Part shown: positions 1-64,000 of the stretch, piece after piece
Layout of the letters: the number at the start of each line of letters is the position of its first letter
Position numbering within the stretch: position 1 is the first letter of the stretch
Source of the DNA: Candidatus Contendibacter sp.
GTDB taxonomy: Bacteria > Pseudomonadota > Gammaproteobacteria > Competibacterales > Competibacteraceae
Assembly: GCA_008933795.1 (NCBI GenBank)
Contig: WBUJ01000002.1
Span: forward strand, 1 to 64,000
DNA: 64,000 bases
Direction: 5' to 3'
Translations under genes and position numbers: made by a program
Notes under the pieces: generated by a model
The model's input: only the letters and a program-made list of their open reading frames with translations
Database searches by the model: none
What the model was told of the DNA's origin: nothing

Positions 1-58
1 GGTTCATTGGCGTTTGACATGACTACGTACCTCCAAAGGCTCAAAACTCAAGACGGTT

Positions 59-1369
59 TCATCTTTCCTTATGCTTGCGATGGTCGATCACGCGCACCGC
101 CTTACCCTCGGAACGGGGCAGATCGCCGGTGCGTTTGACCACGACGCGGGCGGTGACGCCGATGAAGTCCTTGATGTCCTTCTGCGCCTTGTGCGCGACT
201 CGATCCATGGCTTCCTGTCCCTGGGCGACCAGCGGAGGACTCCCCTCGACATTGACCGTCAGCAGATCGAGATTGCCTTCGCGGGCGATCTCCAGTTGAT
301 AGAACGGCGACAGAGTCTCGGTCTGCATCAGGATGGCTTCGACCTGCGATGGAAACACGTTGACGCCGCGAATGATCAGCATGTCGTCGGTGCGACCGGT
401 GACGCGCTTCATGCGCACGTGCGTGCGGCCACAACGGCAGGGGGCGGGATCGAGCACCGACACATCGCGGGTGCGGTAGCGGATGACCGGGAAGGCTTCC
501 TTGGTCAGGGAGGTGATGACGATCTCGCCGGCCTCGCCGTAGGGAATCGGCTGGCCGGTATTCACATCCACTGCCTCGATCAGGAAATGATCCTCGAACA
601 CGTGCAGGCCATTTTTGGCCTCGATGCACTCGATGGCGACGCCGGGGCCGATGACTTCCGACAATCCGTAGATATCCACCGCGGCGATGCCCAGGCGCGA
701 TTCCAGTTCGTAGCGCATCTCCTCGGTCCACGGTTCGGCGCCGAAAATGCCGACCTTGAGCGGCAGCTTGCGCAGATCCACGTTCATGGTCTCGGCGGCC
801 TCGGCCAGATTGAGCGCGTAGGAAGGGGTACAGGACAAACCGGTCGGCTCGAAGTCCTGAATCAGCATGATTTGTCGCTGGGTCTGGCCGCCGGAGATCG
901 GGGTTACCATCACGCCCAGTTCCTCGGCGCCGTAATGCAGGCCCAGCCCGCCAGTGAACAGACCGTAACCGTAGGCGTTGTGCAGGCGGTCGCCGGGGCG
1001 CATCCCGGCGGCGGCCAGGCTACGGGCCATCACCCGGGCCCAGGTACGGATATCGCGCCGAGTGTAACCCACCACGGTCGGCTTGCCGGTGGTGCCGGAC
1101 GAGGCGTGAATGCGCACCACCTGATCGGTGGGCACGGCGAACATGCCGAAGGGGTAGTTCTCGCGCAGGTTTTCCTTCTTGGTGAAGGGCAACAGGCGCA
1201 CGTCGGCCACCGACCGAATGTGGCGCGGCTTGACGCCAAGTTCGTCCATGGCGTCGCGGTAATACTTGACGGTCTGATAGCAACGCTCGACGGTGGCGTG
1301 CAGCCGGTTGAGTTGCAGCGCCTGCAATTCCTCGCGGGGCAGGGTTTCCTGTTCGATGTCCAGAATCAT
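59..1369 (-). CDS. paaK: Phenylacetate-CoA ligase
   Basis: 436 aa; AMP-binding signature [51 protein letters not shown] typical of PaaK. Confidence 0.93.
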
Positions 1370-1398
1370 AAAACCGTTCTCGGTGTTGGGAATGACAG

Positions 1399-2067
1399 TT
1401 AGAGGTTGGAAGCTGGGGGCGGCAGAGTTTCAGTCAGCAAATCATAGCCGAGGTCGCGCAGCCGTTGGTTCAGGGCGCGTGGATCATCGGCCCGATAGCG
1501 TACCACGGCGATTCGCAGGCCGGTTTGGTCGGGATGCAGCGGCGACACCACGGTGGCGATGTAGCCGCCGGCATCGTTGATGGCGGCCAGCAATCGACCC
1601 AGTTGCCCGGTGGTGTCGGGCAAATGCACCGCGATGCGGGTGGTGTCCTCCATCAGGCAGCCGGTAATGTCGAGAAAGAAATCCAGCAGATCCTCGTGGG
1701 TCAAAATGCCAACCAGTTTGCCCCCCTTTTCGACGACGGGCAGGCACCCGATTTTTTCCTGCCGCAGCAGGCGGGCGGCTTCCTCGACCAGGGTATCGGG
1801 GGCGCAAGCGACGACTCGGGTTTGCATGATCCTGGCGGCGGTGAGCTTGCCGAGCAAGTAGTTCGCCTCGCCGACCGACAGGGTCGTGATCGGCGAGGGC
1901 GAGACTCGCTCGAGGTCGTGGGACGTCACCAACCCCACCAAATGGCCGTCGCGCGCCACGGGTAAATGGCGGATGTGATGATCCCGCATCAGCGCCGCCA
2001 ACTGGGTCACGCGGGTATCCTCGGCGACCTGCAATACCGCGCGCGTCATGATCCGGTCCACGTACAT
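1399..2067 (-). CDS. CBS-domain protein (AcuB-like, CBS pair plus C-terminal ACT-like region)
   Basis: 222 aa; two CBS-type repeats ([94 protein letters not shown]). Confidence 0.85.
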
Positions 2068-2081
2068 GATTCACCTCCCTA

Positions 2082-2849
2082 TCAATACCCTAGATAAGCC
2101 CGGCGCACGTCGTCGTCGGCCAGCAGTTCCGCCGCCGGGGCGGTCTTGGCGATGCGGCCGGTTTCCAGAATATAGCCGCGCCGGGCGATGGCCAGGGCGG
2201 CGTGGGCGTTCTGTTCCACCAGCAGGATGGTCACGCCCCGGCCGCTGAGTTCGACGATCACCCGGAAGATTTCCTCGACCAGCAGCGGCGCCAGCCCCAT
2301 CGAGGGTTCGTCCAACAGCAACAGGCGCGGCCGACCGAGCAGGGCGCGGCCGATGGCCAGCATTTGCTGTTGGCCGCCAGACAGGGTGCCGGCCAGTTGC
2401 TGGCGGCGTTCGGCGAGAATCGGAAACAGGGCATAGACATGCTCCGTTTCCTCTCGCACCCACTGGGGATCGCGCTGTTGGCGGTAGGCGCCCAGCCGCA
2501 GGTTGTCCTCGACGCTCAGGGGCGCAAAAACCTGCCGGCCCTCGGGCACCTGGCAAACGCCGGCGGCGACGATGCGATGCGGCGGCCAGCGGGTGATGTC
2601 CCGACCCGCGAAACGGACGCAGCCGCCGCTGGCGGGGTGCAAACCGGACAGGGTATGCAGCAGGGTGGTTTTACCCGCGCCGTTGCCGCCCACCAGCGCG
2701 ACCAGTTCGCCGGAATGGACGGTTAAGTCCACCGCATGAATGGCGCGAACCGGGCCGTAGTCGCTGCTCAGGCCAGCCACCCGCAACAGGGGCTCCTCAC
2801 GCTCGCCGGCCACGGAATTTCGATGGCCGACCACCGATTCAGACGGCAT
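2082..2849 (-). CDS. livF: Branched-chain amino acid ABC transporter ATP-binding protein
   Basis: Walker A GGNGAGKTTLL, LSGGQQQMLAIGRAL signature, LLLDEPSMGLAPLLVEEIF; adjacent to livG. Confidence 0.9.
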   Translation of the reverse strand: MPSESVVGHRNSVAGEREEPLLRVAGLSSDYGPVRAIHAVDLTVHSGELVALVGGNGAGKTTLLHTLSGLHPASGGCVRFAGRDITRWPPHRIVAAGVCQVPEGRQVFAPLSVEDNLRLGAYRQQRDPQWVREETEHVYALFPILAERRQQLAGTLSGGQQQMLAIGRALLGRPRLLLLDEPSMGLAPLLVEEIFRVIVELSGRGVTILLVEQNAHAALAIARRGYILETGRIAKTAPAAELLADDDVRRAYLGY

Positions 2850-3618
2850 ATTGCACCGCTCCTCCCAGATAGGCGGCGATCACCCGGGGATCGGCCTGAA
2901 TTTCCGCTGGCGGACCCTCGGCCAGCACGCTGCCGTAATCCAGCACCAGCAGCCGGTCGGAAACGCTCATCACCAGCGGCATGTGATGCTCAACCAGCAA
3001 CACGGTCACGCCACTGGCGCGGATGCGGGCGATCAGTTCGCGCAAGGCCAGGGTTTCGGTGTCGTTGAGACCGGCGGCGGGTTCGTCGAGCAGCAGGAGA
3101 CGCGGTTTCGCGGCCAGGGCACGGGCGATTTCGACCCGTTTCATCAGGCCGTAGGGCAGGGCGCCGGCCGATTGCCCGGCCCGGTCGGCTAGATCGCACA
3201 GTTCCAATGCCTCGTTGGCCCATTCCCGCAAGCGCCGCTCCTCGCGCCGCACCTGGGGTAGACGCAACGCGGCGGCCAGTAAACCGGTCCGGGCACGCAG
3301 GTGACAGCCGACCATGACGTTCTCGACCACGGTCATGTTGAAGAATAGTTGCAGGTTCTGGAAGGTTCGCGCCATCCCCAGGGCGGCGATACGGTGCGGC
3401 GGCAGGCCACGCAGCTCGTGCCCATCGAAGCGGATCGAGCCAGAGGAGGGTTTGTAAAATCCGCACAGGTCGTTGAACAGGGTGGTCTTGCCGGCGCCGT
3501 TCGGGCCGATGATGGCGTAGATCAAGCCGGCTGGCGTCTGGAAGCTGACCCCGGCCAGGGCCATGACGCCGCCGAAACTCTGTTCCAGTCCTTCGACTGC
3601 GAGCAAATTCCTGGTCAT
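2839..3618 (-). CDS. livG: Branched-chain amino acid ABC transporter ATP-binding protein
   Basis: GPNGAGKTTLFNDLCGFYKPSSGSI, LPYGLMKRVEIARALAAKPRLLLLDEPAAGLN. Confidence 0.9.
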   Translation of the reverse strand: MTRNLLAVEGLEQSFGGVMALAGVSFQTPAGLIYAIIGPNGAGKTTLFNDLCGFYKPSSGSIRFDGHELRGLPPHRIAALGMARTFQNLQLFFNMTVVENVMVGCHLRARTGLLAAALRLPQVRREERRLREWANEALELCDLADRAGQSAGALPYGLMKRVEIARALAAKPRLLLLDEPAAGLNDTETLALRELIARIRASGVTVLLVEHHMPLVMSVSDRLLVLDYGSVLAEGPPAEIQADPRVIAAYLGGAVQYAV

Positions 3619-4466
3619 TTAGCTACCATGATGTTAAAGCGTTCACTTTTAAACTGACCAAGACTCATCGGCGTGAAATAAGTAAAATAACTGTTGGCGT
3701 TATCCTCTCTTTGGCCCAAGAGAATCTCCAAATCAGCGACATTTCCGTTTTTCGGGTATATTATGAAACGTAAACTGGCTCCCACACGACTGTAAACCTG
3801 ATAAGCGCCCTTCAACAAGTCATCTTGGTTAATCTGGATTCCGCTACTAAAATTATTAAAAATTTCATTACGCTCATCATCGTTAAAGTGATTGCTGATC
3901 TTGATATTTTCCATACGCCAACTCCTCTTGGGTTCGATATCGGTAATGACCGGGGTAATGACTGGCTTGATGGAAGATTTCGCCGTCGCCGTCGACCCAG
4001 TTTGGTTAGATTTTTTTTCCTGAACTGGAGTCGTTTGAGCTTTAATCCCCGGTTTTGCTATCGCCCGCTCCTCGCTTAAAATTGTTTGTAAATTCCTAGC
4101 GAGCCGTAAATTTTCCTCTAAATCATTTTTTTCCTTGGTAATCGCCTCGATCTTGGTACGTATATTTTTGATGTCCGCGCGAATCTCTATGGCTTGTACT
4201 CTATACTTTTCTGAATCAGGTAAACTGGAAAGCTTTTGTTCCTGCTCCTCCAATTTCATCTGGACATCGTAAGCTTTCTCCTGTCGCGCCTTGGCGTCAG
4301 CCAGTTTATTTTCCAGCTCCGCCACTCGGTTATTTAGCTCCTGCAAATTGGTTTGAGCGTGCCCAAGCTGAATCACACCCGACATGACAAACAAGGTTAT
4401 CAATAGCCCCGCCAGCAGGATGATATAGGGTTTTTTACCAGCAACATCATTCATGGCCGTATCCAT
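3615..4466 (-). CDS. Hypothetical membrane-anchored coiled-coil protein, downstream of the Ser/Thr kinase
   Basis: 283 aa; N-terminal TM IILLAGLLITLFVMSGVIQL, long coiled coil, C-terminal globular region; same strand as the kinase, separated by 22 bp. Confidence 0.65.
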   Translation of the reverse strand: MDTAMNDVAGKKPYIILLAGLLITLFVMSGVIQLGHAQTNLQELNNRVAELENKLADAKARQEKAYDVQMKLEEQEQKLSSLPDSEKYRVQAIEIRADIKNIRTKIEAITKEKNDLEENLRLARNLQTILSEERAIAKPGIKAQTTPVQEKKSNQTGSTATAKSSIKPVITPVITDIEPKRSWRMENIKISNHFNDDERNEIFNNFSSGIQINQDDLLKGAYQVYSRVGASLRFIIYPKNGNVADLEILLGQREDNANSYFTYFTPMSLGQFKSERFNIMVAK

Positions 4467-4488
4467 TCTGGATGAATTTAGAAAATAG

Positions 4489-6591
4489 CTACCTACTCAA
4501 GGATTTATCAAGCGCATCGACGGCACTTTTAATCTCTTGAAGTTTTTTCAGCGTTGCATCGCTTTCCTGTTGAGTCGAACCCGCTACTGGCTTGACCTGA
4601 CTCGAAGTTGTCTTAGCGGTTTGGCGCCGCGTACTCTGTCGCTGTCGTTCCGCCGACCATTCAGCGCGTACTTGCTCGCGCAGACGCAACAGACCATCGT
4701 GATTTGGAGCCAGCGCCAGCCCTTTTTCGATTTGCCGCAAACTGTCCTGGTATTTGCCATTCCGCCGATAATCCGACGCCCGAGCCAGATACTGACCAGC
4801 ATCCGCTTGCCGCCGCGCCGTTTCTTTCTGCTGGCGCGCTCGTTCAAGTTTTTGACGTTCCACGATTTCGGCTTGTTGCCGTGCCTCTTCCTCCCCCTGG
4901 CGTGCTTGCTCAACCTTCCGACGTTCCGTCTCCTCTTGCCGTTGCACCTCTCCCTTCTGGCGCTGTTGTTCGACTGCCCGGGCCTGCACCTGTTGGCGTA
5001 ACGCTAACAAACCTGGATGATCGGGTGCCGCCAACAAACCTTGCTGAATACGAATCAGACTGATTTCCAATAGACCTTCCTGGAAGTTGGTCTGCGCTTG
5101 CGCGAGAAATTGCTCGGCTTGTAGTCGAGATTGTTGTTGCTCCTCCTCTCGGACTTTCCGGGCGCTCGCTTCGACAAGTTGACGCTCGATTTCCTGGCGT
5201 AACCGTAATAACTCTGCATTTTCCGGGGCTACCGTTAAACCCATTTTTATTTGATCCAAGCTTTCCAGAAAGGCTCCTCCATCAAGTTGCTGTTGGGCCT
5301 TTTTTGCAAATTCTTTTGCGATAGTTTCCAGGCCAGCCCGTGCATTAGAATTACCTGGATCAAGGGTTAGAATACGTTTATAAGTCGCCTCCGCGTTTTC
5401 TTGACCAGACTCTTCTACTAAAAGCCCTGCTTTCAGTTGCATCTCCGCCTGCTTTAGCAATGTTTCTACTGCCTGTTCGCCTTTTTTTCTTGGTTCAGAA
5501 ACATCAGCCCGCTCCATCGGGTTCCATAATCCGAAGAGATAAAACGTCGCGACAGATATAGCTATAAAACCGGCTATCAAAATAGAAACAGGCCATCGCA
5601 ATCTTTTCCCAAGGAGACTCTGAATTTTTCCGGTTGTGAATTCCATCACACTGATGTGGCTGACATCTTTATTTAACCCAGACTGGGTTCTTATATCGTC
5701 ACCTATCACCGAGTCGAGCGATGTCAAAAACTCATTGATATTTTTATAGCGATCCGTGCTTTTCTTCGTGAGCAATTTGTTCAAAACAGGTTGTAAATAA
5801 GCGTACTGCTTCGGTAACTCCGGAATCGGGTCATGCAAGTGTTTCAGTGTAATGGCAATAGGATTCCCCGCTTCGTAAAGCCGGCGCCCAACGAGCATCT
5901 CGTAAAAAACAACGCCAAGGCTGTACAAGTCGGACCGTATCGTGGTGCTTTCGCCCATGGCCTGTTCCGGGCTCATGTAGCCCGGACTGCCAACCGCTAG
6001 TCCAGACAGGGTATGAATGGTTTTCGATTCGATGATCCGTGCGACCCCAAAGTCGGTCAACACAGGAGTGCCGTCCTGTCGAAACATGATATTGGAAGGC
6101 TTGACATCCCGGTGAATGATGCCTCTCTCATGCGCGTACCCTAGCGCCTTTGCGATTGCCCTCGCAATCTGGATGGCGGAATCAAAGGATAAACCACCCT
6201 GCTTGATTCGGTCGCTGAGCGTGCCGCCGGGGAGATATTCGACGGACAGAAAAAGCTGATTATTTTCGGAAATCCCAACGTCGTGAATCGTGATGATATT
6301 CGGATGCAACAACCGGGCAAGAATAAGGCCTTCCTTTTTGAAGCGTTGCTTGAACTCATCGTCCTCCTCGGGGCTATGCGCCAGAATTTTTATCGCTACC
6401 TGACGTCCGAGGGATTGTTGCATGGCGCGATAGACGGTGGCCATTCCACCGCGTCCGATCTGGCACTCTATTTGATAGCCAGCGATTTGCACAGATCCCC
6501 ACTGGCGCGGGTTTTCGTTCCCTTGGCCCGCTTCAGGGAATGAGTCCAAGTGTGAGCCTTTGAAACTCAAAGTCTGGCTCCTCGTCCCCAT
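4489..6591 (-). CDS. PknB-type Ser/Thr protein kinase with TM and repeated coiled-coil/TPR-like C-terminal region
   Basis: IGRGGMATVYRA, HRDVKPSNIMF, DFGVARI, PGYMSPEQ; TM WPVSILIAGFIAISVATFYLFGLW. ATG at 6591 preferred over the TTG at 6606. Confidence 0.92.
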   Translation of the reverse strand: MGTRSQTLSFKGSHLDSFPEAGQGNENPRQWGSVQIAGYQIECQIGRGGMATVYRAMQQSLGRQVAIKILAHSPEEDDEFKQRFKKEGLILARLLHPNIITIHDVGISENNQLFLSVEYLPGGTLSDRIKQGGLSFDSAIQIARAIAKALGYAHERGIIHRDVKPSNIMFRQDGTPVLTDFGVARIIESKTIHTLSGLAVGSPGYMSPEQAMGESTTIRSDLYSLGVVFYEMLVGRRLYEAGNPIAITLKHLHDPIPELPKQYAYLQPVLNKLLTKKSTDRYKNINEFLTSLDSVIGDDIRTQSGLNKDVSHISVMEFTTGKIQSLLGKRLRWPVSILIAGFIAISVATFYLFGLWNPMERADVSEPRKKGEQAVETLLKQAEMQLKAGLLVEESGQENAEATYKRILTLDPGNSNARAGLETIAKEFAKKAQQQLDGGAFLESLDQIKMGLTVAPENAELLRLRQEIERQLVEASARKVREEEQQQSRLQAEQFLAQAQTNFQEGLLEISLIRIQQGLLAAPDHPGLLALRQQVQARAVEQQRQKGEVQRQEETERRKVEQARQGEEEARQQAEIVERQKLERARQQKETARRQADAGQYLARASDYRRNGKYQDSLRQIEKGLALAPNHDGLLRLREQVRAEWSAERQRQSTRRQTAKTTSSQVKPVAGSTQQESDATLKKLQEIKSAVDALDKSLSR

Positions 6592-6646
6592 CCCTCCCAC
6601 GCCCAAGCAAGTGGGATTGTGGACTGATTGATGAACGAAAGGGTGG

Positions 6647-8551
6647 TCATTTCCCGCCGCCGCCGCCCTCGTCGCTTTTGGGGGTTTGGGAGACGGTGTG
6701 GGTTTGCCCGGCGACGGTCAGGGTTCCGGTTCGTCGGGCCCCGGAGGCATTGACCGCCACCGTGTAGGTCACCGTGCCGGGGCCGGACCCGCTGGCCCCG
6801 GTGGTGATGGTGATCCACTCGTCATGGCTTTGGGCGGTCCAGGCGCAGCCGGCCGGGGTGGACACGGCCACCGTGCCCGCGCCGCCGAGGTAATCGAACG
6901 CTTGGCTGGTCGGGGTGATGGCTTGATTACACTCGCCGCCGCCGCCACCCGCCGGGGCGATTTGGGTGAGGGCGAAACCCTGGGTGGCGGGTCGCCAAGC
7001 CAGTTGCGCGGTGTAGGGCTGGCCGGCGGCGAGGAGGTTCTGGATGGCAATGGTGTTGCCGGAGCGGGCGAGGGTGGCCTGATCCAGGTTGACGGCTGCT
7101 GGATCGGCCAGGAACGAACTGGCGAAGCGGGCCACGGCGAAGGCGGCGCTGGCGTCGCGCGCTCCGCCCGCGTTGTCGTAGGCCCGCACCGCGAGGGTGT
7201 GCGACCCGGCCGCCAAGTTGGAGTAGTTGTAGGCCATGGCGAAGCCGGAGTCTGCTGATCCGGGGTAACTGGGGTAGGCGGCGCCCACGTCGGCGCGCTT
7301 GCCGCCCAGCGGGATGTTGCCGAGGAGCTGGCTGTCCAGGTACAGCTCGATTTTCTGCATCCCCGCCGGGGCCACGGCCCAGCCGCGCACGTTGGAAATA
7401 CCGGAGTAGACGCTACCCGGCGCCGGTTCCTCCAGGGCCAGCACGATGCTTTCCACGGGCGACAACCGGGGCGTGATGGTTGCGCCGGGGTCGGCGATTG
7501 ACCCTTGGCCGGAAGTTGTCCCGGTCAGGTCGGTGGGTTCCCCCGGGCCGGCGGCGACGGCGGGAGCGCCGCCCGCCGGGGCGATCTGGGTGAGGGCGAA
7601 GCCTTGCGTGGCGGGCCGCCAAGTCAGTTGCGCGGTGTAGGGTTGACCGGCGGCCAGGAGGTTCTGGATGGCGATGGTGTTGCCGGAGCGGGCAAGGGTG
7701 GCCTGATCCAGGTTGACGGCTGCTGGATCGGCCAGGAACGAACTGGCGAAGCGGGCCACGGCGAAGGCGGCGCTGGCGTCGCGCGCTCCGCCCGCGTTGT
7801 CGTAGGCCCGCACCGCGAGGGTGTGCGACCCGGCCGCCAAGTTGGAGTAGTTGTAGGCCATGGCGAAGCCGGAGTCTGCCGATCCGGGGTAACTGGGATA
7901 GGCGGCGCCGACATCCGCCCGCCGCCCGCCGAGCGGGATGTTGCCTTGGAGGGCGCCGTCCACGTACAGCTCGATTTTGGTCAAGCCCTGCGGGGCTACC
8001 GCCCAGCCGCGCACGTTGGACACGCCCGAGTAGACGCTGCCCGGCGCTGGTTCTTCTAAAGCCAGCACGATTTGGCTAGATCCCCATTCGCAAAGATAGC
8101 CAGTAACAGAAGTGCCACCAGGAGGTGCAATTCCTTCTAACGCTGCGTCGTCCCACGATCCAGGTGGATGTTGCCAGATTCTTAGATAACCCTGAATGCC
8201 TGTGTAATCATCTGGCTGCCCTGGTGCCCAGTTTGAATAATTCCACGCCTCTCCGGTGATCCAAGTCCAAACACCCTCTTGAGCCGCATCTGTACCTCCC
8301 AACCATATGCTTAATCCATTCGTTAAATTAGCTTCAATCCAATCGTTTTCCTGTTGATTGGTAATCGTCGCTAGATATGCACCTAGGTTAGCGCAGGCGT
8401 TTTTTGCCGCACTCCAATTTAGAGGAGCTATATCGAAACGCTGGTAACTGTGGCCGTTATTTGGATTGTTTAGCTTGGTGGAATCAGCTTGGATTGTGCT
8501 AGTGAAGATCAGCATCAATACTGTGGCCAAAAGTTGCATTTTTCGTATCAT
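6647..8551 (-). CDS. Secreted C-type-lectin-like protein with two near-identical Ig/Big-like modules and a C-terminal BACON-like domain
   Basis: Signal peptide; CTL fold GHSYQRFDIAPLNWSAAKNACANLGAYLATITNQQENDWI...WLGGTD...WDD...YLCEWG; repeated module LALEEPAPGSVYSG.SNVRGWAVAP; BACON-like CAWTAQSHDEWITITTGASGSGPGTVTYTV. Confidence 0.8.
   Translation of the reverse strand: MIRKMQLLATVLMLIFTSTIQADSTKLNNPNNGHSYQRFDIAPLNWSAAKNACANLGAYLATITNQQENDWIEANLTNGLSIWLGGTDAAQEGVWTWITGEAWNYSNWAPGQPDDYTGIQGYLRIWQHPPGSWDDAALEGIAPPGGTSVTGYLCEWGSSQIVLALEEPAPGSVYSGVSNVRGWAVAPQGLTKIELYVDGALQGNIPLGGRRADVGAAYPSYPGSADSGFAMAYNYSNLAAGSHTLAVRAYDNAGGARDASAAFAVARFASSFLADPAAVNLDQATLARSGNTIAIQNLLAAGQPYTAQLTWRPATQGFALTQIAPAGGAPAVAAGPGEPTDLTGTTSGQGSIADPGATITPRLSPVESIVLALEEPAPGSVYSGISNVRGWAVAPAGMQKIELYLDSQLLGNIPLGGKRADVGAAYPSYPGSADSGFAMAYNYSNLAAGSHTLAVRAYDNAGGARDASAAFAVARFASSFLADPAAVNLDQATLARSGNTIAIQNLLAAGQPYTAQLAWRPATQGFALTQIAPAGGGGGECNQAITPTSQAFDYLGGAGTVAVSTPAGCAWTAQSHDEWITITTGASGSGPGTVTYTVAVNASGARRTGTLTVAGQTHTVSQTPKSDEGGGGGK
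6950..8065. repeat. Internal tandem duplication, period 624 bp (208 codons), in the lectin-like gene
   Basis: The motif gaggttctggatggc recurs at 7034 and 7658; the surrounding several hundred bp are nearly identical. Confidence 0.85.
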
Positions 8552-8582
8552 GTTTTGTACTCAGGTATAATTAAACTTCTTC

Positions 8583-8903
8583 TCAGAAGGGTTTTTGGCG
8601 AACCGTGGCCCACAACCGCCGCGCGCCCTGACTCAAACCCACGAACAACCCCTGCGGCAGAAAAATCATCACGGCCATCAACAGGATGCCGTGAACCAGC
8701 CTTTCGTAATCCTTGAACACCACCAGTTCCTGATGCAGCAGGGTCAGGGCGATGGCGCCACAGGCCGCGCCGAAGGTCGAGGCCATGCCGCCCAGCACCA
8801 CGACCCAGTTCCAACCGCAAGGCGCGACCCACCTGGGAATCCATCAAGTTGAGCGACAGCCAAACGGCCAAAACTTGGCAGCCACGATCACGCGCCATAA
8901 TGC
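8583..8903 (-). pseudogene. livM 3'-end remnant with an internal deletion
   Basis: 8598-8805 closely matches 12811-13017; 8813-8903 matches about 13197-13290, so about 180 bp is missing. Confidence 0.88.
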
Positions 8904-9043
8904 TAAGGATAAGATGAACACAGTAGGGAGAGGATGGTAGGTCATAGGATACTCTTTCAAAAATCATGGGCTATTTTGATTTTAATACAACATTCTCCTC
9001 TTCGAGTCCGAAATTTCGGACTTTCGCCACCACGAGCGGATAC

Positions 9044-10113
9044 CATGACCAAACTGCCGATTGGCATTCAGACCTTCCGCAAGCTCCGGGAAGGCGGCTA
9101 TTGCTACGCCGACAAGACGCCGTTGATCGAGCGGCTGGCGCGGGAAGGGCAAATGTATTTTCTCGCCCGCCCGCGCCGCTTCGGCAAGAGCCTGCTGGTC
9201 ACCACCCTGGCGGATGCTTTTGCCGGACACCGGGAACTGTTCGCCGGGCTGTACCTGGAAACCCACTGGGATTGGGAGCGGCGCCACCCCGTGCTGCGTC
9301 TGGACTTCGGCGAGGGCATCCTGAGCACAACCGCCCTGCTCGACGCCACCGTGGCCCTGCAACTGACCGAATGCGCCAAGCTTACGGCGTGACCCTGACC
9401 CAGGAGCCCATTCACCTGCGCCTGCACAAACTCATCCATGCCCTGCACGCCCGCACCGGCGAACGGGTGGTGGTGCTGGTAGACAAATACGACAAACCGA
9501 TTCTGGATCATCTGGAACGACCCAACGTGGCGCTGGCGCTGCGCGAGGGGCTGCGAAACTGTACTCGGTGTTGAAAAGCCAGGACGCCCATCTGCACTTT
9601 GTATTGCTCACCGGCGTCTGTAAGTTTTCCAAGGTATCGCTGTTCTCGGGGTTGAACAACCTGGAAGATATCACCCTGGATTCGAGGTACGCCACGGTTA
9701 TACCCAGAGCGAACTGGAAAGCGCCTTCGCCGATCATCTGGTTGGCGTGGACCTAGCCGAGGTGAAGCAATGGTACAACGGCTACAACTTTCTCGGCGAA
9801 CCCGTCTACAACCCCTTCGATATGCTGCTCTATCTACGCAACCGCGAATTGCTACTTTGCCGCCCTGGGCTTGGCGGTCACTTCAGAGGATGCGACCAAT
9901 CGCGGATGTATCAACCTGTCCATCCGCTTCGCGGGACGGGTCTATCTGTTGGAATTTAAGGTGGTGGAATCGGGTGAAGCTGGCCGGGCACTGGTGCAAC
10001 TGCAGGCGCGCGGCTACGCGGAGAAATTCGCCGGAATGCCTGTGACGCTGATCGGGATGGAGTTCAGCCGCGGGCAACGTCATCTTGTCGGCTTTGAATG
10101 GGCGCGTGGTTGA
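9044..10113 (+). pseudogene. Frameshifted AAA-ATPase-like / PD-(D/E)XK (DUF1703-type) protein
   Basis: MTKLPIGIQTFRKLREGGYCYADKTPLIERLAREGQMYFLARPRRFGKSLLVTTLADAF, then ERVVVLVDKYDKPILDHL, then VKQWYNGYNFLGEPVYNPFDML, then RVYLLEFKVVESGEAGRALVQLQARGYAEKF, spread over several frames. Confidence 0.85.
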
Positions 10114-10242
10114 GAGGCGATCCCAGCCCCTTTCCTTCTTGGGAGAAGTTGTCATTTCCCGCTGCTGCCCCCTCGTCGCTTTTAGGAGTTTAAGCGAGAA
10201 AATGCCACGATATCTTCCATTAAGTATTTGTTTTAAACAGAT

Positions 10243-12126
10243 TTATTTTTCGTATAAGCTCTTAGTAACCTGACGGCCGGGCATGCTTCCGAACACGAAG
10301 GTTTGCAGGTTGAGGGTTCCATCCGCTTCGGTCGGCAGGTCGGTCAGATCGAATTGGCCGAGGGGTAGACTGTCGGTACCGCCCTCGCAACGCAGCGAAC
10401 CCGGCCCGCAACTGAACATGCACCGGCCGCTGACCAGCGCCAGCCCACACGCCGGCTGGCCGTTGGCGTCCACCAGGGTACCGGTCAGCCGGTAACGGCC
10501 CGAACTGACTTCACTGATGCTGGAGTTGATCGCTTGGGAACTGGCGCGGGTGGCGGCGCCGCCGACCACTTGGGCGCTACCGTCCGACCGAACCACCTGG
10601 CGGCCGGGCATGCTTCCGAACATGAAGGTTTGCAGGGTGAGGGCGCCATCCGTTTCGGTGGGCAGGTCGGTCAGATCGAATTGGCCGAGGGGCAAACTGT
10701 CGGTGCCGCCCTCGCAGCGCAGCGAACCCGGCCCACAACTGAACACGCACCGGCCGCTGACCAGCGCCAGCCCACACGCCGGCTGGCCGTTGGCATCCAC
10801 CAGAGTACCGAGCAACCGGTAGCGGCTGGGACTCACTTGGCTGATGGTGATATTGGTTGCTCGAGAACTACGGGCTGGCGTGGTTTGCAGCAGGTTCAAA
10901 GTGCCACTGCCGCCGGATCCAAGTACTTGGACCGGAGCAGTGCGGTCGGTAGTGGTGCCGTCGCCCAATTGGCCCTCTCTATTCCGCCCCCAACTCCAGA
11001 CCGTGCCGTCACCCTTCAACGCCACGTTGTGGCCGCTTAATCGGGCGACGGCGTTATGAAACTCGCCACCCGCCGTAGTGGCGACGGCGTCGGTCAGGCC
11101 GCTTACCTGGACCGGAGTGGTATTATTATTGGGATAATTGATAAGCCCCCAAGCCCAGATAGTGCCATCGCTCTTCAACGCAATGCTATGGTCCGCGCCC
11201 GCCGCGATCGCGTTGACGCCGTTCAGCCCGACGACTTGGACCGGAGTAGTGTGGTCGGTAGTGGTGCCGTCGCCCAACTGGCCCTCTTTATTCCGTCCCC
11301 AAGTCCAGACCGTGCCGTCACTCTTCAGCGCCACAGTGTGGAACGCGCCCGCCGCAGTGGCGACGGCATCGGTCAGACCGCGCACCTGAACTGGAGTAGT
11401 GCGGTCATGGTTAGTGGTGCCGTCGCCTAACTGGCCTTCGCTGTTGTACCCCCAAGTCCAAACTGTGCCGTCACCCTTCAGCGCCACGTTGTGGAAAAAG
11501 CCAACCGTACCAATCACAGTGTTCCCATTAACTATGGAGACTAATGTTCCACCCGCCGCGATCGCGTTGATGCCGCTCAGCCCGACGACCTGAGCTGGAG
11601 TGGTGCGGTCGGTAGTGGTGCCGTCGCCTAACCAGCCTGATTTGCCGTACCCCCACGCCCAGACCGTACCGTCACCCTTCAGCGCCACGGTACGCCACAC
11701 GCCCGCCGCGATCGCGTTGACGCCGTTCAGCCCGACGACCTGGACCGGAGTAGTGCGGTCGGCAGTGGTGCCGTCACCCAACTGGCCCTCTCTATTCCGC
11801 CCCCAACTCCAGACCGTGCCGTCACCCTTCAACGCCACTGTCTGGCTATTTCCCGTGATGGCAACGATATTGTTCAGTCCCTTCACTGGGATCGGGGTGA
11901 GATGAGGATTAGTGGTGCCGTCGCCCAACTGGCCCCATTGGTTGTCTCCCCAGGCCCAGACGGTGCCATCGCTCTTCAGCGCAACAGTATGCGAACGACC
12001 GCCTGCGATAGCCGCCCCTCCATAACTCCCCGGGGGATTCACCGCACCTGCCGATAAGCTGAACAGGGTGAGCACGACCCACAGTAGGGATGAGATAAGC
12101 GAAGCTGGGGAGGGAGAGTGGGACAT
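10243..12126 (-). CDS. Secreted RCC1-repeat protein with two C-terminal cysteine-containing repeats
   Basis: Seven RCC1-type repeats (HTVALKSDGTVWAWGDNQWGQLGDGTTN...); signal peptide; ATG at 12126. Confidence 0.88.
   Translation of the reverse strand: MSHSPSPASLISSLLWVVLTLFSLSAGAVNPPGSYGGAAIAGGRSHTVALKSDGTVWAWGDNQWGQLGDGTTNPHLTPIPVKGLNNIVAITGNSQTVALKGDGTVWSWGRNREGQLGDGTTADRTTPVQVVGLNGVNAIAAGVWRTVALKGDGTVWAWGYGKSGWLGDGTTTDRTTPAQVVGLSGINAIAAGGTLVSIVNGNTVIGTVGFFHNVALKGDGTVWTWGYNSEGQLGDGTTNHDRTTPVQVRGLTDAVATAAGAFHTVALKSDGTVWTWGRNKEGQLGDGTTTDHTTPVQVVGLNGVNAIAAGADHSIALKSDGTIWAWGLINYPNNNTTPVQVSGLTDAVATTAGGEFHNAVARLSGHNVALKGDGTVWSWGRNREGQLGDGTTTDRTAPVQVLGSGGSGTLNLLQTTPARSSRATNITISQVSPSRYRLLGTLVDANGQPACGLALVSGRCVFSCGPGSLRCEGGTDSLPLGQFDLTDLPTETDGALTLQTFMFGSMPGRQVVRSDGSAQVVGGAATRASSQAINSSISEVSSGRYRLTGTLVDANGQPACGLALVSGRCMFSCGPGSLRCEGGTDSLPLGQFDLTDLPTEADGTLNLQTFVFGSMPGRQVTKSLYEK
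10290..10840. repeat. Tandem duplication, period 327 bp (109 codons), in the 3' part of the RCC1 gene
   Basis: caggtcggtcagatcgaattggccgagggg and surrounding sequence repeated with offset 327. Confidence 0.8.
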
Positions 12127-12149
12127 GGATATATCTTTTTGGTAACGAG

Positions 12150-12713
12150 CTATTTTCGGTTTGCAACACACGCCTTGGGTTGAAAGTGGGCGTCGTTGAG
12201 AATCACCACGCTTTCGCCGGACTGCGCCAGGACAAACAAACCTTGTCGGTAGGCATACGTTGCGACGTGATCGGGGATCACCATGCCCGTGACCGCGCCA
12301 AGAACCCGCTTATCCGCATAACTGGGCAATAGTTCCTTGAGTTTGCCCAAGCGCACGAGGTGCTCGTTTACATCGTCCACGCTTAACGTGCTTTTGCATT
12401 CAATGGCCACGACATCCTCATCGTTTACGACCAGCAAATCCACTTCAATAGCGACTCCCTGCCGGTTGGCGACGACTTGGCGATGGACTTCGTGAACGGC
12501 AATTCCCCGTTCCTGAAAAAGCCGTACCGCCGCCGGACGCACCATCTCTTCCACAAAATCCCCCAACTTGTTACCCAATCGCCCGATACTTATAGTCATT
12601 TCCTTGATTTTGCGGTCGGTTTCCTGGAACTTGCGGTCGGTTTCCTGGAACTGAAGATTCGTCTCCTGAAACAATCGCCAAATATCGTCGAAGGTAGGTT
12701 GTATGGTAGCCAT
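12150..12713 (-). CDS. DUF3782-like putative PD-(D/E)XK family protein
   Basis: N-terminal FQETDRKFQETDRK heptads; IEVDLLVVNDEDVVAIECKS resembles the D...ExK motif. Confidence 0.65.
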   Translation of the reverse strand: MATIQPTFDDIWRLFQETNLQFQETDRKFQETDRKIKEMTISIGRLGNKLGDFVEEMVRPAAVRLFQERGIAVHEVHRQVVANRQGVAIEVDLLVVNDEDVVAIECKSTLSVDDVNEHLVRLGKLKELLPSYADKRVLGAVTGMVIPDHVATYAYRQGLFVLAQSGESVVILNDAHFQPKACVANRK

Positions 12714-12799
12714 CGTGTAGTCCTTCAAAACGTGAAATGGAATTCAACCGCGCGCAATACAATCTCAGCGGTTTTGAGCGGGTCTGGGTCCGAGGAGTT

Positions 12800-13750
12800 T
12801 CAAAACTCTTGGCGAACCGTGGCCCATAGCCGCCGCGCGCCCTGACTCAGACCCACGAACAACCCCTGCGGCAGAAAAATCATCACGGCCATCAACAGGA
12901 TGCCGTGAACCAGCATTTCGTAATCCTCGAACACCACCAGACCCTGATGCAGCAGGGTCAGGGCGATGGCGCCACAGGCCGCGCCGAAGGTCGAGGCCAT
13001 ACCACCCAAAACCACCATGGTGACCAATTCCACCGAAACAATCAGATTAAAGGAATCGGGGCTGACGAAGGCCTGCTGGTGAGCGAACAGACCGCCGGCG
13101 AAAGCGGCGAACAGCGCGGAGACCACGAACACCTGGGTCTTGGCGCGGACGATGTCGATGCCCATCATCTGGGCGGCGAACTCGGAGCCATGCACCGCCC
13201 GCAAGGCGCGGCCAAACTGGGAATCAACGAGGTTGAGCGACAGCCAGACAGCCAGCAGCATGGCAGCCATGATCACGCCGTACCACTGAAAGTCGCCCTC
13301 GACCGACCAGCCAAGCAAGTTCAGCGGAGGGATGCCCGCCAAGCCGTCCGGCCCCCCGGTCCATTGCGTCGCCTGCACCAGGATAACGTGAATGATGATG
13401 CCGAAGCCAAGGGTCGCCATCGCCAAGTAATGGCCGCGCAGGCGCAAGATGGGCCGGGCCAGCAACCAGGCGATGACGCCCGCGACCAGCAGGCCAGCGG
13501 CCAGTGCCAGCAACGAGGGCCAGCCGAAGCGGGTCGTCAGGATGGCGGACGCATAGGCGCCCATACCGAAGAAGGCGGCGTGGCCCAGGGAAATCTGGCC
13601 CGCATAGCCCATCAGCAGGTTGAGGCCGACCGCCAGGATGACGTGCAAGCCAGCGGATGCGCCGACCACGATGACGAAATAGTTGGTCGGAAACAGGACG
13701 GGCAGCAGCGCAACCAGGGCCGCGAACAGATAGAAACCGGCCAATCGCAT
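12800..13750 (-). CDS. livM: Branched-chain amino acid ABC transporter permease
   Basis: Multi-TM LivM family; GLNLLMGYAGQISLGHAAFFGMGAYASAIL. Confidence 0.92.
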   Translation of the reverse strand: MRLAGFYLFAALVALLPVLFPTNYFVIVVGASAGLHVILAVGLNLLMGYAGQISLGHAAFFGMGAYASAILTTRFGWPSLLALAAGLLVAGVIAWLLARPILRLRGHYLAMATLGFGIIIHVILVQATQWTGGPDGLAGIPPLNLLGWSVEGDFQWYGVIMAAMLLAVWLSLNLVDSQFGRALRAVHGSEFAAQMMGIDIVRAKTQVFVVSALFAAFAGGLFAHQQAFVSPDSFNLIVSVELVTMVVLGGMASTFGAACGAIALTLLHQGLVVFEDYEMLVHGILLMAVMIFLPQGLFVGLSQGARRLWATVRQEF

Positions 13751-13753
13751 GAT

Positions 13754-14629
13754 TCAGACCCGCTCCACGAGCTGATGGCCAAACAATCCAGTCGGCTTGA
13801 AGAACAACACCATCAGCACGAACAGGAAAGCGATGGCATCCTTGTAACCGGACGAGATCAGCCCCGCGCCCAGCGCTTCCAGCACCCCCAACAACAGACC
13901 GCCGGCGACCGCGCCCATCGGGTTGCCGATGCCACCGATGATAGCGGCGGAAAAACCCTTGAGGCCAAGCATGACGCCAGCTTCGTAGGAACTGAAGGTA
14001 ATGGGAGCGATCAGGATGCCGGCGATCGCCCCCAGCCCAGCGGACAGGCCGTAGGCTAGCCGCAGCATGACCCGGACGTTGATGCCGACCAGTTGCGCGG
14101 CGGCGCGGTTGAACGAGCAGGCCAGCAGCGCCTTACCCAGCAGGGTGCGGTCGAGAAAGGCGCGGACCAACCCCACCAGCAGCATCGTCACGCCGAGCAC
14201 CCACAGGCTTTGCGGCAGCACGGTGGCCCCGCCGAGGTGGATGGGCGCATCGCCGGAGAAGGAGGGGAGGGAGTGGAAGTCCTTGCCCCACAGCAGGAGC
14301 GCGACGCCGCGCAGGAAGATAGCGGCACCGATGGTGATGATGATGGTGGTCACCACCGACGCGCCCTGGGCCGGCTCGATGGCGAATCGCTCCAGCAGCA
14401 GGCCGACCAGGATCGCGGCCAGCGTGGCGGCGATGGCGGCCACGGGCAACGGCAGACCGACGCCCAGCAGGGCGATAGCCGTCATGGCGCCCAGCATCAC
14501 GAACTCGCCTTGGGCGAAGTTCACCACGTCGGAGGCGTTGTAGATCAGGGCAAAACCCAGACCCACCAAGGCGTACAGGGAACCGACGGTGACGCCGGTG
14601 ACCAAGAACTGGAAGAACTGTTCGAGCAT
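13754..14629 (-). CDS. livH: Branched-chain amino acid ABC transporter permease
   Basis: GSLYALVGLGFALIYNASDVVNFAQGEFVMLGAM; adjacent to livM. Confidence 0.92.
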   Translation of the reverse strand: MLEQFFQFLVTGVTVGSLYALVGLGFALIYNASDVVNFAQGEFVMLGAMTAIALLGVGLPLPVAAIAATLAAILVGLLLERFAIEPAQGASVVTTIIITIGAAIFLRGVALLLWGKDFHSLPSFSGDAPIHLGGATVLPQSLWVLGVTMLLVGLVRAFLDRTLLGKALLACSFNRAAAQLVGINVRVMLRLAYGLSAGLGAIAGILIAPITFSSYEAGVMLGLKGFSAAIIGGIGNPMGAVAGGLLLGVLEALGAGLISSGYKDAIAFLFVLMVLFFKPTGLFGHQLVERV

Positions 14630-14642
14630 GGGCGATGATGTG

Positions 14643-14709
14643 ACTAGTGGCTAGTGGTTAGTGATGGGTGGCGAGTGCCGTCCACTGATCACTGTCTACT
14701 GATCACTAG
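14643..14709. repeat. AGTG-core degenerate heptamer repeat cluster
   Basis: ctagtgg-ctagtgg-ttagtga-tgggtgg-cgagtgc... followed by the inverted cactgatcactgtctactgatcactag. Confidence 0.6.
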
Positions 14710-14712
14710 CTC

Positions 14713-15852
14713 CTACTCAACGATTTTCCAGGAACCGTTACGGATTTCCACCAGCTTGAAGGCGTCCAGATTCAGGCCCATGTGGTCCTGGGGGGTCATG
14801 TTGAACACGCCGGCGGTGCCGATGAAGCCCTGGGTTTTCTCAATCTCGTCGCGCACCTTGGCCTTGTCGGCGCCGCCGGCCCGCTGAAGGGCCGCCACGG
14901 CGATCATCAGGCCATCGTAGGCGTGGCCGCCAAACGTGGACACCGGACCGTATTTGGCTTCGTACTTGTTCTTGTAGGCCAGCAGCACCGGTTTCTGGGG
15001 ATCGGCGTCGGGCAGTTGCTCGGCGACCACCAGGGCCGCCGCCGGCAGGCGCGCGCCTTCCGCCGCGTCGCCGGCCAGATCGATGAAGGTTTTTGAGGCC
15101 ACGCCGTGGGACTGGTAGAGCGGCAGGGCGATGCCGAGTTGCTTGATGTTCTTGGTGACAATGGCTGGGGCCTGACCCAGGCCAAAGTTGATGATCGCTT
15201 GCGCGCCCGCAGCCCGGATCTTGGTCAACTGGGCGGTCATATCGGTGTCCTTGTTGCCGTAGGACTCGTCAGCGACGATGGTGATGCCGTATTGGGGCGC
15301 CAGCTTGAGAAGCTGCTCGCGGCCGGACTTGTCGAAGCCGCCGTCGCCTGTGATCAGCGCCACCTGGGTCAGGCCGCGCTTGCGCAGGTCCCCGTAGATT
15401 TTGGCGGCGGCCATGCGGTCGGTGTGGGGAGTCTTGAACACCCATTTCTTGACCGGCTCGATAATTTCCACCGCACCCGCCAGCGAGATGAACGGGACGC
15501 CTTCCTTTTCCACGTCCGGGATGACCGCCAGGGTGTCGCCGGTGGTGGTGCCGCCGATGATCAAATCCACATTGTCATTTTTAATCAGACGTTTGGCAAA
15601 GTTGACTGCATCCTTGGCGTTACCGCCGGTGTCGTAGTGAACCAATTCGAGTTTTCGGCCTTTCACGCCGCCCTTGGCGTTGATGTCCTCGACGACCATC
15701 TGCAGGGTTTTGAGTTCGGGATCGCCCAGGAACGAGGCCGGGCCGGTCACGGTTAAAAAAGAACCGATCTTGATGGGTTCGGCGGCGCCGGCCGGGTTGA
15801 CGCTGGCGCACAGCAGCATTGTCGCCAGGGTGATTTTCCACAAATTTTTCAT
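14713..15852 (-). CDS. livK: Branched-chain (or aromatic) amino acid ABC transporter substrate-binding protein
   Basis: Signal peptide; EPIKIGSFLTVTGPASFLGDPELKTLQMVVEDINAKGGVKGRKLELVHYDTGGNAKDAVNFAKRLI. Confidence 0.9.
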   Translation of the reverse strand: MKNLWKITLATMLLCASVNPAGAAEPIKIGSFLTVTGPASFLGDPELKTLQMVVEDINAKGGVKGRKLELVHYDTGGNAKDAVNFAKRLIKNDNVDLIIGGTTTGDTLAVIPDVEKEGVPFISLAGAVEIIEPVKKWVFKTPHTDRMAAAKIYGDLRKRGLTQVALITGDGGFDKSGREQLLKLAPQYGITIVADESYGNKDTDMTAQLTKIRAAGAQAIINFGLGQAPAIVTKNIKQLGIALPLYQSHGVASKTFIDLAGDAAEGARLPAAALVVAEQLPDADPQKPVLLAYKNKYEAKYGPVSTFGGHAYDGLMIAVAALQRAGGADKAKVRDEIEKTQGFIGTAGVFNMTPQDHMGLNLDAFKLVEIRNGSWKIVE

Positions 15853-15944
15853 GCCGATCTTCTCCCTTGGGGTGATGTTTTATGTTGCGTAGGGACGAAC
15901 GCGGGGCTTGCTCCCGCGCGTTCATTCGCGTTCATTATGGATGA

Positions 15945-16568
15945 TCAAGCCGCTGACCGACGGGAAACCGTCTTGGCGTGACCGGCTTCCCGGCCGGCGT
16001 CGAAAGCCTGGGCGTTGATATCCGCCAGCTTGGGTTTGTAGGCGCGGAAGCCCTCCACGATGGAAGCCTTGAGCACCTCGGCGGGGAAGGGCAGATGGTC
16101 GCTGATCGCTCCCAGCATGATGGTGTTCACCAGTTTGGGATTGCCCAGTTCCTCGGCGATGGCGCCGGCGTCGAAGGCATGGACTTCGATCCCCGCCGCC
16201 GCCAGTTCGCCGATGGGGTCAGGGGGGTAATCGTACAGGCCGACCGACACCACCGGCGGAGCGATGCGCAGGGTGTTGACCATGGCTACGCCGGTCGCCC
16301 GTAAATGTGGCAGCCAGCGCAAGGCTTCGGCGGCCTCGAAACCGATCAGCAGATCCGCCTCGCCAGGATCGATCTGCGGCGAGTAGACCTTGGGGCCGAA
16401 ACGGACGTGCGAGGAGACCACGCCGCCGCGCTGGGCCATGCCGGCGACCTCGGTTTTCTTGACATCGTAGCCCTGGGTCATGGCGGTGCGGGCCAGCATT
16501 TCGGCGGCGGTCATCACGCCCTGACCACCGATGCCGACGACGAGAATGTTGGTGATGCCTTCAACCAT
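15945..16568 (-). CDS. iorB: Indolepyruvate:ferredoxin oxidoreductase beta subunit
   Basis: NILVVGIGGQGVMTAAEMLARTAMTQGYDVKKTEVAGMAQRGGVVSSHVRFG; overlaps iorA. Confidence 0.9.
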   Translation of the reverse strand: MVEGITNILVVGIGGQGVMTAAEMLARTAMTQGYDVKKTEVAGMAQRGGVVSSHVRFGPKVYSPQIDPGEADLLIGFEAAEALRWLPHLRATGVAMVNTLRIAPPVVSVGLYDYPPDPIGELAAAGIEVHAFDAGAIAEELGNPKLVNTIMLGAISDHLPFPAEVLKASIVEGFRAYKPKLADINAQAFDAGREAGHAKTVSRRSAA

Positions 16569-18429
16569 GGGGCTGAATCCGAATGACGCGGTTTTGCGGT
16601 TGCGGCTGGACGATGGCCTCGGGGGCGCAGGTCTCGACGCACATGTGGCAGCCGGTGCAGGCGTTGGCGTCGATACGAGCGAACACCAGTTCCTTGCTCT
16701 TGCCGCTCTTGGCGGTCACGGTTTCGCGGCGAGCGACGAAAATCGCCGGGCAGCCGAGGTCGATGCAGTTACCGCAGCCGGTGCATTTATCGTCGATGAC
16801 CGCGTAGGAGCGGAATCGCTCGAAGCGGTCGGTGAGTGAGCAGGGGCGGTTGGTGATGATGACCGAGGGTTCTTCCATCTTGGTCTCTTCCCGCACCAGT
16901 TTGACCATGGTCGGCAGTTCGTAGGGATCGACCATGCGGATGCGTTCGGGGCGAACGCCCAGCGCCTCGACCAGCTTAGCGAAATCCACGCGCGGGGCGG
17001 GGAGACCATGCAGATCCTCGCCGGTGCCGGGGTTCTCCTGACCACCGGTCATGCCGACCGAGCGGTTGTCCAGCAGCAGCACGGTGACGTTGCCCCGGTT
17101 GTAGATCATGTTCAACAGACCCTGCATCCCCATGTGCAGGAAGGTGGAGTCGCCGATGACCGCGACGATACTTTTCTTCTCGTCAGACTCACCGCGCCCT
17201 TTGTCCATGCCGTGGGCCATGCTCAGCGAGGCGCCCATGCAGGTGCAGGTGTCCAGGGCGTTCCACGGATGGCCGGCGCCGAGGGTGTAGCAGCCGATGT
17301 CGCCGATGATGTTGAGGTTGCGGATGTGGGAGAGGGCGAAGTAGGGGCCGAGATGCGGGCAGGAGGCGCACATGGTCGGCGGGCGCGGGAAAACGCTGGC
17401 CTGGGAGCGTTTCGGGACCTCGTAGGGTTCGCCCAGCAGGGGCTTGATGGCCGGACGGAGTACGTTGGGCGCCAATTCGCCGAAGCGCGGCAGAATGTCC
17501 TTGCCGCGCACGTCCAACCCGGCGGCGCGAATTTCAGTTTCCAGCAGCGGTTCGGTTTCCTCGACCACCACCAGCGTATCTACCTGACCGGCGAAGGCGC
17601 GGATTTGGTCCAGCGGCGGCGGACAACTGAAGCCGAGCTTGAGCACGGGCGCGTTCGGGAAGGTCTCGCGGACGTGCATGAACGCGGGGCCGGAGGTGAC
17701 GAAACCGATGCGGTGGTCGCTGCCGGCGAACGCGACGTTGAGGTCGATGGTTTCGCTCAGCTCGCGGAATTTGCGGTCGCGCTCGTGCATCAGTGGCAGA
17801 CGCGGCTTGGCGTTGGCGGGAGTCATTACCCAACGCTGGGGATTTTTCTGAAAGCCGGCGGCAGGGTGCTCGATCCGCTCGCCTTCGACCGTGACCATGG
17901 CTTTGACATGGCAGACGCGGGTCGTCATGCGGACGATGACCGGGACTTCGTATTCCTCGGAGAGGTCAAAGGCCCGCTTGACCATTTCGTAGGCTTCCTG
18001 GGAATCCGCCGGCTCCAGGATCGGCAGGTGGCCGAATCGGCCCCAGTAGCGGGAATCCTGCTCGTTCTGCGAGGAGGACAGCCCCACGTCGTCGGCCACC
18101 ACGATCACCAGCCCGCCGACCACTCCGGCCAGCGACTGGGTCATGAACGCATCGGAAGCGACGTTCATGCCGACGTGCTTCATGGCCGCCAAGGAACGCG
18201 ATCCCGCCAGCGAAGCGCCGATGGCCACTTCCACCGCCACCTTTTCGTTGACCGACCATTCGGAGTAGATGTCGGGATAAAGCGCGATGTTTTCCAGGAT
18301 TTCGGTGGCGGGGGTGCCAGGATAGGCGGCAGCGACCCGGACGCCGGCTTCCCAGGCGGCGCGGGCGACCGCTTCGTTGCCGGAGAGGAGATGACGGCTT
18401 TCAGCCTTGGCTTGAACCACGGCATTCAT
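16561..18429 (-). CDS. iorA: Indolepyruvate:ferredoxin oxidoreductase alpha subunit
   Basis: LLSGNEAVARAAWEAGVRVAAAYPGTPATEI; GDIGCYTLGAGHPWNALDTCTCMGASL; C-terminal 4Fe-4S motifs CTGCGNCIDLGCP and CTGCHMCVETC. Confidence 0.93.
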   Translation of the reverse strand: MNAVVQAKAESRHLLSGNEAVARAAWEAGVRVAAAYPGTPATEILENIALYPDIYSEWSVNEKVAVEVAIGASLAGSRSLAAMKHVGMNVASDAFMTQSLAGVVGGLVIVVADDVGLSSSQNEQDSRYWGRFGHLPILEPADSQEAYEMVKRAFDLSEEYEVPVIVRMTTRVCHVKAMVTVEGERIEHPAAGFQKNPQRWVMTPANAKPRLPLMHERDRKFRELSETIDLNVAFAGSDHRIGFVTSGPAFMHVRETFPNAPVLKLGFSCPPPLDQIRAFAGQVDTLVVVEETEPLLETEIRAAGLDVRGKDILPRFGELAPNVLRPAIKPLLGEPYEVPKRSQASVFPRPPTMCASCPHLGPYFALSHIRNLNIIGDIGCYTLGAGHPWNALDTCTCMGASLSMAHGMDKGRGESDEKKSIVAVIGDSTFLHMGMQGLLNMIYNRGNVTVLLLDNRSVGMTGGQENPGTGEDLHGLPAPRVDFAKLVEALGVRPERIRMVDPYELPTMVKLVREETKMEEPSVIITNRPCSLTDRFERFRSYAVIDDKCTGCGNCIDLGCPAIFVARRETVTAKSGKSKELVFARIDANACTGCHMCVETCAPEAIVQPQPQNRVIRIQPHG

Positions 18430-18530
18430 GGATGGTGCGGACCTCGTTGGTGCTGATCAGCGGTTGGCGGGGTGGCTGAGGCTGGACCCGCCGCCGGATG
18501 GGTGGGCGGTAAAGTGTAGCGGAATGTGGG

Positions 18531-19673
18531 TTATTCGATGATTTTCCAGGCGCCATTGCGGATTTCCACCAGCTTGAAGGCATCCGAACCCAGGCCCATG
18601 TGATCCTGGGCGCTCAGGTTGAATATGCCGGCGGTGCCGATAAAGCCCTGGGTTTTCTCGATCTCGTCGCGCACCTTGGCCTTGTCCGGGCCACCGGCCC
18701 GTTCGAGCGCGGCCCTGGCGATCATCAGGCTGTCGTAACCGTGACCGCCGAAGGTGGATACCGGGCCGTGCTTGGCTTCGTACTGTTTTTTGTAAGCGAG
18801 CAGCACCGGTTTATGAGGGTCGCTGTCCGGCAGTTGCTCGGCGACGACCAGCGCCGCTGCCGGCAGACGGGCGCCTTCCGCCGCTTCGCCAGCCAACTCG
18901 ATGAAGGTCCTGGAGGCGACGCCGTGTGAGTGGTAGAGGGGGAGGGTGATGCCCAGTTGCTTGATGTTTTTGGTGACAATGGCCGGGGCCTGACCGAAGC
19001 CGAAGTTGAAGATCGCTTGCGCGTTGGTGCCGCGTATCTTGGTCAACTGGGCAGTCATGTCGGTGTCCTTGTTGCCATAGGACTCGTCGGCGACCAGGGT
19101 AATGCCGTGTTGAGGAGCCAGCTTGAGGACCTGTTCGCGACCGGATTTGTCAAAACCGCCATCGCCGGTGATCAGGGCGACTTTGGTCAAGCTGCGCTTG
19201 CGCAGGTCTTCCAGAACCCTGGCGACGGCCATGCGGTCGGTGGGCGCGACTTTGAAGACCCATTTTTTCGTCGGTTCGGTGATTTCGACGGCGGCAGCCA
19301 GTGAAATGAACGGGATGCCTTCCTTTTCCACGTCGGGGATGACGGCCAAGGTGTCGCCGGAGCTGGTGCCGCCGATGAGCAGGTCTACATTATCCTTTTT
19401 AATCAGGCGTTTGACGAAGCTGACCGCGTCCTTGGCGTTACCACCGGTGTCGTAGTGGATCAGTTCAAGCTTGCGGCCATTGACGCCACCCTTGGCGTTC
19501 AGGTCCTCGACAACCATTTGCAGGGTTTTCAGTTCGGGGTCGCCCAGAAATGAGGCGGGACCGGTCACGATCAAAAAAGAGCCAATTTTGATGGGATCGG
19601 CGGCCTGGGCAATGCCGATGCCTGTCAGCAGCAGCGTTGTCGCCAGCAAGCTCTTCCAGAATCTGGTCTTCAT
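18531..19673 (-). CDS. Second LivK-like substrate-binding protein, paralogue of 14713-15852
   Basis: Very similar along its whole length to the livK product; ATG at 19673 followed by a signal peptide. Confidence 0.9.
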   Translation of the reverse strand: MKTRFWKSLLATTLLLTGIGIAQAADPIKIGSFLIVTGPASFLGDPELKTLQMVVEDLNAKGGVNGRKLELIHYDTGGNAKDAVSFVKRLIKKDNVDLLIGGTSSGDTLAVIPDVEKEGIPFISLAAAVEITEPTKKWVFKVAPTDRMAVARVLEDLRKRSLTKVALITGDGGFDKSGREQVLKLAPQHGITLVADESYGNKDTDMTAQLTKIRGTNAQAIFNFGFGQAPAIVTKNIKQLGITLPLYHSHGVASRTFIELAGEAAEGARLPAAALVVAEQLPDSDPHKPVLLAYKKQYEAKHGPVSTFGGHGYDSLMIARAALERAGGPDKAKVRDEIEKTQGFIGTAGIFNLSAQDHMGLGSDAFKLVEIRNGAWKIIE

Positions 19674-19746
19674 TGTTGGTTGTTCCAGTCGCGGGGAAAG
19701 TTGCGAAATGTTAGCAGCTATCCCCGCTGGCAAACAGAAGAGGCCA

Positions 19747-20781
19747 TCACGGTGAATCCGGCGCCTGGGTTTGAACCGGGTTGGAGGGGAGAGGAGGCCA
19801 AGCTTCCAACTGGCGTTGCAAGTGTTGCCGATCCGCCAACGCCGCTTTCAATTCGCCGCGCAGGGCTTCCGCATCGCGGATGGCATCGAGATAGCGCGTT
19901 TCCGCGAGTTGAAGCAGCGAGCGTAACTGCTCGATTTCATTAACTAAAGTGCGCTGGCGTTCCTCGGCTACAGCCAGGGTGGCCCGCAGTTCGGTAGTTT
20001 CACGGTGCTGGATTTCCCGTTGCTCCCGCCAGGCGATTTCCTGATTTTTCCAGTCCTGGCGCTCGGTTGCGAAGGTCTGACGTTCCGCTGTCTGTTCGGC
20101 GCGCAGTTGATCGAGCATGGCCAGCCATCGCGCCTCGCTGGCTTCGCCACGCTGGCGTTCGGTTTCAAACCGCTGCCTGGCTTCAGCCAGTTGTTGATCC
20201 ATGTCTGTCCGGGTTTGGTGTAGCGTAGCTTCAATCTGGGCAATACGGGCGGTGGTTTCGGCGCGGATTTGGGCGACGGTGTCCGTGGCGGCTTGAACGC
20301 GCTGTTCGGCGGCCTGAATAGCGGATTCGGCGGCGGCGCGGCGTTCCTGTTCTACCAACAGCCGGTCGGTAAGTTCGCGGTTGACCGTTTGGGCGGCTTC
20401 GAGGCGACGGCGTTGATCGTCGGCTTCGTTCCGCAACTGCTGCTGTTCGGCGATGGCGGCGTCGCGAGCCTGTTCGGCGGCAGCAATGGCTTGTGCGCCG
20501 ATCACGCGCTGTTCCTCGAAGGCCGCTTCAGCGTGCTGTACGGCGAGTTTCCAGAAGGCGTCCAGTGCGGCGGCGACGGCTTCGGGAATGGCCGGTGGCA
20601 GGATGACTTTAGGCGCTTCGGCGAGTTGTTGTTGCCAGCTTTTCAGATGCTCGCTGATGGTGGTGTTGCTGCCGGTACCGAGCAGTTCGCGCACGCGCTG
20701 GATGGTGGGATTGAGGCCGCGCCCAAGCAGGGTTTCAGCGGCATCCTGGACTTCTTCGTAACGAATTCCGGAACGAGCCAT
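19747..20781 (-). CDS. KfrA-like DNA-binding coiled-coil protein
   Basis: N-terminal MARSGIRYEEVQDAAETLLGRGLNPTIQRVRELLGTGSNTTISEHLKSWQ (KfrA_N-like) followed by a long coiled coil. Confidence 0.8.
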   Translation of the reverse strand: MARSGIRYEEVQDAAETLLGRGLNPTIQRVRELLGTGSNTTISEHLKSWQQQLAEAPKVILPPAIPEAVAAALDAFWKLAVQHAEAAFEEQRVIGAQAIAAAEQARDAAIAEQQQLRNEADDQRRRLEAAQTVNRELTDRLLVEQERRAAAESAIQAAEQRVQAATDTVAQIRAETTARIAQIEATLHQTRTDMDQQLAEARQRFETERQRGEASEARWLAMLDQLRAEQTAERQTFATERQDWKNQEIAWREQREIQHRETTELRATLAVAEERQRTLVNEIEQLRSLLQLAETRYLDAIRDAEALRGELKAALADRQHLQRQLEAWPPLPSNPVQTQAPDSP

Positions 20782-20884
20782 GGGATCGGTGAAGCTCCGT
20801 GATTATGGGTGATGAAGCGATGATAACAGATAAAATGATTACATAATACGTATATTACATGGATTTACCGAGGTAAAATTCAAG

Positions 20885-20908
20885 ATTATTCTCATAATCA
20901 TGAATAAT
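20885..20908. promoter_or_regulatory. Inverted repeat ATTATTC-N10-GAATAAT upstream of the KfrA-like gene
   Basis: Perfect 7-bp arms in AT-rich intergenic DNA between the KfrA-like gene and hipA. Confidence 0.4.
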
Positions 20909-20946
20909 GGAATCGCCCTCTAAACTGCTCCTGGCCAGGTTTTCCA

Positions 20947-22200
20947 TCATCGTTTGATGACGCGCTCGCACTGTTTGATCACGATCCGTTCGATGCGCTG
21001 CAACGCCGGATAGGCGCCAAATCGCTCTTCAAAGGTTGTTCGCGCCGAAACCGCCACTTGTGGTAGCCGAGTTGCCATCTCTTCAACCAGCTTGATCAGA
21101 AATCGCGGTCTGATGTCGCACTGTCTGGCGAACGCCTCCCAGTGCGGCCTGGCGATCAGGCTGGGATTGCGCTCGCCGCCGACATCGAACGCAAGATGGG
21201 AGTCGATGCGTTGGATCGCCCGGGTACAGACCAGATCATAGAAAGGCGCCAGGCGGATCGCTCCATTGGGCAGATGCAGCAAAGAAAGATTCTTGGCGTG
21301 CCCATCCGAATTGCCTGCCAGCACATTGAAAATCTGCCAGCGCAACAAATGTTGCGTATCAATCGCCGGTTCGCTGGAAGCGTTCCGCACCAGCAGGTAG
21401 CACTGCCCAAAGGATAGCCCGCCGTCGTTTTGATATTTCTTCTCATGCCCGTATCCCATGGCTTGGCAGAAATCTTCCTGATGCCATCGTTGCACTTCGC
21501 CCCGGTCATCCCGCACGCGGTCGTAACGGGCAATCCGCGCATAGCGGATCCGCTTGATCGACCGCAACTCGATATCGACTACCGGTAAGCCAACTGTTCG
21601 GGCGAGTTGCGTGGTAAAGGTTTCATAAGCAGGCAGATGACGATAGTCCGCCAGCTCGAATTTCAAGATGTGGCTGGAAGGAGCCTCGCTCTGGGGCAGG
21701 AAATAACCTTCGTTCTGGAACAGGACCGGACATTTATCCTGAGCGCCAGCCAGGGATAACCGGGGACGCTCGTCGGCAGGCCATGCGGTATAGATTCGGC
21801 CACGTCGAGCCGCCAGATTGGCCAGATCCTCATCCGTCAGTGGACGGTAATGGCGTTCCCCTGAAGGCTGGCGCTCGACGGGTAAAATGGACAGTGCCCC
21901 AGCGCACTCACCCCCGATGGCGCGTAGCAAATCAAAATCCGTGTTCGGAATCCTGAGATCGCGGACGATGCGCTCCCGGACGCCGCCCTCGGGCAACAAG
22001 TTGGCGAAAAAACGATGGGCGACGCCCTCCTCCGCTGCCGCATCGCCGGCGTCCAGGGGCAAAGTGCGCGAGATGGCAAAACCACCGGTGGCAATCCACT
22101 CGGCGTCATAGCGAAACCCGATCTGACCCAATGAATTGCGCCATAGATAGCCGACCAGTCGTTGCTCGCTCCAAACGTTGAGAGCATCGGGATCGATCAT
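20947..22200 (-). CDS. hipA: HipA-type Ser/Thr kinase toxin
   Basis: LLPEGGVRERIVRDL, SLAGAQDKCPVLF, NVLAGNSDGHAKNLSLLHLPNGAIRLAPFYDLV. Confidence 0.92.
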   Translation of the reverse strand: MIDPDALNVWSEQRLVGYLWRNSLGQIGFRYDAEWIATGGFAISRTLPLDAGDAAAEEGVAHRFFANLLPEGGVRERIVRDLRIPNTDFDLLRAIGGECAGALSILPVERQPSGERHYRPLTDEDLANLAARRGRIYTAWPADERPRLSLAGAQDKCPVLFQNEGYFLPQSEAPSSHILKFELADYRHLPAYETFTTQLARTVGLPVVDIELRSIKRIRYARIARYDRVRDDRGEVQRWHQEDFCQAMGYGHEKKYQNDGGLSFGQCYLLVRNASSEPAIDTQHLLRWQIFNVLAGNSDGHAKNLSLLHLPNGAIRLAPFYDLVCTRAIQRIDSHLAFDVGGERNPSLIARPHWEAFARQCDIRPRFLIKLVEEMATRLPQVAVSARTTFEERFGAYPALQRIERIVIKQCERVIKR

Positions 22201-22490
22201 GACGCCTCAACATCGGTTTTCGTGGGGCGGGAACCCTGCGCGGCAGAAACGGCGCTGCCCCGGGGTTTTACGATGATATCCAGGCCAAGAATTTCAAGCG
22301 CCTTCAATACCTTGCCGATCTCGGCGGTCTCTTTGCCGCGCTCAAACTCGGATAAAAAGCGCGTGCTTAGAGTGCTGAGTCCAGAGACCGTTTCGAGGGT
22401 CAGGCGTCGGCTCTTGCGATGAACGCGCGCCAACCGGCCCAGTTCTGCAACCGTCCGGATCGCCCCGTAAGTGACTTCATCCTTCGCCAT
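22197..22490 (-). CDS. hipB: HipB-like HTH antitoxin
   Basis: HTH LGRLARVHRKSRRLTLETVSGLSTLSTRFLSEFERGKETAEIGKVLKALEILGLDI; 4-nt overlap with hipA; ATG at 22490. Confidence 0.85.
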   Translation of the reverse strand: MAKDEVTYGAIRTVAELGRLARVHRKSRRLTLETVSGLSTLSTRFLSEFERGKETAEIGKVLKALEILGLDIIVKPRGSAVSAAQGSRPTKTDVEAS

Positions 22491-22723
22491 GGCGATGCCT
22501 GTGAAAAGTACTGTACGGTAAAAAATAGCCTCGCGAAGAGGCAAACTCAAGAAAAATATACCGTGCGTGAAAATTAAACAGACTTCCCGGACTATGGCGA
22601 CCCGAATGTACTTTTATCATCGCATCCGCCGCGACTTGGCAGCACAATATCGTTGCATCCTCGCTGATGTCCCTGGCAACGCTAATCTCGGCTATCGCGG
22701 CAAGGCCCCTTTGGAGAGACTCA

Positions 22724-25700
22724 ATGCCCACGTCAAATAACCACTCCGGCCTGCGCGACAACCACACTAGAGGAACGGTCGCCGACTTCCTGCGGGCGAA
22801 AATCCAGAGCGGCTCCCAGCTCTCTATCGTATCGGCCTACTTCACCATCTACGCTTACGACGCGCTCAAGGAGGCGCTCGAGCGGATTGAACATCTCGAT
22901 TTTCTCTTCGGCGAGCCAGCCTTCGTCAATCGTCTCGACCCCGGCAAGACCGAGAAAAAAGCGTTCATTATCAACGCCGATGGTTTGGCACTCGCCAACC
23001 AGCTTCAGCAGAAACGCATCGCCCGGGAGTGCGCCGACTGGATCGAGCGCAAGGTGGACATCAAGACCATCAGGCAAGCCAACCTCCTGCACGGCAAGAT
23101 GTATTACATCGCCACCGCTGGCGTAGAGGAGGCCATTCTCGGCAGTTCCAACTTCACGGTGCGCGGTCTCGGCCTCAGCCATGCCGGCAACAACATCGAA
23201 CTGAACCTCATCGTGGACGGCAACCGCGACCGTCGGGAACTCAAGCAATGGTTCGACGAGCTTTGGGGCAACGACGCTCTCGTGAAGGACGTGAAGCAGG
23301 ACGTCCTCAACGACCTCAAGCAGCTCTACGAGAACCACACCCCGGAGTTCATCTACTACAAGACGCTGTTCCACCTCTTCGAGAAATTCCTCGGCGACGC
23401 TGGCAAGACCGACGCGGACCTGGGCAAGACCAGCCTGTTCGAGACCGAAATCTGGAAGGCGCTGTTCGAGTTCCAGAAGGACGGCGCCAAAGGCGCCATC
23501 AACAAAATCCTCCGCCACAACGGCTGCATCATCGCGGACAGCGTCGGCTTGGGGAAAACCTACGAGGCGCTCGCCGTCATGAAATACTTCGAGTTGAAGA
23601 ACGAGCGCGCTCTCGTTCTCTGCCCGAAGAAGCTCCGCGACAACTGGACGGTTTATAAAGCCAACAGCCTCCTCAATCCGTTCGTCTCAGACCGCTTCCG
23701 CTACGATGTCGTTTCCCACACCGACCTCAGCCGCGAGACCGGCACCTCCGGCGATCTCAATCTCGCGGCCCTGAACTGGGGCAACTACGACCTCATCGTC
23801 ATTGACGAGTCGCACAACTTCCGCAACAACACGCCCGGCAAGCGCGACGAGGACGGCAACATCATCCGCAAGAGCCGCTACCAGCGGCTCATGGATGACC
23901 TCATCAAATCCGGCGTCCGCACCAAGGTCCTTCTGCTCTCCGCCACCCCGGTCAACAACGACCTCAAAGACCTCCGCAACCAACTCTACTTCCTCACCGA
24001 AAATCGCGACGATGCCTTCGCGGAATCCATCGGCGTCGGCAGCCTCAAGGAAACCCTCGCCACCGCGCAAAAGGTCTTCTCCATCTGGGCGAAAAAGCAA
24101 AGCGCCGAGCGCAAGACCGGCGAACTGCTGGAGAAGCTCAATGCGGCCTTCTTCAAGCTCCTCGACGAACTGACCATCGCCCGCTCGCGCAAGCACATTC
24201 AGAAATACTACCAGGCCGCCATCGCCGATCTCGGCGGTTTTCCGAAACGCGAAAAGCCGGTCTCCATTTATCCCGAGATCGACCTGCGCGAGCGCTTCCT
24301 CTCCTACGACAAGCTCAACGACGAAATCGCCGCCTACAAACTGGCCCTGTTCAACCCGTCCCGATACGTGCTGGAGTCGCACAAGGCCGAGTATGAGAAG
24401 AAGGGTGCCTTCCCGTTCACGCAGGGCCAGCGCGAAACTTTCCTCATCGGCATGATGAAGGTGAACTTCCTCAAGCGCCTCGAAAGCTCCGTCAAATCGT
24501 TTGAGATCACGATGGAGCGCACCATCGCCAAGATCGAGAGCCTCGAACAGAAAATCAAAAACTTCCAGGCGTTGCCCAGCCCGCATCCCGAATCCGGGGA
24601 GTTGGAACTGGAACTCGACGACCCCGGGCGCGACGAAGAGCTGGAGGACGCCGTGCAGGTCGGCGGCAAACTGAAATTTCGGTTGAATCACCTCCGGCTC
24701 GACGGCGACGACGGCTGGCTCAAGGCGCTCAAGCGCGACAAAGACCAGCTCCGCATCCTCTACAATGCCGCGCGGGATGTCACGCCCGAGACCGACGCCA
24801 AGCTGGCCGAACTCAAGAAGCTCATCGCCGCCAAGGTCGCCAAACCCACGACCAACAACCTGGGCGAGCCGAACCGGAAAGTCCTCGTTTTCACCGCGTT
24901 CGCCGACACCGCCGCCTACCTCTATGAATCACTGCTCGACTGGGCGCAGAAGGAACTCGGCATTCACCTGGCCCTGGTCTGCGGTGGCGGCGACACCCGC
25001 ACCACCTTTGGCGCGAGCGCCTACGACCAAATCCTCTTCAACTTCTCACCGCGCTCCAAACACCGCGCCAAAATTCCCACCATGCCGCAGCAGGGTGAGA
25101 TCGATCTCCTCATCGCCACCGACTGCATCAGCGAGGGGCAAAACCTTCAGGACTGCGACTATCTCATCAACTACGACATCCACTGGAATCCTGTCCGCAT
25201 CATCCAGCGTTTTGGGCGTATCGACCGGATCGGCAGCGCCAGCCGCAGCGTGCAGCTCGTCAATTTCTGGCCCACCGAAGACCTCAACAAATACATCAAC
25301 CTCAAAAACCGGGTCGAGGCCCGCATGGCCCTGGTGGACCTCTCCGCCACCTTCGAGGACAACGTGCTCAGGAACGAGGAGATCGAAGAACTCATCTCCG
25401 ACGACCTCCGCTACCGCGACAAGCAACTTCTCCGGCTCAAAGACGAAGTCCTCGACCTCGAAGACCTCGGCGACAGCGTCTCCCTCACCGAATTCACCCT
25501 CGACGATTTTCGCCTTGAGCTGCTGAAATACCTCGAAGCTAACCGCGCCACCCTCGAAGCTGCCCCCTTCGGCCTGTACACCTGTGTTCCGCCGCATCCC
25601 GATTACCCGGTCATCGGCCCCGGCGTCATCTTCTGCTTCCGGCTGGAGGGCCAACGCGGCGGCGCCACCGATGCGAAGCCCGCGCCGAGCGAGTCCATCA

Positions 25701-26059
25701 ACCCGCTCCATCCCTGCTTCCTCGTTTACGTCCTGGACGACGGCAACGTCCGCTTTGGTTTCGCCCACCCGAAGCAGATACTCGACATCTACCGAATCCT
25801 CTGTTCGGGCAAGGCGGAGGTTTACGCCCCGCTTTGCCATCTGTTCGACCAACAAACTCAGCACGGTAGCGACATGAAGGCTTACGACACGCTCTTGCAA
25901 AAAGCCGTGGACTCCCTCGCCGCCACCTTCCGCAAACGCGCCGCCGCCGGCCTCCAGTCCGGGCGCGGCTTCGTTCTGCCAAATGCCCAGGAACAGGTCC
26001 ATGAAAAGACCGACCTCGAACTCGTCACCTGGCTCGTCATTAAGGAGGACAAGGCATGA
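22724..26059 (+). CDS. PLD-nuclease/SF2 (SNF2-like) helicase fusion
   Basis: HKD-like LLHGKMYYIATAGVEEAILGSSNFTVRG; Walker A ADSVGLGKTYEAL; VIDESHNFRN; LLSATPVNN; IQRFGRIDRIGS. ATG at 22724. Confidence 0.93.
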   Translation: MPTSNNHSGLRDNHTRGTVADFLRAKIQSGSQLSIVSAYFTIYAYDALKEALERIEHLDFLFGEPAFVNRLDPGKTEKKAFIINADGLALANQLQQKRIARECADWIERKVDIKTIRQANLLHGKMYYIATAGVEEAILGSSNFTVRGLGLSHAGNNIELNLIVDGNRDRRELKQWFDELWGNDALVKDVKQDVLNDLKQLYENHTPEFIYYKTLFHLFEKFLGDAGKTDADLGKTSLFETEIWKALFEFQKDGAKGAINKILRHNGCIIADSVGLGKTYEALAVMKYFELKNERALVLCPKKLRDNWTVYKANSLLNPFVSDRFRYDVVSHTDLSRETGTSGDLNLAALNWGNYDLIVIDESHNFRNNTPGKRDEDGNIIRKSRYQRLMDDLIKSGVRTKVLLLSATPVNNDLKDLRNQLYFLTENRDDAFAESIGVGSLKETLATAQKVFSIWAKKQSAERKTGELLEKLNAAFFKLLDELTIARSRKHIQKYYQAAIADLGGFPKREKPVSIYPEIDLRERFLSYDKLNDEIAAYKLALFNPSRYVLESHKAEYEKKGAFPFTQGQRETFLIGMMKVNFLKRLESSVKSFEITMERTIAKIESLEQKIKNFQALPSPHPESGELELELDDPGRDEELEDAVQVGGKLKFRLNHLRLDGDDGWLKALKRDKDQLRILYNAARDVTPETDAKLAELKKLIAAKVAKPTTNNLGEPNRKVLVFTAFADTAAYLYESLLDWAQKELGIHLALVCGGGDTRTTFGASAYDQILFNFSPRSKHRAKIPTMPQQGEIDLLIATDCISEGQNLQDCDYLINYDIHWNPVRIIQRFGRIDRIGSASRSVQLVNFWPTEDLNKYINLKNRVEARMALVDLSATFEDNVLRNEEIEELISDDLRYRDKQLLRLKDEVLDLEDLGDSVSLTEFTLDDFRLELLKYLEANRATLEAAPFGLYTCVPPHPDYPVIGPGVIFCFRLEGQRGGATDAKPAPSESINPLHPCFLVYVLDDGNVRFGFAHPKQILDIYRILCSGKAEVYAPLCHLFDQQTQHGSDMKAYDTLLQKAVDSLAATFRKRAAAGLQSGRGFVLPNAQEQVHEKTDLELVTWLVIKEDKA

Positions 26060-27099
26060 ACGGCAGCGAGCTCACTACCGATACCGGCTACCAGAGCCTG
26101 CTGAGAAAAATCTCCGAGGTTTACGCCACCGGTCAGGCCCGGGCGGCGCAGGCCGTCAATGTCCACATCACCGAGACCTACTGGCGGATTGGCCGGGACA
26201 TCGTCGAGTTTGAACAGGGCGGCAACATCAGGGCAGATTACGGCAAAGCCTTGCTGGCCAAGCTCAGCCGCGATCTCACTCTGCGCCACGGCAAAGGATT
26301 TAGCAGGAGCAACATGATCTACATGCGCCTCCTCTACCTCCATTACCCAAAAGGTCAGAAGCCTTCTGACTTATTGAGTTGGTCGCACCATGTGGAGTTG
26401 CTCCGCATTGATGACCCCATGGAGCGCAGCTTTTACGAAAAGCAGGCCATCAGGGAAAAATGGTCCGTTCCCGAGCTGAAACGCCAGAAGAAATCCTCTT
26501 TGTTCCTCCGCCTCGCCGCCGGAAAGGACAAGGACGCGATCCTTCAGCTTGCCACCCAAGGTCAGATCATCGCTCAGCCCGCCGACCTGCTCCGTGACCC
26601 CTACGTCTTCGAGTTCCTGAAAATCCCCGAGCCGCACCAGGTTTCGGAGACGGATCTGGAAAGCCGCCTTTGCGATCACCTCCAGCCCTTCCTCCTCGAA
26701 CTTGGCAAAGGCTTCACCTTCGTTGGCCGGCAATACCGCATCACCCTCAGCAACACCCATTACCGGGTCGATCTTGTTTTCTACCACCGCATCCTGCGCT
26801 GTTTTGTCCTTATCGATCTGAAAATCAACGATGTCGAACACTACGACATCGGCCAGATGAACATGTATCTCGGCTATTTCGCCACCGAGGAGAACACTGA
26901 GGGCGACAACCCGCCCATCGGCATCATCCTCACCCGGAACAAGGACGAACTGCTCGTCGAATACGCTACTTACCAGATGAACAGCCAGCTTTTCGTCCAA
27001 AAATACCAGCTTTACCTGCCCGACCGCGAAGAGCTTCGCCGCGAACTGGAGCTTACCCTGCAACTCGCCGACGACAGCGCCCGCCAAGAACAGCCATGA
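26056..27099 (+). CDS. DUF1016/YhcG-family PD-(D/E)XK nuclease (copy 1)
   Basis: ETYWRIGRDIVEFEQGG, GKGFSRSNMIYMRLLY, YRVDLVFYHRILRCFVLIDLKINDVEHYDIGQMNMYL; ATGA overlap with the upstream gene. Confidence 0.92.
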   Translation: MNGSELTTDTGYQSLLRKISEVYATGQARAAQAVNVHITETYWRIGRDIVEFEQGGNIRADYGKALLAKLSRDLTLRHGKGFSRSNMIYMRLLYLHYPKGQKPSDLLSWSHHVELLRIDDPMERSFYEKQAIREKWSVPELKRQKKSSLFLRLAAGKDKDAILQLATQGQIIAQPADLLRDPYVFEFLKIPEPHQVSETDLESRLCDHLQPFLLELGKGFTFVGRQYRITLSNTHYRVDLVFYHRILRCFVLIDLKINDVEHYDIGQMNMYLGYFATEENTEGDNPPIGIILTRNKDELLVEYATYQMNSQLFVQKYQLYLPDREELRRELELTLQLADDSARQEQP

Positions 27100-30000
27100 A
27101 ATCCGCCCTCGCCCATTTCCAGACCCTCCCACTCAAGGACGCCGCCCGCCAGCTTCTCGCCCGGCTGGGCTACCAGAGCGACAAGTTCATCGCCGGCGCC
27201 GGCTCCTCGCCGCAGGCTTTTCTCGATCTCTTCGGCTCCGGCCCTGCCTTTGATCCGGCCAAGGCCCTCGTCTCCGAGTGGAAAACCGCCGATCTCCTCT
27301 TCCAACTCACCGATCAGGAACTCAGCCGCGAATCCACCCTCTTCACCGACACCTCGGTTCAAGCCGGTCTGCTGAAATCCTACGTGTTCATCGCTATCGA
27401 GCTGAAGGGCAGCGACTACGCCCGTGGCAAATTCTCGGCCATCGCCCGCCAGATGAACCGGCTTTTCCCCATGCCCGTCATGGTGTTCTTCAAGCACCAG
27501 GACCGCCTCACCATCGCCGTCATCAACCGGCGCGTGAACAAGCTCGACGAAAGCAAGGATGTGCTCGGCAAAGTCACCCTGATCAGCGGGATCGCCCTGG
27601 CCCAGCCCCACCGTGGCCACCTCGACATCCTCGCCGCGCTGGCGCTGCCCAAGCTCGTCCATCCGCAAAAGAAGCCCATCACCGACTTCGACACGCTCCA
27701 CGCCGCGTGGGAGCAGATCTTCAACGTTGAGTTGCTCAACGAACGCTTCTACCGCGAGCTGGCCAACTGGTATTTCTGGGCGCTCCCGCAGGTCGAGTTC
27801 CCGGCCGATCTCGAAGCCGACGCCGAGAAACGCCGCGCCACCGGCCTGATCCGGCTGCTCACGCGCCTGATCTTCTGCTGGTTCCTCAAGGAAAAGGGCC
27901 TCATCCCGGAGCAACTGTTCCACCCTACCGACCTTGAGACCACCATCCTCACCGATTTCGATGACGCCAGTTCCACCTACTATCAGGCCATCCTGCAAAA
28001 CCTCTTCTTCGCCACACTGAATCAGCGCATGGGCAAGGACGCCAAAGGCCAGCCCTACCGCTGCTTCGCCAAGGACGAAGGCTTCCAGAAAAACCGCGCC
28101 ACCTACGATGTCAACAACCTCTACCGCTACGAATCCCTCTTCCGCGCAGCGCCGGACGCCGCCCTCGCCCACTTCGCCGATATCCCGTTCCTCAACGGCG
28201 GCCTTTTCGAGTGCCTCGACCGCACCGAGGACGACACCGGCAAGAAGCGCTACCTCGACGGCTTCTCCCGCAATCCCAAAAAGCGCCCCACCGTTCCCAA
28301 CCGCCTCTTCTTCGGCGGCGAACAGGAATCCGACCTCTCCGCGGCCTATGGCGACACCAAGCGCAAAAAGGAAAAGGTCGCCGGCCTCATCCGCATCCTG
28401 AACCGCTACAAGTTCACCATCGTCGAGAACACCCCCATCGATCAGGAAATCGCCCTCGACCCCGAACTCCTCGGCAAGGTCTTCGAGAACCTCCTCGCCT
28501 CCTACAACGAGGAAACCAGGACCACCGCCCGCAAGCAGACCGGCTCGTTCTACACCCCGCGCCCCATCGTGGACTACATGGTGGACGAGTCGCTCAAGGC
28601 CCACCTCACCCGCGTCCTTGTGGAAAAGGCCGGCATGAAGGAACCCGATGCCCGCGCCGGGCTGGACCTTCTCTTCGCCTACACCGAGAAAGCGCACGCC
28701 TTCACCGCGCCCGAAGTCGCCTGCCTCATCGCCGCCATCGACGCCCTGAAAATCCTCGATCCCGCCTGTGGTTCCGGCGCTTTCCCCATGGGCGTCCTCC
28801 ACAAGCTCGTTTATATCCTCGGCAAGCTCGATCCCGACAACGACCGCTGGAAGCAGACCCAGCTCGCCAAGCTCGACTCCGCCCCCATGCGCGAGGAACT
28901 GGAGCGCGCCTTCGCCGACAACAACGATGACTACGGCCGCAAGCTCTATCTGATCGAAAACTGCCTCTACGGCGTGGACATCCAGCCCATCGCCATCCAG
29001 ATCACCAAGCTCCGCTTCTTCATCTCCCTCGTCTGCGACCAAAAGATCAACCGCGACAAAGCGAAAAACCACGGCATCCGTCCGCTGCCCAATCTGGAAA
29101 CCAAGTTCGTCGCGGCAAATACGCTGATTGGCCTGCCGGAGATGAATCAGATGGAGCTGGTCGATCCTCGGGTTTACCAAATAGAGGCGGAGATCGAAGC
29201 CCTCTATCACAGCCACTTTTCCGAGCAGAGACGCGACAGGAAGCTGGCCAATCAACGCAAGGTCAAAAGCCTCCGCCAGGAACTCGGGAAGCTACTCGCT
29301 GAAAGCCTCATGGCCCCGAAAAAGGCGCAACACGTTGCCGAATGGGATGCCTTTGATCCGCAATCCTCTGCCGATTTTTTTGATCCACACTGGATGTTTG
29401 GACGCTCGCTGACGGAAGGATTTGATATCGTCATCGGAAATCCGCCTTACATCCAGATTCAGAAGTTCCCCGCTGCTCAAAAAACGAATTGGGAAGCGCA
29501 GAAGTTCACCACTTACGCGGCCATGGCTGACATCTACTGCCTCTTCTACGAGCGGGGCGCAAAGTTACTTCGCGCTGACGGCCATCTTTGCTACATCACC
29601 TCCAACAAATGGATGCGCGCGGGCTATGGCAAGAAACTGCGATTATTTCTCGCAGTGAATACAACACTCCTTCAGGTCATCGACTTTGCCGAGTTGCCTG
29701 TGTTTGTAGCAGCAACGGACACCGCAATTATACTCGTTAGTAAAGACCGACCTCGCCCCAAGCATAAAATCAAGTCAGTTGTGGTAAAAGAGGCCACAGA
29801 TATCAAGGATTTAACAGCAATAGTTCACGGACGTTTTGCAGTCCGAGAACAATGCACACTTCAAAAAGACGGATGGGTTTTGGAAGCGTCATCAGTTCTC
29901 ACGCTTCTCGCGAAGCTCCGCAGTGTAGGCAAGCCCCTTGGCGAAGTCGTGAATCGACGATTCTACTACGGTATAAAAACAGGCTTGAATGAAGCGTTCG

Positions 30001-30767
30001 TCGTTAATCGCGCAACCCGGGATGAACTGATTGCAGAACATCCATCATCGACGCAGATATTGAAACCATTCATTCACGGTGCAGACGCGAAAAAGTGGAC
30101 GGTTGATTTGAGGGATGAATGGCTCATCTATGTTCCGTGGCATTTTCCATTGCATTTGGATACCTCCGTCAGCGGCCCAAGTAAGGAAGCTGAAGTGCTT
30201 TTCCAAAAAGCTTATCCGGCAGTTTACAGGTATCTACTCAATCACAGGTCGAAGTTGCTCGCCCGCAACGCTGCCGAAACCGGCATACGCTACGAATGGT
30301 ATGCGCTACAGCGGTGGGGAGCAGAATATTGGAGAGAATTTGAGAATCCTAAGATTATCTTTAATGAGACATCGAAGGAACTTCATGCGTTTCTCGATGA
30401 AACTGGACTTTATACTAATAAGACTCTATTCATGCTCATTGCGCCACATCCGAAGCCCTTGCTTGCAGTCCTATTGAGCCGCATGATGGATTGGCTTTTT
30501 CGTCATGAGTTTCCGAGTTGGGGCGATCCTTGGAAAGGTGGAAGGATTCAGTTTAGGGGAGATCGGATGGCTACCGTCCCTATTGCTGATTTTTCCGAGA
30601 AAGTTGCTATCGAGTTCACCAGGATTGTCGATCTCATCCTTGCCGCCAAGAAAGTTGATCCCGCTGCCGACACAAGTCCTTTGGAGCGCGAGATAGACCA
30701 ACAGGTTTACGCCCTCTACGGTCTGACGCCGGATGAAATCGCCATCGTGGAAGGCACCACAAAATGA
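27096..30767 (+). CDS. Eco57I-like N6-adenine DNA methyltransferase with a large N-terminal extension
   Basis: TGSFYTPRPIVDYMVDESL, ILDPACGSGAFPMGVL (motif I), FDIVIGNPPYIQIQ (motif IV); ATGA overlap with the DUF1016 gene. Confidence 0.93.
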   Translation: MKSALAHFQTLPLKDAARQLLARLGYQSDKFIAGAGSSPQAFLDLFGSGPAFDPAKALVSEWKTADLLFQLTDQELSRESTLFTDTSVQAGLLKSYVFIAIELKGSDYARGKFSAIARQMNRLFPMPVMVFFKHQDRLTIAVINRRVNKLDESKDVLGKVTLISGIALAQPHRGHLDILAALALPKLVHPQKKPITDFDTLHAAWEQIFNVELLNERFYRELANWYFWALPQVEFPADLEADAEKRRATGLIRLLTRLIFCWFLKEKGLIPEQLFHPTDLETTILTDFDDASSTYYQAILQNLFFATLNQRMGKDAKGQPYRCFAKDEGFQKNRATYDVNNLYRYESLFRAAPDAALAHFADIPFLNGGLFECLDRTEDDTGKKRYLDGFSRNPKKRPTVPNRLFFGGEQESDLSAAYGDTKRKKEKVAGLIRILNRYKFTIVENTPIDQEIALDPELLGKVFENLLASYNEETRTTARKQTGSFYTPRPIVDYMVDESLKAHLTRVLVEKAGMKEPDARAGLDLLFAYTEKAHAFTAPEVACLIAAIDALKILDPACGSGAFPMGVLHKLVYILGKLDPDNDRWKQTQLAKLDSAPMREELERAFADNNDDYGRKLYLIENCLYGVDIQPIAIQITKLRFFISLVCDQKINRDKAKNHGIRPLPNLETKFVAANTLIGLPEMNQMELVDPRVYQIEAEIEALYHSHFSEQRRDRKLANQRKVKSLRQELGKLLAESLMAPKKAQHVAEWDAFDPQSSADFFDPHWMFGRSLTEGFDIVIGNPPYIQIQKFPAAQKTNWEAQKFTTYAAMADIYCLFYERGAKLLRADGHLCYITSNKWMRAGYGKKLRLFLAVNTTLLQVIDFAELPVFVAATDTAIILVSKDRPRPKHKIKSVVVKEATDIKDLTAIVHGRFAVREQCTLQKDGWVLEASSVLTLLAKLRSVGKPLGEVVNRRFYYGIKTGLNEAFVVNRATRDELIAEHPSSTQILKPFIHGADAKKWTVDLRDEWLIYVPWHFPLHLDTSVSGPSKEAEVLFQKAYPAVYRYLLNHRSKLLARNAAETGIRYEWYALQRWGAEYWREFENPKIIFNETSKELHAFLDETGLYTNKTLFMLIAPHPKPLLAVLLSRMMDWLFRHEFPSWGDPWKGGRIQFRGDRMATVPIADFSEKVAIEFTRIVDLILAAKKVDPAADTSPLEREIDQQVYALYGLTPDEIAIVEGTTK

Positions 30768-30809
30768 ACCTGAAGAGCAAGCGCAGGTTCCTCCTCATCC
30801 CGTTTGCCA

Positions 30810-30911
30810 ATGCACCGCCTCGTCGCTGAACTGCGCGCCCAGTTCGCCGAGTCCGCGAAACTGGAATCTACGATACGCGCCCACCTGGAAAAACTCGGCT
30901 ATGGCCTCTGA
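30810..30911 (+). other. 33-codon ORF, possible remnant of an RM-system gene
   Basis: MHRLVAELRAQFAESAKLESTIRAHLEKLGYGL*; overlaps the ATG of DUF1016 copy 2. Confidence 0.3.
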
Positions 30912-31953
30912 TCTCATCTCCGACGACTACACCGCTTGGCTTGCGGACCTCAAGGCCCGCATCCATCAGGCGCAACAACGCGCCACACTCTCCGTCAATC
31001 GCGAGTTGATCTCCCTCTACTGGCAACTCGGGAAGGACATCCTTGCCCGCCAGGCCGATCAGGGATGGGGCGCGAAAGTCATCGAGCGACTGTCCCGCGA
31101 TCTGCGCGCCGCCTTTCCCGAAATGAAAGGCTTCTCCCGCGCCAACCTCCTCTACATGCGGGCCTTTGCCGAAGCATGGCCCGATCCCGCAATTGTCCAA
31201 CAAGCTGTTGGACAATTGCCCTGGGGGCACAACATTGTGCTGCTCACCCGCCTCAAGTCTCCCGAGTGGCGACTCGCCTACGCCCAGCAAGCCATCCAGT
31301 ATGGTTGGTCGCGCAACGTGCTGGACATCCACATCGAAACCCGGCGCCTGGAGCGGCAAGGTCAGGCCATCACCAACTTCGACCTCCGCCTGCCCCAAGC
31401 CCAATCCGACCTCGCCCGGGAGTCCCTCAAAGACCCCTATCGTCTCGACTTTCTCGGACTCAGCAAAGAGGCGGAAGAACGCGCCATCGAGTCCGCCCTC
31501 GTCCAGCACATTACCCACTTCCTCATCGAATTGGGGGCTGGATTCGCCTTCGTAGGCCGACAGGTGCCGTTGGAAGTCGGTGGCGACGATTTTTTCATCG
31601 ACCTCCTCTTCTACCACCTGAAACTGCGTTGCTACGTGGTGATCGAACTCAAGGCCGGCCCCTTCAAGCCCGAACACACCGGCAAACTGGGTTTTTACCT
31701 CAGTGCGGTGGATGCCCAGATCAAGCACCCCGACGACCAACCCACCATCGGCCTCCTGCTCTGCAAAAGCAAAAATAGTGTCGTCGCCGAGTATGCCCTA
31801 CGGGACATCAACAAACCCATCGGCGTAGCCGAATACCAACTCGTTCAGTCCCTCCCCGAACGTCTGCAAACGAATCTGCCGAGCATCGAGGAAATCGAAG
31901 CCGAACTGGCGAACGACATTCCGCCCACGCCGGCAAAGACCAGGAAATCATGA
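30901..31953 (+). CDS. DUF1016/YhcG-family PD-(D/E)XK nuclease (copy 2)
   Basis: SLYWQLGKDILARQADQGWGAKVIERLSRDLRAAFPEMKGFSRANLLYMR, FFIDLLFYHLKLRCYVVIELKAGPFKPEHTGKLGFYLSAVD; ATG at 30901. Confidence 0.92.
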   Translation: MASDLISDDYTAWLADLKARIHQAQQRATLSVNRELISLYWQLGKDILARQADQGWGAKVIERLSRDLRAAFPEMKGFSRANLLYMRAFAEAWPDPAIVQQAVGQLPWGHNIVLLTRLKSPEWRLAYAQQAIQYGWSRNVLDIHIETRRLERQGQAITNFDLRLPQAQSDLARESLKDPYRLDFLGLSKEAEERAIESALVQHITHFLIELGAGFAFVGRQVPLEVGGDDFFIDLLFYHLKLRCYVVIELKAGPFKPEHTGKLGFYLSAVDAQIKHPDDQPTIGLLLCKSKNSVVAEYALRDINKPIGVAEYQLVQSLPERLQTNLPSIEEIEAELANDIPPTPAKTRKS

Positions 31954-32067
31954 ATCCGCCTACCGTAACCCAGGCTGTCATGCCGCGCCTCGTCGCTGAA
32001 GCCCGCAATCGCCCGCCGCTTCGCCGAACTCAGTGCGCCGCTGATGGCAAACATCAAAGCCAGGTAG
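31950..32067 (+). pseudogene. Decayed ORF coupled to DUF1016 copy 2
   Basis: ATGA start MNPPTVTQAVMPRLVAE, then frame change to KPAIARRFAELSAPLMANIKAR*. Confidence 0.35.
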
Positions 32068-32083
32068 TCACCGCCGGGATCAA

Positions 32084-32140
32084 ACCACCCCGGCGCTACG
32101 CGCCACCCCTCCTTATCCAAGGAGGGGAAAAAATACCCGA
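32084..32140. repeat. Short dispersed palindromic repeat, copy A
   Basis: accaccccGGCGCtacGCGCCacCCCTCCTTatccAAGGAGGGGaaaaaat; two consecutive hairpins. Confidence 0.65.
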
Positions 32141-32334
32141 TTAATTCCTCAAACCTGGGAAGCACACCGACTTTCAGATTGCAGCGTCCAAACACACACC
32201 CGATATTCGTTGGCTTGACAATGGGTGCTTGCGACTCCGGCCCCAAGCCGGCATCCGCAAGAGCCGCGTCAACGCGCGGAGTGCTGACGAGTACTCTCAC
32301 CCTGGGCGATTGGGGTTTCTTTCCATCCACCCTT

Positions 32335-34968
32335 TTACCCTTCCCCCGCCTCCGGCGCTTCCAGATAACAGAACACGTCCTGCTTAAGCGTGTTGGCGTT
32401 CAGGCGCAGCACCGCCCGGCACTGATCGTTCGGCAGATCAATCACCCGCACGCAATTCGCCCATTCCGCCGCGTTCGGCAGCAACTCGGCCAGCCGGTTG
32501 GGCTGCTGGTCGAAAAAGGCTTCGTTCAGGCGGTTGTCCTCCCGCTGCGGAAACAGCGCCAGATACAGAATATCGGTCTCGACCAGATCGCTGAAGAAAT
32601 GCGTACCCAGCGACACGTCCGGCACCAGCCCGCCGTGCATGGTCACCATCTCGCACAGCACCGTAGCGTTATTGATTTCCGCGAACCGCACCGGCACCCC
32701 CAGTTCCGGCGAGGTCGTGCCCCAGCGGCCCGGCCCCATCAGCAAACTGGTCTTGGCGGCGTCCGGCCCCCGCAGCCGGGTAATCTGGCCGATCAACCGG
32801 GCGATCTTGTGCCGGTCGTTCAACGGCAATCGCCCGTAAACGCTGGGGACAACATACACCAGCCGCTCGATGGTCCCGATTCGGCTGTGCCCGATCACCG
32901 CGCCATGCGCTTCCAGCACCAAATGTTCGGGATCGATCCGCGCCGGCGGGTTGGGAATAGTGCCCGCTTCCCGCACCTGGAACGGCCGGCATTGCAGCAA
33001 ATCGATCTTGTAGTGTTTTTGATCGATGAAATTGGCCGTGAATTCGACATCCACCGGATAGTCGTAGGCCTCCTGCAAAGTCTTCAGCATATCGCGCATA
33101 TCGGCCACGAACGGCGTGGCGCGCAGCAGTTGCTCGAAGGTCAGCACCCACGGGAACACGTCCCGCATCCCGCGTTCGCGCGCCCGCTGTTCCAGTTCGT
33201 CGTCCACCGTGGCCACCATCTGCAACGGCAGGTCCATGCTTTGCTGGACGACTTCGGCGAACTGCCGGGTGGTGAGCTGACCATCCTCCAGATCCAGAAC
33301 ATCAATCCGCCGCTGGGCGTACTGACGCATGCTGTCGAAATTGCTCTCTGGCCGCCGTTCTGGATCGCTCAACGACACCACCCGGGTGTAATCGTCGTCG
33401 GACCGGTCCACCGCCCGGGTGCCGAGTCCCAGCACCAACCGCACCATCCCCGCGGACGGATCGATCTGCTCGCTCCAGACGTAGGGATTGAACGACAACC
33501 CCACCCCGGCGACGTGCGGAAAAAACAACCGGCCTTGCCGGAAGCCGGACACCCGCTGCACCAGCAGGCCCATTTGCTCGTCGCGGTCCAGAATGCCGCG
33601 CCGGGCCCGGTATTGCAGCGCCCGCTCGCTCATGGTGCTGGCGTAGATGGTCCGCACCGCCGTCAGCAAATCCTCCAACCGCTTCTCGCGCGGTCCCTGA
33701 TTGACGCAGAACACGCTGTCGTACTTGCCGGCGAAGGCGTTGCCGAAATTGTCCTCCAGCAAGCTGCTGGAACGCACGATGATCGGCGACTGGCCAAAAT
33801 AATCCAGCATGTCAGAGAATTGTTGAAGGATGTAATCCGAGAAATCGCCGCGCAGGATGCGCCGCCGCGCTGTCTCCGCCCCATCCAGGAAGGTCGCGGG
33901 ATCCTTCTGCTTCTCCCGCACCCACCAGCAGCCATTGCGGACCAGATAGGTGTAAAACACGTCCGAGCCGATGAAGAACGAATCGTGGATTTCCAGCAGA
34001 CTTTTCCAGCGCGGATCACTGCGCTTGAGGATAGCCCGCGCCAGCAACACGCCCACCGCCTTGCCCCCGATCAGGCCAGTGCCGATCATCCGCTGCTTGA
34101 TGGCCAGGATGTCGCTCAGGGTCAGCACCTTTTCCGCCAGCCGGATCACCCGATCATCGCGCGACACGGTCATCCGCAGCGTATGTTGCAACAGATCGCG
34201 CACCAACTCGGTCACATGCACGTTATCGTGTTCGGCCTCGACCACCTGCTCCGCTTCCAGGAACGTCCGATTCCAGATATCCAGCCGGGGATCATTGGCC
34301 TTCAACCCCGACCACGGGAACCGCGTCAGGATTTCGGAAATGGTGATGCTGTCGGCCACCGGCGTGAAATCCTCCCCCCGCCAGACGTGCAGCATGTACA
34401 TGGTCGGCGAATAGCGCTGCTGCACTTTCAACGGCCGGACGTACAGCTCGCCCTGATGGCGGTAGACATCGTTGAACAACTGGGTGGTGTCGATGATCGG
34501 TGCGGTGGCGTGGAACGAATGGTGGCCGCGCAGCAGCGCAAAATAGGCCACTGTTTCCAGATCGTACAAATACGGGCAGGTCAGCATGAAAAAATTGCCC
34601 AGCATCTGATCGCTGTACCAGTCGGCGACCAGATCCGACAGGCAATCGAACACGTAGTAGGCCCCGCGTCCGGTCTGTTCGATGGTTTTATGAATGACAG
34701 TCAGAAACGGCTCGAAGCCATCGCCGGGGTCCAGCACCTGCACCTCCACCCCCGGCCCTTCTGCCACCAGCGCCGGATGGCGGGCGAAATGGAAATACAC
34801 TAGCTTGCGGCCTCGGGAGCGGGCGTACTGGCAGAACGGTTCGACCAGCGGCATGTAATCGTCGATGCCATCCACCTGCCAGACGATGTTGTCGCCTGCC
34901 ATGACCCCCCGGAACACCCGGTCCAGACCCGCCAGCCCCGTGCTCACCTGTGCGTCAATCGCCGCCAT
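32335..34968 (-). CDS. PEP/pyruvate-binding domain protein with a KaiC/RecA-like N-terminal region
   Basis: N-terminal STGLAGLDRVFRGVMAGDNIVWQVDG; PPDK/PpsA-like SPIIVRSSSLLEDNFGNAFAGKYDSVF and VEFTANFIDQKHYKIDLLQCRPFQ. Confidence 0.8.
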   Translation of the reverse strand: MAAIDAQVSTGLAGLDRVFRGVMAGDNIVWQVDGIDDYMPLVEPFCQYARSRGRKLVYFHFARHPALVAEGPGVEVQVLDPGDGFEPFLTVIHKTIEQTGRGAYYVFDCLSDLVADWYSDQMLGNFFMLTCPYLYDLETVAYFALLRGHHSFHATAPIIDTTQLFNDVYRHQGELYVRPLKVQQRYSPTMYMLHVWRGEDFTPVADSITISEILTRFPWSGLKANDPRLDIWNRTFLEAEQVVEAEHDNVHVTELVRDLLQHTLRMTVSRDDRVIRLAEKVLTLSDILAIKQRMIGTGLIGGKAVGVLLARAILKRSDPRWKSLLEIHDSFFIGSDVFYTYLVRNGCWWVREKQKDPATFLDGAETARRRILRGDFSDYILQQFSDMLDYFGQSPIIVRSSSLLEDNFGNAFAGKYDSVFCVNQGPREKRLEDLLTAVRTIYASTMSERALQYRARRGILDRDEQMGLLVQRVSGFRQGRLFFPHVAGVGLSFNPYVWSEQIDPSAGMVRLVLGLGTRAVDRSDDDYTRVVSLSDPERRPESNFDSMRQYAQRRIDVLDLEDGQLTTRQFAEVVQQSMDLPLQMVATVDDELEQRARERGMRDVFPWVLTFEQLLRATPFVADMRDMLKTLQEAYDYPVDVEFTANFIDQKHYKIDLLQCRPFQVREAGTIPNPPARIDPEHLVLEAHGAVIGHSRIGTIERLVYVVPSVYGRLPLNDRHKIARLIGQITRLRGPDAAKTSLLMGPGRWGTTSPELGVPVRFAEINNATVLCEMVTMHGGLVPDVSLGTHFFSDLVETDILYLALFPQREDNRLNEAFFDQQPNRLAELLPNAAEWANCVRVIDLPNDQCRAVLRLNANTLKQDVFCYLEAPEAGEG

Positions 34969-34987
34969 TACATTCTCCCCTTCGCCT

Positions 34988-35008
34988 CAGTAGTCAGTGA
35001 TCAGTGGC
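34988..35008. repeat. AGTG-core repeat fragment related to 14643-14709
   Basis: cagtagtcagtgatcagtgg. Confidence 0.45.
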
Positions 35009-35128
35009 CGCTGTTCTTTGAATTGCGCCGTTGTGGGTCGCCCCCACGCGGGCGCAATCATAACCCATACGAAGGATGGTCATCGCGCCCGCCTGCTTCC
35101 TTCTACAACCCTGCCGATGTTCCTCTGC

Positions 35129-35210
35129 TAACTGGCTGGCCGCCGGCAACGACCTGGAAGCCGTCCAAGCCTGGCTGGCCGAATTCCATGACTCGCCGCA
35201 AACCCTGCGT
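35129..35210 (+). pseudogene. Fragment of the tyrosine recombinase 5' region
   Basis: aactggctggccgccggcaacgacctggaagccgtccaagcctggctggccgaattcca... matches 35977-36056 with a 3-nt indel and a few substitutions. Confidence 0.85.
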
Positions 35211-35216
35211 ATTTGG

Positions 35217-35244
35217 TTGTACAATAAACCTATCAAGTTATAGG
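35217..35244 (+). promoter_or_regulatory. Putative promoter/operator of the MazEF-like module
   Basis: TTGTAC-16-TATAGG with overlapping inverted repeat CCTAT-N6-ATAGG at 35229-35244. Confidence 0.45.
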
Positions 35245-35251
35245 CGTTGCT

Positions 35252-35479
35252 ATGGCTACCACGCGCGATGCGTTGCTCAAAAACGTCCGGCGCTACCGGG
35301 AACGGATGAAGGCCCAGGGCTTTCGGCAACTGAACCTCTGGGTGCCGGACACCCGCTCGCCTGAGTTCGCCAAGGAATGCCAGCGCCAGTCGCGGTTGGC
35401 CGCGCAGCATGATAGCGAAAGCGACATCATGGATTTCCTCGATGCGGCGGCCGGCGACGTTGAGGGATGGAAACCGTGA
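35252..35479 (+). CDS. MazE-like antitoxin (DUF3018-type)
   Basis: 75 aa; RRYRERMKAQGFRQLNLWVPDTRSPEFAKECQRQSRLAAQHDSESDIMDFLD; overlaps the toxin gene. Confidence 0.85.
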   Translation: MATTRDALLKNVRRYRERMKAQGFRQLNLWVPDTRSPEFAKECQRQSRLAAQHDSESDIMDFLDAAAGDVEGWKP

Positions 35480-35802
35480 GGCGGGGAGAATTGGTGACCG
35501 TCGCGCTACAAGGAGATTTTGGCAAACCGCGCCCCGCCCTGATTGTCCAGTCCGATTTGTTCAACGCGGAACATGCGACCCTCTCGGTTTTGCCGATCAC
35601 CAGCGAAATCGTTGATGCGCCGATTTTCAGAATTACCCTCGAACCCTCCGCCACCAACGGCTTGCAAAAGGTTTCCCAAATCATGGTGGATAAAATCGTC
35701 TCTGTGAAACGCGAGAAGGTGAGTGAGCCGTTTGGCCGACTGGAAGAAGAAGCCATGTTGCGCGTCAATCGCGCCTTGGCGGTCTGGTTGGGAATAGCTT
35801 GA
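35467..35802 (+). CDS. MazF/PemK-type endoribonuclease toxin
   Basis: RRGELVTVALQGDFGKPRPALIVQSDLF...SQIMVDKIVSVKREKV. Confidence 0.9.
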   Translation: METVRRGELVTVALQGDFGKPRPALIVQSDLFNAEHATLSVLPITSEIVDAPIFRITLEPSATNGLQKVSQIMVDKIVSVKREKVSEPFGRLEEEAMLRVNRALAVWLGIA

Positions 35803-35855
35803 GGTTCTCCAGGGACAGGCATAACCGTAACGCCCCTTCACTGCCTCCACCGACC

Positions 35856-37022
35856 ATGAAAACCCTTCCGATTCCCACCGCCCCCGCCGCCCCACCGTTG
35901 CCCCTGGAACGCCTCCGCCTGCCCGACGAACTCGACGGCCGCGCCGGCGGCAACCGCGCTGGCCCGGACGTCGTCTGTCAACTGGCTGCTGGCAACGATC
36001 TGGAAGCTGTCCAAGCCTGGCTGGCCGAATTCCACGACTCGCCGCAGACCCTGCGCAACTACCGCAAGGAAGCCGAGCGCCTGCTGCTGTGGGCGCTGCT
36101 GGAACGCGGCAAACCGCTATCCAGCCTCACCCGCGAGGACTGCCTGCTCTACGAAGCCTTCCTCGCCGATCCCCAGCCCCGCGAACGCTGGTGCGGGCAA
36201 AAGGCGACCCGCTTCAGTCCCCACTGGCGACCCTTCCTGGGCCCGCTCAGTCCCGCCAGCCGCAAACTCGCCATGCTGATCATCAACTCCCTGTTCAGCT
36301 ATCTGGTCAAGGCGGGTTATCTGGCCGGCAATCCCCTGGCGCTGGCCCGCCGCCGGGCGCGCGGTCATCAACCCATGCGGCAGGTGGAACGCTTTCTCGA
36401 ACACGATCAATGGCAAGTCCTGCTCGCCACCGTGGACGAACTGCCCCGCGACAGCGAGCGGGACTGCCAGCACCAGGCCCGCGCGAAATACCTGGTCGCC
36501 CTCCTCTACCTGCTTGGCCCCCGGGTCAGCGAAGTCGCCGGCCACGCCATGAGCAGCTTCATCCAGATTCGCGGACGCTGGTGGTGGCGCGTGATCGGCA
36601 AGGGCCGCAAGGAAGCCCAGGTCCCGGTCAATCAGGACATGCTGCAAGCTCTCCGCAACTACCGGCGGTTTTACGGCCTGCCGCCCCTGCCCGCGCCAGA
36701 TGAAACCACCCCACTCGTGCTCAATCTCAAGGGCACCGACGGCATCGGCGACAACATGATTTACCGCATCGTCAAGGATCTGGTCGCGAAAGCGGCGGCG
36801 CGGCTGGAAGCGGAAGATCCCCATCAGGCCGACAAGTTGCGCCGCGCTTCCACCCACTGGTTCCGCCACACCAGCATCACCCATCAGGCCGACGCCGGCA
36901 TCGAGATTCAATTCCTGCAACGCAACGCCCGCCACGCCCGCATCGACACCACCGGCCTGTACCTGCACGCCGAGGAAAGGGAATGGCACGAAACCATGGA
37001 ACGCCATCGCCTCAAAGATTAA
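35856..37022 (+). CDS. Tyrosine recombinase/integrase
   Basis: LLYLLGPRVSEVAGH (Arg I), THWFRHTSITH (HxxR), HARIDTTGLYLHAE (Tyr); ATG at 35856. Confidence 0.9.
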   Translation: MKTLPIPTAPAAPPLPLERLRLPDELDGRAGGNRAGPDVVCQLAAGNDLEAVQAWLAEFHDSPQTLRNYRKEAERLLLWALLERGKPLSSLTREDCLLYEAFLADPQPRERWCGQKATRFSPHWRPFLGPLSPASRKLAMLIINSLFSYLVKAGYLAGNPLALARRRARGHQPMRQVERFLEHDQWQVLLATVDELPRDSERDCQHQARAKYLVALLYLLGPRVSEVAGHAMSSFIQIRGRWWWRVIGKGRKEAQVPVNQDMLQALRNYRRFYGLPPLPAPDETTPLVLNLKGTDGIGDNMIYRIVKDLVAKAAARLEAEDPHQADKLRRASTHWFRHTSITHQADAGIEIQFLQRNARHARIDTTGLYLHAEEREWHETMERHRLKD

Positions 37023-37110
37023 ACTTCCGCCGCTCCGAACCGGCGGGCTTGTCCGGCGAAGCGAAAACTCGCGAAGAAAATCCAAGTTAAATCAAGGAAA
37101 AACCCCCGTT

Positions 37111-38466
37111 ATGTCTTCCTATATCCACGACACGATCAACTACCTCAAGCAGACCAGCCCGGCGCAGGACGAGTTTTACCAGGCGGCCGAGGAGGTCCTG
37201 TCCTCGCTCAAACCCCTGCTCGACCGCAATCCCAAGTACCAGAAGCACAACATCATCCAGCGCATCGTCGAACCGGAACGCCAGATTCTGTTCCGGGTCG
37301 CCTGGATCGACGACCGCGGCAACGTGCAGGTCAACAAGGGTTACCGCATCGAATTCAACTCCGCCATCGGCCCCTACAAGGGCGGCCTGCGCTTCCACCC
37401 CAATGTCACCGCCGGCACCATCAAGTTCCTGGGCTTCGAGCAGATTTTCAAGAACTCCCTCACCGGCCTGCCCATCGGCGGCGCCAAGGGCGGCTCCAAC
37501 TTCGACCCCAAGGGCAAATCCGACAACGAGATCATGCGGTTCTGCCAGTCGTTCATGACCGAACTGTTCCGCCACATCGGCGCCACTATCGACGTGCCGG
37601 CGGGCGACATCGGCGTGGGTGGCCGCGAAATCGGCTATCTCTACGGCCAGTACAAGCGTCTGACTGGTCGCTACGAAGGCGTGCTCACCGGCAAGGGCCT
37701 GAACTGGGGCGGCTCCCTGGTGCGCACCGAGGCCACCGGCTACGGCGCGGTCTACTTCGCCCAGAACCTGCTGGCCGAGCGCGGCGACTCCCTGGAAGGC
37801 AAGGTCTGCACCGTCTCCGGCTCCGGCAACGTCTCCATCTACACCGTCGAGAAACTCTATCAAGTCGGCGCCAAACCGGTGACGGTCAGCGACTCCAACG
37901 GCATGATCCATGACAAGAACGGCATCGACCTGAACCTGCTCAAGCGCGTCAAGGAAGTCGAGCGCGCCCGGCTGACCCGCTACGCCGAGCAACGGCCGAG
38001 CGCGGTCTACACCCCGATCGAGGATTACCCCGCCGGTCGCAACGGCGTCTGGAGCGTGCCCTGCCAAGCCGCCTTCCCCAGCGCCACCCAGAACGAAGTG
38101 AGCGAGGAGGACGCCAAGACCCTGTTGAAGAACGGCTGCGTCTGCGTCTCCGAGGGCGCCAACATGCCGTCCACCCAGAGTGCGATTGATGCGTTCCTGG
38201 CTTCCGGCATCGCCTATGGCCCGGCCAAGGCCGCCAACGCCGGCGGCGTCGCCACCAGCCAGTTGGAGATGAGCCAGAACGCCAGCATGTTGCAGTGGAC
38301 CTTCGAGGAAGTGGACGCCAAGCTCAAGCGGATCATGGAAAACATCTACCGCACCGCCAGCCAGACTGCCAACGAATTCGGCGCTCCCGGCAACCTGGTG
38401 CTCGGCGCCAATATCGCCGGTTTCCGCAAGGTCGCCGACGCCATGATCGACCAAGGCGTTGTCTGA
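37111..38466 (+). CDS. gdhA: NADP-specific glutamate dehydrogenase
   Basis: GPYKGGLRFHPNVTAGTIKFLGFEQIFKNSLTGLPIGGAKGGSNFDPKGKSDNEIMRFCQSFM. Confidence 0.95.
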   Translation: MSSYIHDTINYLKQTSPAQDEFYQAAEEVLSSLKPLLDRNPKYQKHNIIQRIVEPERQILFRVAWIDDRGNVQVNKGYRIEFNSAIGPYKGGLRFHPNVTAGTIKFLGFEQIFKNSLTGLPIGGAKGGSNFDPKGKSDNEIMRFCQSFMTELFRHIGATIDVPAGDIGVGGREIGYLYGQYKRLTGRYEGVLTGKGLNWGGSLVRTEATGYGAVYFAQNLLAERGDSLEGKVCTVSGSGNVSIYTVEKLYQVGAKPVTVSDSNGMIHDKNGIDLNLLKRVKEVERARLTRYAEQRPSAVYTPIEDYPAGRNGVWSVPCQAAFPSATQNEVSEEDAKTLLKNGCVCVSEGANMPSTQSAIDAFLASGIAYGPAKAANAGGVATSQLEMSQNASMLQWTFEEVDAKLKRIMENIYRTASQTANEFGAPGNLVLGANIAGFRKVADAMIDQGVV

Positions 38467-38657
38467 TTGACCCTTTCGTCGCCGGTCCGGTCGAACGTCC
38501 AGGCCGGCGACGGCGCTCTCGGGGTGGTTGCGCGAACGGTCGTGGGGTCGGTAGTATATATTTTTGCTATTTTTCAGGATGGTTACGGTCTTCGGCCCAG
38601 CCAGTGGCTCGGGGAACCGTCCGGGCAGGGAGGCCGTCAGCCGCCGTTATTTGAGGA

Positions 38658-43319
<4,662 letters not shown>

Positions 43320-43322
43320 GTC

Positions 43323-44759
43323 ATGGGTAAACCGACTGGTTTTTTGGAAATCGCCCGCCACGAACATGGCTACGCCCCGGTTGCGGAACGGGTCGCGCAC
43401 TTTCGCGATTTCGTGGTTCCCCTGCCCGAATCGGGCGTGCGCGAGCAAGCCGCCCGCTGCATGGATTGCGGCATCCCCTATTGCCATCGCGGCTGCCCCG
43501 TTCACAACATCATTCCCGACTGGAACGATCTGGTCTATCGCGACAACTGGCGCGAGGCGCTGGAGGTGCTCCACTCCACCAACAACTTCCCGGAGTTCAC
43601 CGGTCGCATCTGTCCGGCCCCGTGCGAGGCCTCCTGCACCCTCAACTTCAACAACCAGCCGGTCGCCATCAAAGACATCGAGTGCGCCATCATCGACAAG
43701 GGCTGGGCCGAAGGTTGGGTCACGCCGCAAATCGCCGCCCACCGTACCGGCAAGCGGGTGGCGGTGATCGGTTCCGGTCCCTCTGGGCTGGCTTGCGCCC
43801 AGCAACTGGCGCGGGCGGGGCACGACGTGGTGGTGTTCGAGAAAAACGACCGCATCGGCGGTCTTCTGCGCTACGGCATCCCCGACTTCAAGCTGGAGGT
43901 GGGGCTGATCGACCGCCGCTTGGCCCAGATGCGGGCCGAGGGTGTGGAATTCCGTCCCAACAGCCACGTCGGCGTCGACATCCCGGCCCGCGCGCTGCTG
44001 GCCGAGTTCGACGCCGTGGTGCTGGCCGGCGGCTCCGAGCAGCCGCGCGACCTGAACGTACCGGGCCGCGAACTGCATGGCATTCATTTCGCCATGGATT
44101 TCCTGACCCAGCAAAACCGCCGGGTGGCGGGTGCGAAAATCGGCGGCGGGGAGATTCTGGCAACCGACAAGGACGTGGTGGTTATCGGCGGTGGCGATAC
44201 TGGATCCGACTGCGTCGGCACATCGATCCGTCAGGGCGCGCGTTCGGTGACCCAGTTGGAAATCATGCCCAAGCCGCCGCTGCACGAGAACAAGCTGCTG
44301 ACTTGGCCAAACTGGCCGCTGAAGCTGCGCACCTCCACCTCCCACGAGGAAGGCTGCGACCGGGACTGGGCGGTAACCACCCAGCAGTTCGTCGGCCAGG
44401 ACGGGCGGGTGACCGCGATGCAAATCGCGCGGCTGGAATGGCGCGAGAGCAACAGCCGGCAGATCATGGTGGAAGTCCCAGACAGCACGCTCGAAGTCAA
44501 GGCCGATCTGGTGCTGCTGGCGATGGGCTTTATCCATCCGGTCCACGCCGGGATGCTGGAAGAACTGGGCGTGGCGCTGGACCCGCGCGGTAACATCCGC
44601 GCCGGCGAGGACGACTACCAAACCTCGGTCAACAAGATCTTCTCCGCCGGGGACATGCGGCGCGGGCAATCGTTGGTGGTCTGGGCCATTCGCGAAGGGC
44701 GGCAGTGCGCCCGCGCGGTCGATGAGTACCTGATGGGCAGCTCGGAATTGCCGGTCTAA
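43323..44759 (+). CDS. gltD: Glutamate synthase small subunit
   Basis: [75 protein letters not shown]. Confidence 0.96.
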
Positions 44760-44784
44760 GGTTGTAGAGTTTTTTTGCGTTATG

Positions 44785-44835
44785 GAATTTCCCCTCCCTG
44801 GCCAGGGAGGGGAAGCGCGCGGCGCAAGGGTGGGT
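44785..44835. repeat. Short dispersed palindromic repeat, copy B (opposite orientation)
   Basis: gaatttCCCCTCCCTGGCCAGGGAGGGGaagcgcgcggcgcaagggtgggt; perfect 22-bp palindrome. Confidence 0.6.
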
Positions 44836-45063
44836 AATTTACTTAGTTCTTTTCAAGTTATTCTACAAATTGTATCATTAGCTTGTCGCTGAAAACGCGA
44901 GCCACATCTCCTACCCCACCCTCCCAGGGAACCTTGCCGAACAACAAATCGCTTGGCTTTTCCTCCCTATGTCAGAAGGGTATTGTGGCAGGGAATGAAA
45001 TAGTTGCGTTTTTTGACGACCTATGAAAAACAGCTTTCAAACTTCAGCGAAGAGGGTTTAGCA

Positions 45064-45996
45064 ATGAGCAGATACCCGTATAGATTCGTGATGGGGTTGC
45101 TGTGCGCCATGTTGATCACCGATGTCTGCTTGGCGCAGTGGGCTGGCGTTGGGCCACGTTGGACTTACAACGGCCGGGAAACCATGTATGTTGGAATTCT
45201 TCAAACAACCGGCCAGGAGGGGTTCTCGTTTGCTTATGCATGGGGGCCCTACGGTTCCAATGGAGCCATAGAAATGTGGCCGGATACGTATTTTAAATCT
45301 GGATATGTCGCTGTAAAAAATCCATCCAATGCTTCGGGGACAGTTGCGATTTTAGATGTTGCAACCAGCGATGCTGGCTACGCGGGGTTTTATGATAGGT
45401 ACCTCGAGCCAACTGTCACAATAAGCACTGTGTCTTCTGATCACCTTTCAGGTGGTATATGGGTTTCGGACAACCACGCGACACCCGTGTACTCAGCAGG
45501 CATCAATGGTCGAACAGGCGACGTATGGGGAAGGACGAAAAGCTTTATTGTACCTCACCCCAAAAATGAGAATTTAATGATTAGATACACAGCGCTTGAA
45601 GGTCCAGAAGCGGCAATTTATGCGCGCGGCACGATCAACTTGGTTTCTGGAAATGCTTACGTAAGCCTACCGGAACACTTCGCGGCGATGGCCAATCCTT
45701 CCTCGATCACGGTCAGCCTGACTCCCCGCGCCGCAGAATCCAAGGGGGTTGCTGCAATCGAAGTTACCGGACAGGGATTTAGAGTTGTCGAGCTTTTCCA
45801 GGGAACCGGTAGCTATTCGGTCGATTATCTCGTCCATGGGCTTCGCAGTGGTTACGAGAATCAAGAGGTCTATCTCTCCCGGACCAGGGAAAATCAGGCT
45901 TTATCCTTTACCTCTGAAGGCAGAACTCCCAGCGAAAGCTTTGAGGATTATTTGCCATCAAGCGGACCTCATCAGCCAAAAACTGGTCAGAAATGA
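45064..45996 (+). CDS. Hypothetical secreted/surface protein
   Basis: Signal peptide YRFVMGLLCAMLITDVCLAQ; C-terminal KSFIVPHPKNENLMIRYTALEGPEAAIYARGTINLVSGNAYVSLPEHFAAMANPSSITVSLTP resembles a recurrent domain of bacterial/phage surface proteins. Confidence 0.65.
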   Translation: MSRYPYRFVMGLLCAMLITDVCLAQWAGVGPRWTYNGRETMYVGILQTTGQEGFSFAYAWGPYGSNGAIEMWPDTYFKSGYVAVKNPSNASGTVAILDVATSDAGYAGFYDRYLEPTVTISTVSSDHLSGGIWVSDNHATPVYSAGINGRTGDVWGRTKSFIVPHPKNENLMIRYTALEGPEAAIYARGTINLVSGNAYVSLPEHFAAMANPSSITVSLTPRAAESKGVAAIEVTGQGFRVVELFQGTGSYSVDYLVHGLRSGYENQEVYLSRTRENQALSFTSEGRTPSESFEDYLPSSGPHQPKTGQK

Positions 45997-46052
45997 CCTG
46001 ATAATGAGTTAAGGGGAGCAACCCGGGGATAACTCGGGTTGCTAAATTAAAA

Positions 46053-47612
46053 GTGAGTAGCTTGCCAGATGCGGAAATAAGAACAACTATAATTGGCGCT
46101 ATCCTAACCTTGGCGCTTATGATACTAATTCGAACAGCCTGGATTAGCGATGATGCGGCTATCACTGTACGAACCGTCCTTAATTTTATTCATGGCTATG
46201 GTCCTGTATTCAATATCGACGAGCGTGTTCAAGCTTATACCCATCCCTTATGGTTTCTGCTGATCTCAGCACTATCAGTAATCTTTGGGAATCCTTTTTA
46301 TACCATATTCGTATTGTCTATTACCATCTCCTTTTTTGTGTTCTGGTTATTAATTTCACAGGCCACCAATTTCTATGCTGGATTACTTGCAACAAGCGTT
46401 TTAATTCTTTCCAAAGCCTACATGGATTTTTCAACGTCAGGTCTTGAGAATCCCTTATCGCATCTGCTTGTTATTGCAGGGATAATTTTTAGTTATCGAT
46501 CTGTTGAAAATGACCGCATTTACGACCAGATTATCTGTTTCCTCTCGTGTTCACTTCTTTACCTTAGCAGACCCGATCTTCTAGTTTTGATAGGCCCTTT
46601 TTTCCTGGTTGTATTGTTCAAAACTTACCGTTCTCTAAAAAAAACCATCCAAATCCTCGCTATCATTAGCTTTCCGGTTTTAATTTGGACCGCATTCTCC
46701 CTAATTTATTATGGATTCCCTTTTCCTAATACTGCCTATGCCAAGCTGGGCACTGGTATAAGCTTGTTGGAGAGTGCAAACCAAGGTTGGTTTTACTTTC
46801 TTGATTCGGTTTCCCGTGATCCAATAACGCTCCCGACAATCGCGCTGGGATTGATAATTGGGTTTAAATCATCAGTTATCGGCTTCTCTCTTGCTTTGGG
46901 ATGTGTTTTTTACTTAGCATATATAGTTACTATTGGGGGCGACTTTATGTCAGGGCGCTTTTTCACACCACCACTCTTGGTAGCCGCCATTATCTGCTCC
47001 CGCTCCAGCCTTTCAATATTTCAGGTAAAAATCCTTGCGATAGCAACCGGGTTGCTAGGTCTAGCAAATATCAATGCTAATCTATTAAGTGGGTCATTCT
47101 ACCCTCATAATAATAACCAAATAATTTCTTTAAGTGGAATTGCAGACGAACGCGGTGGCTATTTCCAGCAACGTGGGCTATTATTATCAGCTAGAAGTTC
47201 TTTTTACTACCCGGAATGGGGTGACAATGAGATTAAGACAGTCATAATAGCCTGTGGAGGCATAGGTTATGCCTCTATAAATAGTGGACCATCGACCCAT
47301 TTTATTGACGAGTGCGCCCTTGCGGATCCGCTACTTGCCCGACTTCCCGCTCAGTATAACCCTAAATGGCGCATAGGTCATTTTATACGCCAGATACCTA
47401 CCAATTATATGGAAAGTGTTAAAAAAGGAGTTAATTTACTTGCGGATTCTACGACTAAAAAATATTATGATTCAATTCGAGTTATAACGCGAGGTCCCTT
47501 GTTTGAGCGTGAAAGACTTTATGAAATTCTACGCATCAATCTAGGCTTAGTGAAAAAACCTGATTGGGATTTATATAAATACCGGTTAATCCCACCATCC
47601 TCGTCAGGCTAA
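46053..47612 (+). CDS. Multi-pass GT-C-type membrane glycosyltransferase, AftB-like by motif layout
   Basis: IRTAWISDDAAITVRTVLNFIHGYGPVFNIDERVQAYTHPLWFLLI...DFSTSGLENPLSHLLV plus many TM segments. Confidence 0.7.
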   Translation: MSSLPDAEIRTTIIGAILTLALMILIRTAWISDDAAITVRTVLNFIHGYGPVFNIDERVQAYTHPLWFLLISALSVIFGNPFYTIFVLSITISFFVFWLLISQATNFYAGLLATSVLILSKAYMDFSTSGLENPLSHLLVIAGIIFSYRSVENDRIYDQIICFLSCSLLYLSRPDLLVLIGPFFLVVLFKTYRSLKKTIQILAIISFPVLIWTAFSLIYYGFPFPNTAYAKLGTGISLLESANQGWFYFLDSVSRDPITLPTIALGLIIGFKSSVIGFSLALGCVFYLAYIVTIGGDFMSGRFFTPPLLVAAIICSRSSLSIFQVKILAIATGLLGLANINANLLSGSFYPHNNNQIISLSGIADERGGYFQQRGLLLSARSSFYYPEWGDNEIKTVIIACGGIGYASINSGPSTHFIDECALADPLLARLPAQYNPKWRIGHFIRQIPTNYMESVKKGVNLLADSTTKKYYDSIRVITRGPLFERERLYEILRINLGLVKKPDWDLYKYRLIPPSSSG

Positions 47613-47664
47613 TAATTATTAGTTAATATGACACTCCTATCTAATTTGTAGAATCATCGCTTTT

Positions 47665-47742
47665 GAACAACCCCGGCGCTACGCGCTACTCCTCCTTATC
47701 CAAGGATGGGAAATGCCACAACCTGTATAGGATCGCTATAGT
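47665..47742. repeat. Short dispersed palindromic repeat, copy C
   Basis: aacaaccccggcgctacgcgctactcctccttatccaaggatgggaaa, very similar to copy A; followed by ataggatcgctatag, related to copy D. Confidence 0.6.
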
Positions 47743-47760
47743 AAAAATCCCCTGGCAAAA

Positions 47761-47799
47761 AAACAGGCTCGCGGTCTTGACCAGACCGCGAGCCTGTTT
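47761..47799. terminator. Bidirectional intrinsic-type terminator between the GT-C gene (+) and thiM (-)
   Basis: Perfect 17-bp stem aaacaggctcgcggtct / agaccgcgagcctgttt, 5-nt loop, A-tract on the left and T-rich sequence on the right. Confidence 0.9.
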
Positions 47800-47823
47800 T
47801 GCTTTTATGGGAATCTTCGAAAG

Positions 47824-48627
47824 CTAACCTTTTTCCAGCTTCAGCCGTTGCGCCAAATCACTTTGCGTCATCGCATACAACGCATCCAGCAACGCCACTT
47901 GCAAACTTCCTGGTCCCGCCGCCCGCCCTGCCGCGATTTCCCCCGCCACGCCGAACACAGCCAGCCCCGCTACCGTTGCGACCAGCGGATCGCGCTCCAC
48001 CGCCAGAAACGCCCCGATGATCGCCGTCGCCGAGCAACCCAGCCCGGTGACGCGCGTCATCAGCGGATGGCCGTTGGCAATCGCCGCCACTTGCGTTCCG
48101 TCGGTCACGTAATCCACCGCGCCGGTGACAGCGACCACCGCACCAGTTTCCGCCGCCAGCGTTCGTGCCGCATCCACCGCGGTCTCCGAACCTTGCAAGC
48201 TGTCCACTCCCCTACCCTCGCTCGCCTGGCGAGCCAGCGTCAGGATTTCCGAACCGTTGCCCCGAATCACGTTCGGCCGCAACCGCGCTAGCGCGCCCGC
48301 CGCCGCGCGCCGGTAGGGCGTTGCTCCCGCTCCCACCGGATCGAGAATCCAGGGTACGCCCGCCGCTCGCGCCCGCATGGCCGCCAGCCTGCACGCCGCA
48401 ATTTGCTCCGAGTACAGCGTGCCGATATTGACGACCAGCGCTTGGCTGAGAGAAACGAAATCCTCCACCTCATCGCAGGAATGCACCATCGCCGGCGACG
48501 CGCCCAGCGCCAGCAGCGCATTCGCGGTGTTGTTCATCACCACGAAATTGGTGATGTTATGCACCAGCGGCTGCCGCTCGCGCACCGCGATCAACAAGCT
48601 CCAGATGGCATCGGCACTCGTTGTCAT
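47824..48627 (-). CDS. thiM: Hydroxyethylthiazole kinase
   Basis: PLVHNITNFVVMNNTANALLALGASPAMVHSCDEVEDF; GNGSEILTLA; VTGLGCSATAIIGAFLAV. Confidence 0.95.
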   Translation of the reverse strand: MTTSADAIWSLLIAVRERQPLVHNITNFVVMNNTANALLALGASPAMVHSCDEVEDFVSLSQALVVNIGTLYSEQIAACRLAAMRARAAGVPWILDPVGAGATPYRRAAAGALARLRPNVIRGNGSEILTLARQASEGRGVDSLQGSETAVDAARTLAAETGAVVAVTGAVDYVTDGTQVAAIANGHPLMTRVTGLGCSATAIIGAFLAVERDPLVATVAGLAVFGVAGEIAAGRAAGPGSLQVALLDALYAMTQSDLAQRLKLEKG

Positions 48628-48629
48628 CG

Positions 48630-50105
48630 CTACACTCGCCCGTACAGCGCCAACAAATGCCGATAATGCTCGGCGACGCTTGGCTTGACTTGCTCCCAGC
48701 GGAACCGCCAGCGCCAGTTGCCCTCCGCGATACCTGGCCGGTTCATCCGGTCCTCGCCGCCGAGTTCCAGCAGGTCCTGCATGGGCACGACCGCCAGCCG
48801 CGCTATCGAGGCAAACGCCGCCCGCGCCAACAATTCCGGCATCCGCTCCGCTCCGCCGCCCAGATAATCGAACAGATGCGCCCGGGTCCGCTCGTCGAGT
48901 TCCGCGAACCAGCCCAGCGTCGTGTTGTTGTCGTGCGTGCCGGTGTAAACCACGGAATTGACAATATGGTTGTGTGGCAGATAGGGGTTGTCGGCCCCGC
49001 CGCCGAAGGCGAAATGCAGCACCTTCATGCCCGGGAGGCCATGGGTATCGCGCAGCGCCTCAACCTCGGGCGTGATGATGCCCAAATCCTCGGCCACCAG
49101 CGGTAAGCCGCCGAACTCCGCCCGCAACGCCCGGAACAATTCATCGCCCGGCGCTTGCCGCCATTGTCCCACTACCGCCGTTTCCGCGCTGGCGGGAATT
49201 TCCCAATACGCTTCCAGCCCCCGGAAATGATCGATGCGCAAGAGGTCGAATTGAGTAAGTTGCGTGCGGATGCGCTCCTTCCACCACTGGAATCCATCGG
49301 TCCGCATCCGCTCCCAGGCGTAATGTGGATTGCCCCACAACTGACCGGTGGCGGAGAAGTAATCCGGCGGCACCCCGGCCACCACGGTTCTCCGCCCCTC
49401 GCCATCGAGCAAAAACGCCTCGCGCCGCGCCCACACGTCCGCGCTGTCGTAGCCGACGAACAGTGGAATATCGCCGAACATCAGAATGCCCCGCTCGTTG
49501 GCGCGACGCTTAAGTGTTGTCCACTGCTGGTAAAACAAAAACTGTTCGAACTGGGCTTGGACAATAGCATCGGCGGATTGCCGCCGCGCGGTGGCTAGCG
49601 CATGAGGCTGGCGATCGCGCAACTCGCGCGGCCAGTCGAACCAAGCCCGCTGCCCCTGCTCCGCTCGGATTGCCTGATACAGGGCATAATCGTCCAACCA
49701 ATGTCGATGCTGGCTCAGAAAAGCTTCGTGGGCGCCGCGTTCCACCTCGCCCCGCTTCCGAAAGCCGTGTCTCGCCTCGTTCAAGCGCCGCTGGCGGTAC
49801 GCCCAACCGTCCTCGCCAGAACGCGGCCCACCGTCGGGGCTCAGCCAGCCTGCCTCGATCAGCGGCTCCAGGGCAATCAATCGGGGGTTGCCCGCATGAA
49901 CCGACTGCGCCGAATACGGTGACAGGTCGTCGTGGGTCGGTCCTAGCGGCAACGTCTGCCAGACCGTGAATCCGCAATCCGCCATGAAGTCCACCAGCCG
50001 ATGGGCGTCCGGCCCCAGATCGCCGTTGCCATGGCCGCCCGGTAGCGAGGTTGGATGCAATAGCAATCCCGCGCGCCGGCGGTTGAAGGGCGAATCTGTG
50101 CTCAT
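48630..50105 (-). CDS. malQ: 4-alpha-glucanotransferase
   Basis: RRAGLLLHPTSLPGGHGNGDLG; LRIDHFRGLEAYWEIPA; LVAEDLGIITPEVEALRDTHGLPGMKVLHFAF. Confidence 0.95.
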   Translation of the reverse strand: MSTDSPFNRRRAGLLLHPTSLPGGHGNGDLGPDAHRLVDFMADCGFTVWQTLPLGPTHDDLSPYSAQSVHAGNPRLIALEPLIEAGWLSPDGGPRSGEDGWAYRQRRLNEARHGFRKRGEVERGAHEAFLSQHRHWLDDYALYQAIRAEQGQRAWFDWPRELRDRQPHALATARRQSADAIVQAQFEQFLFYQQWTTLKRRANERGILMFGDIPLFVGYDSADVWARREAFLLDGEGRRTVVAGVPPDYFSATGQLWGNPHYAWERMRTDGFQWWKERIRTQLTQFDLLRIDHFRGLEAYWEIPASAETAVVGQWRQAPGDELFRALRAEFGGLPLVAEDLGIITPEVEALRDTHGLPGMKVLHFAFGGGADNPYLPHNHIVNSVVYTGTHDNNTTLGWFAELDERTRAHLFDYLGGGAERMPELLARAAFASIARLAVVPMQDLLELGGEDRMNRPGIAEGNWRWRFRWEQVKPSVAEHYRHLLALYGRV

Positions 50106-50198
50106 CGTAATTGACTCCTTGAATTAACGAATTTTATTGGTTGAACGAACTGAAGAAAGGTCAAAGACGCCATTTGTTGGTTTTCGGCCTCCCTGGCC

Positions 50199-51470
50199 TC
50201 AACGAATCCGATGCAACTCCTGCCCCAGCATCTCGCGCGTGATCAGCACCACACCCTTCTCGGTGCGATAAAACTGCCGCGCGTCCTCCTCGGCATTCTC
50301 GCCGACCACCGTGCCCGGTGGAATGACGCAGCCTCGGTCGATGATCACCTTGCTCAAGTGACAATAGCGGCCGATATCCACCTGTGGCAACACCACGGCA
50401 TCTCGTAACTGCACGAAGGAATGCACCTGCACCTGCGGGAACAACAGCGAGTGATTCACGTAGCCACCCGAAATGATGCAACCATCCGCCACCATGGAAT
50501 CCACCGCCATGCCTCGCCGTCCGTCGTCGTCGAACACGAACTTGGCGGGCGGCAATTGTTCCTGATAGGTCCAGATCGGCCAGTGCTCGTCGTACAGATT
50601 CAACTCCGGATCCACGCCGACCAGTTCCATGTTCGACTCCCAAAACGCATCCACGGTGCCCACATCGCGCCAGTAGCTCTGCGCCTTGGTCTGCACGTCG
50701 CGAAACGGGTAGATCATCACTCGATGCCGGTCCAGCAGGCGCGGCAGCAAATCCTTGCCAAAATCGTGGCTGGAATCCGGGTCTTCGGCATCCTCAATCA
50801 ACTGTTCGTACAGGAATTGAGTGTTGAATATGTAGATTCCCATCGATGCGAGCGCCACGTCATCTCGGCCCAATAAGGTTTCCGGCGTTTGTGGTTTTTC
50901 CACGAACCGGACCACTTCGTCGCGGTCATTTGTCGTCAGCACCCCGAATTCGTGCGCCCGCTCGCGCGGCACCTCGATGCCGCCGATCGTGATGTCCGCC
51001 TTGCTTTCCACGTGAAGCGCCAGCATCGGGCCATAATCCATCTTGTAGATGTGATCTCCGGCCAAAATCAACACGAATTCGGGCGCGTGGTTGCGGATAA
51101 TATCCAAATTCTGGTAGACCGCATCGGCCGTGCCCTTGTACCACGAAGCTTCGTCGATCCGCTGCTGGGCCGGTAATAATTCCACGAATTCGCCGAACTC
51201 GCCACGGAGGAAACCCCAGCCGCGCTGGATGTGCTGGATCAGCGAATGCGCTTTGTACTGGGTCAGCACGCAGACTCGCCTAATTCCAGAGTTGATACAA
51301 TTGGATAGCGGAAAATCGATGATCCGATACTTGCCGCCAAAGTGCGTGGCTGGCTTGGCGCGCCACAAGGTAAGCTGCTTGAGTCGACTGCCTCGCCCGC
51401 CCGCTAGAATCAGCGCAAGCGTCTCCCGAGTCAGGCGGCTGACAAAACGTGAGGTGATGGCGGTGCTCAT
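50199..51470 (-). CDS. glgC: Glucose-1-phosphate adenylyltransferase
   Basis: ALILAGGRGSRLKQLTLWRAKPATHFGGKYRIIDFPLSNCINSGIRR; SYWRDVGTVDAFWESNMELV. Confidence 0.96.
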   Translation of the reverse strand: MSTAITSRFVSRLTRETLALILAGGRGSRLKQLTLWRAKPATHFGGKYRIIDFPLSNCINSGIRRVCVLTQYKAHSLIQHIQRGWGFLRGEFGEFVELLPAQQRIDEASWYKGTADAVYQNLDIIRNHAPEFVLILAGDHIYKMDYGPMLALHVESKADITIGGIEVPRERAHEFGVLTTNDRDEVVRFVEKPQTPETLLGRDDVALASMGIYIFNTQFLYEQLIEDAEDPDSSHDFGKDLLPRLLDRHRVMIYPFRDVQTKAQSYWRDVGTVDAFWESNMELVGVDPELNLYDEHWPIWTYQEQLPPAKFVFDDDGRRGMAVDSMVADGCIISGGYVNHSLLFPQVQVHSFVQLRDAVVLPQVDIGRYCHLSKVIIDRGCVIPPGTVVGENAEEDARQFYRTEKGVVLITREMLGQELHRIR

Positions 51471-51696
51471 GCGTTTAACGTTCCTCTCTGCTATGCTGAT
51501 CCAATTTTCGAGCCTGGCGGTTCGAACGGCGCGCTCGCCCCGCCGAGGACAAGGCGACCACGGGTAGCGAAGGGATGCTCGAAGCGTTGATCGACCTTAA
51601 GCATAGTCGGTTTCAATCTATGGTTTTGGCCACTCCCGGTGTTTTGACCGGGATGATCGAAGTACGAACGAACGAATGTGATACCCCACGATTTTG

Positions 51697-53931
51697 ATGA
51701 CGCCCCCTGAACATAGCGATACTCCTCAAAACTTGGACGCATCCGCCGTCGATCGGATCATGACCGATGCCGCGTTGCTGCACGCGGGTCTTCACCCCGA
51801 CCCATTCGCGGTGCTCGGTCGCCGCAATCGCGGCGACCGAGCGATCATACGGGCGTTCCTGCCCGGCGCCCAACAGGCGCGCTTGCCCGATATTGATCAG
51901 CCACTGTGGCGATTGGCGGATACCGATCTGTTCGAGTGGCGCGGCGCTGCTGACGTGCTGCCGCTGCATTACCGGCTGGCTTGGATCGATGTCGCTGACC
52001 GCGAGCAGGTCACTCATGATCCCTATAGCTTTTCTCCGCAGCTTAGCCTGTACGATCTCCACCTGTTTAACGAGGGGCGCCATCTGCATATCCATCGAGT
52101 GTTGGGCGCGCATCTGCGGGTGGTGGATCACATCGCCGGGGTGCTGTTCGCGGTTTGGGCGCCGAACGCCGCTCGGGTCAGCGTGGTGGGCGACTTCAAC
52201 CAGTGGAACGGTCTACGCCATCCCTTGCGTCGCCGAGGTGGCGTCTGGGAACTGTTTGTTCCCGACGTGGACGCGGGCTCGCGCTACCAGTTTGAGCTTC
52301 AGGTTCGGGAGACGGGCGAGCGGTTGCGCAAAAGCGATCCCTATGGTCGCGGGTTCGAGCAGCGTCCGGCCAACTTTGCCCTGGTGGTGGAGGATACACC
52401 CTATCCATGGCGTGATGAGATTTGGATGACCCGGAGGCGGCGATGGAATTGGACACGCGCTCCGCTGGCAGTCTACGAAGTCCATCTGGGTTCCTGGCAG
52501 CGGGACGAACGCGGTGACTATCTGGATTATAAGGAACTGGCGCGACGCTTGGTCGCTTATGTCGGTTCGCTGGGCTTCACCCATATCGAATTGATGCCCC
52601 TCACCGAACATCCTTTGGATGCCTCTTGGGGCTATCAGCCGACTGGGTACTTCGCCCCAACCAGTCGTCATGGTGGTCCGCATGATTTCCGCTGGCTCGT
52701 GGATTACTGTCATCAAGCGGGTATCGGCGTCATTCTGGACTGGGTGCCCGGTCACTTTCCCAAGGACGCGCATGGTTTGGCCCAGTTTGACGGTACCTAT
52801 CTTTACGAGCACGAGGATCCGGACCGCCGCGAGCAGCGGGGTTGGGGTACGCTGGCGTTCGACTATGGTCGAAATCAGGTGAAGAATTTCCTGCTGGCCA
52901 GCGCCTGTTTCTGGTTGGAGGAATGTCATTTGGATGGCCTGCGGGTGGATGCCGTCGCATCCATGCTATACCTGGATTATGCCCGTGAGTCGGGCGAGTG
53001 GGCGCCGAATCTATTCGGCGGCAACGAAAATCTGGAGGCGGTTGCCTTCCTGCGAGAACTTAATGATGTCATTCATCGTCGTTATCCGGGGGTTCTGATG
53101 ATCGCCGAGGAATCCACGGCTTGGCCATTGGTGACTCGGCCTTCCTGGATGGGGGGTTTGGGATTTGGCATGAAGTGGAATATGGGATGGATGCACGATA
53201 TCTTGGAGTATTTATCGTGTGATCCGGCTTTGCGTCGTCATCATCACGAACTATTGACTTTCGGCCTGCTGTACGCTTTCACTGAAAACTTTATGCTACC
53301 TTTGTCTCATGATGAAGTTGTGCATGGTAAAGGTTCTTTGCTATCCAGGATGCCGGGGAATCGCTACCAGCGATTTGCTAATCTGCGTTTGCTTTACCTT
53401 TATATGTGGACTTATCCAGGTAAAAAATTTTTATTCATGGGCAATGAACTGGCGCAGGAACAGGAATGGGATTTTTCTTCGATTCTCGACTGGGAGTCGC
53501 TAAGTCAGCCGGAGTATCGAGGGATACAGATGCTGGTTCGCGATCTTAATCATCTTTATCGGTCGATAGCAAGTCTGCACGATTCTGAATTTTCTCAGGA
53601 GGGCTTTGAGTGGCTGGATTGCCATGATGCCGCCCGGTCGGTGGTAGTCTATTTGCGCCGTGGTGGTGGAGATGATCCTGTCTTGGTGGTTCTGAATTTT
53701 TCGGCGGTAGTGCGTTTGGATTATCGTGTGGGGGTGCCACTCTCAGGATTTTATCAGGAGGTTCTTAATTCAGATGCTGGAATTTATGGTGGCGGTGGCG
53801 GTAGCGTGGAAAATGGTATGGTGCATGCTGAGTTAATACCGTATTTTGGGTATCCTTGCTCGCTGGTGCTGGACTTGCCGCCATTGAGTGGTCTGGTGCT
53901 AGTTTCTCGTAGGGAATATTTTGATGGTTGA
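51697..53931 (+). CDS. glgB: 1,4-alpha-glucan branching enzyme
   Basis: GVLFAVWAPNAARVSVVGDFNQWNG; VYEVHLGSWQR; LDGLRVDAVASMLYLDY; ENFMLPLSHDEVVHGKGSLLSRMPGN. Confidence 0.96.
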   Translation: MTPPEHSDTPQNLDASAVDRIMTDAALLHAGLHPDPFAVLGRRNRGDRAIIRAFLPGAQQARLPDIDQPLWRLADTDLFEWRGAADVLPLHYRLAWIDVADREQVTHDPYSFSPQLSLYDLHLFNEGRHLHIHRVLGAHLRVVDHIAGVLFAVWAPNAARVSVVGDFNQWNGLRHPLRRRGGVWELFVPDVDAGSRYQFELQVRETGERLRKSDPYGRGFEQRPANFALVVEDTPYPWRDEIWMTRRRRWNWTRAPLAVYEVHLGSWQRDERGDYLDYKELARRLVAYVGSLGFTHIELMPLTEHPLDASWGYQPTGYFAPTSRHGGPHDFRWLVDYCHQAGIGVILDWVPGHFPKDAHGLAQFDGTYLYEHEDPDRREQRGWGTLAFDYGRNQVKNFLLASACFWLEECHLDGLRVDAVASMLYLDYARESGEWAPNLFGGNENLEAVAFLRELNDVIHRRYPGVLMIAEESTAWPLVTRPSWMGGLGFGMKWNMGWMHDILEYLSCDPALRRHHHELLTFGLLYAFTENFMLPLSHDEVVHGKGSLLSRMPGNRYQRFANLRLLYLYMWTYPGKKFLFMGNELAQEQEWDFSSILDWESLSQPEYRGIQMLVRDLNHLYRSIASLHDSEFSQEGFEWLDCHDAARSVVVYLRRGGGDDPVLVVLNFSAVVRLDYRVGVPLSGFYQEVLNSDAGIYGGGGGSVENGMVHAELIPYFGYPCSLVLDLPPLSGLVLVSRREYFDG

Positions 53932-54001
53932 AGATCGGCTATGGATTGAATTTAAAAGTTGCTGCTGATTGATTGATGGCCAAATCTTTATGGAGTCTGC
54001 C

Positions 54002-54976
54002 GTGAAGTTGCAACAGCTACGCTATCTAGTTGCTATTGTTCGTAATAATATGAATATCTCCGCTGCGGCGGAGAGTCTGTATACTTCTCAACCAGGTATT
54101 AGTAAACAGTTGCGGTTGCTGGAGGAAGAACTGGGTGTTGAATTGTTCAATCGCAATGGTAAGCATCTGACCGAGATGACCCCGATCGGGCGGCAGATTA
54201 TTATTAAGGTGGAGATTATTCTGCGTGAGATCAATAATATCCAGATCTTGGCTGAGGAGTACCGCGATGATCGGCGTGGTAGTTTATCCATTGCCACGAC
54301 ACATACTCAAGCTCGCTATGCTTTGCCGCCGGTTGTCAAACTTTTTCGGGAGCGTTATCCGGCAGTAACTTTGCAGATTCATCAAGGTTCTCCGACACAG
54401 ATTGCTGAGATGGTGCAGTCTGGCGAGGTGGATTTTGCGATTGCTACCGAGTCCTTGGAACTGTTCGAGGATTTGGTGATGATGCCTTGTTATGTTTGGC
54501 AACGCTGTGTGTTGGTGCCGTGCGAACATCCGTTGGCTGAACTGGGTCAACTGACTTTGCAGGATGTTGCTCGGTATCCGCTGGTGACTTATGTATTTGG
54601 TTTTACTGGCCGATCTCAGTTGGATGAGGCATTCCGGAATGCGCAGTTGAGGCCTGTGGTGGCTTTTACCGCAACTGATGCGGATGTGATTAAAACTTAT
54701 GTCCGTCTGGGGATGGGAGTTGGTATTGTTGCGCGGATGGCTTATGACCCGAGACAGGATCAGGATTTGGTGCGACTGGATGCGGGCCATTTGTTTGCGG
54801 CTAACGTAACTAGGATCGGGTTTCGGCGCGGTATGTTTTTGCGGTGTTATATGTATGACTTTATTGAGTTATTTGCTCCTCACTTGACTAAGGAGCGGGT
54901 GCGGATGATAGAGCGGTTTCAGACTTCGGAGGAGATTGATGCATTGTTTGAGGGGGTTGAGTTGCCGGTTTTCTAG
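54002..54976 (+). CDS. cysB: CysB-family LysR-type regulator
   Basis: VKLQQLRYLVAIVRNNMNISAAAESLYTSQPGISKQLRLLEEELGVELFNRNGKHL; GTG at 54002 preferred over the upstream start. Confidence 0.88.
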   Translation: MKLQQLRYLVAIVRNNMNISAAAESLYTSQPGISKQLRLLEEELGVELFNRNGKHLTEMTPIGRQIIIKVEIILREINNIQILAEEYRDDRRGSLSIATTHTQARYALPPVVKLFRERYPAVTLQIHQGSPTQIAEMVQSGEVDFAIATESLELFEDLVMMPCYVWQRCVLVPCEHPLAELGQLTLQDVARYPLVTYVFGFTGRSQLDEAFRNAQLRPVVAFTATDADVIKTYVRLGMGVGIVARMAYDPRQDQDLVRLDAGHLFAANVTRIGFRRGMFLRCYMYDFIELFAPHLTKERVRMIERFQTSEEIDALFEGVELPVF

Positions 54977-55038
54977 TGGTTGTTTTTGGTGTGTTGGTGT
55001 TGAGAACTCTCATGATGATGATATAGAAAGGAATATGG

Positions 55039-55944
55039 GTGAAACCCTCGCCAGTCACTGTACGAATGGACTTGCTGGCCAGTTTCGAGGCAATGCTGGC
55101 TCAGTTGGATACCTTCTGCATGGCAGTTCGTCAGGATGGCGCCTTGCCAGCTTGGGTATCGCGCACCGAGATGGAATTGGTGGAAAATCTGGATATGCGC
55201 CTTAAGGCGATCCAACTTTATCGGGCTCTTTGGTACGAGGATAGTCAGGATGGTCGGGAGACACTAACCTGTCCTGGCATTGTCGGTGTTACTTTGGAAA
55301 CCTTGACTGCTGCTCATGTTTGTAATGCTGCCAAGGATGAATTCAAGGCGACCGTGCTGGCGCTGAAAGGTCTTAACCGAGCTGAAATGAATGATGCGAT
55401 GGCCGATTTGCATCGGCGGTGGGAAACCGTGGCAGTGGCCATGCGGCGCATGGGCGCGGCTCGTTTGAATTTGAAACAAGCTTACCGGCATATTCCTCTG
55501 CTGGAGCGGCGCCCGCTCAAGATTGGCTTTACTTGGTCCAAGCAGGGTCGCGTGATTCAGCGCACCAGTGTGGCTGAAGCTCGCCGCTTGTTGGAACAGC
55601 GGGTCGAAACACCACAGGTTCGATTGGAATTGCGACGTCTGGCGGAAATTGGTGGGGATGAACCATTGGCGCGCGTTCGTGGAGTTTGTCCGCATTTACG
55701 CGCTAATATTGTTTTTGCCGAGTTGGAACGTGGTTGTGTATCGCGTCGGTTGATGCAAACTCCCCTACCGATTTTGGTGCCTTTACGGCGTGATGAGCGG
55801 TTGCCTGAATTCGTGGCGGTGGCGCTGGAACCCCCACTCAATCCTCGTCTACGGCGGGCGGATGTGCGGATCGAGGACGAACCTTTTTTACCTTCGATTC
55901 GAATTTATCGCTATCGTGAGCCTTACCGTGTTGAATCAAGATGA
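55039..55944 (+). CDS. Tus-like DNA replication terminus site-binding protein
   Basis: By-eye collinear resemblance to E. coli Tus: LTCPGIVGVTLETLTAA, NLKQAYRHIPLLERRPLKIGFTWSKQGRVIQRTSVAEARRLLEQRVETPQ, QTPLPILVPLRRDERLPE, LPSIRIYRY. Confidence 0.75.
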   Translation: MKPSPVTVRMDLLASFEAMLAQLDTFCMAVRQDGALPAWVSRTEMELVENLDMRLKAIQLYRALWYEDSQDGRETLTCPGIVGVTLETLTAAHVCNAAKDEFKATVLALKGLNRAEMNDAMADLHRRWETVAVAMRRMGAARLNLKQAYRHIPLLERRPLKIGFTWSKQGRVIQRTSVAEARRLLEQRVETPQVRLELRRLAEIGGDEPLARVRGVCPHLRANIVFAELERGCVSRRLMQTPLPILVPLRRDERLPEFVAVALEPPLNPRLRRADVRIEDEPFLPSIRIYRYREPYRVESR

Positions 55945-56055
55945 TGGTATAAATTCACTTTGAATGCCAAAACCCACCACTTGCCGCAAAATCGCCTAAA
56001 ATTGTCTGAAACGATTCCTCCAAAAATATTTTAAACCCCTCAGGAGACTCCCCCC

Positions 56056-58194
56056 ATGTCCGCCCGCGCTCGCGTATGGCCCGGCAATCCGTATCCCCTC
56101 GGCGCCACTTGGGATGGCAAGGGCGTCAATTTCGCGCTATTTTCCGCCCATGCCGAGAGAGTCGAACTATGCCTGTTCGATTCTTCGGGCCAGCGCGAGA
56201 TCGAGCGCTTGGCCCTGGCCGAGAATACCGACCAAGTCTGGCACGGCTATGTACCGGGGCTGTGGCCGGGCGCCTTGTATGGCTACCGCGTCTCCGGGCC
56301 CTACGAACCGCAGATCGGCCATCGCTTCAACCACCACAAACTGCTGCTCGATCCCTACGCCAAGCAGTTCTACGGCGCGCTGCACCTGCGCGACGAACAC
56401 TGCGGTTACCAAGTGGGCCACCGCGACGCCGACCTGTCCTTCGATATCCGCGACAACGCCCGCGACATGCTCAAATGCGTGGTAGTGGACACCCGCTTCA
56501 ATTGGGATAGCGATCGCTCGCCCGAAATTCCCTGGTCGCGGACCCTGATCTACGAAACCCACGTCCGCGGCTTCACCATCCGTCACGAAGGCGTGCCCCA
56601 CCATCTCCGCGGCACCTTCGCCGGCCTTGCCCATCCTGAAATCATCAAATATCTCCAGTCGCTCGGCATCACCGCCGTGGAGTTGATGCCCGTCCATGCC
56701 TTCGTGGACGACCGCTTTTTGACCGATCGTGGGCTGCGGAATTACTGGGGTTACAACACCCTGTGCTTTTTCGCCCCGGAACCGCGCTACCTGAGCGGCG
56801 GCGATCTGGTCGAGTTCAAAACCATGGTCAAGCGGTTGCACGACGCCGGCATCGAGGTGCTGCTGGACGTGGTCTATAACCACACCGCCGAGGGGGACCA
56901 GATGGGTCCGACTCTCAGCTTCAAGGGTATCGACAACGCCTCCTACTACCGGCTCCTCCCTGGCGACCGCCGCCACTACATCAACGACACCGGCTGCGGC
57001 AATACCCTGAACCTGATGCATCCACGGGTGTTGCAGATGGTGATGGACAGTCTGCGCTACTGGGTCAACGAAATGCACGTGGATGGCTTCCGTTTTGACC
57101 TGGCGGTGACGCTGGGCCGGGAGGAATACGGCTACGACCGCGCCGGCGGCTTCTTCGACGCCATCCGTCAGGATCCCGCCATGTCGCGGGTCAAGATCAT
57201 CGCCGAGCCGTGGGACATCGGTCCCGGTGGTTACCAGCTCGGCGGTTTTCCCGCCGGCACCGCCGAATGGAACGACCGCTTCCGCGATACCGTGCGCCGG
57301 TTCTGGCGCGGCGATGACGACATGCTATCCAAACTGGCGCCCAACCTGCTCGCCTCCAGCGACTTGTTCGAGCATGATAGTCGGCGACCGTGGGCGACGA
57401 TCAACTACATCGCTAGCCACGACGGTTTTACCCTGGCCGACCTGGTCAGCTACAACGAGCGCCATAACGAGGCCAACGGTGAAAATAACCGCGACGGCCA
57501 CCCGTCCAACTTCAGCAACAACCACGGCGTCGAGGGGCCGACCGCCGATCCCGCCATCAGGGAAATGCGCTTGCGCCAGCGGCGCAACATGCTGGCCACC
57601 CTGCTGCTGGCCCAGGGCACGCCGATGCTGCTGGCCGGCGACGAGTTTGGTCGCAGCCAGCGCGGCAACAACAACGCCTATTGTCAGGACAACGACATCA
57701 ACTGGCTGGACTGGGATATCCCGCCCGAAGAAGGGGAGTTTTTCGGTTTCGTCCGCCGTCTGATCAACCTGCGCCAGGAACATCCGGTGCTGCGCCGGTC
57801 CCGTTTCATGCACGGCTTGCAGATTTCCAAGACCCATGGATTGCACGATATCGACTGGATCAGCCCCGGCGGCGGCGCCATGAGCGACTACCACTGGCAG
57901 GAACCCAAGGCCCGCTGTTTCGGCATGCTGCTGACCGGCAACGCCGGCGAGTACTTTACTGCCGATGGCTATCCCGAAACCGACGATGCCATGCTGGTTA
58001 TTTTTAACGCCAGCCCAACCGCGGTCCCGTTCCGTCTTCCCACAGTGCGCGACGCCAGTCACTGGCGCTGCCTGCTGGACACCACTCGACCGCAGTTGAC
58101 GCCGGGTGAATTGCTGCTGGAGGTTGGCGACGATTTTCAGATGGAATCCTGGGCTGTCACCGTGTTCGCGCTGGTCCTGGCCAACCCGGATTGA
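56056..58194 (+). CDS. glgX: Glycogen debranching enzyme
   Basis: GNPYPLGATWDGKGVNFALFSAHAERVELCLFD; YETHVRGFT; DVVYNHTAEGDQMGPTLSFKGIDNASYYRL; GDEFGRSQRGNNNAYCQDNDINWLDWD. Confidence 0.96.
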   Translation: MSARARVWPGNPYPLGATWDGKGVNFALFSAHAERVELCLFDSSGQREIERLALAENTDQVWHGYVPGLWPGALYGYRVSGPYEPQIGHRFNHHKLLLDPYAKQFYGALHLRDEHCGYQVGHRDADLSFDIRDNARDMLKCVVVDTRFNWDSDRSPEIPWSRTLIYETHVRGFTIRHEGVPHHLRGTFAGLAHPEIIKYLQSLGITAVELMPVHAFVDDRFLTDRGLRNYWGYNTLCFFAPEPRYLSGGDLVEFKTMVKRLHDAGIEVLLDVVYNHTAEGDQMGPTLSFKGIDNASYYRLLPGDRRHYINDTGCGNTLNLMHPRVLQMVMDSLRYWVNEMHVDGFRFDLAVTLGREEYGYDRAGGFFDAIRQDPAMSRVKIIAEPWDIGPGGYQLGGFPAGTAEWNDRFRDTVRRFWRGDDDMLSKLAPNLLASSDLFEHDSRRPWATINYIASHDGFTLADLVSYNERHNEANGENNRDGHPSNFSNNHGVEGPTADPAIREMRLRQRRNMLATLLLAQGTPMLLAGDEFGRSQRGNNNAYCQDNDINWLDWDIPPEEGEFFGFVRRLINLRQEHPVLRRSRFMHGLQISKTHGLHDIDWISPGGGAMSDYHWQEPKARCFGMLLTGNAGEYFTADGYPETDDAMLVIFNASPTAVPFRLPTVRDASHWRCLLDTTRPQLTPGELLLEVGDDFQMESWAVTVFALVLANPD

Positions 58195-58214
58195 GTTTTC
58201 TTTTAATAACTATT

Positions 58215-58230
58215 TGCTATTTTAATAGCA
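58215..58230. terminator. Possible weak AT-rich hairpin downstream of glgX
   Basis: TGCTATTTTAATAGCA followed shortly by a T-run. Confidence 0.35.
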
Positions 58231-58417
58231 TTAAATATTCTTTTTTATTATTTATCATGCCGTCTATAGTCGCCGACTGTCCGGCCCGGTTTATCCGGCG
58301 CCGGACATTGTTTTTCATCACTGTCCATGGAGTTCCGATGGCGCGCGCAATCCCGCCCTACGTCATGGCGGCTCCGACGGCGGCACTTCCGCGTGTGGAC
58401 CGCATGGGTCGTCTCGC

Positions 58418-59263
58418 ATGACGCCGCGGCTTCGCCAACCCAGCGTGTTGCCCGGTTTCGGCCTGACGCTGGGTTTCACCATCGGCTATCTGAGCTTGAT
58501 CGTGCTCGTCCCTCTGGCGATGGCTTTCCTGCGCGCGCTCGACCTGAGTTGGGACCAGTTCTGGCAGGCGGTCACCGCGCCCCGGGTGGTTGCCTCGTAC
58601 CGATTAACCTTCGGCGCCGCCTTCCTGGCCGCCGCCTTCAACACCGCTTTCGGCCTGATCGTGGCCTGGGTGCTGGTGCGCTACCGGTTCCCCGGTCAGC
58701 GCCTGGTGGACGCTTTGGTGGATTTACCGTTCGCCCTGCCCACTGCGGTGGCCGGCATCACCCTGGCTACGCTCTATTCCAGCAATGGCTGGATCGGCCA
58801 GTACCTCAAACCGCTCGGGCTCAAGGTTGCCTTCACTCCGCTGGGCGTGATCGTGGCCCTGGTCTTCATCAGCCTGCCGTTCGTGGTGCGCACCGTGCAG
58901 CCGGTGCTTGAAGATCTGGAGGCCGAGGTTGAGGAAGCCGCCGCCAGCCTGGGGGCGGGGCGCTGGCAAATTTTTCGGCGCATCATTTTTCCAGCGGTTC
59001 GTCCGGCGTTGCTGACCGGCTTCACCCTGGCCTTCGCCCGCGCCATCGGCGAGTACGGCTCGGTCATCTTCATCGCCGGCAACCTGCCGATGGTGTCGGA
59101 GATCACCCCGCTGCTGATCGTCGGCAAGCTGGAGCAATACGATTACGGCGGCGCGGCGGCAGTGTCGGTGGTCCTGCTGATCATTTCCTTCATCCTGCTG
59201 TTGCTGATCAATCTGCTTCAACGCTGGAGCCGGATGCGGATCAGTGGGGAGACGGCGTCGTGA
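58418..59263 (+). CDS. cysT: Sulfate/thiosulfate ABC transporter permease
   Basis: CysT family: [55 protein letters not shown]. Confidence 0.93.
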
Positions 59264-60135
59264 GCGACCCCGCTCCCCGCGCCCCGGTTTCCGCCGCCAC
59301 TACCGAACCCCGATTCGTCCGCGTGGTGCTGGTGACCGTGGCGCTGAGCTTCCTGACGCTGTTTCTGTTCGTGCCGCTGGCGGCGGTGTTTTACGAGGCG
59401 CTCCGCAAGGGAATCGGCGTCTACTTGGCCGCCATCGCCGATCCCTACGCGCTGGCCGCGATCCGTCTGACCCTGCTTAGCACCGCGATTGCCGTGCCGT
59501 TGAACATAGCGTTCGGCGTCGCCGCCGCCTGGGCCATCGCCAAGTTCGAGTTTCGCGGCAAGAGCGTGCTGATTACCCTGATCGATCTGCCGTTCGCGGT
59601 CTCGCCCGTCATCGCCGGCATGATCTATGTGCTTCTGTTCGGCGCTCAAGGCTGGTTGGGGCCGTGGCTAGGCGAGCACGGCATCAGGATCATCTTCGCC
59701 GTCCCCGGCATCGTGCTGGCCACCGTGTTCGTCACCGTGCCGTTCGTCGCCCGCGAACTGATTCCGCTGATGCAGGCTCAGGGCATCGACGAGGAGGAAG
59801 CCGCCATGGTGTTGGGCGCCAGCGGCTGGCTGACCTTCTGGCGGATCACCCTGCCCAACATCCAGTGGGGCCTGCTCTATGGCGTGGTGCTCTGCACCGC
59901 CCGCGCCATGGGCGAGTTCGGCGCGGTGTCGGTGGTGTCTGGCCACATCCGCGGCCTGACCAACACCCTGCCGCTGCACGTAGAAATTCTTTACAACGAA
60001 TACCAGTTCGCCGCCGCCTTCGCCTGCGCCTCGCTGCTCACCCTGCTGGCGCTGGTCATGCTGGCGCTCAAGACTCTGATCGAGCGCCGCGCCCTCCGAC
60101 AACAGCGCTCCGCGGGGGCCATGGAAACCTTATGA
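59260..60135 (+). CDS. cysW: Sulfate/thiosulfate ABC transporter permease
   Basis: [64 protein letters not shown]. Confidence 0.93.
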
Positions 60136-61247
60136 GCATCGAAATTCAAAAATTGCACAAACGCTTCGGTGCGTTCGTCGCCCTCGACCACATCGACCTG
60201 AGTATTCCACCCGGCCAACTGGTCGCCCTGCTCGGCCCTTCCGGCTGTGGCAAAACCACCCTGCTGCGCATCATTGCTGGCCTGGAGATCGCCGACCGTG
60301 GCCGGGTGCTGTTCGATGGCGAGGACGCCACCCGCCGCCATGTTCGGGAGCGCGGGGTTGGCTTCGTGTTCCAGCATTACGCGCTGTTCCAGCACATGAC
60401 CGTGTTCGAGAACATCGCCTTCGGCCTGCGGGTGCGCCCGCGCGCCGTGCGCCCGCCCGAGGCGTCCATTCGCGCCAAGGTGAACGCGTTGCTGGACTTG
60501 GTGCAGATGGGCTGGCTGGCCAACCGCTACCCTAGTCAATTGTCCGGCGGCCAGCGCCAGCGCATTGCCCTGGCCCGGGCGCTGGCGGTGGAGCCCCAGG
60601 TATTGCTGCTCGACGAACCGTTCGGCGCCCTGGACACCAAGGTGCGCAAGGAACTGCGCCGCTGGCTGCGCCGCCTGCACGACGAGTTGCATATCACCAG
60701 CGTGTTCGTTACCCACGATCAGGAAGAAGCCTTGGAAGTCGCCGACCAGATCGTGGTTATGAATCGCGGTCGCATCGAACAGATCGGTTCGCCCCAGGAG
60801 GTTTACGATGCGCCGGCCACTCCTTTCGTCTATCAGTTTCTCGGCAACATCAACTTGTTCCACAGTCGGGTTCATGCGGGCTGGGCGCGAGTTGGCGGGC
60901 TACGGGTGCGGGTGCCCGAGTACGGCGATACCGAACACGCGCCGGCCATGGCCTACGTCCGGCCCCACGACATTGATCTACTGCGCGAACCTGAGGACGA
61001 CGACACCACGCTGGCGGCTACGATCAGCCGGGTGTCCCAGTTGGGTTCGCTGGTGCGGCTGGAACTGATCCAATCGCCGGACGGCGAAATCGCCGAGGTG
61101 GAAATGACCCGCGAGCGCTATGCCGCCGATCCGCTGCAAACCGGCGATCTGGTGTTCGTCAAACCGCGCCAAGTGCGGGTCTTCCTGCATGATAACCCCA
61201 GCGTTGCTCCACCGATGCACTGGAGCGGCGACGGCGACGGCATTTGA
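60132..61247 (+). CDS. cysA: Sulfate/thiosulfate ABC transporter ATP-binding protein
   Basis: [53 protein letters not shown] at 60132 overlaps the cysW stop. Confidence 0.93.
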
Positions 61248-61301
61248 GCGGGCGACCGCTTCCGCCAAGCTACCTCCGGCCCGTCCGGGTCATCCATCGA
61301 C

Positions 61302-61685
61302 ATGAACCTTTTCGACCAGATCGCCGAGGCCCGGATTCAGGAAGCCATCGAACGGGGCGAGTTGCGCGACTTGCCTGGCGAAGGCAAACCGTTGCGACTG
61401 GATGACGACTCGGCGATCCCCGAGGAATTGCGCGCCGCTTACCGGATTTTGAAAAACGCTGGCTTTCTGCCGCCGGAACTGCAATTGCGCAAGGAAGTAC
61501 GCGAGGCCGAGCAGCTTTTGCACCAGTTGCCGGAGAGCGAGCGCAGCCGCGCCCGCGCCCGCCTGGAATTGTTGCAATTGCGGTTGGCTGCTAGCCGCCG
61601 CCAACCGATCAACCTACTGCTGGAGGATCACTACCGGCAGCGTTTGCTGGAACGTCTAGATCCTACCGACCGTTATTCGTCATGA
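61302..61685 (+). CDS. DUF1992 (DnaJ-homologue-subfamily-C-28-like) protein
   Basis: MNLFDQIAEARIQEAIERGELRDLPGEGKPLRLDDDSAIPEELRAAYRILKNAGFLPPELQLRKEV. Confidence 0.85.
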   Translation: MNLFDQIAEARIQEAIERGELRDLPGEGKPLRLDDDSAIPEELRAAYRILKNAGFLPPELQLRKEVREAEQLLHQLPESERSRARARLELLQLRLAASRRQPINLLLEDHYRQRLLERLDPTDRYSS

Positions 61686-61704
61686 GTGAGATGAGCAAGG
61701 ATTA

Positions 61705-61761
61705 TATAGCGCTCCTATTCCAGTCGTGGAATTTCCCCTCCTTTCAGATAGGAGCGCTATA
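61705..61761. repeat. Palindromic repeat, copy D, with 14-bp perfect terminal inverted repeats
   Basis: TATAGCGCTCCTAT...ggaatttcccctcctttcag...ATAGGAGCGCTATA; 29-nt spacer. Confidence 0.7.
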
Positions 61762-61827
61762 GTGTCCTAGATGATGATATAAGAACGGGTAAAACCTCAT
61801 CGCCTGGGCGTGGAGCCGTCCCGCCCA

Positions 61828-62370
61828 TCAGGATAAATTCTCCTCTTCTCCGGCATCGGAATCCTCGCTCTCGGGATGCAGCACCATCACCCGATTCGGC
61901 GCAAATTCCGCCAATTTCATGGCAGTTTCGCGCGGCGCCAACGGAAAATCAAACTCGTCGCGGTCGCCGCGCAGGATCGCCAACCGTCCCATGGCCAGCG
62001 CCTTACGCTGCGACGGAGTCACCCGGATGGCGCGGATCCAGTGGCCATCACTATCGAGAAAGTTGTAGAAGATCTCAGCTTGGGGATCGTTCAGCCGGTG
62101 GCTGTCGATCAATTGGCGGGCGCGGGCGATCAATTCCCGCTGCTTTTTCTCGGCCTCGCGCTCCAGATTGAGTCGGCGATCCTGCTCGCGCTTGCGGGCA
62201 GCCTCCGCCTCGGCTTGGCGGCGCGTTTCCACCTGTCGCGCCGCTTCCTCCGCCGCCAAAGCCTGGTTCTTCTTGCGCTGGTGGTCTTGTTTGCGGCCAT
62301 CGGAATCCAGCTTTTTAGCCTTATCCGCCGATACCAATCCCGCTTTCAGCAATTCGTCCCGCAGCGACAT
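61828..62370 (-). CDS. DUF2058 family protein
   Basis: MSLRDELLKAGLVSADKAKKLDSDGRKQDHQRKKNQ...; AEIFYNFLDSDGHWIRAIRVTPSQRKALAMGRLAILRGDRDEF. Confidence 0.85.
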   Translation of the reverse strand: MSLRDELLKAGLVSADKAKKLDSDGRKQDHQRKKNQALAAEEAARQVETRRQAEAEAARKREQDRRLNLEREAEKKQRELIARARQLIDSHRLNDPQAEIFYNFLDSDGHWIRAIRVTPSQRKALAMGRLAILRGDRDEFDFPLAPRETAMKLAEFAPNRVMVLHPESEDSDAGEEENLS

Positions 62371-62408
62371 AGCCTGCTTGCTCCCCCGTCACGCTCGCTC
62401 TGTTCAGT

Positions 62409-63647
62409 TCAGTACAAAATCCGGGTTCGGATCGTGCCGGCCACTTCCTCAAGCCGTTTCTTGAGTTGCAGCGTCTCGGTGCGCTCGCCGCCATCCACGT
62501 CGATCACCACGTAACCAATCCGGGGGTTGGTTTGCAGATACTGCCCCGCGATATTGATGTGCTGTTCGGAGAAGATGGCGTTGATCTGCGACAACACGCC
62601 GGGCTGGTTGCGATGGATGTGCAGCAGCCGGTGCTTGCCGGGATGTTCGGGCAAGGCCACTTCCGGGAAATTCACCGAACTGACCGTCGATCCGTTATTG
62701 CTGTACTTGATCAGTTTGCCCGCGACCTCCAAGCCGATGTTCTGCTGCGCCTCCTCGGTGCTGCCGCCGACGTGGGGCGTCAGCAGCACATTATCGAACC
62801 GGCGCAACGGAGAGACGAATTCCTCGTCGTTCGCTTTCGGCTCCACCGGAAACACGTCGATGGCTGCCCCCGCCAGATGCTTAGCCTCCAAGGCTTGCGC
62901 CAAGGCGTCGATATCCACGACCGTGCCGCGGGCGGCGTTGATCAGTCGGGCGCCCGGCTTCATCCGCGCCATTTGCTCGGCCCCGATCATTCGCCAGGTT
63001 TGCGGGGTTTCCGGTACATGCAACGTCACCACGTCGGCGACTTCCAACAGCAGGTCGAGCGACGGCAGCGGTTGGGCATTGCCCAGCGCCAGCTTGGTTT
63101 CGATGTCGTAAAACACCACCCGCATTCCCAACGCCTCGGCCAGCACCCCAACCTGGGTGCCGATGTGACCGTAGCCGACGATGCCCAGACACTTGCCGCG
63201 CACCTCGTGCGAACCGGTCGCGGTCTTGATCCAGCCGCCGCGATGTGTCGCGGTGCTGCGCTGGGGGATGCCGCGCAGCAGCAAAATGACTTCCGCCAGC
63301 ACCAACTCCGCCACGCTGCGAGTATTGGAAAACGGGGCGTTGAACACCGGAACGCCCCGTTCCTGGGCGGCGTCGAGATCTACCTGATTGGTGCCGATGC
63401 AAAAGCAGCCGACCCCGATCAGGCGGGGCGCGTGTTCGAAGACCCGAGCGGTCAACTGGGTGGCGGAGCGAATGCCGACGAAGTAGCTATCGGCGATGGT
63501 TTCCAGCAACATTGATTCCGGCAAGGCTTTTGAGTGAGATTCGATGTTGGTGTAACCGTCCGCCTGGAAGGCTTCCACGGCGCTGGCATGAACGCCTTCC
63601 AGCAGCAGGATCTTGATCTTGCTCTTGTCGAGTGAAGTCTTGCTCAT
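62409..63647 (-). CDS. serA: D-3-phosphoglycerate dehydrogenase
   Basis: KIKILLLEGVHASAVEAFQADGYTNIE; GKCLGIVGYGHIGTQVGVLAEALGMRVVFYD; C-terminal ACT-like domain; ATG at 63647. Confidence 0.94.
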   Translation of the reverse strand: MSKTSLDKSKIKILLLEGVHASAVEAFQADGYTNIESHSKALPESMLLETIADSYFVGIRSATQLTARVFEHAPRLIGVGCFCIGTNQVDLDAAQERGVPVFNAPFSNTRSVAELVLAEVILLLRGIPQRSTATHRGGWIKTATGSHEVRGKCLGIVGYGHIGTQVGVLAEALGMRVVFYDIETKLALGNAQPLPSLDLLLEVADVVTLHVPETPQTWRMIGAEQMARMKPGARLINAARGTVVDIDALAQALEAKHLAGAAIDVFPVEPKANDEEFVSPLRRFDNVLLTPHVGGSTEEAQQNIGLEVAGKLIKYSNNGSTVSSVNFPEVALPEHPGKHRLLHIHRNQPGVLSQINAIFSEQHINIAGQYLQTNPRIGYVVIDVDGGERTETLQLKKRLEEVAGTIRTRILY

Positions 63648-63745
63648 GGGTGCGCCCGCTTCGCCGGTGATAGAATGAGGCTGGATATTATCTCTCCGGT
63701 CGGGGCTGGCAACCATCCCCTTTTCTCTCGAAGCGACCTTTGCCG

Positions 63746-64000
63746 ATGACCATGCACACTTCAAGCGAAACCGCCGCCCTGCTCGACGGCATCCGCACCT
63801 TCATCGAACCGGCCCACGTTCGCGTCGATCCCGACAGTTGCCTGAATTACGGCCGCGACTGGACCCGGCTGTACGCGCCGAATCCACTGGCAGTGGTGCT
63901 GCCGGGTAATGTCGAGCAGGTGAGACAACTGGTGCGGTACGCTAACGAGCATCGATTACCGTTGGTGCCTTCGGGTGGCCGCACCGGCCTGAGCGGCGCG
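63746..64000 (+). CDS. FAD-binding (GlcD-like) oxidase, N-terminal part truncated by the window edge
   Basis: Translation of 63746 onward: ...INYGRDW-type start CLNYGRDWTRLYAPNPLAVVLPGNVEQVRQLVRYANEHRLPLVPSGGRTGLSGA. Confidence 0.8.
   Translation, partial: MTMHTSSETAALLDGIRTFIEPAHVRVDPDSCLNYGRDWTRLYAPNPLAVVLPGNVEQVRQLVRYANEHRLPLVPSGGRTGLSGA

Follow-up and report, generated by a model that had tools for sequence, protein, structure and literature searches.

A chromosomal fork trap of the Tus-Ter type is very likely present in the Competibacteraceae. The protein proposed to act in it is a homologue of Tus, and the motif of its putative sites is enriched, co-occurs with the gene, is polar and is positioned around the replication terminus. 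Binding, fork arrest and autoregulation are inferred. The window, by which the whole stretch of 64,000 nucleotides that was analysed is meant, belongs to a genome of the Competibacteraceae ('Ca. Contendobacter'), and the nearest contigs were those of Candidatus Contendobacter and Competibacter assemblies, with a best identity of 85%. No paper on a fork trap in Competibacteraceae was found in the openly licensed literature that was searched, and a prior description elsewhere is not excluded.

The tus-like gene and its homology to E. coli Tus

The gene and its two neighbours are located as follows:

53969..54976, + strand: CysB-type LysR regulator (Pfam HTH_1 and LysR_substrate), upstream neighbour
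55039..55944, + strand: Tus-family protein gene, 301 aa, GTG start at 55039
56056..58194, + strand: glgX-type glycogen debranching enzyme, downstream neighbour

The open reading frame at 55039-55944 is a genuine gene, and it is surrounded by glycogen and sulfur genes in the order cysB-tus-glgX. A tus-like gene was identified in 22 of the 25 Competibacteraceae genomes sampled, the genome of the window included. Orthologues of the window protein, which are 61-85% identical to it, occur in most of the family, and the cysB side of the context is kept in most of these loci.

Direct searches with the window protein were uninformative. The Pfam model PF05472 (Ter) gave no match to it, even at E values of up to 10, and no match anywhere in the source genome, with a positive result for the E. 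coli control. A BLASTP comparison with E. coli Tus produced an alignment of 268 residues with 21% identity that was insignificant (E = 1.6), though collinear. Scans of NCBIfam, PHROGs, and PDB sequences with the single window protein returned nothing useful, no homologue of it was present in the phage records, and the AlphaFold model, which was based on 21 close homologues, was of low confidence (pLDDT 54.6).

Homology to Tus was established through Pfam-positive intermediates and a profile-profile comparison. Using tblastn, the window protein was matched by plasmid proteins annotated as 'DNA replication terminus site-binding protein' (41% identity and E 2e-34 for that of Halomonas), and the Pfam Ter cut-off is passed by some of the plasmid relatives (Methylophaga, E 2e-7; Pseudomonas rhodesiae, E 2e-14). 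For the comparison with Tus, a branch profile was built without any Pfam-positive member. This profile scored the P. rhodesiae protein with an E value of 8e-14 and E. coli Tus with an E value of 6e-5 when the search was scaled to 1000 sequences. Alignment of the same profile to the Tus profile with hhalign extended end to end over 267 columns (probability 99.7, E 3e-26), and a value of 99.2 was obtained with the Competibacteraceae sequences alone. The window protein is a full-length distant homologue of Tus.

The first-pass annotation had claimed that this open reading frame resembles E. coli Tus and that it lies between cysB and glgX, and both claims held. The resemblance is real, yet it was not provable by the method of that annotation, which used the sequence only. 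The absence of a profile hit, which had been named there as a refutation, would have misled, given that the direct Pfam Ter scan was negative and the profile-profile comparison, together with the intermediates, was strongly positive.

Ter-like sites and their polarity around the terminus

An alignment of the upstream regions of 26 Competibacteraceae loci revealed that a short element ahead of the gene, GATGATGATATAA, is conserved. Genome counts were made with a 13-bp asymmetric motif, KATGATGRTATAA, and the consensus obtained from 72 sites was (W)AGATGATG[AG]TATAAAAA. The window contains the following Ter-like sites:

55014..55026, + strand: Ter-like site 1, GATGATGATATAG (1 mismatch), just upstream of the tus-like gene
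55940..55952, + strand: Ter-like site 2, GATGATGGTATAA, with the TGA stop codon of the tus-like gene inside it
61770..61782, + strand: Ter-like site 3, GATGATGATATAA (exact), downstream of sulfate-type ABC transporter genes

At two or fewer mismatches, 5 motif matches were counted in the window versus 0.59 expected. The motif or a one-mismatch form of it adjoins the tus-like gene in 21 of the 26 loci, always in the orientation of the gene and never in reverse; a Ter-like site is located upstream of the gene in 16 of the 26 and at its 3' end in 16 of the 26, and 5 of the 26 have no such site beside the gene. Exact copies of GATGATGATATAA were found in 11 of 16 Competibacteraceae genomes, versus 0 for a reversed-pattern control, and at one mismatch or fewer there were 116 matches to the motif versus 10 control matches in 17 genomes.

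Each gene-bearing Competibacteraceae genome has 2-9 sites of the form KATGATGRTATAA. No KATGATGRTATAA site was found in two near-complete genomes that lack the tus-like gene (G015 and G021), nor in 19 of the 22 genomes taken from outside the family, the exceptions being G025, G043, and G045 with 1, 2, and 4 sites, respectively. The four matches in G045 are all on one strand. One incomplete genome (G002) has Ter-like sites, and the tus-like gene was not found in it.

The terminus was located in the window by means of two features:

20878..20905, - strand: dif candidate, ATTCATGATTA-TGAGAA-TAATCTTGAAT, inverted half-sites (11-6-11), located where the cumulative GC skew is highest
18939..31850, no strand: KOPS (GGGNAGGG) strand switch interval, an independent terminus marker

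A canonical E. coli-type dif was not found in most Competibacteraceae genomes. The 28-bp inverted repeat ATTCATGATTA-N6-TAATCTTGAAT is kept in 13 of them, several of which have it at the skew maximum, and it is put forward, from sequence alone, as a newly recognised non-canonical dif candidate. The cumulative GC skew of the window peaks at 21 kb, and GC skew and KOPS independently place the terminus at the dif candidate.

On ten contigs that carry the dif candidate, all of the exact sites (29/29) are on the minus strand to the left of dif and on the plus strand to its right, and since contig orientation is arbitrary this is a relation rather than a convention. On a contig of Ca. Competibacter denitrificans (G013:C79, L032), the minus sites are at 39.7 and 41.2 kb and the plus sites at 77.0 and 78.0 kb, and the same arrangement was observed in G018, G019, and G004. 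Distances between the inner sites on single contigs were 36 kb (G013), 42 kb (G019), 70 kb (G004), and 96 kb (G018). The cumulative GC-skew peak falls between the opposed sets of sites in G013 and G018, is present between them as a local peak in G004, and coincides with the first plus site in G019; the KOPS switch falls between the opposed sets in G013, G018, and G019, and G004 is noisier. Most of the genomes are drafts, and a single contig covers both arms in only a subset.

When all fetched contigs were considered, the negative-skew strand carried the sites in 37 of 45 non-redundant contig-strand groups (P = 8e-6). Relative to the strand of the motif, 50 KOPS were in the same direction versus 185 in the opposite one. 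Shuffled motifs gave 0.84 matches per motif in the same stretches, 48% of them negative, compared with 79 matches, 81% negative, for the real motif. The polarity rule is broken by a minority of sites, notably one located immediately before a DUF4178 gene that has an integrase gene next to it.

Several minor observations were made on the sites and on the dif candidate. Ter-like sites flank a tyrosine-integrase gene in some loci (L172, 2136/3593; L174, 8900/10355; L169, 4755; L180, 8036/9940); one integrase-linked site is directly before the DUF4178 gene, and some are oriented such that origin-derived forks would be blocked. Many genomes contain pairs of sites with a spacing of about 1480 bp (e.g. 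L099, 11625 and 13109). In G004, such a pair flanks a thiolase gene whose neighbour is of the seryl-tRNA synthetase type, and the sites are antisense to both genes. Extra copies of the dif candidate on G000:C279 (L155) and G004:C8 (L154) share little beyond the 28 bp, as is expected for elements that integrate via dif. A second conserved AT-rich element resembling TAAAATACGTATTATGTAAT is present a few tens of bases past the dif candidate (window; L067-L104 and L146-L155). In G010, which is a distant member of the family, opposed Ter-like sites only 1.6 kb apart enclose a canonical-looking dif (CTCATAATGTATATTATGTCAAAT) (G010:C280, L135; 97, 1357, and 1690), and this cluster is right beside the tus-like gene. 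Another conserved 28-mer near the terminus (window 17089) appeared dif-like at first and was rejected as part of the coding region of a gene of the indolepyruvate ferredoxin oxidoreductase type.

Proposed fork trap and alternative readings

In the proposed mechanism, the Tus-family protein would bind about five asymmetric sites per genome on both sides of the terminus. A bound site would let pass an origin-derived fork that arrives from the 3' side of the motif and would stop a fork that arrives from the 5' side after passing the terminus; the overrunning fork would then be held until the opposite fork arrives, with dif and the terminus inside the trap. These directions of stopping and passing are inferred from homology and geometry. 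On its arm, no site is further in than the tus-vicinal one, which corresponds to a type I layout. The protein probably represses its own gene, which is inferred because sites are located at the promoter region of the gene and at its stop codon.

The first-pass annotation had left a choice between an active fork trap in another lineage and a repurposed protein, and had held that an origin-proximal locus without Ter-like sites would refute its reading. By GC skew the locus is near the terminus, and Ter-like sites are present. The fork trap is favoured, as an inference and with arrest not measured, on the position of the gene near the terminus (GC skew, KOPS, and the dif candidate), the polar sites on both sides, and a geometry like that of E. 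coli.

The lock-pocket alignment that had been named there as a check bears on the arrest chemistry. F140 and H144 of E. coli Tus hold the flipped cytosine 6 of Ter. Among the residues of the cytosine(6)-lock pocket (I79, F140, H144, G149, and L150), only L150 is clearly kept; I79, F140, H144, and G149 are replaced, and the alignment is uncertain around 140-144. Arginine in place of H144 is also found in some plasmid members of the PF05472 type. In the best core alignment of the motif with E. coli Ter, ATGnTRTAA can be aligned and position 6 is T-A, not G-C. The direct resemblance between the motif and the Ter consensus of E. coli was not significant, with 14% of shuffles scoring equally well. 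It is likely, within the limits of this uncertain alignment, that the G-C(6) pair of E. coli Ter is not conserved in the Competibacteraceae motif. Both sides of the C(6)-lock contact may be altered, which remains only a possibility given the uncertain alignment and the lack of H144 in some Tus-type plasmid proteins as well. Because the lock residues, and probably G-C(6), are not conserved, arrest chemistry may differ from that of E. coli.

Three alternatives to the fork trap were considered. According to the first, which is very unlikely, the motif serves as a TGnTATAAT-like extended -10 promoter, the protein is an ordinary autoregulator, and the polarity follows gene orientation. In its favour, TGRTATAA resembles an extended -10, a site is just upstream of the gene in 16/26 loci, and one class of sites is directly before the DUF4178 gene. 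However, the sites are on the C-rich lagging strand, and promoters of co-oriented genes should be found more often on the opposite one; those that flank the thiolase gene are antisense to it; and about five sites per genome around dif, 29/29 of them in fork-trap order, are not promoter-like. The second alternative, in which a Tus relative was domesticated as an organiser or regulator of the terminus region that binds the sites and no longer arrests forks, is also judged highly improbable. It is supported by the lack of conservation at the F140/H144 positions and probably at G-C(6), and by the wrong orientation of some sites, but there would be nothing to maintain a strict polarity with respect to dif in the absence of directional fork arrest, and in family f32 (see below) the site sequence has changed and the polar layout has been kept. 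The third, a recently imported plasmid termination gene without a chromosomal role, is suggested by the location of the annotated tblastn homologues on large plasmids and is virtually ruled out by the presence of the gene in 22/25 sampled family genomes, the cysB-side context kept in most loci, and the chromosomal Ter-like sites on both arms.

Relation to known systems and to other lineages

The Tus-Ter system of E. coli and other Enterobacterales (PF05472) resembles the system of the window in having a full-length homologous protein, and in E. coli, as in the Competibacteraceae, two oppositely oriented sets of asymmetric sites are arranged around dif. In a scan of E. coli, TerB was placed on the plus strand, 28 bp upstream of tus and in the orientation of tus; dif is at about 1,590,750, with TerB to its right. 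This placement is that of site 1 of the window, just upstream of the gene and in gene orientation. Fork traps have been divided into type I and type II (PMC8707476), and the tus-vicinal site is innermost in type I, as in the Competibacteraceae. Unlike E. coli Tus, the window protein is below Pfam and BLAST detection; the site is AGATGATGRTATAAAAA rather than AGNATGTTGTAAYKAA, the context is cysB-tus-glgX, the dif sequence is another one, and the lock residues I79/F140/H144/G149 are replaced.

The plasmid 'DNA replication terminus site-binding proteins' (Halomonas, Methylophaga, Marinobacter, Pseudomonas, and Vibrio megaplasmids) are homologous to the window protein with 25-41% identity, and several of them belong to the same branch, but their genes are located on plasmids and have no exact copy of the Competibacteraceae motif beside them. 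The RTP fork trap of Bacillus likewise has polar barriers around the terminus. RTP is an unrelated winged-helix dimer with bipartite sites.

In a survey of PF05472 (PMC6549158), resident chromosomal tus was recognized in three groups only, having been domesticated three times (most Enterobacterales, the second chromosome of Pseudoalteromonas, and the Aeromonadales), and the other genes were seen as mobile. The trap proposed here would be at least one further family-wide resident trap beyond those three groups, and would provide a new comparison set for the question of why fork traps evolve. Natural Tus variants without the canonical lock residues would make the lock-versus-no-lock debate on polar arrest testable.

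With the branch profile, 27 of the 369 gammaproteobacterial genomes sampled were found to have a member, versus 9 with the Pfam model. Family f32 has a different site sequence, GGTTATGGGATAA. On the complete chromosome of one of its members (G199), sites at -269732, -323884, +324087, and +380907 are arranged around a skew maximum at 311.8 kb, and the tus-related gene is at 323018-323821; besides these four terminus sites there are two more distant copies at 745900 and 1618877. Two relatives of G199 also have the minus-then-plus order. The protein is linked to the sites because protein and site sequence change together and the layout stays. In a bolder reading, a large and mostly Pfam-invisible branch of Tus is responsible for chromosomal fork traps across many families of the Gammaproteobacteria, with fast-evolving sites and without the C(6)-H144 lock. 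It remains possible, although the balance of evidence tilts slightly against it; if it were true, the same fold would allow polar arrest to be built in another way. Directly upstream of the gene in G051, there is a minus-plus pair of sites with a distance of 110 bp between them.
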